Of a stretch of 64,000 nt of DNA, positions 1 to 64,000 are shown piece after piece; position 1 is the first letter of the stretch, and each line of letters starts with the position of its first letter. Below the pieces are notes generated by a model, which made no database searches, was not told the DNA's origin, and saw only the letters and a list, made by a program, of their open reading frames with translations. A program made the translations under genes and the position numbers. Origin of the DNA: Notolepis coatsorum (taxonomy: Eukaryota; Chordata; Actinopteri; Aulopiformes; Paralepididae); assembly GCA_963971535.1 (NCBI GenBank), contig OZ020593.1:34444576-34508575 (forward strand). Reading direction: 5' to 3'.

Positions 1-91
<91 letters not shown>
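1..91. repeat. (TC)n microsatellite at the window edge
   Basis: Uninterrupted TC dinucleotides run from the first base to about position 91, so the true array extends beyond the window. Confidence 0.97.
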
Positions 92-92
<1 letters not shown>

Positions 93-218
93 GTATCTAC
101 AAAACTGAATCCATGATGATGCGGGACGAATGACACGGATTTCATGGGATGGACTATAGGAGTGTTTTTTTTTTATTACAGTACAGTAACTAATGTATTT
201 GCCAGATGAGGCTGTTCT

Positions 219-710
219 TTAAAAAATAAAAAATAAAAAATGAATCCTCTTTTTCTCCGCCTGATTTTCAATTTTTCTCCCCATCCCAATTTAGTCGTTA
301 TACCAATTTCCCCCCTCCCCTACCTGGTTGTTGTGCGCATGTTCCTCCTACTGGTCGGTACAAGGGAACCCTGAAGTCCACCACATGCTTCCTCCGACAC
401 ATGTGGAGACAGCCAGTGGCTCTTTTTCCACTTGGCAGCGAGGACTCTCATTGGTGAAGCGTAACGCGTGGGAGGTCACGTTGCCCTCACCATTTCCTGC
501 CTTTCGCTGAGCAGGCGCCCAGACCTGACCTGTAGGCGTCGCTGTCCACAACGCCAGATTACCACCCTCGACTTCCCTCCCCCTAACTCAGCCAAACGAG
601 TTAGTATGACGACCGGCCCAAGCCGCAGGGCAATGCTGACTCCGGGAGTCGAGACCGCAGCCTCTTGCATTGGTGACGAGCGCAATCTCCGCTACGCCAC
701 CCGACCGCCG
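219..710 (-). mobile_element. tRNA-derived SINE, copy 1 of 5
   Basis: A SINE of about 490 bp on the minus strand. Its tRNA-like head, with a box-A-like TGGCGTAGCGG word, lies near 710 and its A/T-rich tail near 219-250. A perfect 14-bp target duplication, GATGAGGCTGTTCT, flanks it at 205-218 and 711-724. The body shares a conserved central block (centred on a word like ACAGCGACnCCTACAG) with copies near 29.6, 37.8, 41.2 and 55.9 kb. I cannot name the family. Confidence 0.9.
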
Positions 711-724
711 GATGAGGCTGTTCT

Positions 725-3370
<2,646 letters not shown>

Positions 3371-3372
3371 AT

Positions 3373-3640
3373 GTACATGTGGAACTGCATAATGTTCCAA
3401 GCAGAGAAACTGGAAACGATAATTAGTTTGTTTGTTTATTTTCCTTTTTCTTTACACCCAGAGCTAGAGTCCTTCTTTTCCTTTGCTGAACTTTCCCACA
3501 GTCATTTCAAAATATTGTAATATGAAACAGCGGGGCTGAGTATCATGAAAATGATTCCTCTCGTTTCGTACACACAGGCGTCTCTTTATTTTTAACTGTA
3601 TTATGTTTTGATTCATTTCAATTGCTTGCCTTGCCTCAGT
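3373..3640. repeat. Local duplicated segment, copy 1
   Basis: A block running from an ATTAGTTTGTTTG-like start through the word AGAGCTAGAGTCCTTCTTTT to AGGCGTCTCTTTAT recurs at about 5210-5520 with extra inserted bases. A 22-bp word beginning ACATGTGGAACTGC also occurs twice, at about 3377 and 3648. This fits a local tandem duplication whose second copy was later split by other sequence, including the MITE at 3.77-4.44 kb. Confidence 0.7.
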
Positions 3641-3769
3641 CAATTTACATGTGGAACTGCATAATGTTCTAAAGGACACGTTTGGCACGGCTAAAGTATG
3701 GCTAACACGGATTGTTATAGACAATTTAAAAATGCATGTACCGTAGCAAATCTGTTAACGTGTAGTAAT

Positions 3770-4443
<674 letters not shown>

Positions 4444-5209
4444 AGTAGTAATATTAAACCATTATACCGGTGTCATCGGTGCTGACCACAGAGGAGCCTG
4501 GATTGCTTTGACCAATCATATTACAGCAGCAAAGACCACAAGGAAGTTACAGAGGTTTATACAAGGCACAAACACCTTACTTTATCATGCTATTTGTCTG
4601 CTTGTAGTGAAAACAATTATGCAGGGGGGGGGATATATATTTTTTTGTATCGTATCATGTGGGAAACTGTGGCTTAGGCCACCTTATTACCGTGCGTAGT
4701 ACTGTATCTCAGTTGACTTTCAACCAGCCATGTTCTCTCCAGTATATACTGTAGGCATCTGGTCCTTTCTCCTTCTGATAGATTAAAGTGTGTTCCATTT
4801 GAGCCAATCTTAACTGGGACACCTGATTGGACATCCCTCCCTTTGATCTTTAAACTGGGTTAGTGTACCTGACAGAGGAAGAGGGGGGGGAAAAGTAAGC
4901 CATCTCATTTTTGGTTGTTTTAATTATATATTATATACACGGGGAAAGAAACAGGTTCCTGTCTTTTCCGGAGGTTCACTGGGTTATGTCAGAGTTATTG
5001 TTACCCGCGTTGTTGCCGGGGACATTTCAGGCTCGGGTTCAGTAATGTTAAGCCTTTTTTTAATGACAACGTTTCAGATCGTGTCTATATATAACCGCAA
5101 GGGATGAAAGGCACCGAATCTCCATCCCTGGAGAGATTTCCAAGCAGAGAGACATTATCTCCACTGTTTGGGTGCCTGAATAAAACACTTGCCATGTGAT
5201 ATTTACTCT

Positions 5210-5520
5210 TAAAACGATAATTAGTTCGAATATTTTTTGTTTCTTTTCCTTTTTCTTTACACCCCAGAGCTAGAGTCCTTCTTTTCCTTCGCTGAACTTT
5301 TTATTTTTTTATGTCAAGGATTTTTCAAAATCACAGCCAAAAATGTAATTCAGCAAATGGGATCCATTGCCCACAGTCATTTCAAAATAGTGTAATATGA
5401 AACAGCGGGGCTGAGTATCACGAAAATTATTCCTCTCGCTTCGTACACACAGGCGTCTCTTTATCACGTTGTAAACGTGTATTATGTTTTGATTAATTTC
5501 AAATTGCTTGCCTTGCTTCA
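5210..5520. repeat. Local duplicated segment, copy 2
   Basis: The diverged second copy of the block at 3.4-3.6 kb. It shares the words AGAGCTAGAGTCCTTCTTTT and AAACAGCGGGGCTGAGTATC and contains about 80 extra bases in the middle. Confidence 0.7.
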
Positions 5521-6194
5521 GTAGAGTGTGAAATGCACTTTCCCTCTTGTAGTCTTAAAATGTCTACCATTGCGAGCGGGAGAGGGAACCGAGTGCGGGA
5601 GTAACTTGCCCGGGCGACAGGAGAAACACAGTCTGCTATAATTAAGAAACTGAAGTATTAGAGCAGGCGGTGCCTTTTGCCAGTGATAATTCATCAAACG
5701 TGGTCTTAATTAAATTGTTTATATAGATGTCTGCCAAACCACCTCCTGCGACAGTCATCCCATTATGACGGGGCGGCGGTGGCGATAGATTCAAGCGTAA
5801 TGGAAGTTTTTGCCTTTCTGCGCGGAAATTCCGAAACTACTCATTTCACTTGTCACGGGTGAAGCCGTCTGTTCGAAAGGCGCTAAAAACCAAAAGGTCT
5901 GGTGAACGGCTATAGCCACGGACGGGAGGGGGGGGGGGGGGGGGGCTACTGAGGGGGTTGCCATAGCACCGAATACCTCGTGGTCGACACGTAATCAAAC
6001 CGTGATGGACGAGGACGGCTACTCTAGCTGTCTGTAATACTTTAGATGCTGTCGGTGCGGCAGAATCGCGGTGCTCTTGGTGACGGGGGCTTCACATCGG
6101 GGGCTCTCCTCCGCGTGTCAGGGGGTGTGTGTGTGCTGTGACGTGAATACTGCTTCTGGGTTTTCATGGTGAGAATATGTAATATTCGACGGTG
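5521..6194. other. Unique sequence, candidate conserved non-coding DNA
   Basis: About 5650-5870 is balanced in composition, repeat-free and rich in homeodomain-type TAATT/TTAATTAAAT words, as many vertebrate enhancers are. That is inference only. A G run of 18 lies at 5928-5945. Confidence 0.3.
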
Positions 6195-6202
6195 TTCAAG
6201 AG

Positions 6203-6849
6203 CAGGGGCGTCATTTTGGTATGGCAAGGTATGGCACTCGCCATACCTTGGCAAATAAATAAAAAATAATAATAATAAAAAAAAATTAATTACAATTTTT
6301 TTTATGTTGATTTAGAATTCGAATGTCAACATTATGAACGAATCTTCGAACTATTCGGTACAGCCCTAGCATGTTTTGATATTGTCAATTATCTCACTTT
6401 TACTAGGCGACTTTTACTACTAACTCAAATATGCCACAAAAAAAAGGAAAATGGACATACAGACGTTTTTTAATCAAAGGGCAGCAGAGACAAGTGATAC
6501 AGGGACACAGGTAAGGTCTTACAATGGCTTAGTGATTATAACAGTGCAGTTCAGCATTCAGTAACCCATACTTTTTGTGAACGTGTTTTTGATACTACAT
6601 TCTGTTGAACACACACCTCAAAACCGTACCTAAGGAAAATTGGCTCAATTGCAAGAAAGATAATAGACAGTTATGATATTACATTCTGCATAAATTGTAT
6701 GCAAAATATTGTGGTTCCCTGCTTTAGTCTGTTGACACATTTCTATACTAAAAATGCTTGTGTAGTCCTGTGTCAACCCCCCCTTCACCCCCCCCCCCCC
6801 CCCCCCCCCTAATTGCCATACCAAGGCTTTTACTGAAATGACGCCACTG
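6203..6849 (+). mobile_element. hAT deletion derivative keeping part of transposase exon 1
   Basis: The element begins CAGGGGCGTCATTT, ends AAATGACGCCACTG and is flanked by a perfect 8-bp duplication TTCAAGAG (6195-6202 and 6850-6857), diagnostic of hAT. At 647 bp it is far too short to be autonomous. It retains what looks like the start of the transposase gene (6431-6510), followed directly by a splice-donor-like GTAAGG. A C run of 22 lies at 6788-6809. Confidence 0.93.
6431..6510 (+). pseudogene. hAT transposase first-exon remnant
   Basis: From an inner ATG at 6451 the frame reads MDIQTFFNQRAAETSDTGTQ, then meets GTAAGG at 6511, a good splice donor. A short basic start followed by M-D-I-x-x-F-F resembles the N-termini of hAT and hAT-derived (ZMYM/TTF-like) transposases. 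The upstream ATG at 6431 is out of frame with it by one base across a run of eight A, so the original start is probably frameshifted. No later exon survives within the element. Confidence 0.6.
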
Positions 6850-6990
6850 TTCAAGAGATGGATGGACAGTGTCACAGAACCCTTCCTGCAAGTGTGCAAT
6901 AGAAGGTGGGGCAAAGGAACTCCAGCGGACAACACTGTACATTCAACACCTTATTTTGGTCCAAAGTCTCATATATTCTCTTAAAAGTCC

Positions 6991-7077
6991 AAGATTCAAG
7001 AGGTTTATTCATCACATACATACACAAGACATATAGTGAAATGAAGGTGGCCATGCCCGCTTCGATTGTGCAAAAAT
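6991..7077 (-). mobile_element. LINE 3' end fragment
   Basis: Read on the minus strand, this carries the words CGATGCGGGCATG, TTTCACTGTATG and ACAAATAAACCTCTTGAATCTT in diverged form. The same 3' end recurs in plus orientation at about 63110-63200. No coding part remains. Confidence 0.7.
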
Positions 7078-9044
7078 ACTAATACTAATAATAATAGAAT
7101 AAAAGAATAAAATAGAATAGAAATTAAATAAAATAGACCTGATAAAAATTAAGATAAAATACAAAAGGCAATGAGTCCTTTGAGCAATGAGTACACTTTC
7201 TATACAATATACAGTTCTGCCCTATGTCGCTATCCTAACTATATACAAAAACATCCAGTTATGTTTTGTTTTCTTTCCTTTAAAGTTACCTCTTCTCATG
7301 TGATTAAAGTTACCTGTGGTGTGTTTGTGTGTGAGAGAGTGCAGATGTGTGGTGTGAGTGTTCATGTGTGCTTGTGTGTGTAGAGATCAATGTTCAATGT
7401 TCTGATGGCCTGGGGAAAGAAGCTGAGCCTGAGTCTCTATGTCCACTGATATGAGAGTACAAACAAACTAAAAAGTGAAGATGGAGCCCTGTCTTATAGA
7501 ATCTTCCAGTTGGCGAAGCCCTGGATCTTTCCCCTGCGCGAGTAGCTACCACCCACCCAAACACACAGCAGGAATGGAGCTGCCGTCTCGTTCGCACTCT
7601 TTTATTAGACACAGGCCGTCTTCTGTGCCCCCCCCAGTGAAATGTATGACGCATCAGCAGCTTTGCTAACCTCCAACCTCCCCTCCCGCGCACACACACA
7701 CACTGATACATACTGCAAGCCCTCAGCTGCTCCCAGCACCAGGGCAGACCACCAGGCCAGACCGTTGGCCTGCATGCCCTCCTTCCCAGCTTTATCACTG
7801 GGCTTTAGGGCTCTGCGTACCCTGCCACACCCTCCTGCTCGCCTGGTCAACTTACACACAAACACACACACACACACACACACACGGAAGGGCAGAATCA
7901 TCCTTTTGGATGTATTGACAGTGAAGTAGAGCTTAGAATAGCTGCTGCCTAAGTGCACTTTACCAGAGACCTTTTTAAACCAGTTTGAAACAGCACTGAT
8001 CCATAAGATTAATGTAATATATTCCCGATATCCCTAAAAGTACACCAGGTCTTTATTGGATATCTCCACCGTCATATGTATTTCATAGATCCCTCCATGA
8101 TCCAGTGTGGTGATGTTTTAATAATAGTCATGAATTGCTTACTGTGGGATCTTAATAATGCCAGGAGTGTCGTTTCTCTCAGCTTCAGATATATCGTTTG
8201 ATTTGTTATAAGTGTTTTACTGCACCCTCTGAGCACAGCCAACTCTCAGTATGTTGAGGGGGTGTGGCTCTCTGTTCGCTGAAAGGAGATGTTAGTATCA
8301 CAATACATGTAAACAGATGAGAGAGACCAGTGTGATTGGTTGCTATGGGAGATTAACATTGGCTGACTGTGCTAGCAGGTGATAAATAATAAATTGTCAC
8401 AGTTGCTGTGAATATTTCTGAAGAATTCACTAAATTCACAAAAAATTCACTAAATTGTCGCAAATGAGTTTCATTACTTGTTTGTGGACTGATATCCTTT
8501 ACAAGTACTGATGACTGAGAGACTGATTGATGGGCCAATCAGGGTAGCCCGTCTTATGCAATATTTCAAAGGAAGGAGATTGGATATATTTTGTTGTTGT
8601 CCAGAGGCGTAGTAGACAGACATCAAAGGTATTTAGTCATCATTGTCACACCAACAACACCAACAAGCTCTAACATGAAAAACAATATTTCCATTGTACT
8701 GAATATTCAGCAGAAGCCAAAGCGTTATTGTTCATACAAAAGACATGGCAGACTCATACCCCACCAGTTTCCCACCCGCCAACACTGTCAAAAGCTGCTG
8801 GTGCCTCTGGGAGTCTGTGGAAAACCTTTGTGTGCGATGCATGACCTTGAAAAGTGACGCAGAGCTTACTCTATTTCTCCTCAGCATACAATCACATTCA
8901 AGTCCTTCTGTTAACTATTTTGTGAGACAGGAGCTTGTTTGGAAGGTGCTGTATGTGATTTTTCAGACACACATCACACAATAATTATGTATAAATGCCA
9001 ACAGCTTCTGCTTCCAACATCTCTAAAAACTGCAATATTATGTT
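7078..9044. other. Intergenic sequence with short CA repeats
   Basis: An A/T-rich simple stretch lies near 7078-7170 and short CA arrays near 7690 and 7857-7885. No gene, exon or named element is recognised. Confidence 0.5.
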
Positions 9045-9165
9045 TGGGGGCGACAGTGGCTTGGGAGGTAGAGCAGTCGTCTGGTAATCCGGAGGTTCCC
9101 AGTTCGATTCACGCTCCTCCCAGGCAGCGTGTCGAAGTGTCCTTGAGCAAGACACTTAACCCCTT
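9045..9165 (+). mobile_element. tRNA-derived SINE fragment (second family)
   Basis: The head GGGGCGACAGTGGC is followed by a tRNA-like stretch with GAGGTAGAGCAG and a box-B-like CAGTTCGATTC, then the words GTGTCCTTGAGCAAGACACTTAACC. Related minus-strand copies lie at about 15465-15606 and 62390-62634. Confidence 0.75.
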
Positions 9166-10131
9166 GCATCATCACATCATCAAGCTCAGTTCTGAATGAA
9201 AAGATCCCTGTTGAACACTATTGAGACAACAGGCAGTGTTTTGAAGGAGGACTTGGGTCAACGCCATGCGAGAGGTTTCCAAGGAGAAAGATGTAGAAAG
9301 TAATAATTGACTCGTTCAGGCCTCGGAAATAGCGCTATTCTGCCTAACCTTGGGGTTACCTTGAATTTGAGGAGTGCAAACTGCTCTTGTCACATTTGGA
9401 TTAATATTAATTTGAAACTATGGGGGGTGAAATGGGAGTGATCATTACCGGTAAATGTAACCTGTCCGACAAATGAGCTATGACACCAAAACCAACCATT
9501 TTCAACATTTCTTTCTTCGTTTTAAAATTGCCTATGGTTTTTGATTGTCTGGGTTTCCTGGCATATTTTATATTGGTTAATTTCTTTCTTTTTCTTTCTC
9601 CAAAGGGACATTCCGTTTGATCCCTGTATGATGCCGCTTCCACTAGCCATGTGACCTTTAAGGTACAGTGTAGAGAGAATAGAGATAACGATCTTAGGCT
9701 AAACACTCACACACACACACACACATACATCCACCAGCTCCCTGTACTCAACGGTGAAGGATTGAGGGGGACTGGCATGACCAGCAGAGGAGGGTAAATG
9801 GATAATGTGATCATACTGTAGCATGGCACACTTTGGCCCCTCGCAGCCGAGATGATAGATTGTGCCTTGTGCATAAAATGAAAGTAGCCATGATAGATTA
9901 AAATCACGCCACAGTATGGCCCGTTCCATACATGCCCTCAACTGCCATTAAATGAAATGGATTTTCTTTTTTTGGGGGTGAGGGGGGGGTTGATTCATTT
10001 ATCATCTTTCAATTAAGGGGAATTATTGAGAAGCCGATTGCACAAAGCCAAGGGTCATAGTATGTATTTATGGCGTAGACGCATACTGGAACTGTATTGC
10101 TTACTTGACCTTGTCACCCTGAAAGAGAGGG

Positions 10132-10134
<3 letters not shown>
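9166..10134. other. Intergenic sequence
   Basis: A short CA array sits near 9708-9724. No coding or repeat feature is recognised elsewhere. Confidence 0.5.

Positions 10135-10187
<53 letters not shown>
10135..10187. repeat. (CA)n microsatellite
   Basis: About 50 bp of CA dinucleotides. Confidence 0.95.
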
Positions 10188-10189
<2 letters not shown>

Positions 10190-10663
10190 GGCCTTGTCTG
10201 GAGTATTAACTGTGTTATAGAACTGTGCTCATTCAAGTTATTAATCTTGTCTCAAGCCACTGGGTCCATTTGGTCTGTACCCGTGGCCTGTAGGGACTGA
10301 CGTTATGTAACGACTCATGTCATTCCCTAAGACTGCTGCTTTATGCATTAGATTGGTTGCGACCACGGATGCGCTTCGCCGAGCATTGATTGGCCTCAAC
10401 ATTTTTTAAGGCAAATTCCAAAAGGAGACTGAATGGGATTTAATGTATTTCCATCAAGCCCCGATCGCTGCCTCGCTAAAAGACGGGGGGAAATAAATAT
10501 TTATGACTACGTCTGCCCAATAACGCAATAATGAATTCTCAACTAGTTTTCATAGTTGTGCTATAAGAATCTGCTTCGAGAGGTCTTGATCGGGACGTGT
10601 CTGCCGGCAGTCGTTTCTGTATAAAGACAGAACAACAAAGAGTTGGAGCCAGGTCCCGAATCA
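10188..10663. other. Unique sequence upstream of the myosin light chain gene
   Basis: Repeat-free and balanced in composition; 10360-10600 looks like the kind of sequence that is often conserved, but no alignment is available. No gene is seen. Confidence 0.3.
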
Positions 10664-10993
10664 AAGTCACATTTCTGAGACTTCTGATACTACCCAGACT
10701 CTCCAAAGTGAAGTCACATTTCTGAGACTTCTGATACTACCCAGACTCTCCAAAGTGAAGTCACATTTCTGAGACTTCTGATACTACCCAGACTCTCCAA
10801 AGTGAAGTCACATTTCTGAGACTTCTGATACTACCCAGACTCTCCAAAGTGAAGTCACATTTCTGAGACTTCTGATACTACCCAGACTCTCCAAAGTGAA
10901 GTCACATTTCTGAGACTTCTGATACTACCCAGACTCTCCAAAGTGAAGTCACATTCCAGAGACTTCTGATAACACACAGACTATCCAAAGTGA
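10664..10993. repeat. 47-bp tandem repeat, 7 copies
   Basis: The GTCAC word recurs at 10666, 10713, 10760, 10807, 10854, 10901 and 10948, an exact 47-bp period. The first six units are essentially identical and the seventh is diverged. Each unit holds AAGTCACATTTCTGAGA and ACTACCCAGACTCTCC. The array ends about 280 bp upstream of the TATA box of the myosin light chain gene. Confidence 0.97.
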
Positions 10994-11147
10994 GCCCCAA
11001 AGCTATTTCTGTCAATCCCCCTCATCCCCTGATGCACTGGGCGCAGCCCTGTTCCCTTCGTCCATCAGTGAGACGGAACATTTTTGGACTAATGCGGCTG
11101 GACCCTGGCTAATGACAGTGAATAGCCCTGTTGGGGGCAGATGATAG

Positions 11148-11278
11148 CAGCTGAGAACAATACCTCATTGTGACATCACCCACAGGCTGATCTATTTCAG
11201 GTTTCTTCCTTTTATAGTGTGCCGCTGGACATGTGTATCTGGCCTCATCTCCCCTCCCCAGGCTAACTGCATATAAAA
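11148..11278 (+). promoter_or_regulatory. Core and proximal promoter of the myosin light chain gene
   Basis: TATAAAA lies at 11272-11278, predicting a start near 11302-11308 and a 5' leader of about 95 bases. Upstream are CCTTTTATAG (11208-11217), one base off the CArG consensus for serum response factor, E-boxes CAGCTG (11148-11153) and CATGTG (11230-11235), and a CRE-like TGACATCA near 11171. This set is typical of striated-muscle promoters. Binding is inferred, not shown. Confidence 0.6.
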
Positions 11279-11400
11279 GCTTTAGAAGAGGTTGCGGCCA
11301 TCTGTGCTTAGGGATCACCTCCGAAACCCCTCCCGGCTCTCACTCCGTCCAGAGCAGGTTAACGCGCAGCGCCAGTCCACGGCGGTAACTCCCTAGCAGC

Positions 11401-12015
11401 ATGGCGCCCAAGAAGGTTGAACCACCACCAAAAAAACCGGAGCCCAAAAAGCCAGAGCCCAAGAAGGAGGCGGCCCCGGCCGCCAAGCCAGCCCCGGCCC
11501 CGGAGCCCGAGCCCGAGGCCCCCAAGGAGATTGAGTTTGACCCCAAGAGCATCACCCTCGAGTACACCGCCGACCAGATCGACGAGTTCAAAGAGGCCTT
11601 CACCCTGTTCGACCGCACACCCAAGGGGGAGATGAAGATCACTTTCGCCCAGTGCGGGGACGTGATGCGCGCTCTGGGCCAGAATCCCACCAACTCCGAC
11701 GTGCTGAAGGTGCTCGGCAAGCCGCGGCCGGAGGACATGAGCACCAAGCTGGTGGACTTTGAGACCTTCCTGCCCATGCTGCAGCACATCTCCCGGGCCA
11801 AGGACCAGGGCAACTTTGAGGACTTTGTGGAGGGGCTGAGGGTCTTTGACAAGGAGGGCAACGGCACCATCATGGGGGCCGAGCTGCGTCACGTCCTGGC
11901 CACCCTGGGGGAGAGGATGACGGAGGACGAGGTGGACAGGCTGATGGCCGGGCAGGAGGACGCCAACGGCTGCATCAACTACGCCTCCTTCGTTAAGCAC
12001 ATCCTATCTGGATGA
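11401..12015 (+). CDS. Essential (alkali) myosin light chain, intronless
   Basis: An intact 204-residue essential myosin light chain of the MYL3/MYL4/MYL1 long form, which binds the lever arm of sarcomeric myosin heavy chain. Residues 2-42 form a Lys/Pro/Ala-rich extension opening APKK, the segment that contacts actin in long isoforms. Residues 57-204 are the EF-hand core: a degenerate loop at 71-82, a fairly complete loop [12 protein letters not shown] at 150-161, and the usual C-terminus [13 protein letters not shown]. The length fits the family (about 190-210). The ATG follows CCTAGCAGC, a good context, and no upstream in-frame alternative is better. Known MYL3/MYL4 genes have several introns; this frame is continuous, so it looks like a retrocopy or an intron-loss allele that has stayed functional. 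It is GC-rich, with G/C-biased third positions, unlike its surroundings. Which paralogue it descends from is not decidable by eye. Confidence 0.93.
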
Positions 12016-12318
12016 ACTGGACATGTAAAACGGAAGGACTGAAGCGTAACTCCTATTTTCTTATATCTGGATCTCTTACTTAATCCTGTGCCCTTTTGTG
12101 AGCATCTATCTGAGAGCATTGCAAGGTTTTTGTGTTGTCATACAGCAGCCAGACAGACAGACAGACAGACAGACAGCATGTCAGGTCAAAATACTGTTAA
12201 TTATACTTAATTATAGACACCTGAGCTTTGCCTTTGAATGAATAATGTACAGTCAAAGACACTCATATGTAATGAAATGCCGATGAGATATTACAGACAC
12301 CGAAACGCCATAAATAAA
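12016..12318 (+). promoter_or_regulatory. 3' untranslated region and polyadenylation signal
   Basis: About 300 bases after the TGA, including a short CAGA array near 12154-12176, lead to AATAAA at 12313-12318. No poly(A) tract follows, so if this was a retrocopy its original tail has decayed. Confidence 0.6.
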
Positions 12319-12900
12319 GAATTACAAACTGCCTCACAGAATGTTATTTTACCCCAAGTACAGTGTCTACAAGATGTTACATCTCATTTCCAGAGAGAGA
12401 CAAAACAGAATTGCATATCCAGCCAGATGCAATATTAATGGCATTATGATTTGTCTCTCCACGGTTAAATTTACAATATTCATCACACACGCGCAAACAT
12501 TTCGGTTTGAGGGGGTAAACGCAGGGTATTTCTGCTCATCACATTTCACTCCTAGTCCATCCGCTGGGCTTTACTGTGTGCCGTATGAGACAAGGACAAA
12601 GGATTGTGGAGCCAGGGGAGAACAAAATAGGATTTGCCTCCATCTGACAATGGAATAGGTTCTATTTTTACACGGAGAGCAACACTGGATACGCAACATC
12701 AACACTGAGGCTTCAGTGGAGAATGTTAGGGGGTGGGGGGGCAGGGGGGGGGCGTGTCCTTGTAATATGGGTGTCTGGGTGGAGGGGGATCTGAAGTGGA
12801 CCCCAGCCTGCTATCCAGAAGTGACAGGGGGGGCGTTTGAGCGAGTGTTGGTCGCCTCAGTCCAGGGGCAGCTGCTGCAGATAAAAAAAAAAATGCACTC
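12319..12900. other. Intergenic sequence
   Basis: G-rich around 12727-12830. No recognisable exon or element. Confidence 0.5.
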
Positions 12901-12929
12901 ACCCTGGGGATGTGCACTCTGGTATCTTA

Positions 12930-12988
12930 AACACACACACACACATAAACACACACACACACATCACCCACAGTGTGCACATGCACAG

Positions 12989-13024
<36 letters not shown>

Positions 13025-13047
13025 ACACACACACACACACACACAAA
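12930..13047. repeat. (CA)n microsatellite, interrupted
   Basis: Several CA blocks separated by short unique pieces. A pure C run of 21 lies nearby at 13178-13198. Confidence 0.93.
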
Positions 13048-13199
13048 CTCTTTCTCTCTCTCAAATGCAAACATAGCCTTCCCTCCACTCAACTACAATA
13101 CCCTATAGCTCTACACTCATGCGTGTGCACAGCATGGACACACACACACCAAGCCATCCATCCATCTACCCACACGACCCCCCCCCCCCCCCCCCCCCT

Positions 13200-15464
13200 G
13201 CCCTTGTCATCTATCAGACAGGTGCCCCAGGCCTTGACTCTCTGAACCCGTGCTCAGAGCCAGACAGCTTACTGGCTTACTGCACGGTAAACACAAATTT
13301 CACACTAACTAATAACAACAAGCCACTATGACACAGGGAGCGCGATCTCTCCCTGTGTAAGTTAGAGCTATAAGAACATCAAAATTACTTGAGCCATCTC
13401 GACAGGTCTGAAGTGAACTGGAAGAGTCTACACTCTCCTTTCACACATCGGACGACATTGAACAGGGAAAGTGCTGCAGTTGGATGTAGATTTATGTAAA
13501 ATGATGAATGCTTTTTTTTTAGGGGGGGTTTAAAGAGATCTACATGATTTATCTATTTATTTCTAAGTAGAGCATGAGCAATCTATGGGCCGATAGACTC
13601 ATTCACCCGGGATGTGAGGGAGTACAACACCTGGCTTTCAAAATGATAACTTGTGTAATTTCCCTCCCCCTTTTGCAGGCTATTGTAGGCCCAAATGGCA
13701 CAAGTATCGACCAGTGAACGTCCTTCCATAACCAAAGTTTGATGAATCGCTTTTCAACTTCGGGTTTCACAATGGCTCAGAAAGAGTTGAATAGCGTCTG
13801 CCAATTTCCTGGGCAATGGTTGGGCTCTGACGCAGATAAAGCATAGCCATCACTCACTCTGTTCCTTGCCTTGTTTGTTTCCATGGAAACTATGGAAAGG
13901 CGAGTTTCTCTTGTGAGTATATAAGTTTGAGAGACAGAAAAGCTTTTACAGTCCCTGAATTAAATAAATAGCCTCCCAAAAAAAAGAAGGGAAAAAAAAC
14001 ATCCAATTCCTGCACTGTGTTGATAGAATTTCAGAAGCTCAGTTGGTGGGTATTTTGCACATCACAAGTTGCTCAAATAGCTTTTCTGCTCGAGTTCACA
14101 TTGTAAAAAAAAAAAAAGGAAAGAAAAAAAATTATTAAGTTTCACATCAAACATGATACCCACTGGTAAGGTGGCGCGTCAGATTCTTTCAAATCTTTTT
14201 ACAGAACTTGAGGCCTTTGGCTAAATGTGCCCGTGGACAAGGTCCTTCCTCTAATATAGCGCATGGCCCGATGTCGCAGGCATAGTGGAGACGCTCCCCT
14301 TCCATTCGAGTCTAATTCCCTCCCCAGGGCAGTGTGGACGTGGTGAAATGATGTGGTACCAGCAGTGCACACCGTTCCACTGCTCCGGTCATCGTTGCCC
14401 CCCAGCTGAAAAGCTGCGCCGAGGAGATAGGCATGGTGTTGTGGTCATGTCAGTGTGCCTCCTTTTCCTGGGAATCAGGCCAGCTAGACATGTACCCGTT
14501 GCACCACAACCCGAGTGACTAACTATCTATTAACAATAGATAAATAAATACATAAATAAACACATACTGTCGGCATCAACACATGGACTGATTCAGACAC
14601 ATACTGACAGATGACAAACACACTTGGAAAAAGAACAAAGCATTGATGATGGTTTGACATGGTGGTGACAGGCAGCATGTGTCTCAGAGGTGTCACGCTG
14701 TACTGTAGCTGTCAAATATTTGCCACAAATATGTGCCTCTTGGCGTCGGTCCACGCCGCCGTGTCTTACTACAGGGGTGTGGTGTACAGTCAACGTCAGT
14801 GAAGTTTGGCGCTGTGCAAGATCAATGTCTTTTCTTTTTTTCCCCCTCAGTTAATGAGGGCTTAACAGGAACCGCTAATGGTGTCATGAGCAGACAATTA
14901 GAGCTATATCACATGACAACGTGTGATAATGCCCGAGGACACTGTAATTGTGCGTCACGTTGGTGTCTGTGCTCCCGAGGACACTTCCCCTCCTCTTGAC
15001 GGGGGCTCCGCTTCGCTGAACTGCACGGCAACCATTTTCCCAAGCAACAAGTGATGAGACAGCAATCGGCGCCTGTATGAGTAATTAACATCTGCAGCCT
15101 CCGCAGGTCGCGAAAGGAGAGAGGACATTCTGAAACAAGGAGAAAACGCCAAATTACTGCTGGGACACTAATTATTTGCTAAATGATCAAATATATTTCA
15201 TCAAAGGGAGACCCAGAGATAATGGCATGCAAATGAGCCGGGCCGGAGGCCTGCGGAGGTGGACCGGCTCCTGAGTTTCAACATGTAGTGACCAACTATT
15301 TCATTCCAATTGGATGCTTTCTTACACTTTCTTATAGCTTGAGATTCTCCCCTCTGTCGCAGAGTTTAAGACATTGATCTCCAACCTGTGTCAATCAAGT
15401 TGTAAGTGTTTGAATAGGTACATTTTGTAAATAGTGCATTTATATTTTTTGTTCCTCACATTCA
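13200..15464. other. Unique sequence, possible conserved non-coding blocks
   Basis: No exon is recognised. 14830-14960 and 15110-15250 are repeat-free, rich in TAATTA-like words and include an octamer ATGCAAAT near 15228, which suggests (no more) developmental enhancers. A tRNA-like fragment may lie on the minus strand near 14450-14515, but it is too degraded to call. Confidence 0.3.
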
Positions 15465-15606
15465 CCAAGGCAAGGTGCCAACTTGCTAGTCGGTTAAGTG
15501 TCTTGCTCAAGGACACTTCGACGCGCAGCTTGGGAGAAGTGGAAATCGAAACGGGAACCTTCTGATTACCAGGCGACCACTCTACCTCCTGAGCCACTGT
15601 CGCCCC
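15465..15606 (-). mobile_element. tRNA-derived SINE fragment (second family)
   Basis: The minus-strand counterpart of the 9.05-kb copy: GGGGCGACAGTGGCTCAGGA head, box-B-like region and the AGTGTCCTTGAGCAAGACAC motif. Confidence 0.75.
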
Positions 15607-16052
15607 AATTGTTATCCTTGCTTTTTTTGCCTCGCCGTGTTGTCTTATTCGTATGATTTTATATGCTGTGTGATTTTTTTGTGCTTATTTCTGTATGTAC
15701 ACTCGACATGACTATAAATTAGGAAAACCTCAGTTGCCTTTTGAGTTTAAATGTAAATGTTTTGACCGATATGGATATTCCATGTTAATATCAGTGCAAT
15801 TTTACTGATGTGATATTGATAAATATCAGCTTCTGCAATTTAATAAAAAAATCCAGCAAAAGCCCCTTGACCAGAGGCATAGAAGAGGGGGGGGGGTATG
15901 TGGACATCGACATCATCATGTGCACAGGGCCCAGAGTTCCTTGCTATGGCCATGCCTTTGATAATCACCGTGAAGGGATGCTCCCAATTTCTTTGAAATC
16001 CACCACTGTGCTGCACTCTGTGGGTTAGTTGGTTCATTGGTCGGCCTGTTCA

Positions 16053-16060
16053 TGTGTGTG

Positions 16061-16146
<86 letters not shown>
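16053..16146. repeat. (GT)n microsatellite
   Basis: About 94 bp of GT with one GC interruption near 16067. Confidence 0.97.
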
Positions 16147-16147
<1 letters not shown>

Positions 16148-17520
16148 ATTCATTCAATCTCTTCCCCAGTCACACAGTTGGATTCATCATCCATACACCG
16201 TACATCCGAGGCATTGTCCCTGGAGAGTCTACATCATCAGCACCAAACCAAAAGTCTTGTAAAAGTACTTGGTGAATAAAAGAGATTCTATTAAGTGCTT
16301 TTCACACCATCCCCAACACCCTCACGGCTTCCTTTGAGAGTTCTTTAACACTTCGCCACGCCCAACCACGGGTTTCGAATCCATGCGTTGTGGACAGAAT
16401 CACGTATAAAGCCGTGGCAAGTTGTTATTGCTTTTATATCATTTTAATAACCGGGTCAAGGTCGCGGATCGGCACTGCATATATTCCCTAGTCTGTGAAA
16501 TCGAGAATGTGCAATACCGGCCAGATCCTCTTAGGGGCGCCATCGCTCCACTGCAGTATGCCCTGTGGGCTATTGGAACACTTTTTTTTCCCTTTCAATG
16601 GAGTATTTTAGTACCCGGATCCTGGATCGGCAGCATGTACCATGGATTACGTTTCAAATCGCAGATTTCACCATGGAATAAGGGGATTTATCATCAGCCA
16701 ATGGACATATCGATCTACCAGATGCCGATCGATAAAGGGGAAATGCTCGGCTTATGGTAAGATCTTTTTCACATAAATTACAGCCGGATCAGAGCTTGCT
16801 ATGATACGCAACCAGCCGATCGGCGTATGTGGCTAGTTACACGGACACTGTTATTGGTAATCAATAATACTAAACGACGTCCCCCGCCCGGGACTTTGAT
16901 GCATACATGCTTTGGGACAGTACCGATGATATGCAGTTTGAGTTATTTCTTTAGCGTATGTAAAACGGAAATGCTGTTGAATATAACGTTAGCAGCTATT
17001 AGCCCTATAACTAGCCTTCCAGAAAATATTCGAGACAAAATCCGCTATAATGCTTATATTCACGGCGCTATAAAATGACAACCTATTGATGCATTTTTTT
17101 TCTTCTTTAAGCCATTTTGAAGGGACGGTTTATGAACTCAATTGACAATGAGAATGGACAGATAGCAATACTATAAAGTATAGATTTAGCTGTACAAAAA
17201 GACACCGGTCTGTTTACAAAAGCTGGTCCTCAACCACTATATTAGACGCATCCCAGCGGTCGCCAATGTGTTAAGGCACTACTAAATGGACTGCATTTAC
17301 AAAGCACTGTTATCCAAAACGCTTTACAACTTATGACGGAGTCGCGCCGTACTAATTGTTTTAGTTTTGCATTTGTTTACCCAGGTGGGTCACTCCAAAT
17401 AACTTCTTATTTACAAGGAAACACAAGATATATAAGGCAGCAGGAGAAGTGTACAGTGTAGGAGGCATACAGCGACCAACAACAGTAAGCATGTGTAAAA
17501 CCAGCAACATAATTAAAAAA
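16147..17520. other. Intergenic sequence
   Basis: Short open frames exist but their translations match no family I know. No repeat ends were found. Confidence 0.5.
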
Positions 17521-18420
17521 GCCTCCCTTCATGACAATAAGAGATAGAAGCCTTCCTTCATGACAGTGAGAGATAGGAGCCTACCTTCATGACAGTGATA
17601 ACACAAGAGATACTGTAGGAGCATCCCTTCATGACAATAAGAGATAGGAGCCTACCTTCATGACAGTGATAACACAAGAGATAGCCTCCCTTCATGACAA
17701 TACGAGATAGGAGCCTACCTTCATGACAGTGATAACACAAGAGATAGGAGCCTACCTTCATGACAATAAGAGATAGGAGCATCCCTTCATGACAGTGATA
17801 ACACAAGAGATAGGAGCATCCCTTCATGACAGTTATAACACAAGAGATAGGAGCATCCCTTCATGACAATAAGAGATAAGAGCCTCCATTCATGACAATA
17901 AGAGATAGGAGCCTTCCTTCATGACAATAAGAGATAGGAGCATCGCTTCATGACAATAAGAGATAGGAGCATCCCTTCATGACAATAAGAGATAGGAGCC
18001 TCCATTCATGACAATAAGAGATATGAGCCTTCCTTCATGACAATAAGAGATAGGAGCCTTCCTTCATGACAATAAGAGATAGGAGCCTTCCTTCATGACA
18101 ATAAGAGATAGGAGCATCCCTTCATAACAGTGAGAACATACGAGATAGGAGCATCCCTTCATGACAGTAAGAGATAGGAGCCTACCTTCATGACAGTAAG
18201 AACACAAGAGATAAGAGCCTACCTTCATGACAATAAGAGATAGGAGCCTCCATTCATGACAATAAGAGATAGGAGCCTTCCTTCATGACAATAAGAGATA
18301 GGAGCATCCCTTCATGACAGTGAGAACACAAGAGATAGGAGCAGCCCTTCATGACAGTAAGAACACAAGAGATAAGAGCATTCCGTCATCACAGTAAGAA
18401 CACAAGATAGAAGCACAGTT
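17521..18420. repeat. Minisatellite with ~29-bp and ~37-bp unit variants
   Basis: About 30 units built on CTTCATGACA plus AGAGATAGGAGC. A short variant (ATAAGAGATA) and a longer variant (GTGATAACACAAGAGATA or GTGAGAACACAAGAGATA) are intermixed, with the words CATCC, CCTAC, CCTCC or CCTTC between. Spacing is direct and head-to-tail. Confidence 0.95.
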
Positions 18421-18544
18421 CCTTCACAGTGTAATACAGGCACGAGACATCAAAGTAATATTATTGTGAGGATGCAAAGCAGTGGCAGGTGTCTGTAAGA
18501 GTGTTTTTGAGTCCCAAGAATGGCCATGATAGAGTCCACATATG

Positions 18545-19560
18545 TTAACTCATTCAGCGCCAAACAAATATATCTCGTTTTTGAAATCCAAACGAGATAT
18601 CTCGTTTTTAGTTCCTTTTTTTCTATTTTCTTATAGAAATGGCTGAGACCGGCAATGACGATTGAATCCCAAAATGTGGCAGTATCGCCTACCTTATGAA
18701 CTGCATGGGCTGAGAGTAACCAAATCACTAGGGATCACTAGGGTGCTCCCAGCAGTGGCAGCAGTGGCATGGCAGCACTGAGCAAACTACAGCAATCTAA
18801 CGTTCGACAATGGCGATCGCCTAGAGCGAACTATTGGATATTATGAAGAAGACGAAACAGATTATATGGATGATGATTATGGACGATAAGGTGCGTTTCC
18901 ACCAGACTGTGTTGGACTCAGCACTTCTGATAAATCATAAAAATACTATAGTCAAACCGGCCGATGAGGAAACCTATTCGGCTCCGTGGTATAGTGTGGC
19001 CCGAGCAGACTATAGACGAAGAAGACAACGAATGAGGGCCACCTAACGTTATATGTATTGATCGTGTTCTTATTCAAGAGCGAGAGTGGAGTACCTTCTG
19101 ACAAAGGTAACATCTATTTTACCGAACCCCATCATAAAACATGCTTTTGTAATGATCGCAGCGTCGGAAAAGGACCCCCCCCCCCCCCCCGATGGCTTTG
19201 TGAAGAAACATGGTCATGTTTGCCTTTGACCCAGCAATAATATAGGTTTCAGGCGAGCAGCCGAGAGATTTGCGCATACGCCGCACAAAACACTATATCT
19301 CACAATCTAGAAAACCAGTCTAGATTATTGTGAAACGGCGATTCTTTGCGTGGTATAGCGCACAAACGAAGGTATGTAGAAATAAACACTTTTGTCCCTG
19401 TTGGAGTATAAATAGTGCCTGTCAAATACTATTGTCTCCATAGCTATAATATAGAATATACGATGGGTCCGCAAACATCGTGAAAATGGTCAATAACGCT
19501 GGCGCCAGGGAGTAAAGATGGAAAAACAGCATGAAAAACACTTTGAATATTAGACAGACT
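18545..19560 (+). mobile_element. TTAA-target (piggyBac-like) transposon fragment
   Basis: Begins TTAACTCATTCAGCGCCA (18545), matching the left end of the element at 29179 and, inverted, the right end at 25045. Near 18811-18890 one frame reads DRLERTIGYYEEDETDYMDDDYGR then stops (last part YYEEDETDYMDDDYGR). The acidic tract recalls piggyBac transposase N-termini, but this is tentative. The portion at 19100-19560 recurs in diverged form at 24720-25040. The right end is not clear. Confidence 0.5.
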
Positions 19561-20512
19561 TAATTATTTATTTTCCAGAACCTCTTGCTTCCCTTGAACA
19601 GGTCAGTTTTGGTAGGTGAGCACGCAAATCTTTTTCAAAAAAAGTATTCCCTCCCCTGTCTGGCTAATTAAATAATATCCCACCAAAATAAAGAAAGAAA
19701 GAAAACTGGGGGGAGTAGATTAGGTAGGCAGTGCTCCTGGTCCCAAATAGGACAGATATTTGATTCATTAAAGCCAATTGATTTATTGTGTCCTTGGTTT
19801 GACATCACAAATGGACCACACCTGTCTAAATATGACTTGTTTTAACCCATTACTACTCAGCACACATATTTTACATTACCCCTGACCATTTACTACAGTA
19901 CACAGCACATTTATTTTACATTACCCCTGTCCATTTACTACACACAATTCACATTCTCTGCACACAATTCCTTGTTCACATCGCCAAGAGCACTGCTTTC
20001 TGTAGCCCTATTTTCAAGAAATTCCGCCTAAAGGTACATGCCCAAGTAAATGGAAGATTGCTCCACTTCTACAAGGTCAATGTAGCAGAAATATTGTGTC
20101 TGCTACTAGGCTTGAGTAAATTGTGATGAAACAAAGGAGAATATAAATTATGATATTTTTTAGCATTTTTGCCGGTGAATAACGCCGTGAAAACAAATGG
20201 GTCTCATTCCCGAAAATGTTTCAAAAATATATTCTGGAAGACTTATCTTGGAACCACTGAGACATAATCAATGACAAGTTCACTCTGAGTCCTGAACGTG
20301 CTGGTAATATGTCTTAAGTGGCTGAAAAGGTCGCACAAATTATATGATCTGATATCTGCTTGGAGAATGGCATTCTGTCTTAAACTCGAAAGCGCGTTCC
20401 CGTTCACTTCATTTGCATACAAAACAACGCCTCCAGAGCTCCTTATAAGGCAACTAGTGACGCAGCTGTGTGCAAATGGAATGGCGGAAGTGCTTTGCGA
20501 GTCTTGCGAGCC
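19561..20512. other. Intergenic sequence
   Basis: Contains two imperfect copies of a CATTTTACATTACCCCTG-type word near 19870 and 19912. Nothing coding is recognised. Confidence 0.45.
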
Positions 20513-20592
20513 GCGTGATTACGAAACCTAGCGTCAGTCAGTGCCAATCAGAGAGCGTCTCCGAGAAATGCGGCTAGGTTTCGTAATCACGC
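20513..20592. repeat. Inverted repeat, 20-bp perfect arms
   Basis: GCGTGATTACGAAACCTAGC at 20513-20532 is perfectly complementary to 20573-20592, with a 40-base loop. It could form a cruciform or be the centre of a small foldback element. Confidence 0.85.
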
Positions 20593-20921
20593 TTGCGCGC
20601 CATCAAAACTAGATTAGATTAATGTATTGGCATCATATACAGCTTGCTGTACACCTGCCGCAGCGTGCGCGCACACACACACGCGCGCGCGCACGCGCAG
20701 TACTGTATATGAATGAATGAATGAAATATAATATATATAGCCTACGGCGGGCGTAATGAATGAACGCAGTATGGCTTATTATTCCATAATTAAGCCTATA
20801 GGCTACTGTTCATTCGTAGGCGCACACAAGACTTGTTATGGAATATTAATGCAGTCTATTTCCACCAATTAGCTTTAGTTCTTATTTATTTATCCACTGT
20901 CATTTCAGTGTTGGTGTATAG

Positions 20922-21867
20922 TAGAGCTGCCGCGATTACCGCATTACCGCGGTATCGCTGTTACATCACGGCCACCGCAGAGTAGGCTGAATACCGCATC
21001 ACCGCTGGATAATAATAATAATAAAGTACCCTCCTCTCGTTGGGCTTGCGGCTCTGCAGATATACCCTACTCCTCTATCGAGGTTCCAAGCGACCCTATT
21101 GGGTACCAGAAAAGTCACGTGAAACATTGCAGACCACTGATTGGTCAGAAGAGAGACGCGTCACACGTTGGGAGCGTCCTGCAGTTTTTTACGTCCTGAA
21201 TGTCAGCCATTGATCAGAGCTCATCACAATACGGCTAATAACGTTAGCTTTAGCTCCCCGCCGGAGTGGACTACCATCGCTCCTCAGGAGTACTAAACGA
21301 GACATAATGATTTTACTGTCTGCAACGAATGTTATAATAAAAGCCCTTCGTTCTATCACTTGTCTGATTGAAAACTTTATTAACAGACCGCAGAATGGGA
21401 CAACTCAGCACGCTCTGAGCAAAGAAAGGAACTGAGATGGTCCGGTAAATACGCTGATGTTATTGAACGTATAACTATATAATGTTAATGCCATAAAACG
21501 AATGCCTTTATTATAAAGTAGTAACTTTATAGTAATAATAAGAAGAAAGGGTCGGGGGGGGGTAACCACCCCTGCCCGCGACACCGAGTGAACGGCGCAC
21601 GACCATAGGGGAAACTTCGAATCCGTGTTTCACTTTCAATAACTAATGCGTGCTTGCCGAATCCCAAACAATATTATTCATGCTGCAAAGTCATCCTCTA
21701 AAGATAGACATTTAGACTAGAGGCAGGCTATATGCTATAAAGAGTAGACTACTACTAAAAAAAAAAAATGCATTCAAACTTTTTTTTTTTTTTTTTTTTT
21801 TGCGTGCTGTAGGAAATATTTTGCAAATTTGTGCGGTAAGGAAAACATCAATACCGCGGCAGCTCTA
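20922..21867. mobile_element. Nonautonomous hAT element
   Basis: Ends TAGAGCTGCCGCG and CGCGGCAGCTCTA are perfect inverted copies, and the 8-bp duplication GTGTATAG flanks the element (20914-20921 and 21868-21875). At 946 bp with no transposase it is nonautonomous. It contains a LINE-tail fragment near 21365-21405 and A and T runs near 21760-21800. Confidence 0.93.
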
Positions 21868-22204
21868 GTGTATAGGCTATATAGTGTATTTCAATATAAG
21901 TTTAATTGATTAATGATATATTCGAAGGAATGCAGGTTTATAGCTATATCAACCCCCTCCAATGTACAGTAAATGACCAAGTATGGTTTTGTCAATATTC
22001 CAATGTACAGTTTTGCTTGTACAGTGTAAGTCTATCTCCCACCCACCCCTCCTACCCAACCTCCTCCAACAGTTTCTACGTCAAATGTACTCTCTTTTCT
22101 GGACTCTTTTTGTATCACAAACAGTACTGTATTTGCAAATCTGGTATGTCATAAATGTATAGATGTAGCAGTACTGTCTATCTGTGTCGTGTGTGTCATA
22201 TATG

Positions 22205-22345
22205 TTATGATGAATTGAAAATGGGGGACCCTGATGTAAACAAGACGAAATTCTTTCTCTGGTCTGCATCCCCTTATGTAATTGAGCTGTACTGTACTGT
22301 ACCCATTCTGCAATCTGTTAATAAAGTTTTCAATCAATCAATCAA
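22205..22345 (+). mobile_element. Dispersed LINE/SINE 3' tail
   Basis: A unit of about 140 bp ending CTGTTAATAAAGTTTTC then (AATC)n. The same sequence occurs at about 21365-21405 (minus), 42825-42900 (plus), 43720-43805 (plus) and 58866-58995 (minus, beginning GAATGAATGAAT), so it is a mobile 3' end with a short-repeat tail. The parent family is unknown. Confidence 0.7.
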
Positions 22346-22800
22346 ACAAAGGTCTGTCCCATTGTATACCAATCAATGGGATACATTGCATGTTGACCTG
22401 CATTCTTTCAAATGTATATAATTAATCATTAAAACAGATGTGTAACAAATAAGAAATACAAATTCCACAGAAGGCATTAAATAATTATTATTTTCAATCA
22501 TTTCACAATAATTGCATAATTGTGTTTGAATATCTGAGTAATTAAAGTAATTATACATTTGTCCAAAATAGCTGGTTCAGATATGGTTAAGCAGCTGCCC
22601 TGTGATCAGATGAATCCATAGTATTTATTTTTCCGGCATCAAATGCGTAATTTCTTATCGTACAAATATTGTCATATTTATTTTAATTATGATTAAGTAA
22701 TTAATTCCAAGGAGGCCTGTAGCGTTGACGTGAAGGAATCACTATGAGAACACAGTCTGTCAAGTTATAATGAAATTTTAAATTAGTCAATCAATCATGA

Positions 22801-22876
22801 GATTTGATCGTGGCTGAGAGCAGATTTAAGAGTGCTCCTCAGCACTCTTAAATCTGCTCTCAGCCACAATCAAATC
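22801..22876. repeat. Near-perfect hairpin, 36-bp arms
   Basis: 22801-22836 pairs with 22841-22876 at 35 of 36 positions around a 4-base CCTC loop. A transcript through it would be a compact pre-miRNA-sized hairpin; the near-perfect pairing more likely marks a recent foldback event. Confidence 0.95.
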
Positions 22877-23299
22877 TGATCTCAGGAACATGTGGGGACT
22901 CCCACTCCCAGCCCTAATATGTCTTAAATGGGCCGAAATCTGGCTAAGACGACATTTTTTGTTGTAACTTCGTTCGGGAATGAGACCCATTGAGGTTCTT
23001 TTGATTACGCTCACTGAGCTCATTCAGCACCTTCTTGAGATCAAGTGTAGAAATCTAAGCAAATAAATAAAGGGAAGATGATTAAACAGAAGGATTTGTA
23101 GATACAGTAATAAATTATAATCCATTTTAATTATAAATTCATATTTGACCTTGAACTTGACCTTATTATCATCAAATCATCATCAAATCATACATCTATG
23201 GATAGGGAGAAAGCTCCTCTTTCCAATGGCAGTGTTAAATCTGGATTTAGTCATTTCCTCACGGTTTTACAATAAAAGAGATATAATTAGCATTTTTTT

Positions 23300-24717
23300 C
23301 GATAAATTCACGCCACTCATAAAAAAACCAACCCTTGAACCCCACCGTCATAGGCAACTATCGTCCTGTCTCTCTTCTCTCCTTCCTTTCTAAAACACTT
23401 GAACGTGCTGTATCCAACCAACTTACTGCTTATCTCTTACAGAATGACCTCCTAGACCCTAATCAGTCTGGCTTCCGGACTGGCCACTCCACAGAAACGG
23501 CCCTCATTGCGGTCACAGAGGCACTTCACTTAGCAAAAGCGAAAGGCCTCTCCTCTGTCCTGATTCTCCTAGATCTATCGGCAGCCTTCGACACAGTCAA
23601 CCATCAGATCCTCCTCGCTGCCCTCGCAGGAATGGGAGTGGCTGGCTCTGCGCTGACATGGCTGACATCATACCTCAATGACCGCTCCTACCAAGTGTCA
23701 TGGAGAGGGACCCTGTCGGCCACCCGGCCCCTGCGGACGGGTGTCCCCCAGGGCTCGGTCCTAGGACCCCTTCTCTTCTCCCTCTACACTAAATCACTGG
23801 GTAACATTATCACGTCTCATGGCTTCTCGTATCATTGTTATGCCGATGATATTCAACTCTTCCTCTCCTTCCCTCCCTCAGATATCCACGTCTCTGAGCG
23901 GATCTCGGCCTGTCTGTCCGACATCTCCGCCTGGATGACGACCAACCACCTCAAACTGAACCTAAGCAAAACAGAATTGCTCCACCTGCCGGCCAAATCA
24001 TCCCCCCTGACCGACCTTTCCATCACAGTTGAGAATGCAGCTCGACTACTGCAATGCACTGCTTGCTGGCCTCCTGGCCACTGCCACCAAGCCTCTTCAA
24101 CACATTCAGAACGCAGCGGCCCGCCTGATCTCAAACCTACCGAAGTCGGCCCATGTCACCCCACTTCTTAGGGACCTGCACTGGCTCCCCATTGCTGCAC
24201 GAATCCGCTTCAAGGCCCTCGACCTGGCATACCGTGCGGCAAAGGGAACCGTTCCCGCCTACCTCCGGTCAATGGTCTCTAACTACACACCCTCAAGACC
24301 CCTACGCTCTGCATCTTCGGGCCGCCTCAGACCTACTCCTATCCAAGCTCCGGGAGGGTCATCAAAGAGAAGTCGCATTCTCAGTACTTGCCCCACAATG
24401 GTGGAATGAACTACCCACCCCAGTTAGGACAGCCGAAACCTGTCCAATCTTTCGCCGTCGACTAAAGACGCACTTCTTCAACCATTATCTGAAAAAAAAA
24501 AAAAAAAAATAATAATAATAAAATATCTAACCCTAACTAACCTTACCGGCATGCACGTATCCTAATAAACTAACCTACACTGTAGCACTCAACACTTTGA
24601 TGAACATAGTTACTCAGCTGATAGAGTTGTACCCTTCCTGATGACTTGTCGTACAGAACTTGTAAGTCGCTTTGGATAAAAGCGTCAGCTAAATGACTAA
24701 ATGTAAATGTAAATGTA
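23300..24717 (+). mobile_element. L2-clade LINE, 5'-truncated, internally deleted
   Basis: The reverse transcriptase core is clear: NYRPVSLLSFLSKTLERAV, QSGFRTGHSTETAL, LDLSAAFDTVNHQILL, TGVPQGSVLGPLLFSLYT, YADDIQLFLSF and LKLNLSKTELL (mainly 23353-24036). Then TVENAA joins directly to LDYCNALLAGLLATATKPLQ, removing the stretch that normally links the thumb to the C-terminal region, so one internal deletion lies near 24035. The C-terminus continues to WWNELPTPVRTAETCPIFRRRLKTHFF after a frame change near 24380. The 3' end TCGCTTTGGATAAAAGCGTC and a TGTAAA-repeat tail are characteristic of fish L2. Only the 3' part of ORF2 is present; not autonomous. Confidence 0.92.
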
Positions 24718-24719
24718 CA

Positions 24720-25045
24720 TATACACTGGTAATCGTGATGGCGATGCGATCACTTGGAATTATTCTTTTAGGAATACCTTCTGGCTAAGGTAAGGTATAT
24801 TCTATGTCTATTTTACCAAACCTGAAACATGTTTTTCTAACTATTACAGTTTTGTGTTTTACCGGACGTAAAACATGCTTGGACTACAAGTAGTGTCTGT
24901 CAAATGAGCCACACCATTGTCTCCACAGCTATAATACAGAACACACACAGCTCTGCAAACATCGTGAAACACAGCGGAAATTACCATTTTAAGCTGGCCT
25001 TCTAGCGGCAGAGATGGGGATTAAGCATGGCACTGAAAGTGTTAA
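24720..25045. mobile_element. TTAA-target transposon right end
   Basis: Ends in GGCACTGAAAGTGTTAA (TTAA at 25042-25045), an inverted relative of the TTAACTCATTCAGCGCC ends at 18545 and 29179, and shares words such as ATTGTCTCCACAGCTATAAT and GCAAACATCGTGAAA with 19430-19500. Its left part is displaced by the L2 LINE. Confidence 0.55.
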
Positions 25046-25120
25046 CCTCTTAACATCTCATGTGGGCCCTCTTGAGGACGATTTGCGACGCGACCTCTAG
25101 CGGCTCGGTGTGCATTTATT

Positions 25121-25829
<709 letters not shown>

Positions 25830-25858
25830 TACAATATATATAGAATTAAAGCCCTATA

Positions 25859-27250
25859 GGGAGGTGTAGTCTGACGTCACTGGTTGTTCCACCCGTATAG
25901 GGATTTAGCATTGGGAAAATTGATTATCGGCTATTGTAACAATTCTGCCGCATGAACATTGGCAAGCTTTCCATTTTTGCACAAATTGAGTTCCCTTCTA
26001 CCACTAACATTATTGTTTAAGCATTTTTGGTTGAAATAAAGGGTGTTATAAGGTTTTTAATTTGTCGTAAAAAAAGAACTACAATTACCAGTAGGCAGCC
26101 TGTTGTTCAGTAGCCAGTAGGCAGCCTGTTAGGCTGTCGCCAAACAATGTCACGGCAAGCTGATATCAAGCTAGCTAGCTAGCTAACGTTAAGATTACCT
26201 AGCTAAACGTACTAGATGTTAGCAATGTCTACTGTCGTGAACCATTTTAAATTGGGGCATGTAGAGGAGTTTTTGGGAACGAGTAAAATGTGAAGGTCCT
26301 CTTCTCAGACCTGTGGGGCAAGCACTGCACATGCAAGCACTGCACACGCATCATACCGGCTAGCAAGCTAGCTAGCTACACAGCCCATTGATACCATGAT
26401 AGCTAACTAACGTTACAAGCTCAAAAACCTTATAACTACTACTACTGTCGTGTCCATAAGTTCCCTGGCAGAATACTTTGTTTGTGAGGACAAAGGTATA
26501 CAAAGAGGAGAGAACCATTTTAAATCAGGGCATGTTAGGAGTTTCGGGAATGCCGGCTAGCAAGCTAGCTAGCTACTAACGTCATGTAAAAAACAATATA
26601 AACTATACACAATATGTACAATGAAACAATGATTTACATTAGTATTTACATTTAGTATTTAGTATTAATATGCAGCGAAATAACGTTATACGATTTAAAT
26701 TATAAATACAAATGTGGTTGTGGCTTTTACAAATAGTGGTTAGCTTTAGAGATAAATGGCTATGATCACCGGAGCACTAGTTGTTTGCAAGTGTACAGTA
26801 GCTGTACAATGAGCTGTATACCAGCCTGTAACACTAGTGTTGGGTGAAACAGATACTAGTCACAGATTCAGGGTCAGTTATTTTCCCATTGTACGAATTG
26901 TTAAGCTTATGGAATGTAAGGGAAATCTGATCCTAGGTCTGTGACTGACTACAGGCAGGAGGCAGGCTACGCTGTGGTGACGTCAGTCAGCAGCGCCAAA
27001 TAGCAGTGTAGTTTCCCAGCGAACGAAAACATAAACGTTGTTATTTTGCTACCTTTACGATTAATTGCGAATATTTTCATGTTGAGCTATAGATTGTGGA
27101 TAAATACTCACAGAAAGGTACACCATGCCAACGTTAATGCTTTATTTATCTAAAACGAGCCGATTTAGAAATGGTCAATGGGGAAATACATTAAGTGGAA
27201 CAGAGGGTGGAACAGGAAAAAACGAAAATGACGTAACCACTACACCTCCC
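25859..27250. mobile_element. TA-flanked nonautonomous DNA transposon
   Basis: The inverted ends GGGAGGTGTAGT and ACTACACCTCCC (12 bp perfect, similarity continuing through a TGACGT word and GTTCCACC) are flanked by TA on both sides (25857-25858, 27251-27252), as in Tc1/mariner-type insertions. The 1.39-kb interior holds GCTAGCTAGCTA-type repeats and a diverged duplicate of a 50-bp block (about 26240 and 26515). No transposase. Confidence 0.75.
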
Positions 27251-27589
27251 TATTTAAAACCTGTTAAAACCTGAGAGGGAGGTTTGCCCTGAGTGGGAGG
27301 TTTGAAGGGTCAAAGTGGGTATAAAACAGGAGGGAAGACTGTCAAGTTTTAAACTGTGGATACCAAACAGAAGGTACAGTAAAGGCGTCTTTGAACTGTT
27401 GAACAGTATTCCAGAACAATTTTATTGCACTGTAAAACAAATATTTTATCTATTCTATTCTACTATTTTATTGCACTGCACTATTGCAGTATTTTACTCT
27501 GTCTATTTTATCTTACTCTTTTTATTATTGTCTATTTAAAACTGAATCAAACCCTAAACAAGGTGGCCTGTTGGGATGTTAGATCCTAA

Positions 27590-27705
27590 TGTGGAAAAAC
27601 TGTGATTTTATGTCTGCATTATGTGCTCATTTTATGCCTGTTTTCTTTCTGTATGAAGGGTGCTATACAAATAAAGTGTATTATTATTATTATTATTCTA
27701 CTGTA
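27590..27705 (+). mobile_element. LINE 3' end with (ATT)n tail
   Basis: The word TATGAAGGGTGCTATACAAATAAAGT is followed by ATT repeats. A homologous tail, inverted, sits inside another LINE at about 34784-34857. Confidence 0.7.
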
Positions 27706-27994
27706 TGTAATGGAGGACTGTCCATCTATCCCACAATGCAAAGTGTCTGGCTGCAGTGGTGCAAGTATTCACAGCTCTGCGAGCATAGCATGTTTGGACA
27801 GTCGAAACATTGGGACAACATTGATATAAGTAGAGGAGCGATCAGAGCTGGCTAGAATTACCTTGTTGTCACATCCTGGTATTTAATATGTTGAACAGCC
27901 ACGAGAGGAAACGATACAGGGTTGGTATTCTCCCTGCATCCACACTTCTCTTCTCCTGCATTTCATCTGAAGGTTTTCTCATTTTTAAAAGTCT

Positions 27995-28074
27995 ATACTT
28001 GATTCATGTTGGAACGGGGCTCGGTGCATCAAAGCGTCACACAGCTGGGCCGTGTTCCAACATGAATCAAGTAT
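27995..28074. repeat. Inverted repeat, 21-bp perfect arms
   Basis: 27995-28015 is perfectly complementary to 28054-28074 with a 38-base loop that is itself partly self-complementary (GGCTCGG/CTGGGCC region). Confidence 0.85.
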
Positions 28075-28109
28075 GGAAATACTTGAGGACGTCAGATTTA
28101 AGTTTTTGG

Positions 28110-28278
28110 TGACTGAAGCTTTTGCCTGGGCAGAAAGTGGTGCACCAAAGTACTTGATTAAAAATACAAAACAATTAATTTTATTGAAAAAAACCTTACA
28201 GATGTGTTCCATAGACTCACAGGAATAGTGTAAAATTGCCCAAATAGTGAAAGAAATAGCAAAATAGTTCCCCTTTAA
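28110..28278 (-). mobile_element. T2/Kolobok-like MITE, truncated copy
   Basis: The minus strand begins TTAAAGGGGAACTAT (TTAA at 28275-28278) and matches the intact copy at 28476-29182 for about 150 bases, then ends without a partner terminus. Confidence 0.75.
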
Positions 28279-28534
28279 CTAGCCACTTCATAATATAGTA
28301 TGATAGCATGATACTATGATAGATAGTATGATAGCATGTACAACTACAACAGTGCTGTATATACCGCACATTTACATTTATATATTCACAGCATATATAT
28401 ATATATATATATATATTAGTGCTGTCAATAGATCATTTTTTTTTTTACTAATATCCTATATTATGAAGTGGCTAGTTAAAGGGGAACTATTTAGCAATTT
28501 TTTTCACTATTTGGGCAATTTTACACTATTCCTG
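28220..28534. repeat. Inverted duplication, 79-bp arms
   Basis: 28220-28298 and 28456-28534 are inverted copies about 79 bp long, separated by 157 bases of AT-rich sequence with TA and GATAGTAT repeats. The arms include 20 bases outside the TTAA boundary of the MITE, so the duplication copied flanking DNA with it. Confidence 0.85.
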
Positions 28535-28744
28535 TCTTTAGTGGTATGGTCTACCAGTGCACCACTTTCTGCCCTGCCAGATTCCAAGCTGTTTTTGGCT
28601 GGGCTCTGCCCATAATCGCAATGCGCTTTGAGTGACAGTCACCCACCTGCACTTTGGGGGAGAGAGAGAGATAGAGAGGGATAGAGAGAGAGATCGCTCC
28701 GAGAGCGAGTGTGTGTGTCAAATGCAGGGGGAGAGACAGAGGAG

Positions 28745-28833
<89 letters not shown>

Positions 28834-29182
28834 GGAGAAGTGCAAGTGTCTGACAGGGAAACCGCTTCCGCATTATTTCCACTCGCTCCGTTTTGGTCAT
28901 AACTTCAATGTTACACTAACTTCCTCGAATTGTTGATTGTGGGCGGTGGCTACAACCACAGAAGGAGCTGAGGTTACGCAGATCAGCAGCACATTACTAC
29001 GTAGGATAGCGAGTCAATTCTGAATGGCTTTGTTCACTGGGGGAGGATCTTGTCTCATCTGAACTGGAGGAATGAGACTGAATGAGAATTTCACATCTAG
29101 TCAGTGTTGGTACAACAATCACATTGCTAGAAAACAATGCAAACCACTGGAAAAGGCCATTTATAAGATAGTTCCCCTTTAA
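28476..29182. mobile_element. T2/Kolobok-like MITE with TTAA target
   Basis: Ends TTAAAGGGGAACTAT and ATAGTTCCCCTTTAA fit the TTAAAGGRR terminal pattern of Kolobok-superfamily T2 MITEs. 707 bp including both TTAA sites (28476-28479, 29179-29182). The interior carries a (CT)n array (28749-28832). Another copy, split by an hAT, is at 37097-40177. Confidence 0.85.
28749..28832. repeat. (CT)n microsatellite
   Basis: Pure CT dinucleotides within the T2-like MITE. Confidence 0.97.
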
Positions 29183-30146
29183 CTCATTCTGCGCCATCAC
29201 TTAATGCGTGAGAGGGCGCTAGAACGCCACCGCTTTAATCAATGGGGGGACTGCGAGATTTGCGAGTGCTTAAAATATATCTTAAATTATAGATATGGGT
29301 CTAATACACCCGTCGATTATCAGTGAGTTGCTTCCAGTCAACATGTACAAAACGGATAGTTTTTTCATCTGTACATTTCCGTTTCATACCGTTTTGAATA
29401 TGAGTATAGTTTTGGCGATTCTTAGTAATTCCAGGAAAAGACGCGATAATAGCCCTTTATAAACACGTTGTCATTTTTCACCTGATTATCGAATCTTCCT
29501 GAAATCAACGCTAGATCATCATTATTATCCTTCCTCATGCAAGACCCATTCCTCATGCAGACCCATTCTCAATGATAACATCAGGCTGGATGGATGAAAA
29601 TGAATGGATATTGCTAATAAAAGAAATAACGATTAAAACCTGACTATACTCCCCTCCTTTTTCCGATTGTTTCTCCCATTCCACTGTTAGTCATTATGCC
29701 AATTCCCAACCCCCTTCCTGGTTGTTGCGCACCCCCCCCTACTGTTGGTCCGGGAGGCCGGAGACTGTCACATGTTTTCCTCCGACACATGTGCAGCCAG
29801 CCGGCAGCCAGGCTGGCAGCGCAGATTCTCACCGGGAGAGTGTAACGACGTGTGGAAGGTCGCACTACCTCTCTCCAGATCCTACCCTCGCTGTGCAGGC
29901 GCCCCGACCGAACTGTAGGGGTCGCTGTCCACAACGCCCAGGATCCACCCACGGCTTCCCTCCCCCTAACTCAGCCAAATGAGTTAGTATAGCGATCAGC
30001 CCAAGCCAAGGCAATGCTGACTCTCCGGGAGTCGAGACCGCAGCCTCTTGCATTGGTGACGAGCACAATCTCCGCTACGCCACCTGATTGCCGGAACCTC
30101 GGCGAGTTAACCCGACTATCATCAGGTCTGGCGTTGAATGAATTAA
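29179..30146. mobile_element. TTAA-target element abutting the T2-like MITE, with nested SINE
   Basis: Left end TTAACTCATTCTGCGCCA; right end TGGCGTTGAATGAATTAA. The two are near-inverted and related to the 18545 element. Its left TTAA (29179-29182) is also the right TTAA of the T2-like MITE. A SINE interrupts the right half. Confidence 0.75.
29649..30096 (-). mobile_element. tRNA-derived SINE, copy 2 of 5
   Basis: Minus-strand copy of the family at 219-710 (head GGTGGCGTAGCGGAG near 30085, central block, T-rich 3' side near 29649). Flanking duplication is unclear. Confidence 0.85.
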
Positions 30147-32400
30147 GATTCTGTTCAGAAATTTATTTCAGGTTTGGTATCACACTTTTCCACACCGTGG
30201 AAGTTGCTGTCATTATTAGTGAAGCGATCATGGAGACAAAAGGACAAAACAAAACAAAACTCATCTGCCTCTAAAATGCCATGTAGCTTGTCTTGTGACA
30301 TATTAGTATCTCAAATATTCTTAATTAAGTAGCAGTTAAGACTTTTGGTGCATAAATACCTGTCATACTTCCATCCTCAACTTGGAACATGTGAAAATTA
30401 CACCACACCGGTATGATTTGATGCAACATCTGTCTCGAGAATCGATTTAGCTACGAAGCGCCAGACAGAGCGCCGGCGTCAGAGTCAGTACGTTTCAACT
30501 GAACTTTACTTCTCAATCCAATTGCCTCTCGGTTACATCATGAAATTATATAAGTGCATTTAATTAGTTAAATTACATTTAATCCTCCCCCTAATAGATC
30601 TTACCGGAGGCCTCGGTTTGGAGTTGCATGCCACCCAACAATAAGACGGTAATTCCTCCAGGGTCCATGCCAGCTGTGAGACAAGAAAGAACAAAAAAAA
30701 GGGTGAGAAAGACTCCTCCCAAAGGACATACGCAACAAGCAAGGTCTTTCAAGAGTAGGCCGGGTCTGGGTCAGACCTCCAGCCAGCCAAGATTATCATG
30801 ACGGCGACAACAATGCTCTTAGTAGGTAAGATGTATCAAGTAATCAAAAAAGCTCACAGATCTTCAGCAATATCAAAAGCCTGCAAATTGTGTGATAACA
30901 GTTTCACTTAGGATAATGGTATCATAATTAAATTACTGAAACGCTTTTTCCTCGTTACCCCTCCTCCCCTCCCTCCACGCCACCACACCCGAGCCCCCAC
31001 AAACACACACACACACGCGGTCCTTAATTTTCTACTTTCTTCACTTGGCTAAGCTTACGGAACAATTACTTGAGTCAATGACCACAGCAGCAGTGAGGAG
31101 TGAGCTATAGATAAATGGGGGTTTGACTCCCGTCTCAGGCAACCGCCTCCCGTTGTCAGCCACTTCGCCCGCGCGGAGTGATGACTTTGTGGAAAGCTCA
31201 TTTACAAATTGACTGTCGCGAACACATGCTCAGTCAGTCAAAAAGTACCCCCCCCCCCCCCCCCCCCCTGTGACGCCTAAGTACTGTACTCAGCTGTGTA
31301 TTTATATGAAGGGCCGAAGTTTTAACTGTCAATATAGTACATTCCAAATACAAATACAAACCGTTAAAGAGGCTTCTGCACTTAATTCAAACTAATAATC
31401 CGGAAGCTTTGAACATGATGCACAGTATTAACATAAAACGCTCCTAATGTCCCTATTCAGATGTTTCTTTTCATCAGAATTCAGTATTTCTTCAGTGCCA
31501 TGGGGGTGTGCAATAAACATAATTTGTGTAATAAAAAAAAGAAAAGAGTGTAAGCTACTATTCCTGCCTCTGCTTTTTCCTGGCCAACGTGTATATGGTG
31601 AGACCCACGCTGGAAATCTAGGGCTATGGTTTAATTTCCCAACTGGTGCAAACAAATAAATATATAAATTTAAAAAATCCTCTCATACCGCCCTCTCTAA
31701 GATCATAATGCCTCCTGACTCAGAAGGCAAGACTCGAGTTGAGACTGAAATTAATTGGCATTCTCGCAGGGACGCGGGTTGAATACCATTTCATTCATCT
31801 ATTGGTCACGCCTCACAAGTATAAGGACTTATCAGAGGTGAATGCCACGCAGAGGGGAAGAGAACGATTAAAATGGGCTGGCAAAACAGAGTGAAGCCGG
31901 TCCAAAAACACAAGGTAATGAGCTAATTGAATATGGAGAATTTTCAGGACACACTGGCTTCCTGCTGAGTAATTCCTTTGCATACTTTAATTCGTCAGCC
32001 AGGCCAAAGCGACAGTCTTGTTGCCCTTAGCAACAAAGGCCCCAGCTTGAGACTTGTTTTGCTTTACACTCAGGCAATGTCAAAACTGCGGTTGTTTCGC
32101 ATGGTGCCAACATTTCACACAGTGTGTGTGTGAGAGATTCTCTCTGGTGCTGGAACACATGGCTGGTGAATGAATGCTTTGGAGATCGCCCCGGCTGTTA
32201 AGATAAGACCTCCCCCTCCCTTGCACAGATGCTATTGTGCTCCCTTATTCCCCTGAAGTTGGCAGCCATAGATAGCTATAATTGCTGTGCTGAGACAAAA
32301 ATAATACACTGCAATATTTCAAAAAATGCGATAGTAGGATGACATGTTGAGACTGAATGCTATTCACAGAATAATGTACATTTTGCAGAATGTAAAGGAG
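30147..32400. other. Unique sequence without recognisable gene
   Basis: No exon, RNA gene or element ends recognised. A C run of 21 lies at 31248-31268. 31900-32080 is repeat-free and could be conserved non-coding DNA. Confidence 0.4.
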
Positions 32401-32403
32401 TTA

Positions 32404-32971
32404 GGGCCCGCGTCCACCTAGCGCATATTTCGCCGTGAAACATGCTGGGAGTGCGCCGGCAGAGCTGGCTTGACGCGCATCTTGTAGATGACAGAAAGAA
32501 ATCTACAGCCATGCCGCGGTTTTGCACATATTATAGCATATTTGAATAACTTTATTGTATATTAATTATATATATAGTTATTGCCTGACACCACAGTTCG
32601 CCCTTTGCTTTTTATTAGCTTTTTAGTAGTGTATTCGTGTAGTTATTATTATTAGTTTTGTCGCGAATCTCAATGGTCTGTGTGGAGACAGCCAGACAGG
32701 CAGGCAGCTCCGGTGTCAGGTTACAAACAGAGTGGTAGATGACTGGCTGTGATTGGTTGTTTGAATATGCGCTCGGCGCACCGCTCTAGAAAAGTTCAGC
32801 CAGTTTCAACTCTCTGGCTTGTGCGGCCGCATAAAGGCGCTGAAAAAAGAAGCCGACGGCAGCGCACTTCCTAGAGGCGGCCGCATGGGGCCGCATGCGC
32901 TCCCTCCCCATTGTAATACATTGAAAACAGACGCGTGCGGTCCTAAATATGCGCTAGGTGGACGCGGGCCC
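32404..32971. mobile_element. PIF/Harbinger-type MITE with perfect 27-bp TIRs
   Basis: 32404-32430 and 32945-32971 are perfect inverted copies (outer bases GGGCCCGCGTCCACC). The 3-bp duplication TTA flanks them (32401-32403, 32972-32974), as for PIF/Harbinger. 568 bp, non-coding, with two GCGGCCGC sites. Perfect ends point to recent arrival. Confidence 0.93.
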
Positions 32972-33194
32972 TTACTGAGAGGGACAGAGACATTCAAATG
33001 ACAGAAGCTGTCTGTAGTAAATGGTTAGTAACTGTAGTTAGATAAGTGATAACAATGTGATGACAAATCCTTTATTTTACTGTCACTCATCTAAGTGTTT
33101 GTGTGTAAGTGATATTGCTGAAGAGCATTAATGTCATGATAATCTTTGCCGGCTGGAGACTGGTGGATACTGCTTACATGTACTGTCTGGAGAC

Positions 33195-33634
33195 CAGTGG
33201 TGGAACAAGTACACAGTTCATTTATTTAAGTAAATGTAGAAATACCCAGATAAAATAGTACTCTGGTAAAAGTAAATGTCGTCCATTCAAAATTCTACGT
33301 AAGTAAAAGAAGAGAAGTATTCAATATTGAATGTACTTAAGTATCTAAAGTAAAAGTATGCATTCTATGTGATGTTGAAGTTGTCAGGCTTCAGATTTGA
33401 GAAAATATTATCTTCATACATGTTTGCCATGTTTTCTATGCAAATCTTGTTCTTCAAAGTAACTAGTAACTGATGGCTTCAGATAAATGCAGTGTAGAGT
33501 AAGAAGTACAATATTTCCTTTGACATGTGGAGTAAAAGTAAAAATTTCCCTAAAATGAAAACACTCAAGTAAACTACAAGTACCTCACAACTGTACTTAA
33601 GTATAAAATGTAAAATACGTACTTTCCACCACTG
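33195..33634. mobile_element. hAT MITE of the AAGTA-rich fish type
   Basis: Ends CAGTGGTGGAAC and CTTTCCACCACTG; the interior is full of AAGTAAAAGTA and TACTTAAGTA words. No matching 8-bp flank was found (CTGGAGAC left, ATGCAGTA right), so it is probably an old or recombined copy. Confidence 0.8.
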
Positions 33635-33900
33635 ATGCAGTAAATGGCAGAGCCAGTACCCACTGCCAGTGCTGAAATGAGTCTGTAAAATGTTTGAAAA
33701 AGCTTGTAAACAGTACTTCTCCACTAAGACTGGCTAATGAGATCTTGGTAATATGATACAAATTCATAAAATTTGTTGACATACCATATTGGCAGGGCTG
33801 CTGCTACAGTACTTTAAGTATGTGCCTCCTTTACTACAAATGAACATGGTTTATAAGCAATCACATAGCAACTGGTGGAGGAATGGGTGTGATTGGTAGG

Positions 33901-34000
33901 TCAAGTCAAGTCATTTATTTATATAGCACATTTAAAAGCTCAAAGAGCCAACCAAATGGCTGTACAGTAACTACAAAATTTAAAACTATAGACATAGTCA
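33901..34000 (-). mobile_element. LINE 3' end fragment
   Basis: TCAAGTCAAGTCATTTATTTATATAGC, read on the minus strand, is a LINE tail (GCTATATAAATAAATGAC then a GACTT-type repeat). Confidence 0.6.
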
Positions 34001-34104
34001 CACAGTGGAACAGAAGACAATACAACATGACAAAATACAGGATGGTCAGTCAATACAGTAGGACCACACAACACTAGGAGTATACAACAGACGTTACAGT
34101 ATGA

Positions 34105-36286
34105 ATGAATGAATGAATTATTTTATTTCGAATGTATAAAGCGAAATAAATAAACAAACAAATAATTTTTCAAACATTTTCACAAATAAACAAACGAAAA
34201 GGATAGGTTTGAAGCCAGAGGCTTATAGAGCAACCTACCCCTAATTAAAAAAAACAAATTCAAAAAAGTTAGTTTTCAAAATATAACAAACAAAAAATAA
34301 ATAAATCAACAATCAAAAATCAACAAAAAACGATCCAGAAAAGAACAAAAAAAGTAAAAGTTTGCAAGATAAAACAAACAAACAAACAAACAAACAAACA
34401 AAAAATCAACAATCAACAAAAACAAATTTGCTGAAAAGAACATAAGCCAACATAGGAAAAATCAAAAATTCATCTGCAATACCAGAGTTTCATGGTAGAA
34501 AAAAAGAAAAGAAAAAAAGATTGTAGGTTAAATTTTACTATAAGATTCTAGAACCCTGTTTTTAAACGTCTTTTTAAAAAAAAAAGACTCCTGCTGTTTT
34601 TTTATTGCATCCGGTATATTGTTCCAGAGTTTCACTCCTTTAACTGACACAGACATACTTTTAAGTGTGGTTCGAGCTCTAGGCTGTTTCAAATTGAGTG
34701 TTCTTCTTAAATTATACATCACCTCTCGTTCTTTAAACAAAATTTGTAAGTTACAGTACATGGCAGTTGATGACTTCTAGCTTTAAAAACTATAATAATA
34801 ATAACTTTATTTGTATAGCACTTTTCATACAGAGGTTGCAGTTCAAAGTGCTTCTCTGCTGTTTTAAGGTCAACTAAGTCGAGGAACTTTAATGCCCTTA
34901 GTTCAAAAAACAGTGTGTTTGTAGGATGGAGATAACTATTGTTCACAACCCTTATTGCCTTTTTCTGTAAGATGATAATAGGATTCAGATTAGTTTTGTA
35001 TGTGTTTCCCCAAGTTTCTATACAGTAAGTTAGATATGGTAATAAAAGAGTACAATACATTGTGTATAATGATCTCAAATTTAATATGTGGTTTTTCTTA
35101 AGATACCTAAGCTACGCGCTGTTTTTTTCTTTACATAGTTAATATGAGTTTTCCAGCTGAGGTTTTGGTCTATCACGACCCCCAAAAAAGTATATTAATT
35201 TACTCTTTCAAGATGAACATTATCTATGCATATCTCTACTTGAGTATGCGGATGTATTTTTTTTATTACCAAACAAAATAAATTTAGACTTACTTATATT
35301 TAAGGAGAGTTTGTTAGTATCAAGCCAACATTTCAGCTTCCCCAGTTCACCTGTAATATTTGTTAGCAACTGTTGTAGGTCTGCACCTGAACAAAAAATT
35401 TGGTATCATCTGCAAAAATTACAAATTTAAGTTTATCAGAAACATCAATGATATCATTAATATACAATATAAATAATTTCGGTCCTAAAATGGATCCTTG
35501 TTATCACTTTGCAGGATGATCTGGTCTCCCCCATCTGCACACATTGTTTCCTATTTTCTATGTAACTTTTTATCCAACTGAGCCCTATCCCTCTAATTCC
35601 ATACTTTTCAAGTTTTCTGAGTAAAATATCATGGTCAATGGTATCGAAAGCTTTTTTCAGATCAATAAAAACTCCAACTGCATACTGTTTATTATCGATT
35701 GAATTTGTTAAGTCTTCTGCTACCTGCATGAGAGCCATTGATGTGGATCTGTTAGTTCTGAATCCATACTGGCTATCAATCAATATCTCATTCTTATCAA
35801 TAAAACTGTCCAGACGTGCAACAAAAAGTTTTTCCAGAATTTTTGAAAATTGAGGAAGTAAAGAAACAGGCCTATAATTTGTAAAAACTTTTTTTTCTCC
35901 TGCTTTATGTATTGGAATGACTTTGGCTGTTTTCATTTCAGTTGGAAAGGTCCCCATCCTAAAAGATAGATTATGAAAGTAATTGGATCTACAATTTCTT
36001 TGATTCGTTTTTTAATAAGAGACATGTCTAACCCATTCACATCTGTAGATGTTTTATTCTTGAGATTGTTTACAATATCAATTATTTCCATATTAGATAC
36101 GTCATACAAAAAGATTGTGGATGGATTTCTATCAATGTATTGTGCTGCAATAGCTCCCCCTTGTGGAGGCTTGATCTTCCTTGCAAGATCTGGGCCAACA
36201 TTTACAAAAAAATTATTAAACTCCTCCACTACCTCATTGGTTATTTCCGTTCCATTTACAGAAAAATTATCAATGACATATGACAT
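34105..36286 (-). mobile_element. Jockey/Rex-like LINE, broken
   Basis: Minus-strand ORF2 pieces in order: an upstream segment (ITNEVVEEFNNFFVNVGPDL, near 36230), RT core NYRPVSLLPQFSKILEKLF, QYGFRTNRSTSMAL and IDLKKAFDTIDHDILLRKL (35880-35620), then the C-terminal part LLPYLTYCIETWGNTYKTNL (about 35040) and GVKLWNNIPDAIKK (about 34620). The GVPQGS and YADD blocks are missing between about 35080 and 35500, and frames change several times, so it is dead. The 3' end carries ATTC repeats at 34105-34120. A foreign LINE tail is inserted at about 34784-34857. Confidence 0.88.
34784..34857 (-). mobile_element. LINE 3' tail inserted in another LINE
   Basis: CTTTATTTGTATAGCACTTTTCATAC with adjoining ATA repeats is the inverted form of the tail at 27.6-27.7 kb. 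It breaks the C-terminal region of the Jockey/Rex-like LINE. Confidence 0.7.
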
Positions 36287-37096
36287 AGGACAGTAGACAA
36301 ATTATGTTATGACACAAAGACTATACAGCCGACAATATGGTAAGACATAGGATACTAGACGATATGGCAGTAGGACTATGCAACAGACAGTACGGTAAGA
36401 CATAAGACACAGGGAATGACAATAGAGTAACTGGACACTGTACAGAGTAAGTAGGTGACAGCCTTCTATTTTGTACTGCTATGGGTGTTAATTGGAACCC
36501 GCATTGATCTTGCATTCATGACATGTGACACATTTGCCAAACTCTATAATCTCGCGTCCCTCACATAGCTAAACAAGAGAAGGACAATGCTATGGTTTTT
36601 ATGTGCACTCCCCTCCACCAATGATAGGATCCACCTGCAGAGCTCCGTCAACAGTGGAAAATATTATGAAAATGATAATCATGTTACAGAATAAAGCATT
36701 TTGACAAGCATTCCCCATAATCATACAAATAATTCACTAAAATAGTTCACATAAACACAACAACACTGCTTAACTTATACAATATTGTTCTCACTAAGAT
36801 CCGCAAAAAAAAGCAATATGTTTGGTGCATATATCACACTAGATTGATACATGTACAACTAAGCATTTCCTGGCAGATAAGAGGATGAGAGTTAACCTAC
36901 AGTACAAATATAAGACAGTCCTGACAGCACAATATTGATGTAACTAAGAGATTCTCTGGGATAAAATTGTTTAATGGATAGATATTTACTAGATATTTAC
37001 AGTACAGTGAGATTGACAGATAGCGGCCTGCCATCACACCAGATTGGTTTTGCGCCTCCTGGTGGCAGATAACAGAACTTTCACAAGAAAATTACA
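36287..37096. other. Intergenic, repeat-derived looking
   Basis: Words such as ATACAGACGGTAAGACATA recur several times between 36290 and 36420, suggesting a decayed short tandem repeat. No gene recognised. Confidence 0.4.
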
Positions 37097-37689
37097 TTAA
37101 AGGTCCCCTGTCTTATAAATGGCCTTTTCCAGTGTTTATCATTGTTTTCTAGCAATGGGGGTTTGTATCAATGGGGTCTGCGTCTCTAATTCTCATTTTG
37201 GCTCATCAGTCTAGTCTTGAGTTCACGAGATCCTCCCTCACTCAACTAAGCCATTCTGATTTGACTGTTTTGCTGACGTGAGTAAGAGCGAGTGGAATTA
37301 CTTCCTCAAACGGGTTGACCAGGGCCGGACTGGGGAAATAATTCATACCGGGAGATATAGCGCAAAATATAGCCCCAGTCAGGCCACTTTTTAAGCGGGG
37401 GTCTGGGAGTCCCCCACCAGGAAAATGTTTGTTACAAAGACTTAATTTCCTGCATTCTGGTGAATTTTAGTGCATGTGAATCACAAACTAATGAGCCAAC
37501 AATTGCTTAGTACAATGTACTGTTATGAACCTCAAATAAAACTGTTGTGGCACTAGCAATGCTACTCTATCCACCTTCAAAAAGAAAAGAGCAAGAGCAC
37601 AACATATTTTTCTATTTACTATTATAATACAGTTAACCACTCTCTCCACCTATTCAAACAGAGTAAGAGCACAATACTCAATACACAAT

Positions 37690-37762
37690 ACTTTTGATGG
37701 GTAGTGGTGCATCAGTAAACTGAATAGGGATTCAGTTTACTGATGCACTACCCATCAAAAGT
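37690..37762. repeat. Hairpin with ~33-bp arms
   Basis: 37690-37725 folds back on 37730-37762 with one 3-base bulge and a 4-base loop. Confidence 0.9.
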
Positions 37763-37822
37763 TAAAATAACCCTTTACACAAACATAAAAAAACAGACCT
37801 TTCATTAACAATACTATAATAA

Positions 37823-38262
37823 TGGCGGCTAAGTGGCGCAGTGGGCAAGGCGCTCGCCACTAACGCAGGATATTCTGGGTTTGAGCCCAGCTCTCGGCGT
37901 TGCTTCCGGCTTGCCTGGTCGTTCATACTAATACAATTGGCAGTATTAGGGGGTGGGAAAGCCGGTGGGTGGGGATCGGACGCTGTGGACAGCGACTCCT
38001 ACAGGTCGGTTGGTGCGCCTGTACAGCAGAATCAGGACGTATCGGGGTGTGTGAGCCTCCCACGTTGTACAGGTGAAAAGATGCGACGGCTGCCTCCTCG
38101 TGTACCGGAGGGGACGCGTGATGCAAGGCTTCGTCCACATTGCAGCCGGCCAGTGGGAGGCATGGTCTAACAACGTTTGAGACAGGGGAGGGTAGAATTG
38201 GATAATACGGGGAAACAATTGGGATGGGAGAAAAAATAGAAAATGGGGAGAAAAAGTAGATA
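37823..38262 (+). mobile_element. tRNA-derived SINE, copy 3 of 5
   Basis: Head TGGCGGCTAAGTGGCGCAGTGG with box-A and a box-B-like GGGTTTGAGCCC, then the shared central block and an A-rich end. A perfect 13-bp duplication AATACTATAATAA flanks it (37810-37822, 38263-38275). It lies inside the hAT, so it is younger than that insertion. Confidence 0.95.
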
Positions 38263-38626
38263 AATACTATAATAACAGTAGCCACTGCCAGAATAGTGTG
38301 ACACATGTATCGCGTGTGGTGACGAAGACAGAATATTGCGTTGTCTCAATCATTTTAACTATAAAAGTATGAGCTCAAAGTATGAGCTCACTGACTGAAA
38401 TTTCCAACAAAAAGCATCAATTGTCAAATAATATTGATCACATTAACTAGACTAGATGTTTTTGAGGAAATTAGAAAGGGAACAACAAATTAACCCTTGT
38501 GTCTGATCAGATTCTTATTTTTTTATAACTTTGCAGTGATTATGTTTGTAGCCAATATATGTGGCAAAGGTGTGTAATCTTTGAATTATCTTGGAGTTTT
38601 TTTTACTTTCTCTTTCATAAATTGTT

Positions 38627-38785
38627 TATTCAACTTCAGCCCCGATCATAACCACCACATTATTGTTTTTTTGTAATGTCAGATTTAACAACTCCTTCAG
38701 AAAAGTGGGAGTATTTCATTTTTAATCTGACATTACAAAAAAAACGAAAAATGGTTATGATCAGGGCTGAAGTTGAATAAAATAT
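38627..38785. repeat. Foldback element / large hairpin
   Basis: TTTATTCAACTTCAGCCCCGATCATAACC and the inner AATGTCAGATT words on the left recur inverted on the right (to 38785). The arms are about 55 bp with mismatches. One arm also occurs in the related hAT copy near 45250, so the hairpin belongs to the hAT. Confidence 0.85.
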
Positions 38786-39322
38786 TTATGGAAAAGAAAG
38801 TGGGAAATTATTTCAACATATAATCTTTTTATGGCGTTTTTCAATTTAGTCCCCTAATATGGTAAGAGTATAATACTTTAGTTTTCAGACACAATGGTTA
38901 AATTATTTATTTGTTTCTTGGCAGATTTAACATTGGGCTTTTGACAGGGGAGATGATGCATTGCATGGTAACGTTAGCTGCTGGTCCCTTGACCTTGGTG
39001 CAAGAAAACATTTGATAAATGTTGCCGGATTTAGCAGCAATTCTTGTAAGGACCTTTCTTTTTCTTTGTTTTATCCTTCTCTCCTCCACCCTTTCTCTTT
39101 CTTCCACTGTCCATCTCTTGACATCAACGTTAATTGACTTTCGCTCTATCTCTCCCGAGTCCCTCATGAACTACCTGGCTCACTGGCTGTAATTCTGCTA
39201 ACCTCGTTCCCAGTTTTATCTCCTCCGTGAGATAAAGACTGGTAAAGCACTACGGCCGAAAGTGTGAATCGGGTAGAATTTCCGGTGTATGTACTTCCCC
39301 TGGAAGCTGCCTCCGAACGGAC

Positions 39323-39583
39323 CTAACTTTTCCCGAATCCTGTCGGCAAACAAGCTAGAATGTCCCGGTCATGTAGTAAATTCTTCAGGCAAAGCCGTTG
39401 CAGTGGCTTAAACGAGGAAATATTGTGCACTTCACACGTTTCTATAATTGTTTTGTCGAAACCGGAAAGCCTGTAGCCGGTACTTCCTGTACTTCCGTTT
39501 TCACACTTTAGGATGCATAGCTTTACCAGCCTATTATTCTGCAGAGTGCCATCTGCCATTCTATTCGCCGCCTCCGCTGTCAA
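39323..39583 (-). pseudogene. RecQ-like DNA helicase exon captured in an hAT
   Basis: The minus-strand frame of 86 codons begins MTAEAANRMADGTLQNN and ends FKPLQRLCLKNLLHDRDILACLPTGFGKS (last part ILACLPTGFGKS). F-x-P-L-Q followed by a gap to R-D-I-L-x-x-L-P-T-G-x-G-K-S is the Q-like motif plus Walker A (motif I) of RecQ-family helicases. The frame stops directly after the GKS. There, AAAA is followed by GTTAGG, which could be a splice donor inside the Ser codon, so this may be a first exon. No downstream helicase motif (DEVH, motifs III-VI) is visible in the element, so it cannot encode a working helicase alone. Inferred to be host-derived or element-borne; I cannot tell which. Confidence 0.6.
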
Positions 39584-40177
39584 TCAGTTGTATTGCCTGG
39601 TCCCGCCTCCACCAATCACAAGCGGCAGCACGGCTCCATTTGTGTGTGTGTGATCCGCGAGAGGAAGAGAGTCAGAGAGATAGTTCTGCAACTCTGTCGC
39701 AGACAGTGAAATCCTGGTTGTTCCCCACCCACCTAGGTTATTTAACTATCGCGCCGCCACAACTAAAAACAATGGCCTGGCAAAAAAAAATTATAATAAT
39801 AATTTAAAAAAAAATCGATTTCTTTTTTATATACATTTTTTTATTTTTATTATCTGAGCAGGCCAGGCCACCGGGAAAACTCCTGGTGCTCCCGATGGCC
39901 AGTCCGGGCCTGGGGTTGACGTGCACGGGTGCCGACAGAGACAGCAGAGAACGAGTGAGCGAGAGAGCAGGAGAGAGAGAGATAGAGGGAGAGAGAGAGA
40001 GGGAGAGAGAGAGCGAGAGAGAGAGAGAGGGAGAGAGAGAGAGAGGGACATGCTGCTTTAGAGTACTTGATTAGAAATACAAAACAATACATTTTTACAG
40101 ATGTGTTCCATAGACTCACAGGAATTGTGTAAAGTTGCCCAAATAGTGAAAGGAATAGCAAGACATGTCCCCTTTAA

Positions 40178-41149
40178 AATCAACACAAGAGCACAGCGAG
40201 ATAGCGCCGCCTATTGCTGCTAGTAGAATGGAGCTAGGAAAACTCCACCTGTATTAGCATTTTAATAGGATGTTGACCAGCGACGAAACGTCTGGCCCCA
40301 CCATGGCTAATGTATGTCGTGAATTTGTTTGCGGGTACTCAACGATATTTAATTCTTGCATATAACTGGTGGGATTGGAGACTTGTGTGTTGGTGGGTGG
40401 GATGTCGGAGGATGGGGGGGGTTGTCATCTCAAACCTTGGCCCCCTTGGCACCTTCGCCCATGGCAGTGGTTAATGACTGAGGGGCCCACACATCTGCCA
40501 GGCCCCCAGATGCCTTCTCTGAGCATTTGATCAGGAAATATTTATAACCCACTGTGTCAGACCACAGAGGCACATTAAGCCCGGTTCCACTGGCAGACGC
40601 AGGAAAACAGATGCTGCATCATCAAATGACTGGCAAAGCACCACAGCCACTACGCGTGAACATCCCACCTCATCCATCTCTCCTTACACCCGCCATCTCT
40701 GGAGGAGGTTATCCAATACGCAGGTGCCAGCTGCCAATTGGGCGCTGTGTGTTATATTTCAGATCTCTAAGACGGTGCGACGTGTTACACTACTTGATTT
40801 CTCACACATAAACATCCGAGCGGGCGGACTGTCATCTCAGATGGTCACTTTGCATATCCAGAAATAACATCTAAAGGCATATTATCATAATATACACGCA
40901 GTGGAAAAAATAACTTGTTGTGATGCCAACTTGCTTGATTGACAAGATAATTATATCAGGTACTTGTGGTCTAGTTCCACACTTTTTAGTGCAGAAGGAT
41001 GACGCCATGTATTAATGTACCAACGTTGTGTTGTGTGTCAAATGCAAATGAGCCAAGGAATGAGGTTGACGTGGGTCGTCTTCTCTCTTAACAAAACCAT
41101 GTGACAGTCTTTTCCTTTAGCCAAGTTCAAATTAAAACACAAAACTGTA
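40178..41149. other. Intergenic sequence
   Basis: No coding or repeat feature recognised. An open frame of 85 codons at 40554-40811 has no recognisable domain. Confidence 0.45.
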
Positions 41150-41166
41150 TGAAATGGTCTATTTTT

Positions 41167-41633
41167 TTTTATCCGCTTTTTCTCCTCTTTTTCAATTTTT
41201 TCTCCCATCCCAATTCCACTGTGCCAATTCTCCCCTCCCCTGTCTTGAACGTTGCTCACATATGCCCCCCACTGGCCGGTTGTAGGGAGGATAGGACCCT
41301 TGCATCACGTGTCCCCTCCGATACACAAGGAGGCAGCCTGTCACATCTTTTCACCTGCCAGCGCGGACTCTCATTGGCGAGGTGTAACATGTGTCAAGCT
41401 CACACTACCCCCGCTATTTCCTGTCTCTGCTGTGCAGGCGTCCCCAACCGACCTGTAGGAGTCGCTGTCCACAACGTCCAGATTACCACCCATCGACTTC
41501 CACCCGCTAACTCTGCCAATTGAGTTAGTATGATGGCTGGCCCAAGCCGGAGGCAACGCAGACAGCCGGAGTCGAACCCGGTATCTCTTGCGTTGGTGAT
41601 GAGCGCAATGTCCGCTGCGCCACCCAGCCGCCC
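41167..41633 (-). mobile_element. tRNA-derived SINE, copy 4 of 5
   Basis: Minus-strand SINE with head GGGTGGCGCAGCGGACATTG and a good box B GGGTTCGACTCC near 41570. Flanked by a 17-bp perfect duplication TGAAATGGTCTATTTTT (41150-41166, 41634-41650), showing recent insertion. Confidence 0.95.
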
Positions 41634-41713
41634 TGAAATGGTCTATTTTTCAATGTTATTCTCCAACAAGAAATGTAAAAACAGCCATTTGGCATTTTAT
41701 TTGTGAATGAAAC

Positions 41714-42292
41714 TGTTACGTCTCGGGGTATTGAACCCAATATGCAGATACAGAGTAATGATAGACAGGTCTTGTTCAAACCCAGTTTGGGTATATTTAA
41801 TGATTTAATAGAATGGTCATGTGTTCAGGCAGGGGTCGATACACAGGGGGAGCACTCGTACAGTCCAGGGGCGTGCACGGGGCAGGAGAGTCAGACAGAC
41901 AGGGGTTGATAGACAGGTATGGAATAGTCAGCCAGACAGGGGTCAACACGGGTACAGGGTAGTCAGCCAGGCCGAAATCAAAACGGGTGCAGGTCCTCAT
42001 ACGTTCCAGGAAAAGGCAAGGAGAGTTTGTCACGCAGGCAGGGATCAGAGCACGTCTTGTAGAGAGCCAGAGAACAGGGTGAAGAGCCAGGAAGGAGTGC
42101 GGGGAAGGATGAGAACAAGGGTTAGACACAGTCGAAGAACAATGGGCTAGAGAACAATACGAGAGAGTAGAATAACACAAACTGGGAAATACGAAGTTAC
42201 GATCTGGGGCAGGGTTATATTACTGATGTAATTGGCCCACTGACGTCAATCAGCTGCTCCCAGAATCAGATGCACTCTCCACCTCACTTAAC

Positions 42293-42373
<81 letters not shown>

Positions 42374-42404
42374 GGAGAGAGAAGCCAGGTAGGAAACCGT
42401 GACA
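41714..42404 (-). mobile_element. Solo LTR (fossil)
   Basis: A 691-bp unit bounded TGTTACG...CGTGACA (so TG...CA) with a perfect 5-bp duplication GAAAC on each side (41709-41713, 42405-42409). Read on the minus strand it runs from TGTCACGG past CCAAT and AATATAACC promoter-like words to an ATTAAA signal, the layout of an LTR. No internal region is attached. Probably the product of LTR-LTR recombination, Gypsy/ERV-type by target length. Contains a (GA)n array (42294-42370). Confidence 0.75.
42294..42370. repeat. (GA)n microsatellite
   Basis: Pure GA dinucleotides inside the solo LTR. Confidence 0.97.
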
Positions 42405-42587
42405 GAAACCAAATTAGATATCTGCTCAAATGCTGCTTTTTCCTTTTGCCAAGTAAAAGAAAACATTTAACATCCAATCTGAAAATAGATTGTTTCGATA
42501 ATTTACTGTGCTTTGTTTGAGTTACAGCGAATGGAATCTCTGATCAATGGTTTTTCATTTTGGAAAGTGTGAAATTAAAAACTGAAG

Positions 42588-42635
42588 TGGGCGTGGTTTA
42601 CCTGAGGCATGGACGTGGTTTACCTGAGGCGTGGA
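42588..42635. repeat. 22-bp minisatellite, left remnant
   Basis: Two units of the GTGGTTTACCTGAGGCGTGGAC repeat, cut off from the main array at 45.7-46.5 kb by the hAT insertion. Confidence 0.95.
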
Positions 42636-43115
42636 CAGGGACGTTGAAAGGGGGGGTGCGGGGGGGGGCTGCAGCACCTCCTCTCAATTATTGCAAAAAA
42701 ATTATAAAAAAAATATATATATATATATATATTTTTTGTAATGTTTTTTTTTATGACAGTATTTATATATTTGTATATACTGTAACTGTATAACTGTAAC
42801 ACTGTATATTATAAGTTTATCCTGCTCAAAGCACTTAACCATTTTAATATTGTGTGTATTGAGCCGTACTGTATTGTAGCCATTCTCCAATCTGTCATTA
42901 CACTACTGTATGTACACAATCATACGTGTAAAACCGAGTAGATTTTCGAGTGATGACAGACTGTCACAGACTGATTGAATGACAGGTGAAACAACTAATT
43001 GTATTCACCCCCCGTCTCCCGCCCTTCCCACGCGCCACGAACCACTGAGCTACTGTGATACAGTGCTTGCGCAGTCAGTCGATTTTAGCTAGTAGTCAGA
43101 CTTTGCTAGCACAGA

Positions 43116-43260
43116 ATGTCTCACTCGCAGAAAAGAAAAAGATCAGATTTATTTTCTAAACGTCCCGCCGGTCCCAGTGACAGTCCCACTAAATCTGATA
43201 AACGTCAGAGAGAGACAGAGACGACAGGTTCAGCCTCAGCATCAGGTATTGAAGAGTTAA
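43116..43260 (+). pseudogene. hAT transposase N-terminal fragment
   Basis: MSHSQKRKRSDLFSKRPAGP opens a basic, Ser/Lys/Arg-rich segment reaching GIEELTE, where the nested DNA element cuts it. The basic start and Ser-rich linker resemble ZMYM/TTF-type hAT transposases, but no BED finger is visible. Confidence 0.5.
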
Positions 43261-43265
43261 CTGAG

Positions 43266-44317
43266 GCCCCATCCACACGAGCGCTGGTTTTAATATAACC
43301 ATGATTGTATGTGCGCAGTTGCACTGTTCGGCCACACACAACCGGGGATTTGCTACACTGCAACCGCGGTCTTTGAAACCGGTGCCCAGGGTGAAGTTTT
43401 GCGGTTTTGCAGTTGCGTGTGGGCATAGCAACCGAGGTTATTCCCAGTGTTTACAGCAGAGCTGTCGCAATTATTTCCCATGTTCACGGCAGACCGCAGG
43501 GTAGAGAGATTAGAGCAGAGCCAGCTACACCAGTGTTTACAGCAGAGCTGTCCCAAGTAGTGTTATATGAAAATGATTGTAACAAACTTTTGTTCAAAAC
43601 GTATCGTCTGTGTTGAAGAGTGTTGTGATCGACTGATGTCTGTTGACGCTCAGAGAAAACATGTAGCTGCAGCTAAACTAAACTCATGTGTTGTCAAGTT
43701 ATTGTTATAAGGAACCCAGTCCAGACTGCATCCCCTTAACAATTGTTTGTATTGAGCCGTATTGTATTGTACCCATTCTGCAATGTGTTAAATAACGTTT
43801 GCATCCATTTCATATCGGTAACGTTACCACATTACGTTAGCATTTAAGCTATATACTATACATGGATATAGCCATTCACATTAGCATGTAGCTAACAACA
43901 CCGGCGGTCTTTTGTGAGACTAAACTATCCGCTCTTGGTGGTAAATTGTGTTGCTGATGGTTTTGTTTCATCAACAAAATGAGAGGCAGAACACACAGTG
44001 AATGTATCCGTTTGTTTATTGCAGTTTCTTTCTTTGCTGAAAATATATGTTCCGTTGGCAAAATGATCAATAGGGTCCAGCTGTGTTTCTAAACAGGAAG
44101 TTTAGTGAGCGTTCAGCCTTTTCTGATTGGTTGAAATGGCCTTCATGTCTGAACAACATCGCCGCCTACTGTTTTGGCATTGTACTACATGTAACGGTTG
44201 CTGGTGCCGCGGGTACGCAGTTATACACGGTTGTTCACCTGTGTTCACCTGTGTGGACGGAGTTTATTTTTTTCAAACTTCGGTTATATTAAATCCAAAC
44301 GCTCGTGTGGACAGGGC
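43266..44317. mobile_element. Nested nonautonomous DNA transposon, CTGAG duplication
   Basis: Ends GCCCCATCCACACGAGCG and (inverted) GCCCTGTCCACACGAGCG, 16 of 18 identical, with similarity continuing to an AATATAACC word. CTGAG flanks both sides (43261-43265, 44318-44322). 1,052 bp, non-coding, containing a LINE tail (about 43720-43805). Superfamily uncertain. Confidence 0.8.
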
Positions 44318-44390
44318 CTGAGTCTGTTCCCCTATACCCCCCCTCGGGCGCCAGGGGCTTCCACTGAGGGGTGATGCAAATAGGGATGGG

Positions 44391-44815
44391 GTGTTATGGC
44401 AGCTCATGATGGAAAGAGTGCGCACCGAGTCTGATCCCAAGTTGAAGAATTGGCTCCAAAAGAGAGACAACTGGATGTCCAACAACATCCAAAACGAAAT
44501 CTTACAGCTGCTTGCCCATGATATTCAGCGACAAATTAGAGGCAAAGCATCCAAAAGCCCATTCTTTGGCTTGAGCGCTGACGGAACCACTGATGTCACT
44601 AACTGGAACAGAACAATTCTCGTGTAATATACAGTTTGCGGATGACAACTTGGAAGCTCAGAACTTCTTTTGGGATTTTTACAATGCCCGGCCCAGACAC
44701 AACAGCCGAGACGCTGTTTTTGTGTATAAAATACTTTTACGCCTCGACCTGCCCATGGAGAGGCTGATAGGATACTGTTTTGACGGGGCCAGCAACATGT
44801 CTGGGGGGTATAGGC
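44391..44815 (+). pseudogene. hAT transposase core fragment
   Basis: Frame one gives SPFFGLSADGTTDVTN and frame two CNIQFADDNLEAQNFFWDFY, then LLRLDLPMERLIGYCFDGASNMSG. These match the hAT catalytic region, with the first acidic residue in LSADGTTD and the second in CFDGASNMSG. A one-base shift near 44600-44620 separates the frames, and the C-terminal dimerisation domain is gone. Similar to ZMYM/ZNF862-like hAT relatives. Confidence 0.85.
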
Positions 44816-44965
44816 TAGACCAGGGGCGACCCAAAAAAAACGGTGTCAGAGAGCCGCGACCCCCACTATTATAGGAGGTAAAAAAAAAATGGAAATGGAA
44901 ATGTATGGTTGAAACATGCAAACGTTCAAACGCACACACACTAATAAGCATTGGAGGCTTTTAAC

Positions 44966-45625
44966 CAGGGCCGGACTGGGGAAATCATTCAGGCCAGGAA
45001 ATATAGCCCCAGTCAGGCCACTTTTTAAGCAGGGGGTCTGGGGGTCCCCCACCAGGAATTTTTTTGTTACAAAGACTTCATTTCCTGCATTCTGGTGCAG
45101 GAATCTTTTTTATTTGTACCCTTTAAATGCCAGTGTTTGTGATGGCATCACAAATTATTGTTAAAAAACAGGCTAGCATATGTATGATTAGCAACAACAC
45201 AGATTTTTATGGATTTTCAGTTTTTTGTAATTGATAAATACAATATTTTATTCAACTTCAGGCCCTGATCATAACACCACATATTCATTTTATAATTCTA
45301 ACCCTTTAAATGCCAGTGTGTGTGATGGCATATATTTGCAATATATCAAATGCAAAGTAAATTTTTCTGGGGGGGATTATTACAGGCTAGCATGTGTCAA
45401 TGATTAGCAGTTTTTCGTAAGGGTCCCGCCTCCAACAATCACATGCGGCTCCCTTTGTGTGTGTGTGTGAGAGCAAGAGAGAGAGAGAGATAGTTCTCCA
45501 ACTTGTGTGAGTTGCAGTGATCTCCTGGTTGTTCCCCACCTAGGTTATCTAACTATTGCGCTGGTGCAACTAGAAACACTGGCCTGGCCTGCTTCTAAGT
45601 TCAGTGGCCTGACCGCAAAAAAAAA
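44966..45625. mobile_element. Shorter relative of the 37.3-kb hAT, truncated
   Basis: Starts CAGGGCCGGACTGGGGAAAT and follows the 37.3-kb copy through GCCCCAGTCAGGCCAC, the TTCAACTTCAGGCC hairpin arm, and GTGATCTCCTGGTTGTTCCCC. It lacks the helicase exon and the far terminus. Confidence 0.8.
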
Positions 45626-45693
45626 AAAAAAAAAAATGTATCATCTGGCGACCCCCCAGCATCCCCTGCCGTTTTATAGTTCCAACGTGCCTG

Positions 45694-46468
45694 GGCGTGG
45701 ACGTGGTTTACCTGAGGCGTGGGCGTGGTTTACCTGAGGCATGGACGTGGTTTACCTGAGGCATGGACGTGGTGTACCTGAGGCGTGGGTGTGGTTTACC
45801 TGAGGCGTGGGCGTGGTTTACCTGAGGTGTGGACGTGGTTTACCTGAGGCGTGGGCGTGGTTTACCTGAGGCGTGGACGTGGTTTACCTGAGGCGTGGAC
45901 GTGGTTTACCTGAGGCATGGACGTGGTTTACCTGAGGCATGGACGTGGTTTACCTGAGGCGTGGGCGTGGTTTACCTGAGGCATGGACGTGGTTTACCTG
46001 AGGCATGGACGTGGTTTACCTGAGGCGTGGACGTGGTTTACCTGAGGCGTGGGCGTGGTTTACCTGAGGCGTGGACGTGGTTTACCTGAGGCGTGGGCAT
46101 GGTTTACCTGAGGCGTGGACGTGGTTTACCTGAGGCGTGGACGTGGTTTACCTGAGGCATGGACGTGGTTTACCTGAGGCATGGACATGGTTTACCTGAG
46201 GCGTGGGCGTGGTTTACCTGAGGCATGGACGTGGTTTACCTGAGGCATGGACGTGGTTTACCTGAGGCGTGGACGTGGTTTACCTGAGGCGTGGGCGTGG
46301 TTTACCTGAGGCGTGGGCGTGGTTTACCTGAGGCATGGGCATGGTTTACCTGAGGCGTGGACGTGGTTTACCTGAGGCGTGGACGTGGTTTACCTGAGGC
46401 GTGGGCGTGGTTTACCTGAGGCGTGGGCGTGGTTTACCTGAGGCGTGGGCGTGGTTTATCTGAGGCGT
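45694..46468. repeat. 22-bp minisatellite, main array (~35 units)
   Basis: Unit GTGGTTTACCTGAGGCGTGGAC, with the common alternatives CATGG/CGTGG and GGGCG/GGACG between units. Variants occur in repeating groups, indicating higher-order duplications. Confidence 0.97.
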
Positions 46469-46470
46469 GT

Positions 46471-46791
46471 GTTATTTGTGTCTGTTCGCTCTGGTCGTGT
46501 CTGGCTCCTCAACTTTGTAACGCTACCACTTAACCAGGCGGGCAAGGAAACACTAAATGGTAAGCTGCTTGGGTCATGCTTTGTGGACAGTTTTAATACA
46601 ATTTGATTGTCTCAGATTATTACCTAGAAAGACATCCAACTTTTGTAGTTTGTTTCACATTAGAGCTTTACTAACCTTGGTTAGTAGCTAACATTATGTA
46701 GCCAGCAAGTTAATGATACAAACAGTAACGTTAACAGCATAGCAGACAAGTGCCAGACTAGTGTGGCAACAATAACTAGATATGGTATATT
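46471..46791. other. Short unique spacer
   Basis: No feature recognised between the minisatellite and the DIRS-type element. Confidence 0.5.
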
Positions 46792-46813
46792 GTTCTGTAT
46801 CGTATCGCTCTCG

Positions 46814-46960
46814 CTCGGCATCGCTCTCTGCACTATCTCGCATACGTGCACGCGCACTGAATAAAGACCACAATGTACCTTTAATCCCAATATTTGTCTG
46901 ACCACACCCCTATCAGCTTACCCATATAAGCAGGGGTGGGGCCACCCACTCTCCTCCTTC
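46814..46960 (+). repeat. DIRS left inverted terminal repeat
   Basis: 147 bp, a perfect inverted match to 52041-52187, with weaker similarity continuing inward to about 46976. Confidence 0.95.
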
Positions 46961-49900
46961 TCGCTTTCACCACAAGGAAGAAGTGCCTCGGTAGATCCCC
47001 ACACTTGACACCATGATGGAAGAAAGGTTTAGGAGCAGCTTTGGGAAACAAGGATACGTTGACATCATATCTTTATTTTCTCTCTCACTATTTTCGAGAA
47101 AATACGGCGATATTGTCTTCGTACTGGAGTGTCTGGAAGATGATGATCATTCTAAAAACCCTCCACCGGTTTTCGTATTGGGAGCACGCCGCTGCATGCT
47201 TCTCAACTGCAGTTCCTTGCTGTGTTTGTTGGGGTGAAACCTGTCAGGCCACAGCTGAACTGTCGGACATGCCGCTGTTGTGAGAAGCGGTGCGTTCCAG
47301 GTTGGGTGAGTAGTGTTTGCTGGCGGGCTCCACTTGTCTGTTAGTGCTATGGGGGCTACTTGACAAAGTTTATGGAAACCGGCCCCAGGCTAGGGTCCTT
47401 TGTTTAGCCACCTAGGCGACAGAAGGCCTTGGTCTGAAGACCATTATAGTTTTAACTAGTGGGCCGCGACCATTGACACTGGTGATCCCTGTGTGTTCTG
47501 GACGAGTGGATTCTCTCTGTCACCGTGTTAAGGCCCCATATTTCATATCCAAATGAGAGTATTCCTTCACGAGGGGAAATGTGCATGTAATGTGCGATAG
47601 CGGCAGATTCATGTTCAAAGTCAGCTACACAGGCCAGTTGGTACAGTGCTGATTCCGTCGGATGTGGTAAAGTCACCGTTGTGAAGCGGTGTTGACATCT
47701 TGTTTTCTCTTTTCTCTTAAAAAGTGAGGAGAGGTTCAGAACGGCGGCCTGTCTGGGTGAGTGTTATGTCATTGTTTACATGTTCATAGCTTACGGTTAG
47801 CCAGTCAGCTGTTAACTGCTGCGTTAGCCTGCTGGATCGCTGCATGGCCTGCTTAGGGCCTACTATTAGCCAGTCAGCTGTTAGCTGCGGGGCTAGCATG
47901 TCGTGGTCGCTAGGTAACGTTAGCTTGCTGCTATGGGCCATGGCTGGCGCGGGGTAGCTTAGCTTCTCGCGCGCCGCCGTGAGCTCGCTTCTGATCGCGT
48001 GCGTCGTTAGCTCGGCGTGTCGCGAGCAGAAGCAGTAGCACCCGAACGGTTGGAGCGGCCGTTAGCTTGATGCTATTCCGTTGAACGTGCTTTGATTTTA
48101 ACATGTTTTACACTCTTGACCACGACGTCATCCTTGACAGGGGATGTTTCGTCGACCCTGCCCTGAGCCAGGACGGCAAGGTTGCATCAACAGGGGACTG
48201 TAGTGCGGGTTGGGGCGGTGACGCTGCCCAGTTCGGACAACACAGGAGCGGCTGTGTTCCTACGGTGTCTGTGACTGCACTTCGCTGATCTGCGTTCCGG
48301 GTAGGAACGGGGTTGACCAGACCTCATAACACGTCTTCTGGTTTTACTTTTTCTAAATGTATTGTGAATAACGGTGTTTTTCCCAAAACGTGTGTTGCTA
48401 CAATGCATTTAGGATACGTTGCGGGTTATGTGTGAGCTGTTTTTGTCACTGGCAGTTAGCTTCTCCGTGCAAATCGGGGAATGATCTGGTTGTTGTGTGA
48501 GAAACATCATGGTGTTTATATGCACCGTGTACTCACAACTAAGGTAACTAACCTATGAAGCTATGCTTGGTGACAAGTGAGTAAAAGAATGTTCTTTCTC
48601 AGACTGTAATGACAATGAACAGTGTGTTCACACATTAACAGGTTTTCCTGTTTTAACTGGCCGTATTGAGGGTAAAATAGGAGGATTGTGTTTCCCCCCC
48701 GGTTCCCTGGGGACTTTTTCATCCTCCTATCAGACATGTTGTGCATTAATTGTGTCTTTTGTGTGGTAGGGATACGATGTAACTCTTAGCTTGATTGCTG
48801 AGGTTGTGCTAAATCTGCTGGAGAAACTTATTTCCTAAAGGGAAATTGGTTTGGTTGCTGTCATGTGTGCTTAGCAAGGCCTGTGGTCGATACTAATCAA
48901 GAATGATGTATTCTCTCATTGTGAAAAAAACGGCGTTCCTCTGTTGAGTGTTTTTGCCATTTTTTGTAGGTGATGATGGGTTGTGTGTGTCATGTGACCT
49001 ACAACTGGGTTGTACTGGCCACAGAAGCACATGTGTATGTTGGACCGGGGTTCTTAGAGCCCTCTCTATTCTGTGTTTTTCCTTAGTAAAAATCAGATAG
49101 CAGGTTAGCTCATGCGCTGTGTGGAGCTGTGAAACGCTTCATAGAGCTGACTATGACTGTGTCATATTCTCTTTTTGTCGTTACATCGTATCATGGGTGT
49201 GGGGTCGTAAAGGGGTGAACTGGTAACCTTTCCTCTCCCCATTGTTCTGTCGGTCAGGGGTACACCCCCTGTCCTTCAAGGTTCCCGTCACGTGGCGGTT
49301 CGGCACATTACGGGGGGGAGGGAGTTCCTGGTCCCACGGCCTGGTATATTGGGCGTGTGCACCGCAGGAATTCCCCCGCCATAGAGTACGTCACCGTGCG
49401 CGTCTCTGTTGGTAGGACTTCCGTGTGCTGTTCAGGTCCATGTGATGGATCTGTTTTCAGGGGGGGTGGTCAGGGCTCCTCCTCACCAAGCGCCTATTCA
49501 GGCCTTCTGTGAGTTCGGACTCCTTCTTCCATGTGAGGAAGCCTCCATCAGAGTACAGAGCCTTCCTCCTCAGATTGTCAAAGTGAGTGGACCCTCTAGA
49601 AGGGTCCTTTTCTATTGTATGTATATTCGATTCAATTCGTTTATTGAGTGTGTATGGGTTCAGTGCCTCTTCCCCGGAGGCCCTAAAACCAGTTTTTTAC
49701 ATGGCTCAAGGTGCAATATATTCTTTTCAATCTGTACAGCTCGCGTGGGAAGTCTCTCTGGGGATCCCCGTCTCTTTCCTATGGGAGGGTGGTGGGATGT
49801 AAAAATGTGAACATTTTTTACCCCGGCTGTGTAGACTGGGATACATACTGTTGATGCTTCCTTCTTTCTATTCCAGAAGTGTTGGAGTTAGGGAGTGTCA

Positions 49901-50517
49901 CACCCCTCTTGTCGTTCCCCTGGGCGCCTTGGGGATTCAATGACAGGTCTAATTAGCCTGTTCATTGATGGGGGTGTGTCCCGACGCACGTATAGTGCTA
50001 GCTCGCTGTAAACAGGCGATTGACTGGCACGCCTTGGTTGCTTGTGGTTGAAACAGCGTTTTTATAAAGCAACTGAGATGGGGGTTTTTCCTCTTCCGAC
50101 GACCACATCCCATGACCTGGGTGGGTTGTCGACGGATTCTCGTTCATGTCTGGGGGATGATGACGGGATGGATCTGAACATATGTGGTGGGGTCTCACGC
50201 CCTTGGGGTGGGCCACCAGGCGCGGTTCGTCCGAACGTCTGGGTGGCGCCTTCTTTTCATGTTAAGATCGACACGCATATCTGCCCTTCTCCTGGAGTAG
50301 GCATGTCGGCGTGGTTAGGGCACGGGACTGGTTCTGGTCACGCTGGTCCGGATCAGTTGAACCCGTTGTCCGCCGGGGATGCAGATCTGCTGTTCTGGTA
50401 CCCTGAGGGACTTGGGCTTTTTTCAGGGGGAAAAATGCCAGGTCGGTCTGGGTGTCACAGGGTTAAGCGCTATGGAGACCCTGGTTGGGTATGTTTTTAC
50501 TCGGCACTGTCGTCATG

Positions 50518-50636
50518 GCTTACAGCCATGCCATTCTGTACGCGCTCGATCTCGTCGGATCTCGGCCGCTACACAGGTTGGTCCTGGTTAGTACTTGGTT
50601 GGGAGACCGCCGGGGAATACCAGGTACGGTGTGCTT
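50518..50636 (+). ncRNA. 5S rRNA-like sequence, copy 1 (diverged)
   Basis: Starts GCTTACAGCCATGCC and ends near GGTACGGTGTGCTT. It keeps CTGGTTAGTACTTGG and GAGACCGCC of the 5S internal promoter and is clearly 5S-derived, but more diverged than copy 2. A T run of five follows at about 50655. Probably a pseudogene, though polymerase III recruitment is not excluded. Confidence 0.85.
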
Positions 50637-51296
50637 AGGGGCTGGTTCTCCATTATTTTTCGCTCCTCTCTCACGCATGGCGAAGAGGGGCCTGTGGGGG
50701 TGGTTTTTTGACCTCCTCTGGTGACCCTGTGCTTCCCGTACCGCCAGGCCCGGTCCGAAGTGATGTTTGCGACCCGTAGGCCTGGGTTAACCCTTTTTGG
50801 AAACTGAAACACTTGTACTGCGGTATAGCCGGTGTATACCCGCAGGTGTGTTTTGGAGTTTTTTCTTGAGGGGTTATAGGAACAACCACCGCATTGGGTA
50901 ACACCGAGGTGGTTGATTCCCTGGTGTGTTGGAGCAGTGTCAACTCCCGGGTTCACCGTTTGAGGGTGCCCCTGCACGTTCATGACGTCTGCCAATCGTG
51001 TCAGCCTTCTCTGCCTCGACCCCTCTGGGTGGGGGTTTTTAAATGGAGGCTTGGTCATGCAACACCGCCAGCTTACGCTCCTTCCGCCGGGGCGGCTGTG
51101 TTCAGCTGTCCCCTCTGGCGCCTGTCTCGTCCGCAGTCTCCAGGCTAGGGTTAACAGCCTGTTGCCTGGTTTTTCCCCGGTGCGCTGCCTGCTTCCGTTG
51201 GTTAACCTTTTTTGTGTGCTTACGGCCATGCTGACTGCCTGTTCTGCAGGGTCAGTGTGCCAGGCGGTGTACTATTGGGGGGACGGGGCCCGCTCG

Positions 51297-51416
51297 GCTT
51301 ACGGCCATACCAACCTGAACACGCCCGATCTCGTCCGATCTCGGAAGCTAAGCAGGTTCTGGCCTGGTTAGTACTTGGATGGGATTCCGCCTGGGAATAC
51401 CAGGTGCAGTAACTGA
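51297..51416 (+). rRNA. 5S rRNA-like sequence, copy 2 (well conserved)
   Basis: Starts GCTTACGGCCATACC, includes ACGCCCGATCTCGTCCGATC, GAAGCTAAGCAGG (A box), GCCTGGTTAGTACTTGGATG and CGCCTGGGAATACCAGGTGC, and is 120 bases, the canonical 5S length. A few differences fall in the C-box region and the 3' strand of helix I. No TTTT terminator follows immediately. Same orientation as copy 1, 779 bases downstream. Confidence 0.88.
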
Positions 51417-51902
51417 GGGGCCTTTGTCCGAATACGCTGGCGATGTGGGGGGCGGGGCACTACGTGCCCACCTGGTGGGGTCTTGATGCTGGCATCATGG
51501 ACTTCTCCGGGCCCCCATTCTAGGGAGTCCAGTCCTTTTGGTGGGTCTGGGTCTTCCTTCGTGCTCCGCTGCTACGGCCTTGCCACGGGGTTGGGTTTGC
51601 CCTTGACCCCGTGATTCTGGGGGCAGTAACGAGGTTGTTCCTCCGTTCGTTCCCGGGTGGCATGCGGGTTGTGCGTGTGTGTAGTCGTGGGGTCAAGCCA
51701 CGGTCTGCTCACCCTGTGCGTTGAGTTGCTTGAGTGCCTCTTCGCACGGTCGGGTCCGTCGCCCTCCCGTGAAGCCCCTAATAGGGGGGGTGCCCGCCAT
51801 TAGGGTGGGTCGGGGGGGCTCGGCCCTCCCTGTTCTGATGGTTTGTGGGGGGCTGTCAGCGGGGTGTATTTGTCGGCCGTTGGCTCTCGCTCGGCCTCCC
51901 TT

Positions 51903-51995
51903 GTGCAGAGAGCGATGCCGAGCGAGAGCGATACGATACAGAACGTTAGGTTATGACTATAACCAAGTTCTGTTAGTATAGCGACGCTCGGCATC
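51903..51995 (+). repeat. DIRS internal complementary region
   Basis: 51903-51944 is complementary to the left terminus and 51942-51995 to the right terminus, meeting at AACGTT. Confidence 0.92.
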
Positions 51996-52040
51996 CGACG
52001 CCGCTGCAGCCTTTGACCTCGCCTTGTGGCGAAAGCTTGG

Positions 52041-52187
52041 GAAGGAGGAGAGTGGGTGGCCCCACCCCTGCTTATATGGGTAAGCTGATAGGGGTGTGGT
52101 CAGACAAATATTGGGATTAAAGGTACATTGTGGTCTTTATTCAGTGCGCGTGCACGTATGCGAGATAGTGCAGAGAGCGATGCCGAG
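52041..52187 (-). repeat. DIRS right inverted terminal repeat
   Basis: 147 bp, perfect inverted copy of 46814-46960. The element continues to the terminal GTT at 52230. Confidence 0.95.
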
Positions 52188-52449
52188 CGTCGCTATACTA
52201 ACAGAACTTGGTTATAGTCATAACCTAACGTTATATAGCTAGCTGCCGTTATTAATGTAATAGTTGTGTATGTGACTAAGCTGATTCAGTTGAGGAATAC
52301 AAGAGGAATCATAACTAACCTCCTGACCCCCTCCCCCCTGCCCTCTTTCTCTCTCTCTCTCTCTCTCTGGATGATTTAAAAAAAAAAAATTAGTAGACAT
52401 CACTCAGGTGTATTTATTGATGCTCTCATTGATACTATGTTTGTTTCTG

Positions 52450-52556
<107 letters not shown>

Positions 52557-52735
52557 ATATATAGAGAGAGGGGGGGGGGGCTTTGGTAGACTATTGCATT
52601 GGTCCATTCATTGAAGATGAACGCAATGCGACATCCTTTACTAGGCTCACCCACCAACAGTGCAGGTGCTGAACTGCTGATCCGAATGTATAGGTAAAAA
52701 CCATACTATGCGTCATCAATAAATAAATGGACACA

Positions 52736-52800
52736 TTTTTTGACTGGGGGCCTACATATACATTCTTTCATGGGGCCCACAATCTACAGCTACGCCCCTG
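52736..52800 (-). mobile_element. hAT terminal fragment
   Basis: The minus strand starts CAGGGGCGTAGCTGTAGATT at 52800, very similar to the CAGGGGTGTAGCTCCAGATT that opens at 63976. The partner end was not found. Confidence 0.6.
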
Positions 52801-53411
52801 CATAGATCACTACAGAGAGACACTAAGCAGGGTGGTCTTGGAATTGTTTTTATGTAAATAGTTATAAAATAAATAAATACAAATGTGCATTGAAACCTTG
52901 ATGTGGCGTAGGGCCATATGCATGTCAACAGTCTTGTAAGCCATGTCTGACTACCGGTGGGGTCTCTGTTTTCCTGTGGGTCTGTGGTGACACTAGTCAA
53001 AGAAAAAAATAACAAGTGCACTTACCAAGCGATTTCAGCTGAAAAGTCATTACATGCTTGTAATACACCAGACTGTGGTCTTAATTCATTAATTCAACAG
53101 TGTGCGGTTTTAATGAATCATGGCTAATTAAGATGATGCTTATGTCACACCTGACCAGCCTTCGTTTATTCAACATTACAGGACATTTAGTCCATTGTGT
53201 TTTATTGTGACTTACATAAAAGTGAACATAAGTAGACATTTGAGCTTCACATTATATGATATTATCTACTGGTGGTTTGTTGAAGTTTATCACAGAGTGA
53301 CAGGTGGTTTCACATGGCTGCAAAGGTTATTCTTGTCTGGTGCTGAACAACATTCATTCAACAGTGCTAACGTATTGGTGCTTATTACTACACTAGTATG
53401 CTTACTACTAT
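52801..53411. other. Intergenic sequence
   Basis: Nothing recognised. Confidence 0.5.
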
Positions 53412-53494
53412 TCATACACACATACATACATACATACATACATACATACATACATACATACATACATACATACATACATACATACATACATACA

Positions 53495-53542
<48 letters not shown>

Positions 53543-53626
53543 CACACACACATACATACATACATACATACATACATACATACATACATACATACATACA
53601 TACATACATACATACATACATACATA
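53412..53626. repeat. Compound (ACAT)n(ACGC)n(AC)n(ACAT)n microsatellite
   Basis: ACAT units, then about nine CACG/ACGC units, a short CA run, then ACAT units again. Frames across it are artefacts. Confidence 0.97.
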
Positions 53627-55118
53627 AGAAAGGTGTATTGCTAATTAGTTTGCAATACTTTAAATGTGCTTTATAGTCTAAAGTTTAGACAACATTGTCA
53701 TGTAGAGTAATACTTTCTTAAAAACAATACATCCACTGAGCTCTCAGAAAGGCGCAGGACAAAAGCACCGCTCCTCCCCCCAAATAATTACAGACCAATT
53801 AATTCATATGAAAAAAATTTGCAGGTCCCAAATGAATGGTGCTTTCCACATGTCGCATGCATGCATTACCCCCCTCCCCCCACCTTCCCCACCCCCAACA
53901 TGGATTGCACCTAATTGGACAAATGACTGGCTTTTCAGTGCGACATCTAGTGGCTGAATGTTATCCATAGCACCCGATCCACCGCATGTTCAATAAAATA
54001 ATAGGATCCACAAAATGGATCAAGGTATGGATCAAAAATAAAAAGGTAATAATGAGTAAAGTAAAGTACAAAAAGGAAGACAATTTGCCCCCACATCCCT
54101 ACCTTATTGACGTGGTCTATAAAGCGTTGCCAGATCTGGTAGAATTTGCCTTCACACCCTGTCAATGCAAAATGTCCTTCCAGATGCAGGTGTTGCATAA
54201 CATCTTTCATAAGGGCAGAGTGGGTTGGAGCCCATGCTTGTTTCCAGTTTAAAAATATCTGTCTCCATGCTAAAAGGGTAGGGTTCCAAATGTTATCATG
54301 TCATGTTGACAGTTGGTTAACACAAGATCACATCCTTTGACTCCAAAGACAGCAGTCAGTAGAGTAGGGTTAAGAAGAGGTCTCTCCATGATGTCAGTGT
54401 TTGAAAGATATTTTGCTGATATGATGATATTCTTGGGCAGTGCCAGAACATGCAAGTTAGTGAAGCTGGTGACTGCCCACATCGGTCGCATGCTGAATTT
54501 ATATTAGGCTAGATTCTTAAGTGTAATCAATGTAATATTTCCAACTGCAAAAGCCCATGTCTAGCACAAACTGAGGAGGAGTGTCTGGGCTTCTGTCCAT
54601 AGTTCTTCTGTGATATCTACTTCTAGATCATTTACCCAGGCTGTTTTTAGATGATCTAAGGAGGTGGTAGAATCTAAACATGAAAGTGTATCCTAAATAC
54701 CTCTTTTAATCAAAGGATTTGACAAAAATATGGATTCCATTGGTACACTTTGGAATGTTGGGAAAGGGTGCAGTGTTTTGTTTGATAACTGAAGTATTTG
54801 AAGTATCTGAGAAATAACTGTGTGCAAGGCCGTAAGCTCGTAACTGTCTGAATGATGGAAAGATGCCATCAATAAAAAGATCCTTGAAGGAGTGAATGCC
54901 ATGTTTCTGTGCCATATCTGAAACATTTGCATCAGAGAGAGATAGAGTAAATGAATGATTTGGAACCAAAGGAGCCAGAAGAGAGCCAGAATGCCACCCA
55001 AAATGTGTTCTTATCGAGGACCAGTTTTTAACCCATTGACACCTAAATCCGCCTAGTAAAAAGGCCCTATAAAACTGCATTAAAACCCCCAGAATATAAC
55101 CAGTTTTTTTTTAAATTT

Positions 55119-55546
55119 CAAATAATTGTCAACACCTACTAAAAAATCATTTTCTCAGGCTCTGAAGTAGATATAAACATGGAATAAAAAACATTTGATA
55201 GCTTACAAGTGTGGCTTTTATTTACAGTTGCTTGCTTTAAAATAGTATTCAACTAGAATAAAGTAAAAATCAATGAATAACTAAATATCTATAAAATGTA
55301 AATAAACGTATAATAAATGTTGAATAAAAACTATTCAGAACACATTTATCACCAGGTAACATGTGAGAAACAATAAGAAGTGACAGAGAGCCCTGGTGGG
55401 GAGATCAGGGGGTTGAATACTATTTTAAATCAATCAACTGTAAATAAAAGCCACACTTGTCAGCTATGAAATGTTTTTTATTCCATGTTTATATCTACTT
55501 CAGAGCCTGAGAAAATTATTTTTTAGTAGGCGTTGACAATTATTTG
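55119..55546. mobile_element. MITE with ~113-bp terminal inverted repeats
   Basis: 55119-55232 and 55432-55546 are inverted copies, about 95% identical, outer bases CAAATAATTGTCAAC. 428 bp, non-coding interior. The target duplication is unclear, so no superfamily is claimed. Confidence 0.9.
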
Positions 55547-55621
55547 ACTGACAACATGTCAACTGTGAAATGACTCCCAGAGAAACTCCGGGAGAAAGAG
55601 ACAGAAGGGGAGTGTGTGTAG

Positions 55622-55729
<108 letters not shown>

Positions 55730-55886
55730 TGGAGAGGGAGAGTGTGTGTGAGTAAAAGTGTAGAGTCTCTCTCCAACAGAAAGGACCAGCTGAACTGGTC
55801 GCTGAGAGCGCGCTGGGAACGACAAGGAGGGTTCACTCAAAGTTCACTCGTGCTCAACCAATAAGGGAGCATACAAAAAAATACCA

Positions 55887-56340
55887 GGGCGGTCCGGTGG
55901 CGTAGCGGAGATTGTGCTCGTCACCAATGCAAGAGGCTGCGGTCTCGACTCCCGGAGAGTCAGCATTGCCTTGGCTCGGGCTGATCGCTATACTAACTCG
56001 TTTGGCTGAGTTAGGGGGAGGGGAGCCGTGGGTGGGTCCTGGGCATTGTGGACAGCGACCCCTACAGTTCGGTCGGGGCGCCTGCTCAGCAAGGGTAGGA
56101 TCTGGAGAGAGGTAGTGCGACCTTCCACACGTTACACTCTCCCGGTGAGAATCTGCGCGGCCAGGCTGGCTGCCGGCTGGCTGCACATGCGTCGGAGGAA
56201 AGCATGTGACAGTCTCCGGCCTCTCGGACCAACAGTAGGGGAAAGTGCGCAACAACCAGGAAGGGGGTTGGGAATTGGCATAACGACTAACAGTGGGATG
56301 GGAGAAAAATCGGAAAAAGAAGGAGGGGGAAAAATATAAT
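55887..56340 (+). mobile_element. tRNA-derived SINE, copy 5 of 5
   Basis: Plus-strand copy with head GGGCGGTCCGGTGGCGTAGC, central block and A-rich tail, closest to the copy at 29.65-30.1 kb. Flanks AAAAAAATACCA and AAATATATACCA may be a decayed duplication. Inserted in the L1 LINE. Confidence 0.9.
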
Positions 56341-57217
56341 CAAAAAAAAAAAAATATATACCATGGGGTTTCAGCCAATAAAGGTGCATATCATTGGTTA
56401 CTGGCCTTGAAAATGAGTCACCGCTGAAAGACGCACCAATGTGTTTCCCGCTGTGAACCACCTACGCACGAATGCGTATCCCGTTGTTAAAGGTATATAC
56501 ACACAAATGTGTTTCCCGATGTCAATGGGTGAGTGTGAGATGACTGGATTGTTTGTAGACTATAAGTGTGTGGTGGGGGGCGAAGACAAGCGCAGCAGCG
56601 GTGATAAGGAAGATGGGGAACAACAATGTTTTTCAATGTGGAGCCAGGCAGGCATCTGATCGTGGGACCAAAAGGAGAGTGTGCGCATATTGAATGCCCA
56701 ATAGTAGAGTTTGAAATGTGGTAGTCCCAGTCCGCCCTCTGACTCCAGTCTCCGCAGAAAATCTTTCCTTATTCGGGAGGGCCAAATTCTCAGTATTATT
56801 CTATCTATGTTCTTAGGTTTTTTTGTTTATTTTAAGAAATGCCTCCATTGTCTGTGTTTGGTAGGAGTGGCAACCTTTGTCTGGCCTAGTCTGATGCCCG
56901 CCCTTTCTAAAGCAGGAAGCTGGAGCATGTGCAGTAGTTTAGGTCATGTTGCCCTATATCTCTACCCTGAGATATAGCTGACTCATTTTACTCTAGTAAA
57001 ACTGCTTTTCTACGAATACCAGAGACCCAGATTAGAATTTCCCTTTAATATAAGATATGTTATATTGTTCATAACAACATTTGTTTTTATCATGTAGTGC
57101 CTGCTGTAACAAACAAGTATTGTGCATGTTTGAGAAATTGGGAGCTGTGGTGGAAATGAAAACCTTATTGATTTTTATTTTCTTCTTCACACAGTTACAT
57201 ACATTCACACCAGGGTG

Positions 57218-57321
57218 TTGCCCAGTATAACCAGTCTGACACTGTTGACCACTAGGAGCTGCCCAGTACAACCAGTCTGACACTGTTGACCACTAGGAGC
57301 TGCCCAGTACAACCAGTCTGA
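57218..57321. repeat. 41-bp tandem repeat, left part
   Basis: One partial and two full units of CACTGTTGACCACTAGGAGC plus GCCCAGTACAACCAGTCTGA. A further unit lies at 59782-59817 on the other side of the TRIM-like insertion. Confidence 0.93.
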
Positions 57322-57382
57322 TGTAGCCGGTGTGATCTTACTCTGCATTGTGTTTTTCTATTCGACCCCTGTTAAGGGATCG

Positions 57383-57449
57383 CCCTGAGTGGGAGTTGAA
57401 CCCCGGTCTCCCGCGTCGCGGGCGGCATCACAGACCACTATACCAAGAG
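57383..57449 (-). tRNA. tRNA-Asp-like segment inside the LTR (pseudo-tRNA)
   Basis: The minus strand has GTATAGTGG (A box), then CGCGGGAGACCGGGGTTC, the anticodon-stem to T-arm stretch of vertebrate tRNA-Asp, but the anticodon region and acceptor stem do not fold correctly. A second copy is at 59583-59649. Likely tRNA-derived rather than a working tRNA gene. Confidence 0.7.
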
Positions 57450-57568
57450 GTGAATTCACTTCTTGCTATTGGGTCTGGATGCCTCTGGGGAGTGAGTTTA
57501 CTTGCAGTACTGCTTAACGTCCACAGCCACTTAACTTACTGTCCCTCGTGACTGTGGATAGACTGCGG

Positions 57569-58518
57569 CAGTGGCGGCTCTGCCACTAGGGGCGCAAGGG
57601 CGCCGCCCCCCCTTCAGGCCCTGCCTGGTTATATGAGAGTAGAACAAGAAAAAGTATCTTTTTGTTTTTTGTTTTATAGCCCTATAAATAATATAAACAT
57701 GTTTAAAATGAATAATATTTACTCATTTTAAGTATGTTTGTATTTCCAATGCACAATATAACGTTATTATCTCAAATAAAAAAACACTCGTTTTCCTGAG
57801 CAGGAAGTGACATCAAGTTTTTTTTTTTTTTTTTTTTGTATTTCTCGGCCCGGGCTAGACGCGATAGCGCTCTGAGTGCGCGTCACAGTTTGATCGCTGT
57901 ATCCGTCACAGCCAATCAGTGCATAACGCGTTGTGCGTTGAAATATGACTATTATGTTGGAATCCGGGCGCGATTTGAAGCGGTCTAGCCAGTAGCGTCA
58001 AGAATGTCTGTAGCCGCATTTCACGGAGACGCTCTCTGATTGGCCGACGCCAGTATTTTTTTCCGTAGCAGAATTTCACAGAGACGATCTCTGATTGGCC
58101 GAATCCAATTTCTAATGTTCCAATTCTAGCTTATTCCAATTCTAGCTTATTCCTAGGTTGGTGATGCAGGCAGCTGTTTGTCTTAGAGCGTGCCGTGCCC
58201 GTGACTGCAAGTTCTTTAGACTGTTAAGCTTAGGCACTCTTTCAAAGTTGGTTAAGGTTAGAGTTTGTCTTAGAGCATGGCGATAGAACGCCAGGTAGTT
58301 TGCAGTCTGTTCGAGCGGAAATGGACAAAGGAATGAAGTACTTGTGTTGTGTGGTGCTTCTGCTAACAAGCTAACACTTGGCTAACAAGCTATATGGCGG
58401 ATGCAGTCTGGACACAGTGGACAGTGTTCTGGAATTAAACATCAACAGTGGATTATACACTTTATCAAGGCAAGCCCTGGACGTGTCAACTAAACAGTGA
58501 GTCTCTCTCTCTCTCTCG

Positions 58519-58591
<73 letters not shown>

Positions 58592-59447
58592 TAACGTTAA
58601 CGTTTGTAAATATTTTTTTTTTAGGAGCAGTACTGTTAGGCTACTGCTGGCCATTCATGAAGCGAGACATTGCTGATTGTTTATTTATTTTATAACACAA
58701 GACTATGACTACCAACTGCCTAGCCAGCCGTGTATCAATCTTGGATGCAATAATAACGTTACCACACTGACTGTGTCGATGGCTCATTGATTTAACTACT
58801 GCAGCTCTCTCGGATTGAAAATACGTGGATTATGGCTTGTTCAATATCGTCTATGTTTGAATGAATGAATGAATGAAAACTTTATTAACAGATTGCAGAA
58901 TGGGTACAATACAGTACGGCTCAATACACACAATTGTTAAGGGGATGCAGACCAGAGAAAGACGTTTGTCTTGTTTACATCAGGGTCCCAGATTTTCGAT
59001 TCATATCGATAGTTTAATAGCTAGCCTTGGCTCGTTTAACAATATGCAAAATATGTGTACAGCCCTGTACTCATACTGAAGTTATTCTTGGTATATAATA
59101 GGTATGATTGTGTAACGAATCGATTCCACGTCGCGCTGTGTGTGAGAGAGAGAAGGAGAGAGGGAGAGATCTGCCTGTGTTTGGAGACGGGGCGAGTTTT
59201 GTTTCTAACTTTTCTATTTATATATTGTTGTGAATTAGAGTCTAGACTATACTTTATTTGACTGGTTGTGTGTTGTTGTAGTAACAGCTGAGCGACTCGT
59301 TCATAAGAGCCGATTCATTGCCGTGAGCGTGAGTCGAATCGCTCACGTCTTGCCATGAGTCTGTTGCGTGGTACTACCGTACTGTACATGTTTGCAAAAT
59401 GTTTGGTATAGCGCCCCTAGTGGCGAAGCACCCACCGGCCGCCACTG
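57569..59447. mobile_element. Nonautonomous hAT inserted in the TRIM-like element
   Basis: Ends CAGTGGCGGC and GCCGCCACTG, with the second inverted word CCACTAGGGGCGC a few bases inside, and a perfect 8-bp duplication GACTGCGG (57561-57568, 59448-59455). 1,879 bp, no transposase. Contains a (CT)n array (58500-58588), a LINE tail (58866-58995) and two copies of a TCACRGAGACGMTCTCTGATTGG word near 58020 and 58075. Confidence 0.95.
58500..58588. repeat. (CT)n microsatellite
   Basis: CT repeats with two CG interruptions inside the hAT. Confidence 0.96.
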
Positions 59448-59817
59448 GACTGCGGTACCTCCGTTACACTCACCCCCCTAAACTCACTCCACCCAGGGCA
59501 TCCGGGTCTATCGGCACCACGTGTAGCCGGTTTGATCTTACTCTGCATTGTGTTTTTCGATTCGACTCCTGTTAAGGGATCGCCCTGAGTGGGAGTTGAA
59601 CCCCGGTCTTGCGCGTCACAGGCGGCATCACAGACCACTATACCAAGAGGTGAATTCACTTCTTGCTATTGGGTCTGGATGCCTCTGGGGAGTTTACTTG
59701 CAGTACCGCTTAACGTCCACAGCCACTTCACTTACTGTCCCTCGTGACTGTGGATAGACTGCGGTACCTCCGTTACACTGACACTGTTGACCACTAGGAG
59801 CTGCCCAGTACAACCAG

Positions 59818-60324
59818 AGTCTGCATTATACATTCACTTCCCCGCCCAGATTTTTCCTGCAGGTTCCGTAATTGAACCGCGACCTTCTGGTCATAAACCT
59901 GCTAAGTTTAGACTCTAGCCCAACTTGAACACAAGTCTGTCTTACTGAAATAACCTGTTTGTATATTTTGTAATTAATAATGTCTAAATACTATCCCATC
60001 TGCCTACTTTTTGGATGCCCTACCTCCAAGAAAGAACCCTGTGAACCTTGTGCACCTAAATACACCATGAGTATATAGTTTAAGATTGGTAATACAGTAA
60101 GTACATGAAATCCAAGCACAAACTACTCAGGATACAATTATAGGGTTGGGTTTACACTATTACAACAAAACATTAAGCAAAACTTGGGGTTCACTCCTTC
60201 CTCCTCTTGGCCTCAGTAGTACCCACTTTCTCATGTTGTCATGGTGAATAGTAGAAATCAAAGAGCACGTTCTATGAGATCATGAGTTTAGAAGTTACTT
60301 AATGGCCCATTATTGGCTCACCGA
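59818..60324. other. Intergenic sequence
   Basis: No feature recognised. Confidence 0.5.
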
Positions 60325-60725
60325 TCTACCTCTTGGAATTGCTGGAACCTTATGTTCCTTCAAGGTCCCTCAGGTCCTCTGATCAGCTCCTCCTGGCTGT
60401 TCCCAAGTCCAGGCTGAAGCTTAGGGGGGACCGTGCTTTCGCAGTGACAGCCCCAAAGCTCTGGAATGAGCGGCCTCTGCATGTTAGTCAGGCCCCCACT
60501 CTGCAGGTGTTTAAATCACGCCTCAAATCACATTTGTTTCCTTTGGCTTTTGGTTTTGACACAGCTTGAGTGGCCTGCCTTTTTATGTGACATATTGTAT
60601 ACAGGCTTTATTGTGTGCTTTTTATCTCTGTGTTATATTTGTTGTTTGACTTGTACTGCACTTTGGTCAACTTTGTTGTTTTTAAGTGTGCTTTATAAAT
60701 AAAGTGGATTGGATTGGATTGGATG
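60325..60725 (+). mobile_element. LINE 3' end with ORF2 C-terminus
   Basis: The frame gives YVPSRSLRSSDQLLLAVPKS and GDRAFAVTAPKLWNERPLHV, the standard C-terminus of L2/Rex-type fish LINE ORF2, then a 3' end with AATAAAG and GGATT repeats. 5'-truncated. Confidence 0.88.
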
Positions 60726-61043
60726 GAAGTCCTATTTCTTACCTAACGATGATGATTAAGAGTACTTTCTCAGCACAATCCATGCTGTTATTAGCTCTCG
60801 ATAGTTAGCCACAAACCAATACAAGGTCAAGGGGGTCACGCTCCAGTCTGTACAAGCTGCCTCAGGCTTGCCGAAATTGACTTTGTGTGCACGGTGGAGT
60901 AAATCTCAGTGAGCATCAGTCAGCTTGTAGAGACAGGAGCGTGACCCCATTAACTTTGGTTTGAGGCCAACTAGCCAGAGCTAGTGTGAAGAAGTGAGGA
61001 ACAGCATGGATTGTGATGAGAAAGGACTCTACCAATCCACATC
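60726..61043. other. Intergenic sequence
   Basis: No feature recognised. Confidence 0.5.
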
Positions 61044-61051
61044 ACCATTGG

Positions 61052-61736
61052 CAGGGGTGTAAAAAGTACCCAGAAATTATACTTAAGTGAAAGTATGGGT
61101 ACCGTCTCAAAATCGTACTCAAGTAAAAGTCAGAGTATCTGGCTAAAAATACACTTGAGTAAAAGTAAAAAAGTTTCTACTTTTAAATGTACTTAAGTAC
61201 TAAAAAGCAAAAGTAAAAACCTTTTTTCTGACCGTCTATTCTTCTGATAGCAGGTGTTTAATCAAAGATCCCCACTTTCTAGTCTTGCACAAGGACCAAT
61301 CAGCATGGGTATCAATTTTCCATTGATGGGGCTGTTTTTACAAAAAGGTTTAACCGAGTTGAAAATATAAAAAGAGGCTTTTAGGACTAAATATAAAAAT
61401 ACGGGAGTCACATCGTGGCAATGAGCGACTACTCCATCCTCGACCCGGAACCGGAACCTGGCTGTTTTTAAATAAAGAGCGGCCGCAGGATTAATAGCGT
61501 TAGTTCGGCCAGAGAAACAAATATACGAATGAAAATTGTTGGACCTGCGAGATTTGTACTTTGTAGATCTGCATTTTAAATGTAAGAACTAAAAAGTAGA
61601 TATTTTTTCTCTGAAATGTAATTGAGTAAAAGTACAAGTATACTAACCTAATAATACTTGAGTAAAGTACAAATCCCCCAAAACAGTACTTAAGTATTGC
61701 AACAAAGTACAATTACTCAAGTACTTTACACCCCTG
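61052..61736. mobile_element. Tol2-like hAT MITE
   Basis: Ends CAGGGGTGTAAAAAGTAC and GTACTTTACACCCCTG, with a perfect 8-bp duplication ACCATTGG (61044-61051, 61737-61744). End sequence and the AAGTAAAAGT / TATCTGGCTA subterminal words are strikingly like Tol2. 685 bp. A 16-codon frame MSDYSILDPEPEPGCF starts at 61421 and is followed by TAA; no transposase. Confidence 0.93.
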
Positions 61737-61744
61737 ACCATTGG

Positions 61745-62384
61745 TAAGTAGCAAATAGGGCTAGGGTTCCAAAAATCTAAAGTATCACTTTAACTTAATA
61801 ATGATAATAATCATGGGATACACATTATGTGATGAGTACATGCACTCACAGTATTGTCACACTTTAAGCCAGAAAACCTCTGTGAAATGAATGTGCGCTT
61901 ACAAAGGAAAACAAATCCTAGGGGGGAAACTGGCCCTGAAATGTACCAAAATAAACCATCCAATTCCTTGAAAATGAAGTACTTATGTGAATTATCCCCA
62001 TTGCCTCTCTCATGACCCACTCTCCGTTCCATTTACTGGTTATTGAAATACCTGGATTTGCCCTGAGTCTAACAAATCCTCTCATTAATTCTTTTTTTCC
62101 TGCCACTCTCATACAGCTGCCCTCAACCCCTCTTTCAATATTAAGTTGTTTATTTATTTATCTATTTAATTATTTGGTTGTGTTACTTACAACGTTGTTG
62201 AATATGTATTGATGAAAGCAATGCACATTACGACTTGTCTTTTGACCATAAGTCATTCCCTGAAGAAAGATTTAATGAGGGATTTGAAAGGATTTGGATT
62301 CAGTACTGGATTCATATTCCAAGGTCCTTTACACCTTTCAACAGTAGAAACATGTTTATTTAAACAAATGTCTGATACAGGGTA
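61745..62384. other. Intergenic sequence
   Basis: No feature recognised. Confidence 0.5.
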
Positions 62385-62389
62385 AATGG

Positions 62390-62634
62390 TAAATGATGCA
62401 TTTATATAGCGCTTTTATCCAAATCGCTTTACAATTAAATTTCTCACATTCACACACCGACAGTGGAGGCAATCATGCAAGGTGCCAACCATGTTCATCG
62501 GGAGCAATTAGGCATAAAGTGTCTTGCTCAAGGACACTTCGACACGCTGCCTGGAAGAAGCGGGAATCTAACCTGGAACCTTTATGATTACCAGACAACC
62601 ACTCTACCTCCTGAGCCACTGTCACCCTATACGT
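62390..62634 (-). mobile_element. tRNA-derived SINE (second family), near full length
   Basis: Minus-strand copy. The head GGGTGACAGTGGCTCAGGAG is at the right end, then AGTGTCCTTGAGCAAGACAC, and a LINE-derived tail TAAAGCGATTTGGATAAAAGCGCTATATAAATGC at the left (about 62395-62432), i.e. the 3' end it shares with a partner LINE. Confidence 0.85.
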
Positions 62635-62640
62635 CATTGC

Positions 62641-63109
62641 ATCACTGCTAGATCATACATTATTAAAATTGATGAGTTTCTGAGAACAAGCAGGTACTGT
62701 ACACCTGTCTGTGCTAGTGTACTAAGGGTGGGGAGAGAAGCCCTGCAGCCAGTGTCCATCAGATTGTCTCTTCAGGGCAGCAGGTAGGGATGTGGGGAAT
62801 AGATTTGAGAGAGACGCACTGCAGTCACTATACATCTCACTCATGCGGCAACCGCTAAAACAATCACTTTAAACAAAATGTCACTTTAAATAATGGAAAA
62901 GTCACTTTAAAGGAAGGAGGTATTGTATAGTATAGTTTAGATACACTAAGTATAAAAATGGTGGAGTTAAAATTGTAAATTGTATATTGTATAGTAGTGT
63001 ACATAGGAAGGAACCAGTTTCTCAGGAACTTAGCATTGTCTTTTTTTTTATCATGCACATCTTGTGTCTTACCTATTTTCTTAATTTCTTCTATGCCTAT
63101 TTTTATTAT
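62641..63109. other. Intergenic sequence
   Basis: No feature recognised. Confidence 0.45.
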
Positions 63110-63200
63110 TGTATTTTGCACAATCGATGCGGGCATGACCACCCCGCATTTCACTGTATGCCCTGGTATGTATGTGACAAATAAACCTCTTGATTCTTGA
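63110..63200 (+). mobile_element. LINE 3' end fragment
   Basis: The plus-strand counterpart of the fragment at 6991-7077, ending ACAAATAAACCTCTTGATTC. Confidence 0.75.
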
Positions 63201-63975
63201 TCTGACAACATTTAAGCCAAACTTTGAGTGCCCTCCTTGGCTCCTTTCTCCTCTTGGCCTTGACAGGATCAGTCGTGACTTGTGGGTATCAACTCAGTCA
63301 CTTTCTGTGATGCTGTCCTCTCCTCATCCTCCTTGCTGCTTCACTATTTTTATGGAAGAGAGAGAGGGGGGGGGGGGGGGGTGAGGTATACAGTTATAAA
63401 GGCACACTAGTTAACTTTGTGCTTTGGGGAAAGATCTGGGACAAAAAGTAGCTACATTTGTCAGGGTCAAGGAGCAACTGATTGCCTTCTCCTTTCCTAC
63501 AGTACCTGCATGTCACATTGTATGTCCCTCATCTGGTACACCCTGATTCAACAGCATAACGGTCTGAGGCTGAAGGGAGGAACATGAATGAATAAGATGA
63601 ACCTAGGGTTAACCGTCTGTAGTGTGGTAGTGAAAGCGTTAACCCTTTGTAGTGTGGTAGTGAAAGGGTTAGACAGCCATCACTGATATATTGTGGGGTT
63701 TTGTCAGTAACATGGGTCTGCTCTGCAGTAAACAAAAAAGACGTGCTCCCAGTCCCTCTTCATCCAATCACGAAAGATAACTCTCACAAAGTGTGGCGTG
63801 CATAGCAGGAAAAACACGACTGTTTGCTCATAAATGTTCTCTTTTTCCACCTAAGCTGTTTACTAAAATACTGTACTGTATGTTTCTGACAACATTTTAG
63901 GCGAGAAACATGACATGCAATTGCTGGATCTTAGCTTGACAGCACGTTAGCCAAAATGCCAATATCACTTACCTG
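63201..63975. other. Intergenic sequence
   Basis: A G run of 16 at 63366-63381 and a duplicated GTTAACCsTyTGTAGTGTGGTAGTGAAAG word near 63610 and 63645. No gene. Confidence 0.5.
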
Positions 63976-64000
63976 CAGGGGTGTAGCTCCAGATTCTGGG
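63976..64000 (+). mobile_element. Left end of an hAT running off the window
   Basis: CAGGGGTGTAGCTCCAGATT matches the inverted terminus at 52800. Only 25 bases are visible. Confidence 0.5.

Follow-up and report, generated by a model that had tools for sequence, protein, structure and literature searches.

The window analyzed here, a 64-kb stretch of the Notolepis coatsorum genome (assembly GCA_963971535.1, contig OZ020593.1, 34,444,576-34,508,575 of the forward strand), contains a complete DIRS-type element of 5441 bp at positions 46792-52232, bounded by GTT triplets at both ends (46792-46794 and 52230-52232) and recovered as the same unit in other copies. All features described below are on the plus strand. 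The left end opens with a divergent stretch of the inverted repeat (46792-46811), followed by the left conserved repeat (46812-46960), whose 149 nt are 100% complementary to the right conserved repeat at 52041-52189. The right divergent repeat part and a one-sided extension occupy 52190-52232, the length of the extension being about 25-27 nt depending on the alignment. Two internal complementary regions (ICRs) match the element ends: the left ICR (51903-51944) is a perfect complement of the left end at 46792-46833 (42/42), the right ICR (51942-51995) is a perfect complement of the right end at 52179-52232 (54/54), and the two overlap on the AAC at 51942-51944. Inverted terminal repeats with a one-sided extension, and ICRs that match both ends and overlap on a 3-bp circular junction, are the arrangement of DIRS1-like elements. 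A TATA-like ATATAAG within the left repeat (46924-46930) is, from sequence only, a possible Pol II promoter.

The interior (46961-51902) is A-poor on the plus strand and contains no recognizable protein domains. With stops written as X, the six frames of the element gave no Pfam families at E <= 5, and its three plus-strand frames gave no NCBIfam families, coding content being judged against known profiles; as a control, this domain procedure picked up a broken LINE reverse transcriptase in another part of the window. About 4.9 kb without recognizable domains therefore stand in place of the gag, RT-RH-MT and tyrosine recombinase genes of DIRS1-like elements, and since profile searches revealed none of these genes, the element is classed as a non-autonomous derivative and not as an autonomous DIRS. 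Near its 3' end, outside the terminal repeats (which are inverted and without 5S matches), are two 5S rRNA-like segments: segment 1 at 50518-50635 (Rfam 66.6 bits, E 8.2e-12) and segment 2 at 51297-51415 (94.8 bits, E 2.8e-19), the Rfam 5S gathering score being 38. Both are altered versions of 5S. They are the only Rfam matches in the 64-kb window, and a cutoff relaxed to E 2 added no others within the element. A 12-nt match to the 5S start at 51218-51229 (E 0.34) is a possible third remnant, and 5 of 200 resamples were as good. The original prediction of GTT ends, perfect inverted repeats and an ICR, enclosing an interior with no enzyme domain and two 5S-like sequences in the same orientation, was confirmed by these results, the repeat arms measuring 149 nt instead of the 147 given earlier.

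The similarity between the two 5S units spans only about 126 nt and their spacers are not homologous, and a tandem 5S array was rejected on these grounds. As in SINE3 elements, the 5S-derived SINEs (PMC5753468, PMC10886601), the 5S-derived sequence begins at the 5S start; unlike SINE3, the carrier is a DIRS element, no common body beyond a few nt follows the 5S, and the longest flank repeat is 7 nt, a length to be read knowing that old insertions could have lost their target duplications. The segments may still have originated from SINE3.

The assembly (3.42 Gb) was searched with the left end, and the best 40 of 1139 first-look candidates were scored; these are the best-scoring places, and the identical left end of the copy in the window is absent from this set. 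All 40 were identical to the left end over 169/169 nt, the interior adjoining it was common to 30/30 loci, and longer stretches proved to be the same element in 20/20. Both 5S segments were found at matching positions in 35/40 scored copies and at least one in 40/40, with each of the five single-segment copies explained by a short stretch, an N run or a rearrangement; both segments exceed the Rfam gathering score in nearly all copy stretches that include them. The sequences to the left of 21 copies were unrelated, except for repeat-type matches among four, so that the scored places are dispersed copies with the same ends, as for mobile DIRS1-like elements. Alignment without two copies bearing nested insertions (L031 and L032) left 18 copies and the window, and the median pairwise divergence of 0.45% among these 19 sequences indicates a young, dispersed family. 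Both 5S segments were already present in the common ancestor of the examined copies. Because the scored places are those at the top of the ranking, the other candidates may include members that lack 5S. Patterns from the repeats and ends gave no hits in collections of viral and of genome contigs; a vertebrate 5S core in the former and a 5S pattern in the latter gave none either, so these negatives carry no information on fish DNA. Many copies sharing termini, interior and 5S had been named as the sign of a family, and such copies were found; the outcomes named as refuting it, copies lacking 5S or an unlinked host cluster, were not seen among the 40, indicating that the segments belong to the mobile unit.

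Substitutions among the aligned copies, with the commonest base taken as ancestral, are strand-biased: A>G occurs at 38/989 A sites versus T>C at 13/1588 T sites (Fisher p 2e-7). Together with the A-poor plus strand, the A>G excess points to an RNA step with plus as the RNA strand. It is a pattern that an RNA intermediate might leave, and it could instead stem from transcription-linked mutation. ADAR editing was rejected as its cause; the changes are spread over copies, and their 5' neighbors (C 14, G 11, T 9, A 4) do not follow the ADAR preference.

Among known systems, the stickleback element GaDIRS1 is closest in a comparison confined to lengths and triplets, using values given in a table of teleost DIRS1-like retrotransposons (PMC3266345): the triplets are GTT/GTT/AAC in both, the conserved inverted repeat is 149 nt here versus 148, the size 5441 versus 5322, the right extension 25-27 versus 27, and the ICRs 42-54 versus 46-56. 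Unlike GaDIRS1, the Notolepis element has no recognizable gag, RT-RH-MT or recombinase and has two 5S-like segments. Large retrotransposon derivatives (LARDs) keep intact terminal repeats around a long non-coding interior and are mobilized in trans, and the element appears similar in each respect, with DIRS ends and ICRs replacing the LTRs and with its 5S content as further differences. It also resembles the TRIMp3 elements Cassandra and Ajax in being a non-autonomous retroelement with 5S-derived sequence. TRIMp3 are LTR miniatures of less than 1.3 kb with small-RNA sequence inside the LTR as a Pol III promoter (PMC10886601). Their LTRs come with PBS and PPT. The present element, unlike these, is 5.4 kb, has DIRS ends without such LTRs, and carries 5S with altered boxes outside the repeats.

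The locus is very probably a single member of a young, LARD-like DIRS family in a teleost, multi-copy and non-autonomous, moved in trans, with the 5S segments as sense-strand cargo. The inverted repeats, right extension, ICRs and triplets are thought to be needed in cis for DIRS replication, and these terminal parts, including the GTT and AAC triplets, are retained. In a cycle derived from the DIRS-1 model, Pol II transcription of the plus strand would start in the left repeat, a DIRS element at another locus would provide the reverse transcriptase and the recombinase in trans, the ICRs would template the missing ends and close a circle, and the recombinase would insert this circle at a GTT. 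The 5S segments, sense in the element RNA, most likely entered as cargo and would be amplified with the element without driving it. A search for the partner gave 18 PF00589 matches in the genome; the three of the 18 that were read are Crypton-like, in stretches that may not reach the element ends, and were rejected, no autonomous partner being found among them.

Several other explanations were weighed against this trans-mobilized family. It could be supposed that a single copy received 5S pseudogenes by chance insertion, or that the segments are a host 5S cluster, as 5S copies flanked by transposable elements are described in a fish genome (PMC3503869); the occurrence of both segments at corresponding positions in 35 of the 40 other copies, and a spacer lacking the repetition of a 5S array, refute this for the copies examined and leave it with practically no likelihood. 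That the element is a decayed or divergent autonomous DIRS, with proteins missed by present profiles, would agree with its length and its GC of 52.7% (the mean for fish DIRS is given as 53.8%; PMC7599744), and with a 204-aa plus-strand frame that is unbroken in 19/19 aligned sequences, insertions not being counted, where a rough estimate would expect about 2 breaks. The interior may encode a novel protein beyond known profiles. Against an autonomous DIRS stand the lack of Pfam families in six frames, a longest frame of only 227 aa, two ORFs without relatives in a database with fish proteins, and interruptions of the remaining long frames in 2, 2 and 5 of the 19 sequences, making this explanation highly improbable.

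The original prediction further held that the 5S segments could supply an internal Pol III promoter, which was not upheld. The dispersal of 5S-like DNA that it also proposed is seen, but in two altered versions, and any seeding of working 5S loci would be hypothetical. Within 39 box positions, scored against a canonical 5S, the segments have 6 changes (6.9 expected) and 4 changes (2.3 expected); the intermediate element is unchanged in both, but the boxes change about as often as elsewhere, so that the conserved Pol III boxes of TRIMp3 are not seen. Pol III transcripts would terminate at about 143 and 243 nt, in the T runs located at 50656-50660 and 51536-51539. 5S promoters are described as driving known 5S-bearing retroelements (PMC10886601), Cassandra and Ajax being the models for this reading, and Kojima ties the shortness of such elements to Pol III processivity, whereas the present element is 5.4 kb and has its segments toward the 3' end and not in the terminal repeats. 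In a diversity comparison of 79 alignment windows, those with >=30% gaps being left out, pi was 0.36% and 0.81% in the 5S segments versus an inner median of 0.45%. The segments show no extra conservation over the remaining element, which also counts against a promoter driving it, so that Pol III promotion is very unlikely and was rejected. The same values bear on whether the segments are a working RNA domain kept by selection, a 5S mimic that would bind ribosomal protein L5 or TFIIIA and so aid the RNA's export, its stability or its encounter with proteins of the partner. Such a domain would agree with two full-length segments that lie in RNA sense and, with few exceptions, both pass the Rfam gathering score where copies cover them, and an L5-bound 5S mimic in plant TFIIIA pre-mRNA is a precedent (PMC5972288). 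The lack of better conservation, and predicted folds that are not clearly 5S-like and are close to shuffled sequence in stability (z -1.57 and -0.17), argue against it, and a selected RNA domain is considered unlikely. It is similarly doubtful, if conceivable, that a gene-less DIRS lineage took up two 5S domains as RNA handles recruiting L5 and TFIIIA to its non-coding RNA, gaining an edge as a parasite of its autonomous partner that led to a recent spread of 5S-bearing copies across the genome.

LTR miniatures and SINEs are known to carry 5S-derived sequence, and searches of the open-access literature returned no paper on a 5S-bearing DIRS family. A DIRS-type element is a kind not known to carry 5S, and 5S-like DNA has been spread by it, which extends 5S carriage to tyrosine-recombinase retrotransposons and offers a concrete means of scattering 5S-like copies through a fish genome. 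Having expanded recently without recognizable genes, the family would also help in learning the cis needs of DIRS replication. With two matches above the Rfam threshold in every complete copy examined, it can distort 5S gene counts and chromosome mapping.

The DIRS-type element at 46792-52232 is 5441 bp long (52.7% GC), with GTT at both ends and inverted terminal repeats (ITRs) perfectly complementary over 149 nt each (46812-46960 and 52041-52189). Just inside the right repeat lies an internal complementary region (ICR, 51903-51995). Its left part (42 nt) is perfectly complementary to the element's left end and its right part (54 nt) to the right end, AAC being the overlap of the two. All three features originally claimed for the element, the outer GTT motifs, perfect inverted repeats and an internal region complementary to both ends, were present. 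In a published table of 28 DIRS1-like elements, stickleback GaDIRS1 is listed at 5322 bp, with GTT/GTT/AAC triplets, a conserved ITR of 148, a right extension of 27 and an ICR of 46-56 (PMC3266345); the geometry here is close to it in lengths and triplets, the features compared. At the left edge of the ICR (51883-51929), an inverted repeat, imperfect at 83% over a 48-nt alignment, could fold into a hairpin. A 22-bp minisatellite of about 35 copies (45690-46469) ends about 320 bp before the element, and a similar unit forms a small array at 42588-42636.

Rfam matched the whole window twice, both times within the element and on the + strand. Against canonical 5S rRNA, segment 1 (50518-50635) has 21 substitutions and 2 gaps, compared with 7 and 2 in segment 2 (51297-51415), in agreement with the original description of two 5S-like sequences in one orientation, one nearly canonical. 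A possible third remnant is a 12-nt match to the 5S start, at 51218. Similarity between the segments is limited to about 126 nt, beginning at most 1 nt from the 5S start and stopping a few nt past the 5S end; because they match over this length only, the 661-bp spacer lacks the repetition that a 5S array would show, and that origin was rejected.

No enzyme domain was recognisable in the interior, as originally noted: no Pfam family matched the six frames (X at stops) at E <= 5, and no NCBIfam family the three + frames. The identical frame procedure did pick up a broken LINE reverse transcriptase elsewhere in the window, where LINE-type reverse transcriptase frames lie at 23323-24168 and at 35460-36011 (the latter broken, on the - strand). 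The longest stop-to-stop frame of the element is 227 aa, and its ORFs of 204 and 141 aa had no relatives at E <= 0.001 in a protein database in which the window's LINE control found 7619 proteins, many of the 120 listed coming from named fishes, a result that also points to a teleost as host. The window also contains a 208-aa frame with EF-hand matches (11389-12012).

A query of the 3.42-Gb assembly with the left 169 bp gave 1139 first-look candidates, which are not a copy number because a single element can yield several, and the best 40 were all identical at 169/169. These 40 places are a sample of best matches, since the window's own copy is absent from them. The adjoining interior was common to all 30 loci returned. 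Among 20 longer stretches, 18 are collinear with the element, some of them carrying deletions or cut short on the right; another (L032) is collinear apart from a nested insertion, and in the last (L031) an insertion displaces the 3' part beyond the fetched stretch. Segment 1 occurred in 20/20 and segment 2 in 19/20, the exception being L031. The remaining 20 places, examined as 1401-bp stretches, had segment 2 in 18 and segment 1 in 17; two (L055, L058) start past segment 1, one (L065) contains 313 N, and one (L061) showed no interior. At 6401 bp this last place (L071) proved to be a rearranged family member carrying segment 2, in which a left part and repeats are followed by the right part, inverted and bearing a single 5S segment. 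Further copies sharing ends and 5S, named beforehand as the mark of a family, were found, with both segments at 35 of 40 places and at least one at all 40.

Pairwise divergence among 18 copies and the window's (L031 and L032 excluded) was 0.22-0.95%, with a median of 0.45%. Left flanks of 21 copies were dissimilar, apart from repeat-type matches at several offsets that link L031, L034, L044 and L045. The pattern resembles a recent burst in which copies inserted independently. Of the other 20 places, two lie about 15 kb from each other on a single contig and may share a duplication. Among near-identical copies (46792-52232 and L033-L050), taking the most frequent base as ancestral, singleton changes were asymmetric: A>G at 38/989 A sites versus T>C at 13/1588 T sites (Fisher p 2e-7), and 20 versus 7 when only the 15/19 sequences that have under 4 A>G are counted. 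Within the interior, A is scarce on the + strand (A 17.6%, T 29.7%, G 29.4%, C 23.3%), with a T-over-A skew of 0.12-0.31 in nine 500-bp blocks; outside the element the mean is -0.02 (sd 0.13), 12/113 blocks exceeding 0.13. We infer a strand-specific error process acting at an RNA or reverse-transcription step, the RNA being the + strand, possibly a signature of the reverse transcriptase or of RNA damage; transcription-linked mutation is an alternative. Editing by ADAR was rejected, as neighbours of the A>G changes do not fit its preference.

The 5S segments had been proposed to supply an internal Pol III promoter. T runs follow them (50656-50660 and 51536-51539) and would limit Pol III transcripts to about 143 and 243 nt, and changes in the promoter boxes numbered 6 versus 6.9 expected and 4 versus 2.3 expected; the proposal was not borne out. 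TRIMs bearing 5S or tRNA sequence are reported to keep their promoter motifs conserved and to be short overall (Kojima, PMC10886601). Nucleotide diversity in the two segments was 0.36% and 0.81%, the inner-window median being 0.45%; of the 79 windows, 34 and 64 matched or fell below these two values, and the segments are conserved no better than the remainder of the element. Predicted folds gave no clear gain in stability over shuffled sequence (z -1.57 and -0.17). Cargo is the simplest reading that fits, a role as an RNA handle being a less likely possibility.

No DIRS element with 5S sequence was evident from titles and abstract starts among the open-access papers listed (Repbase and most subscription journals lying outside this scope), and an open-access search found neither spelling of non-autonomous DIRS in any paper; the word DIRS is absent from the available text of Kojima's TRIM paper (PMC10886601). 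The element's cis parts are consistent with the DIRS-1 model, whereby the ICR would restore terminal sequence and a recombinase would insert the circle; a review calls this model not fully proven, circles having been observed for DIRS-1 (PMC5633606). Having no recognisable enzymes of its own, the element would have to be mobilised in trans by a putative partner. A genome search with PF00589 (tyrosine recombinase) gave 18 matches, and the three loci read (L072-L074) each also matched DUF3504, a domain typical of Cryptons. Nothing in L072 or L073 matched the element, and L074 shared only a 32-nt stretch at chance level. At 2869-4125, L072 has an open frame of 419 aa that matches both tyrosine recombinase and DUF3504 and is apparently a Crypton; frames of 419 aa recur at 7 of these 18 matches to PF00589.
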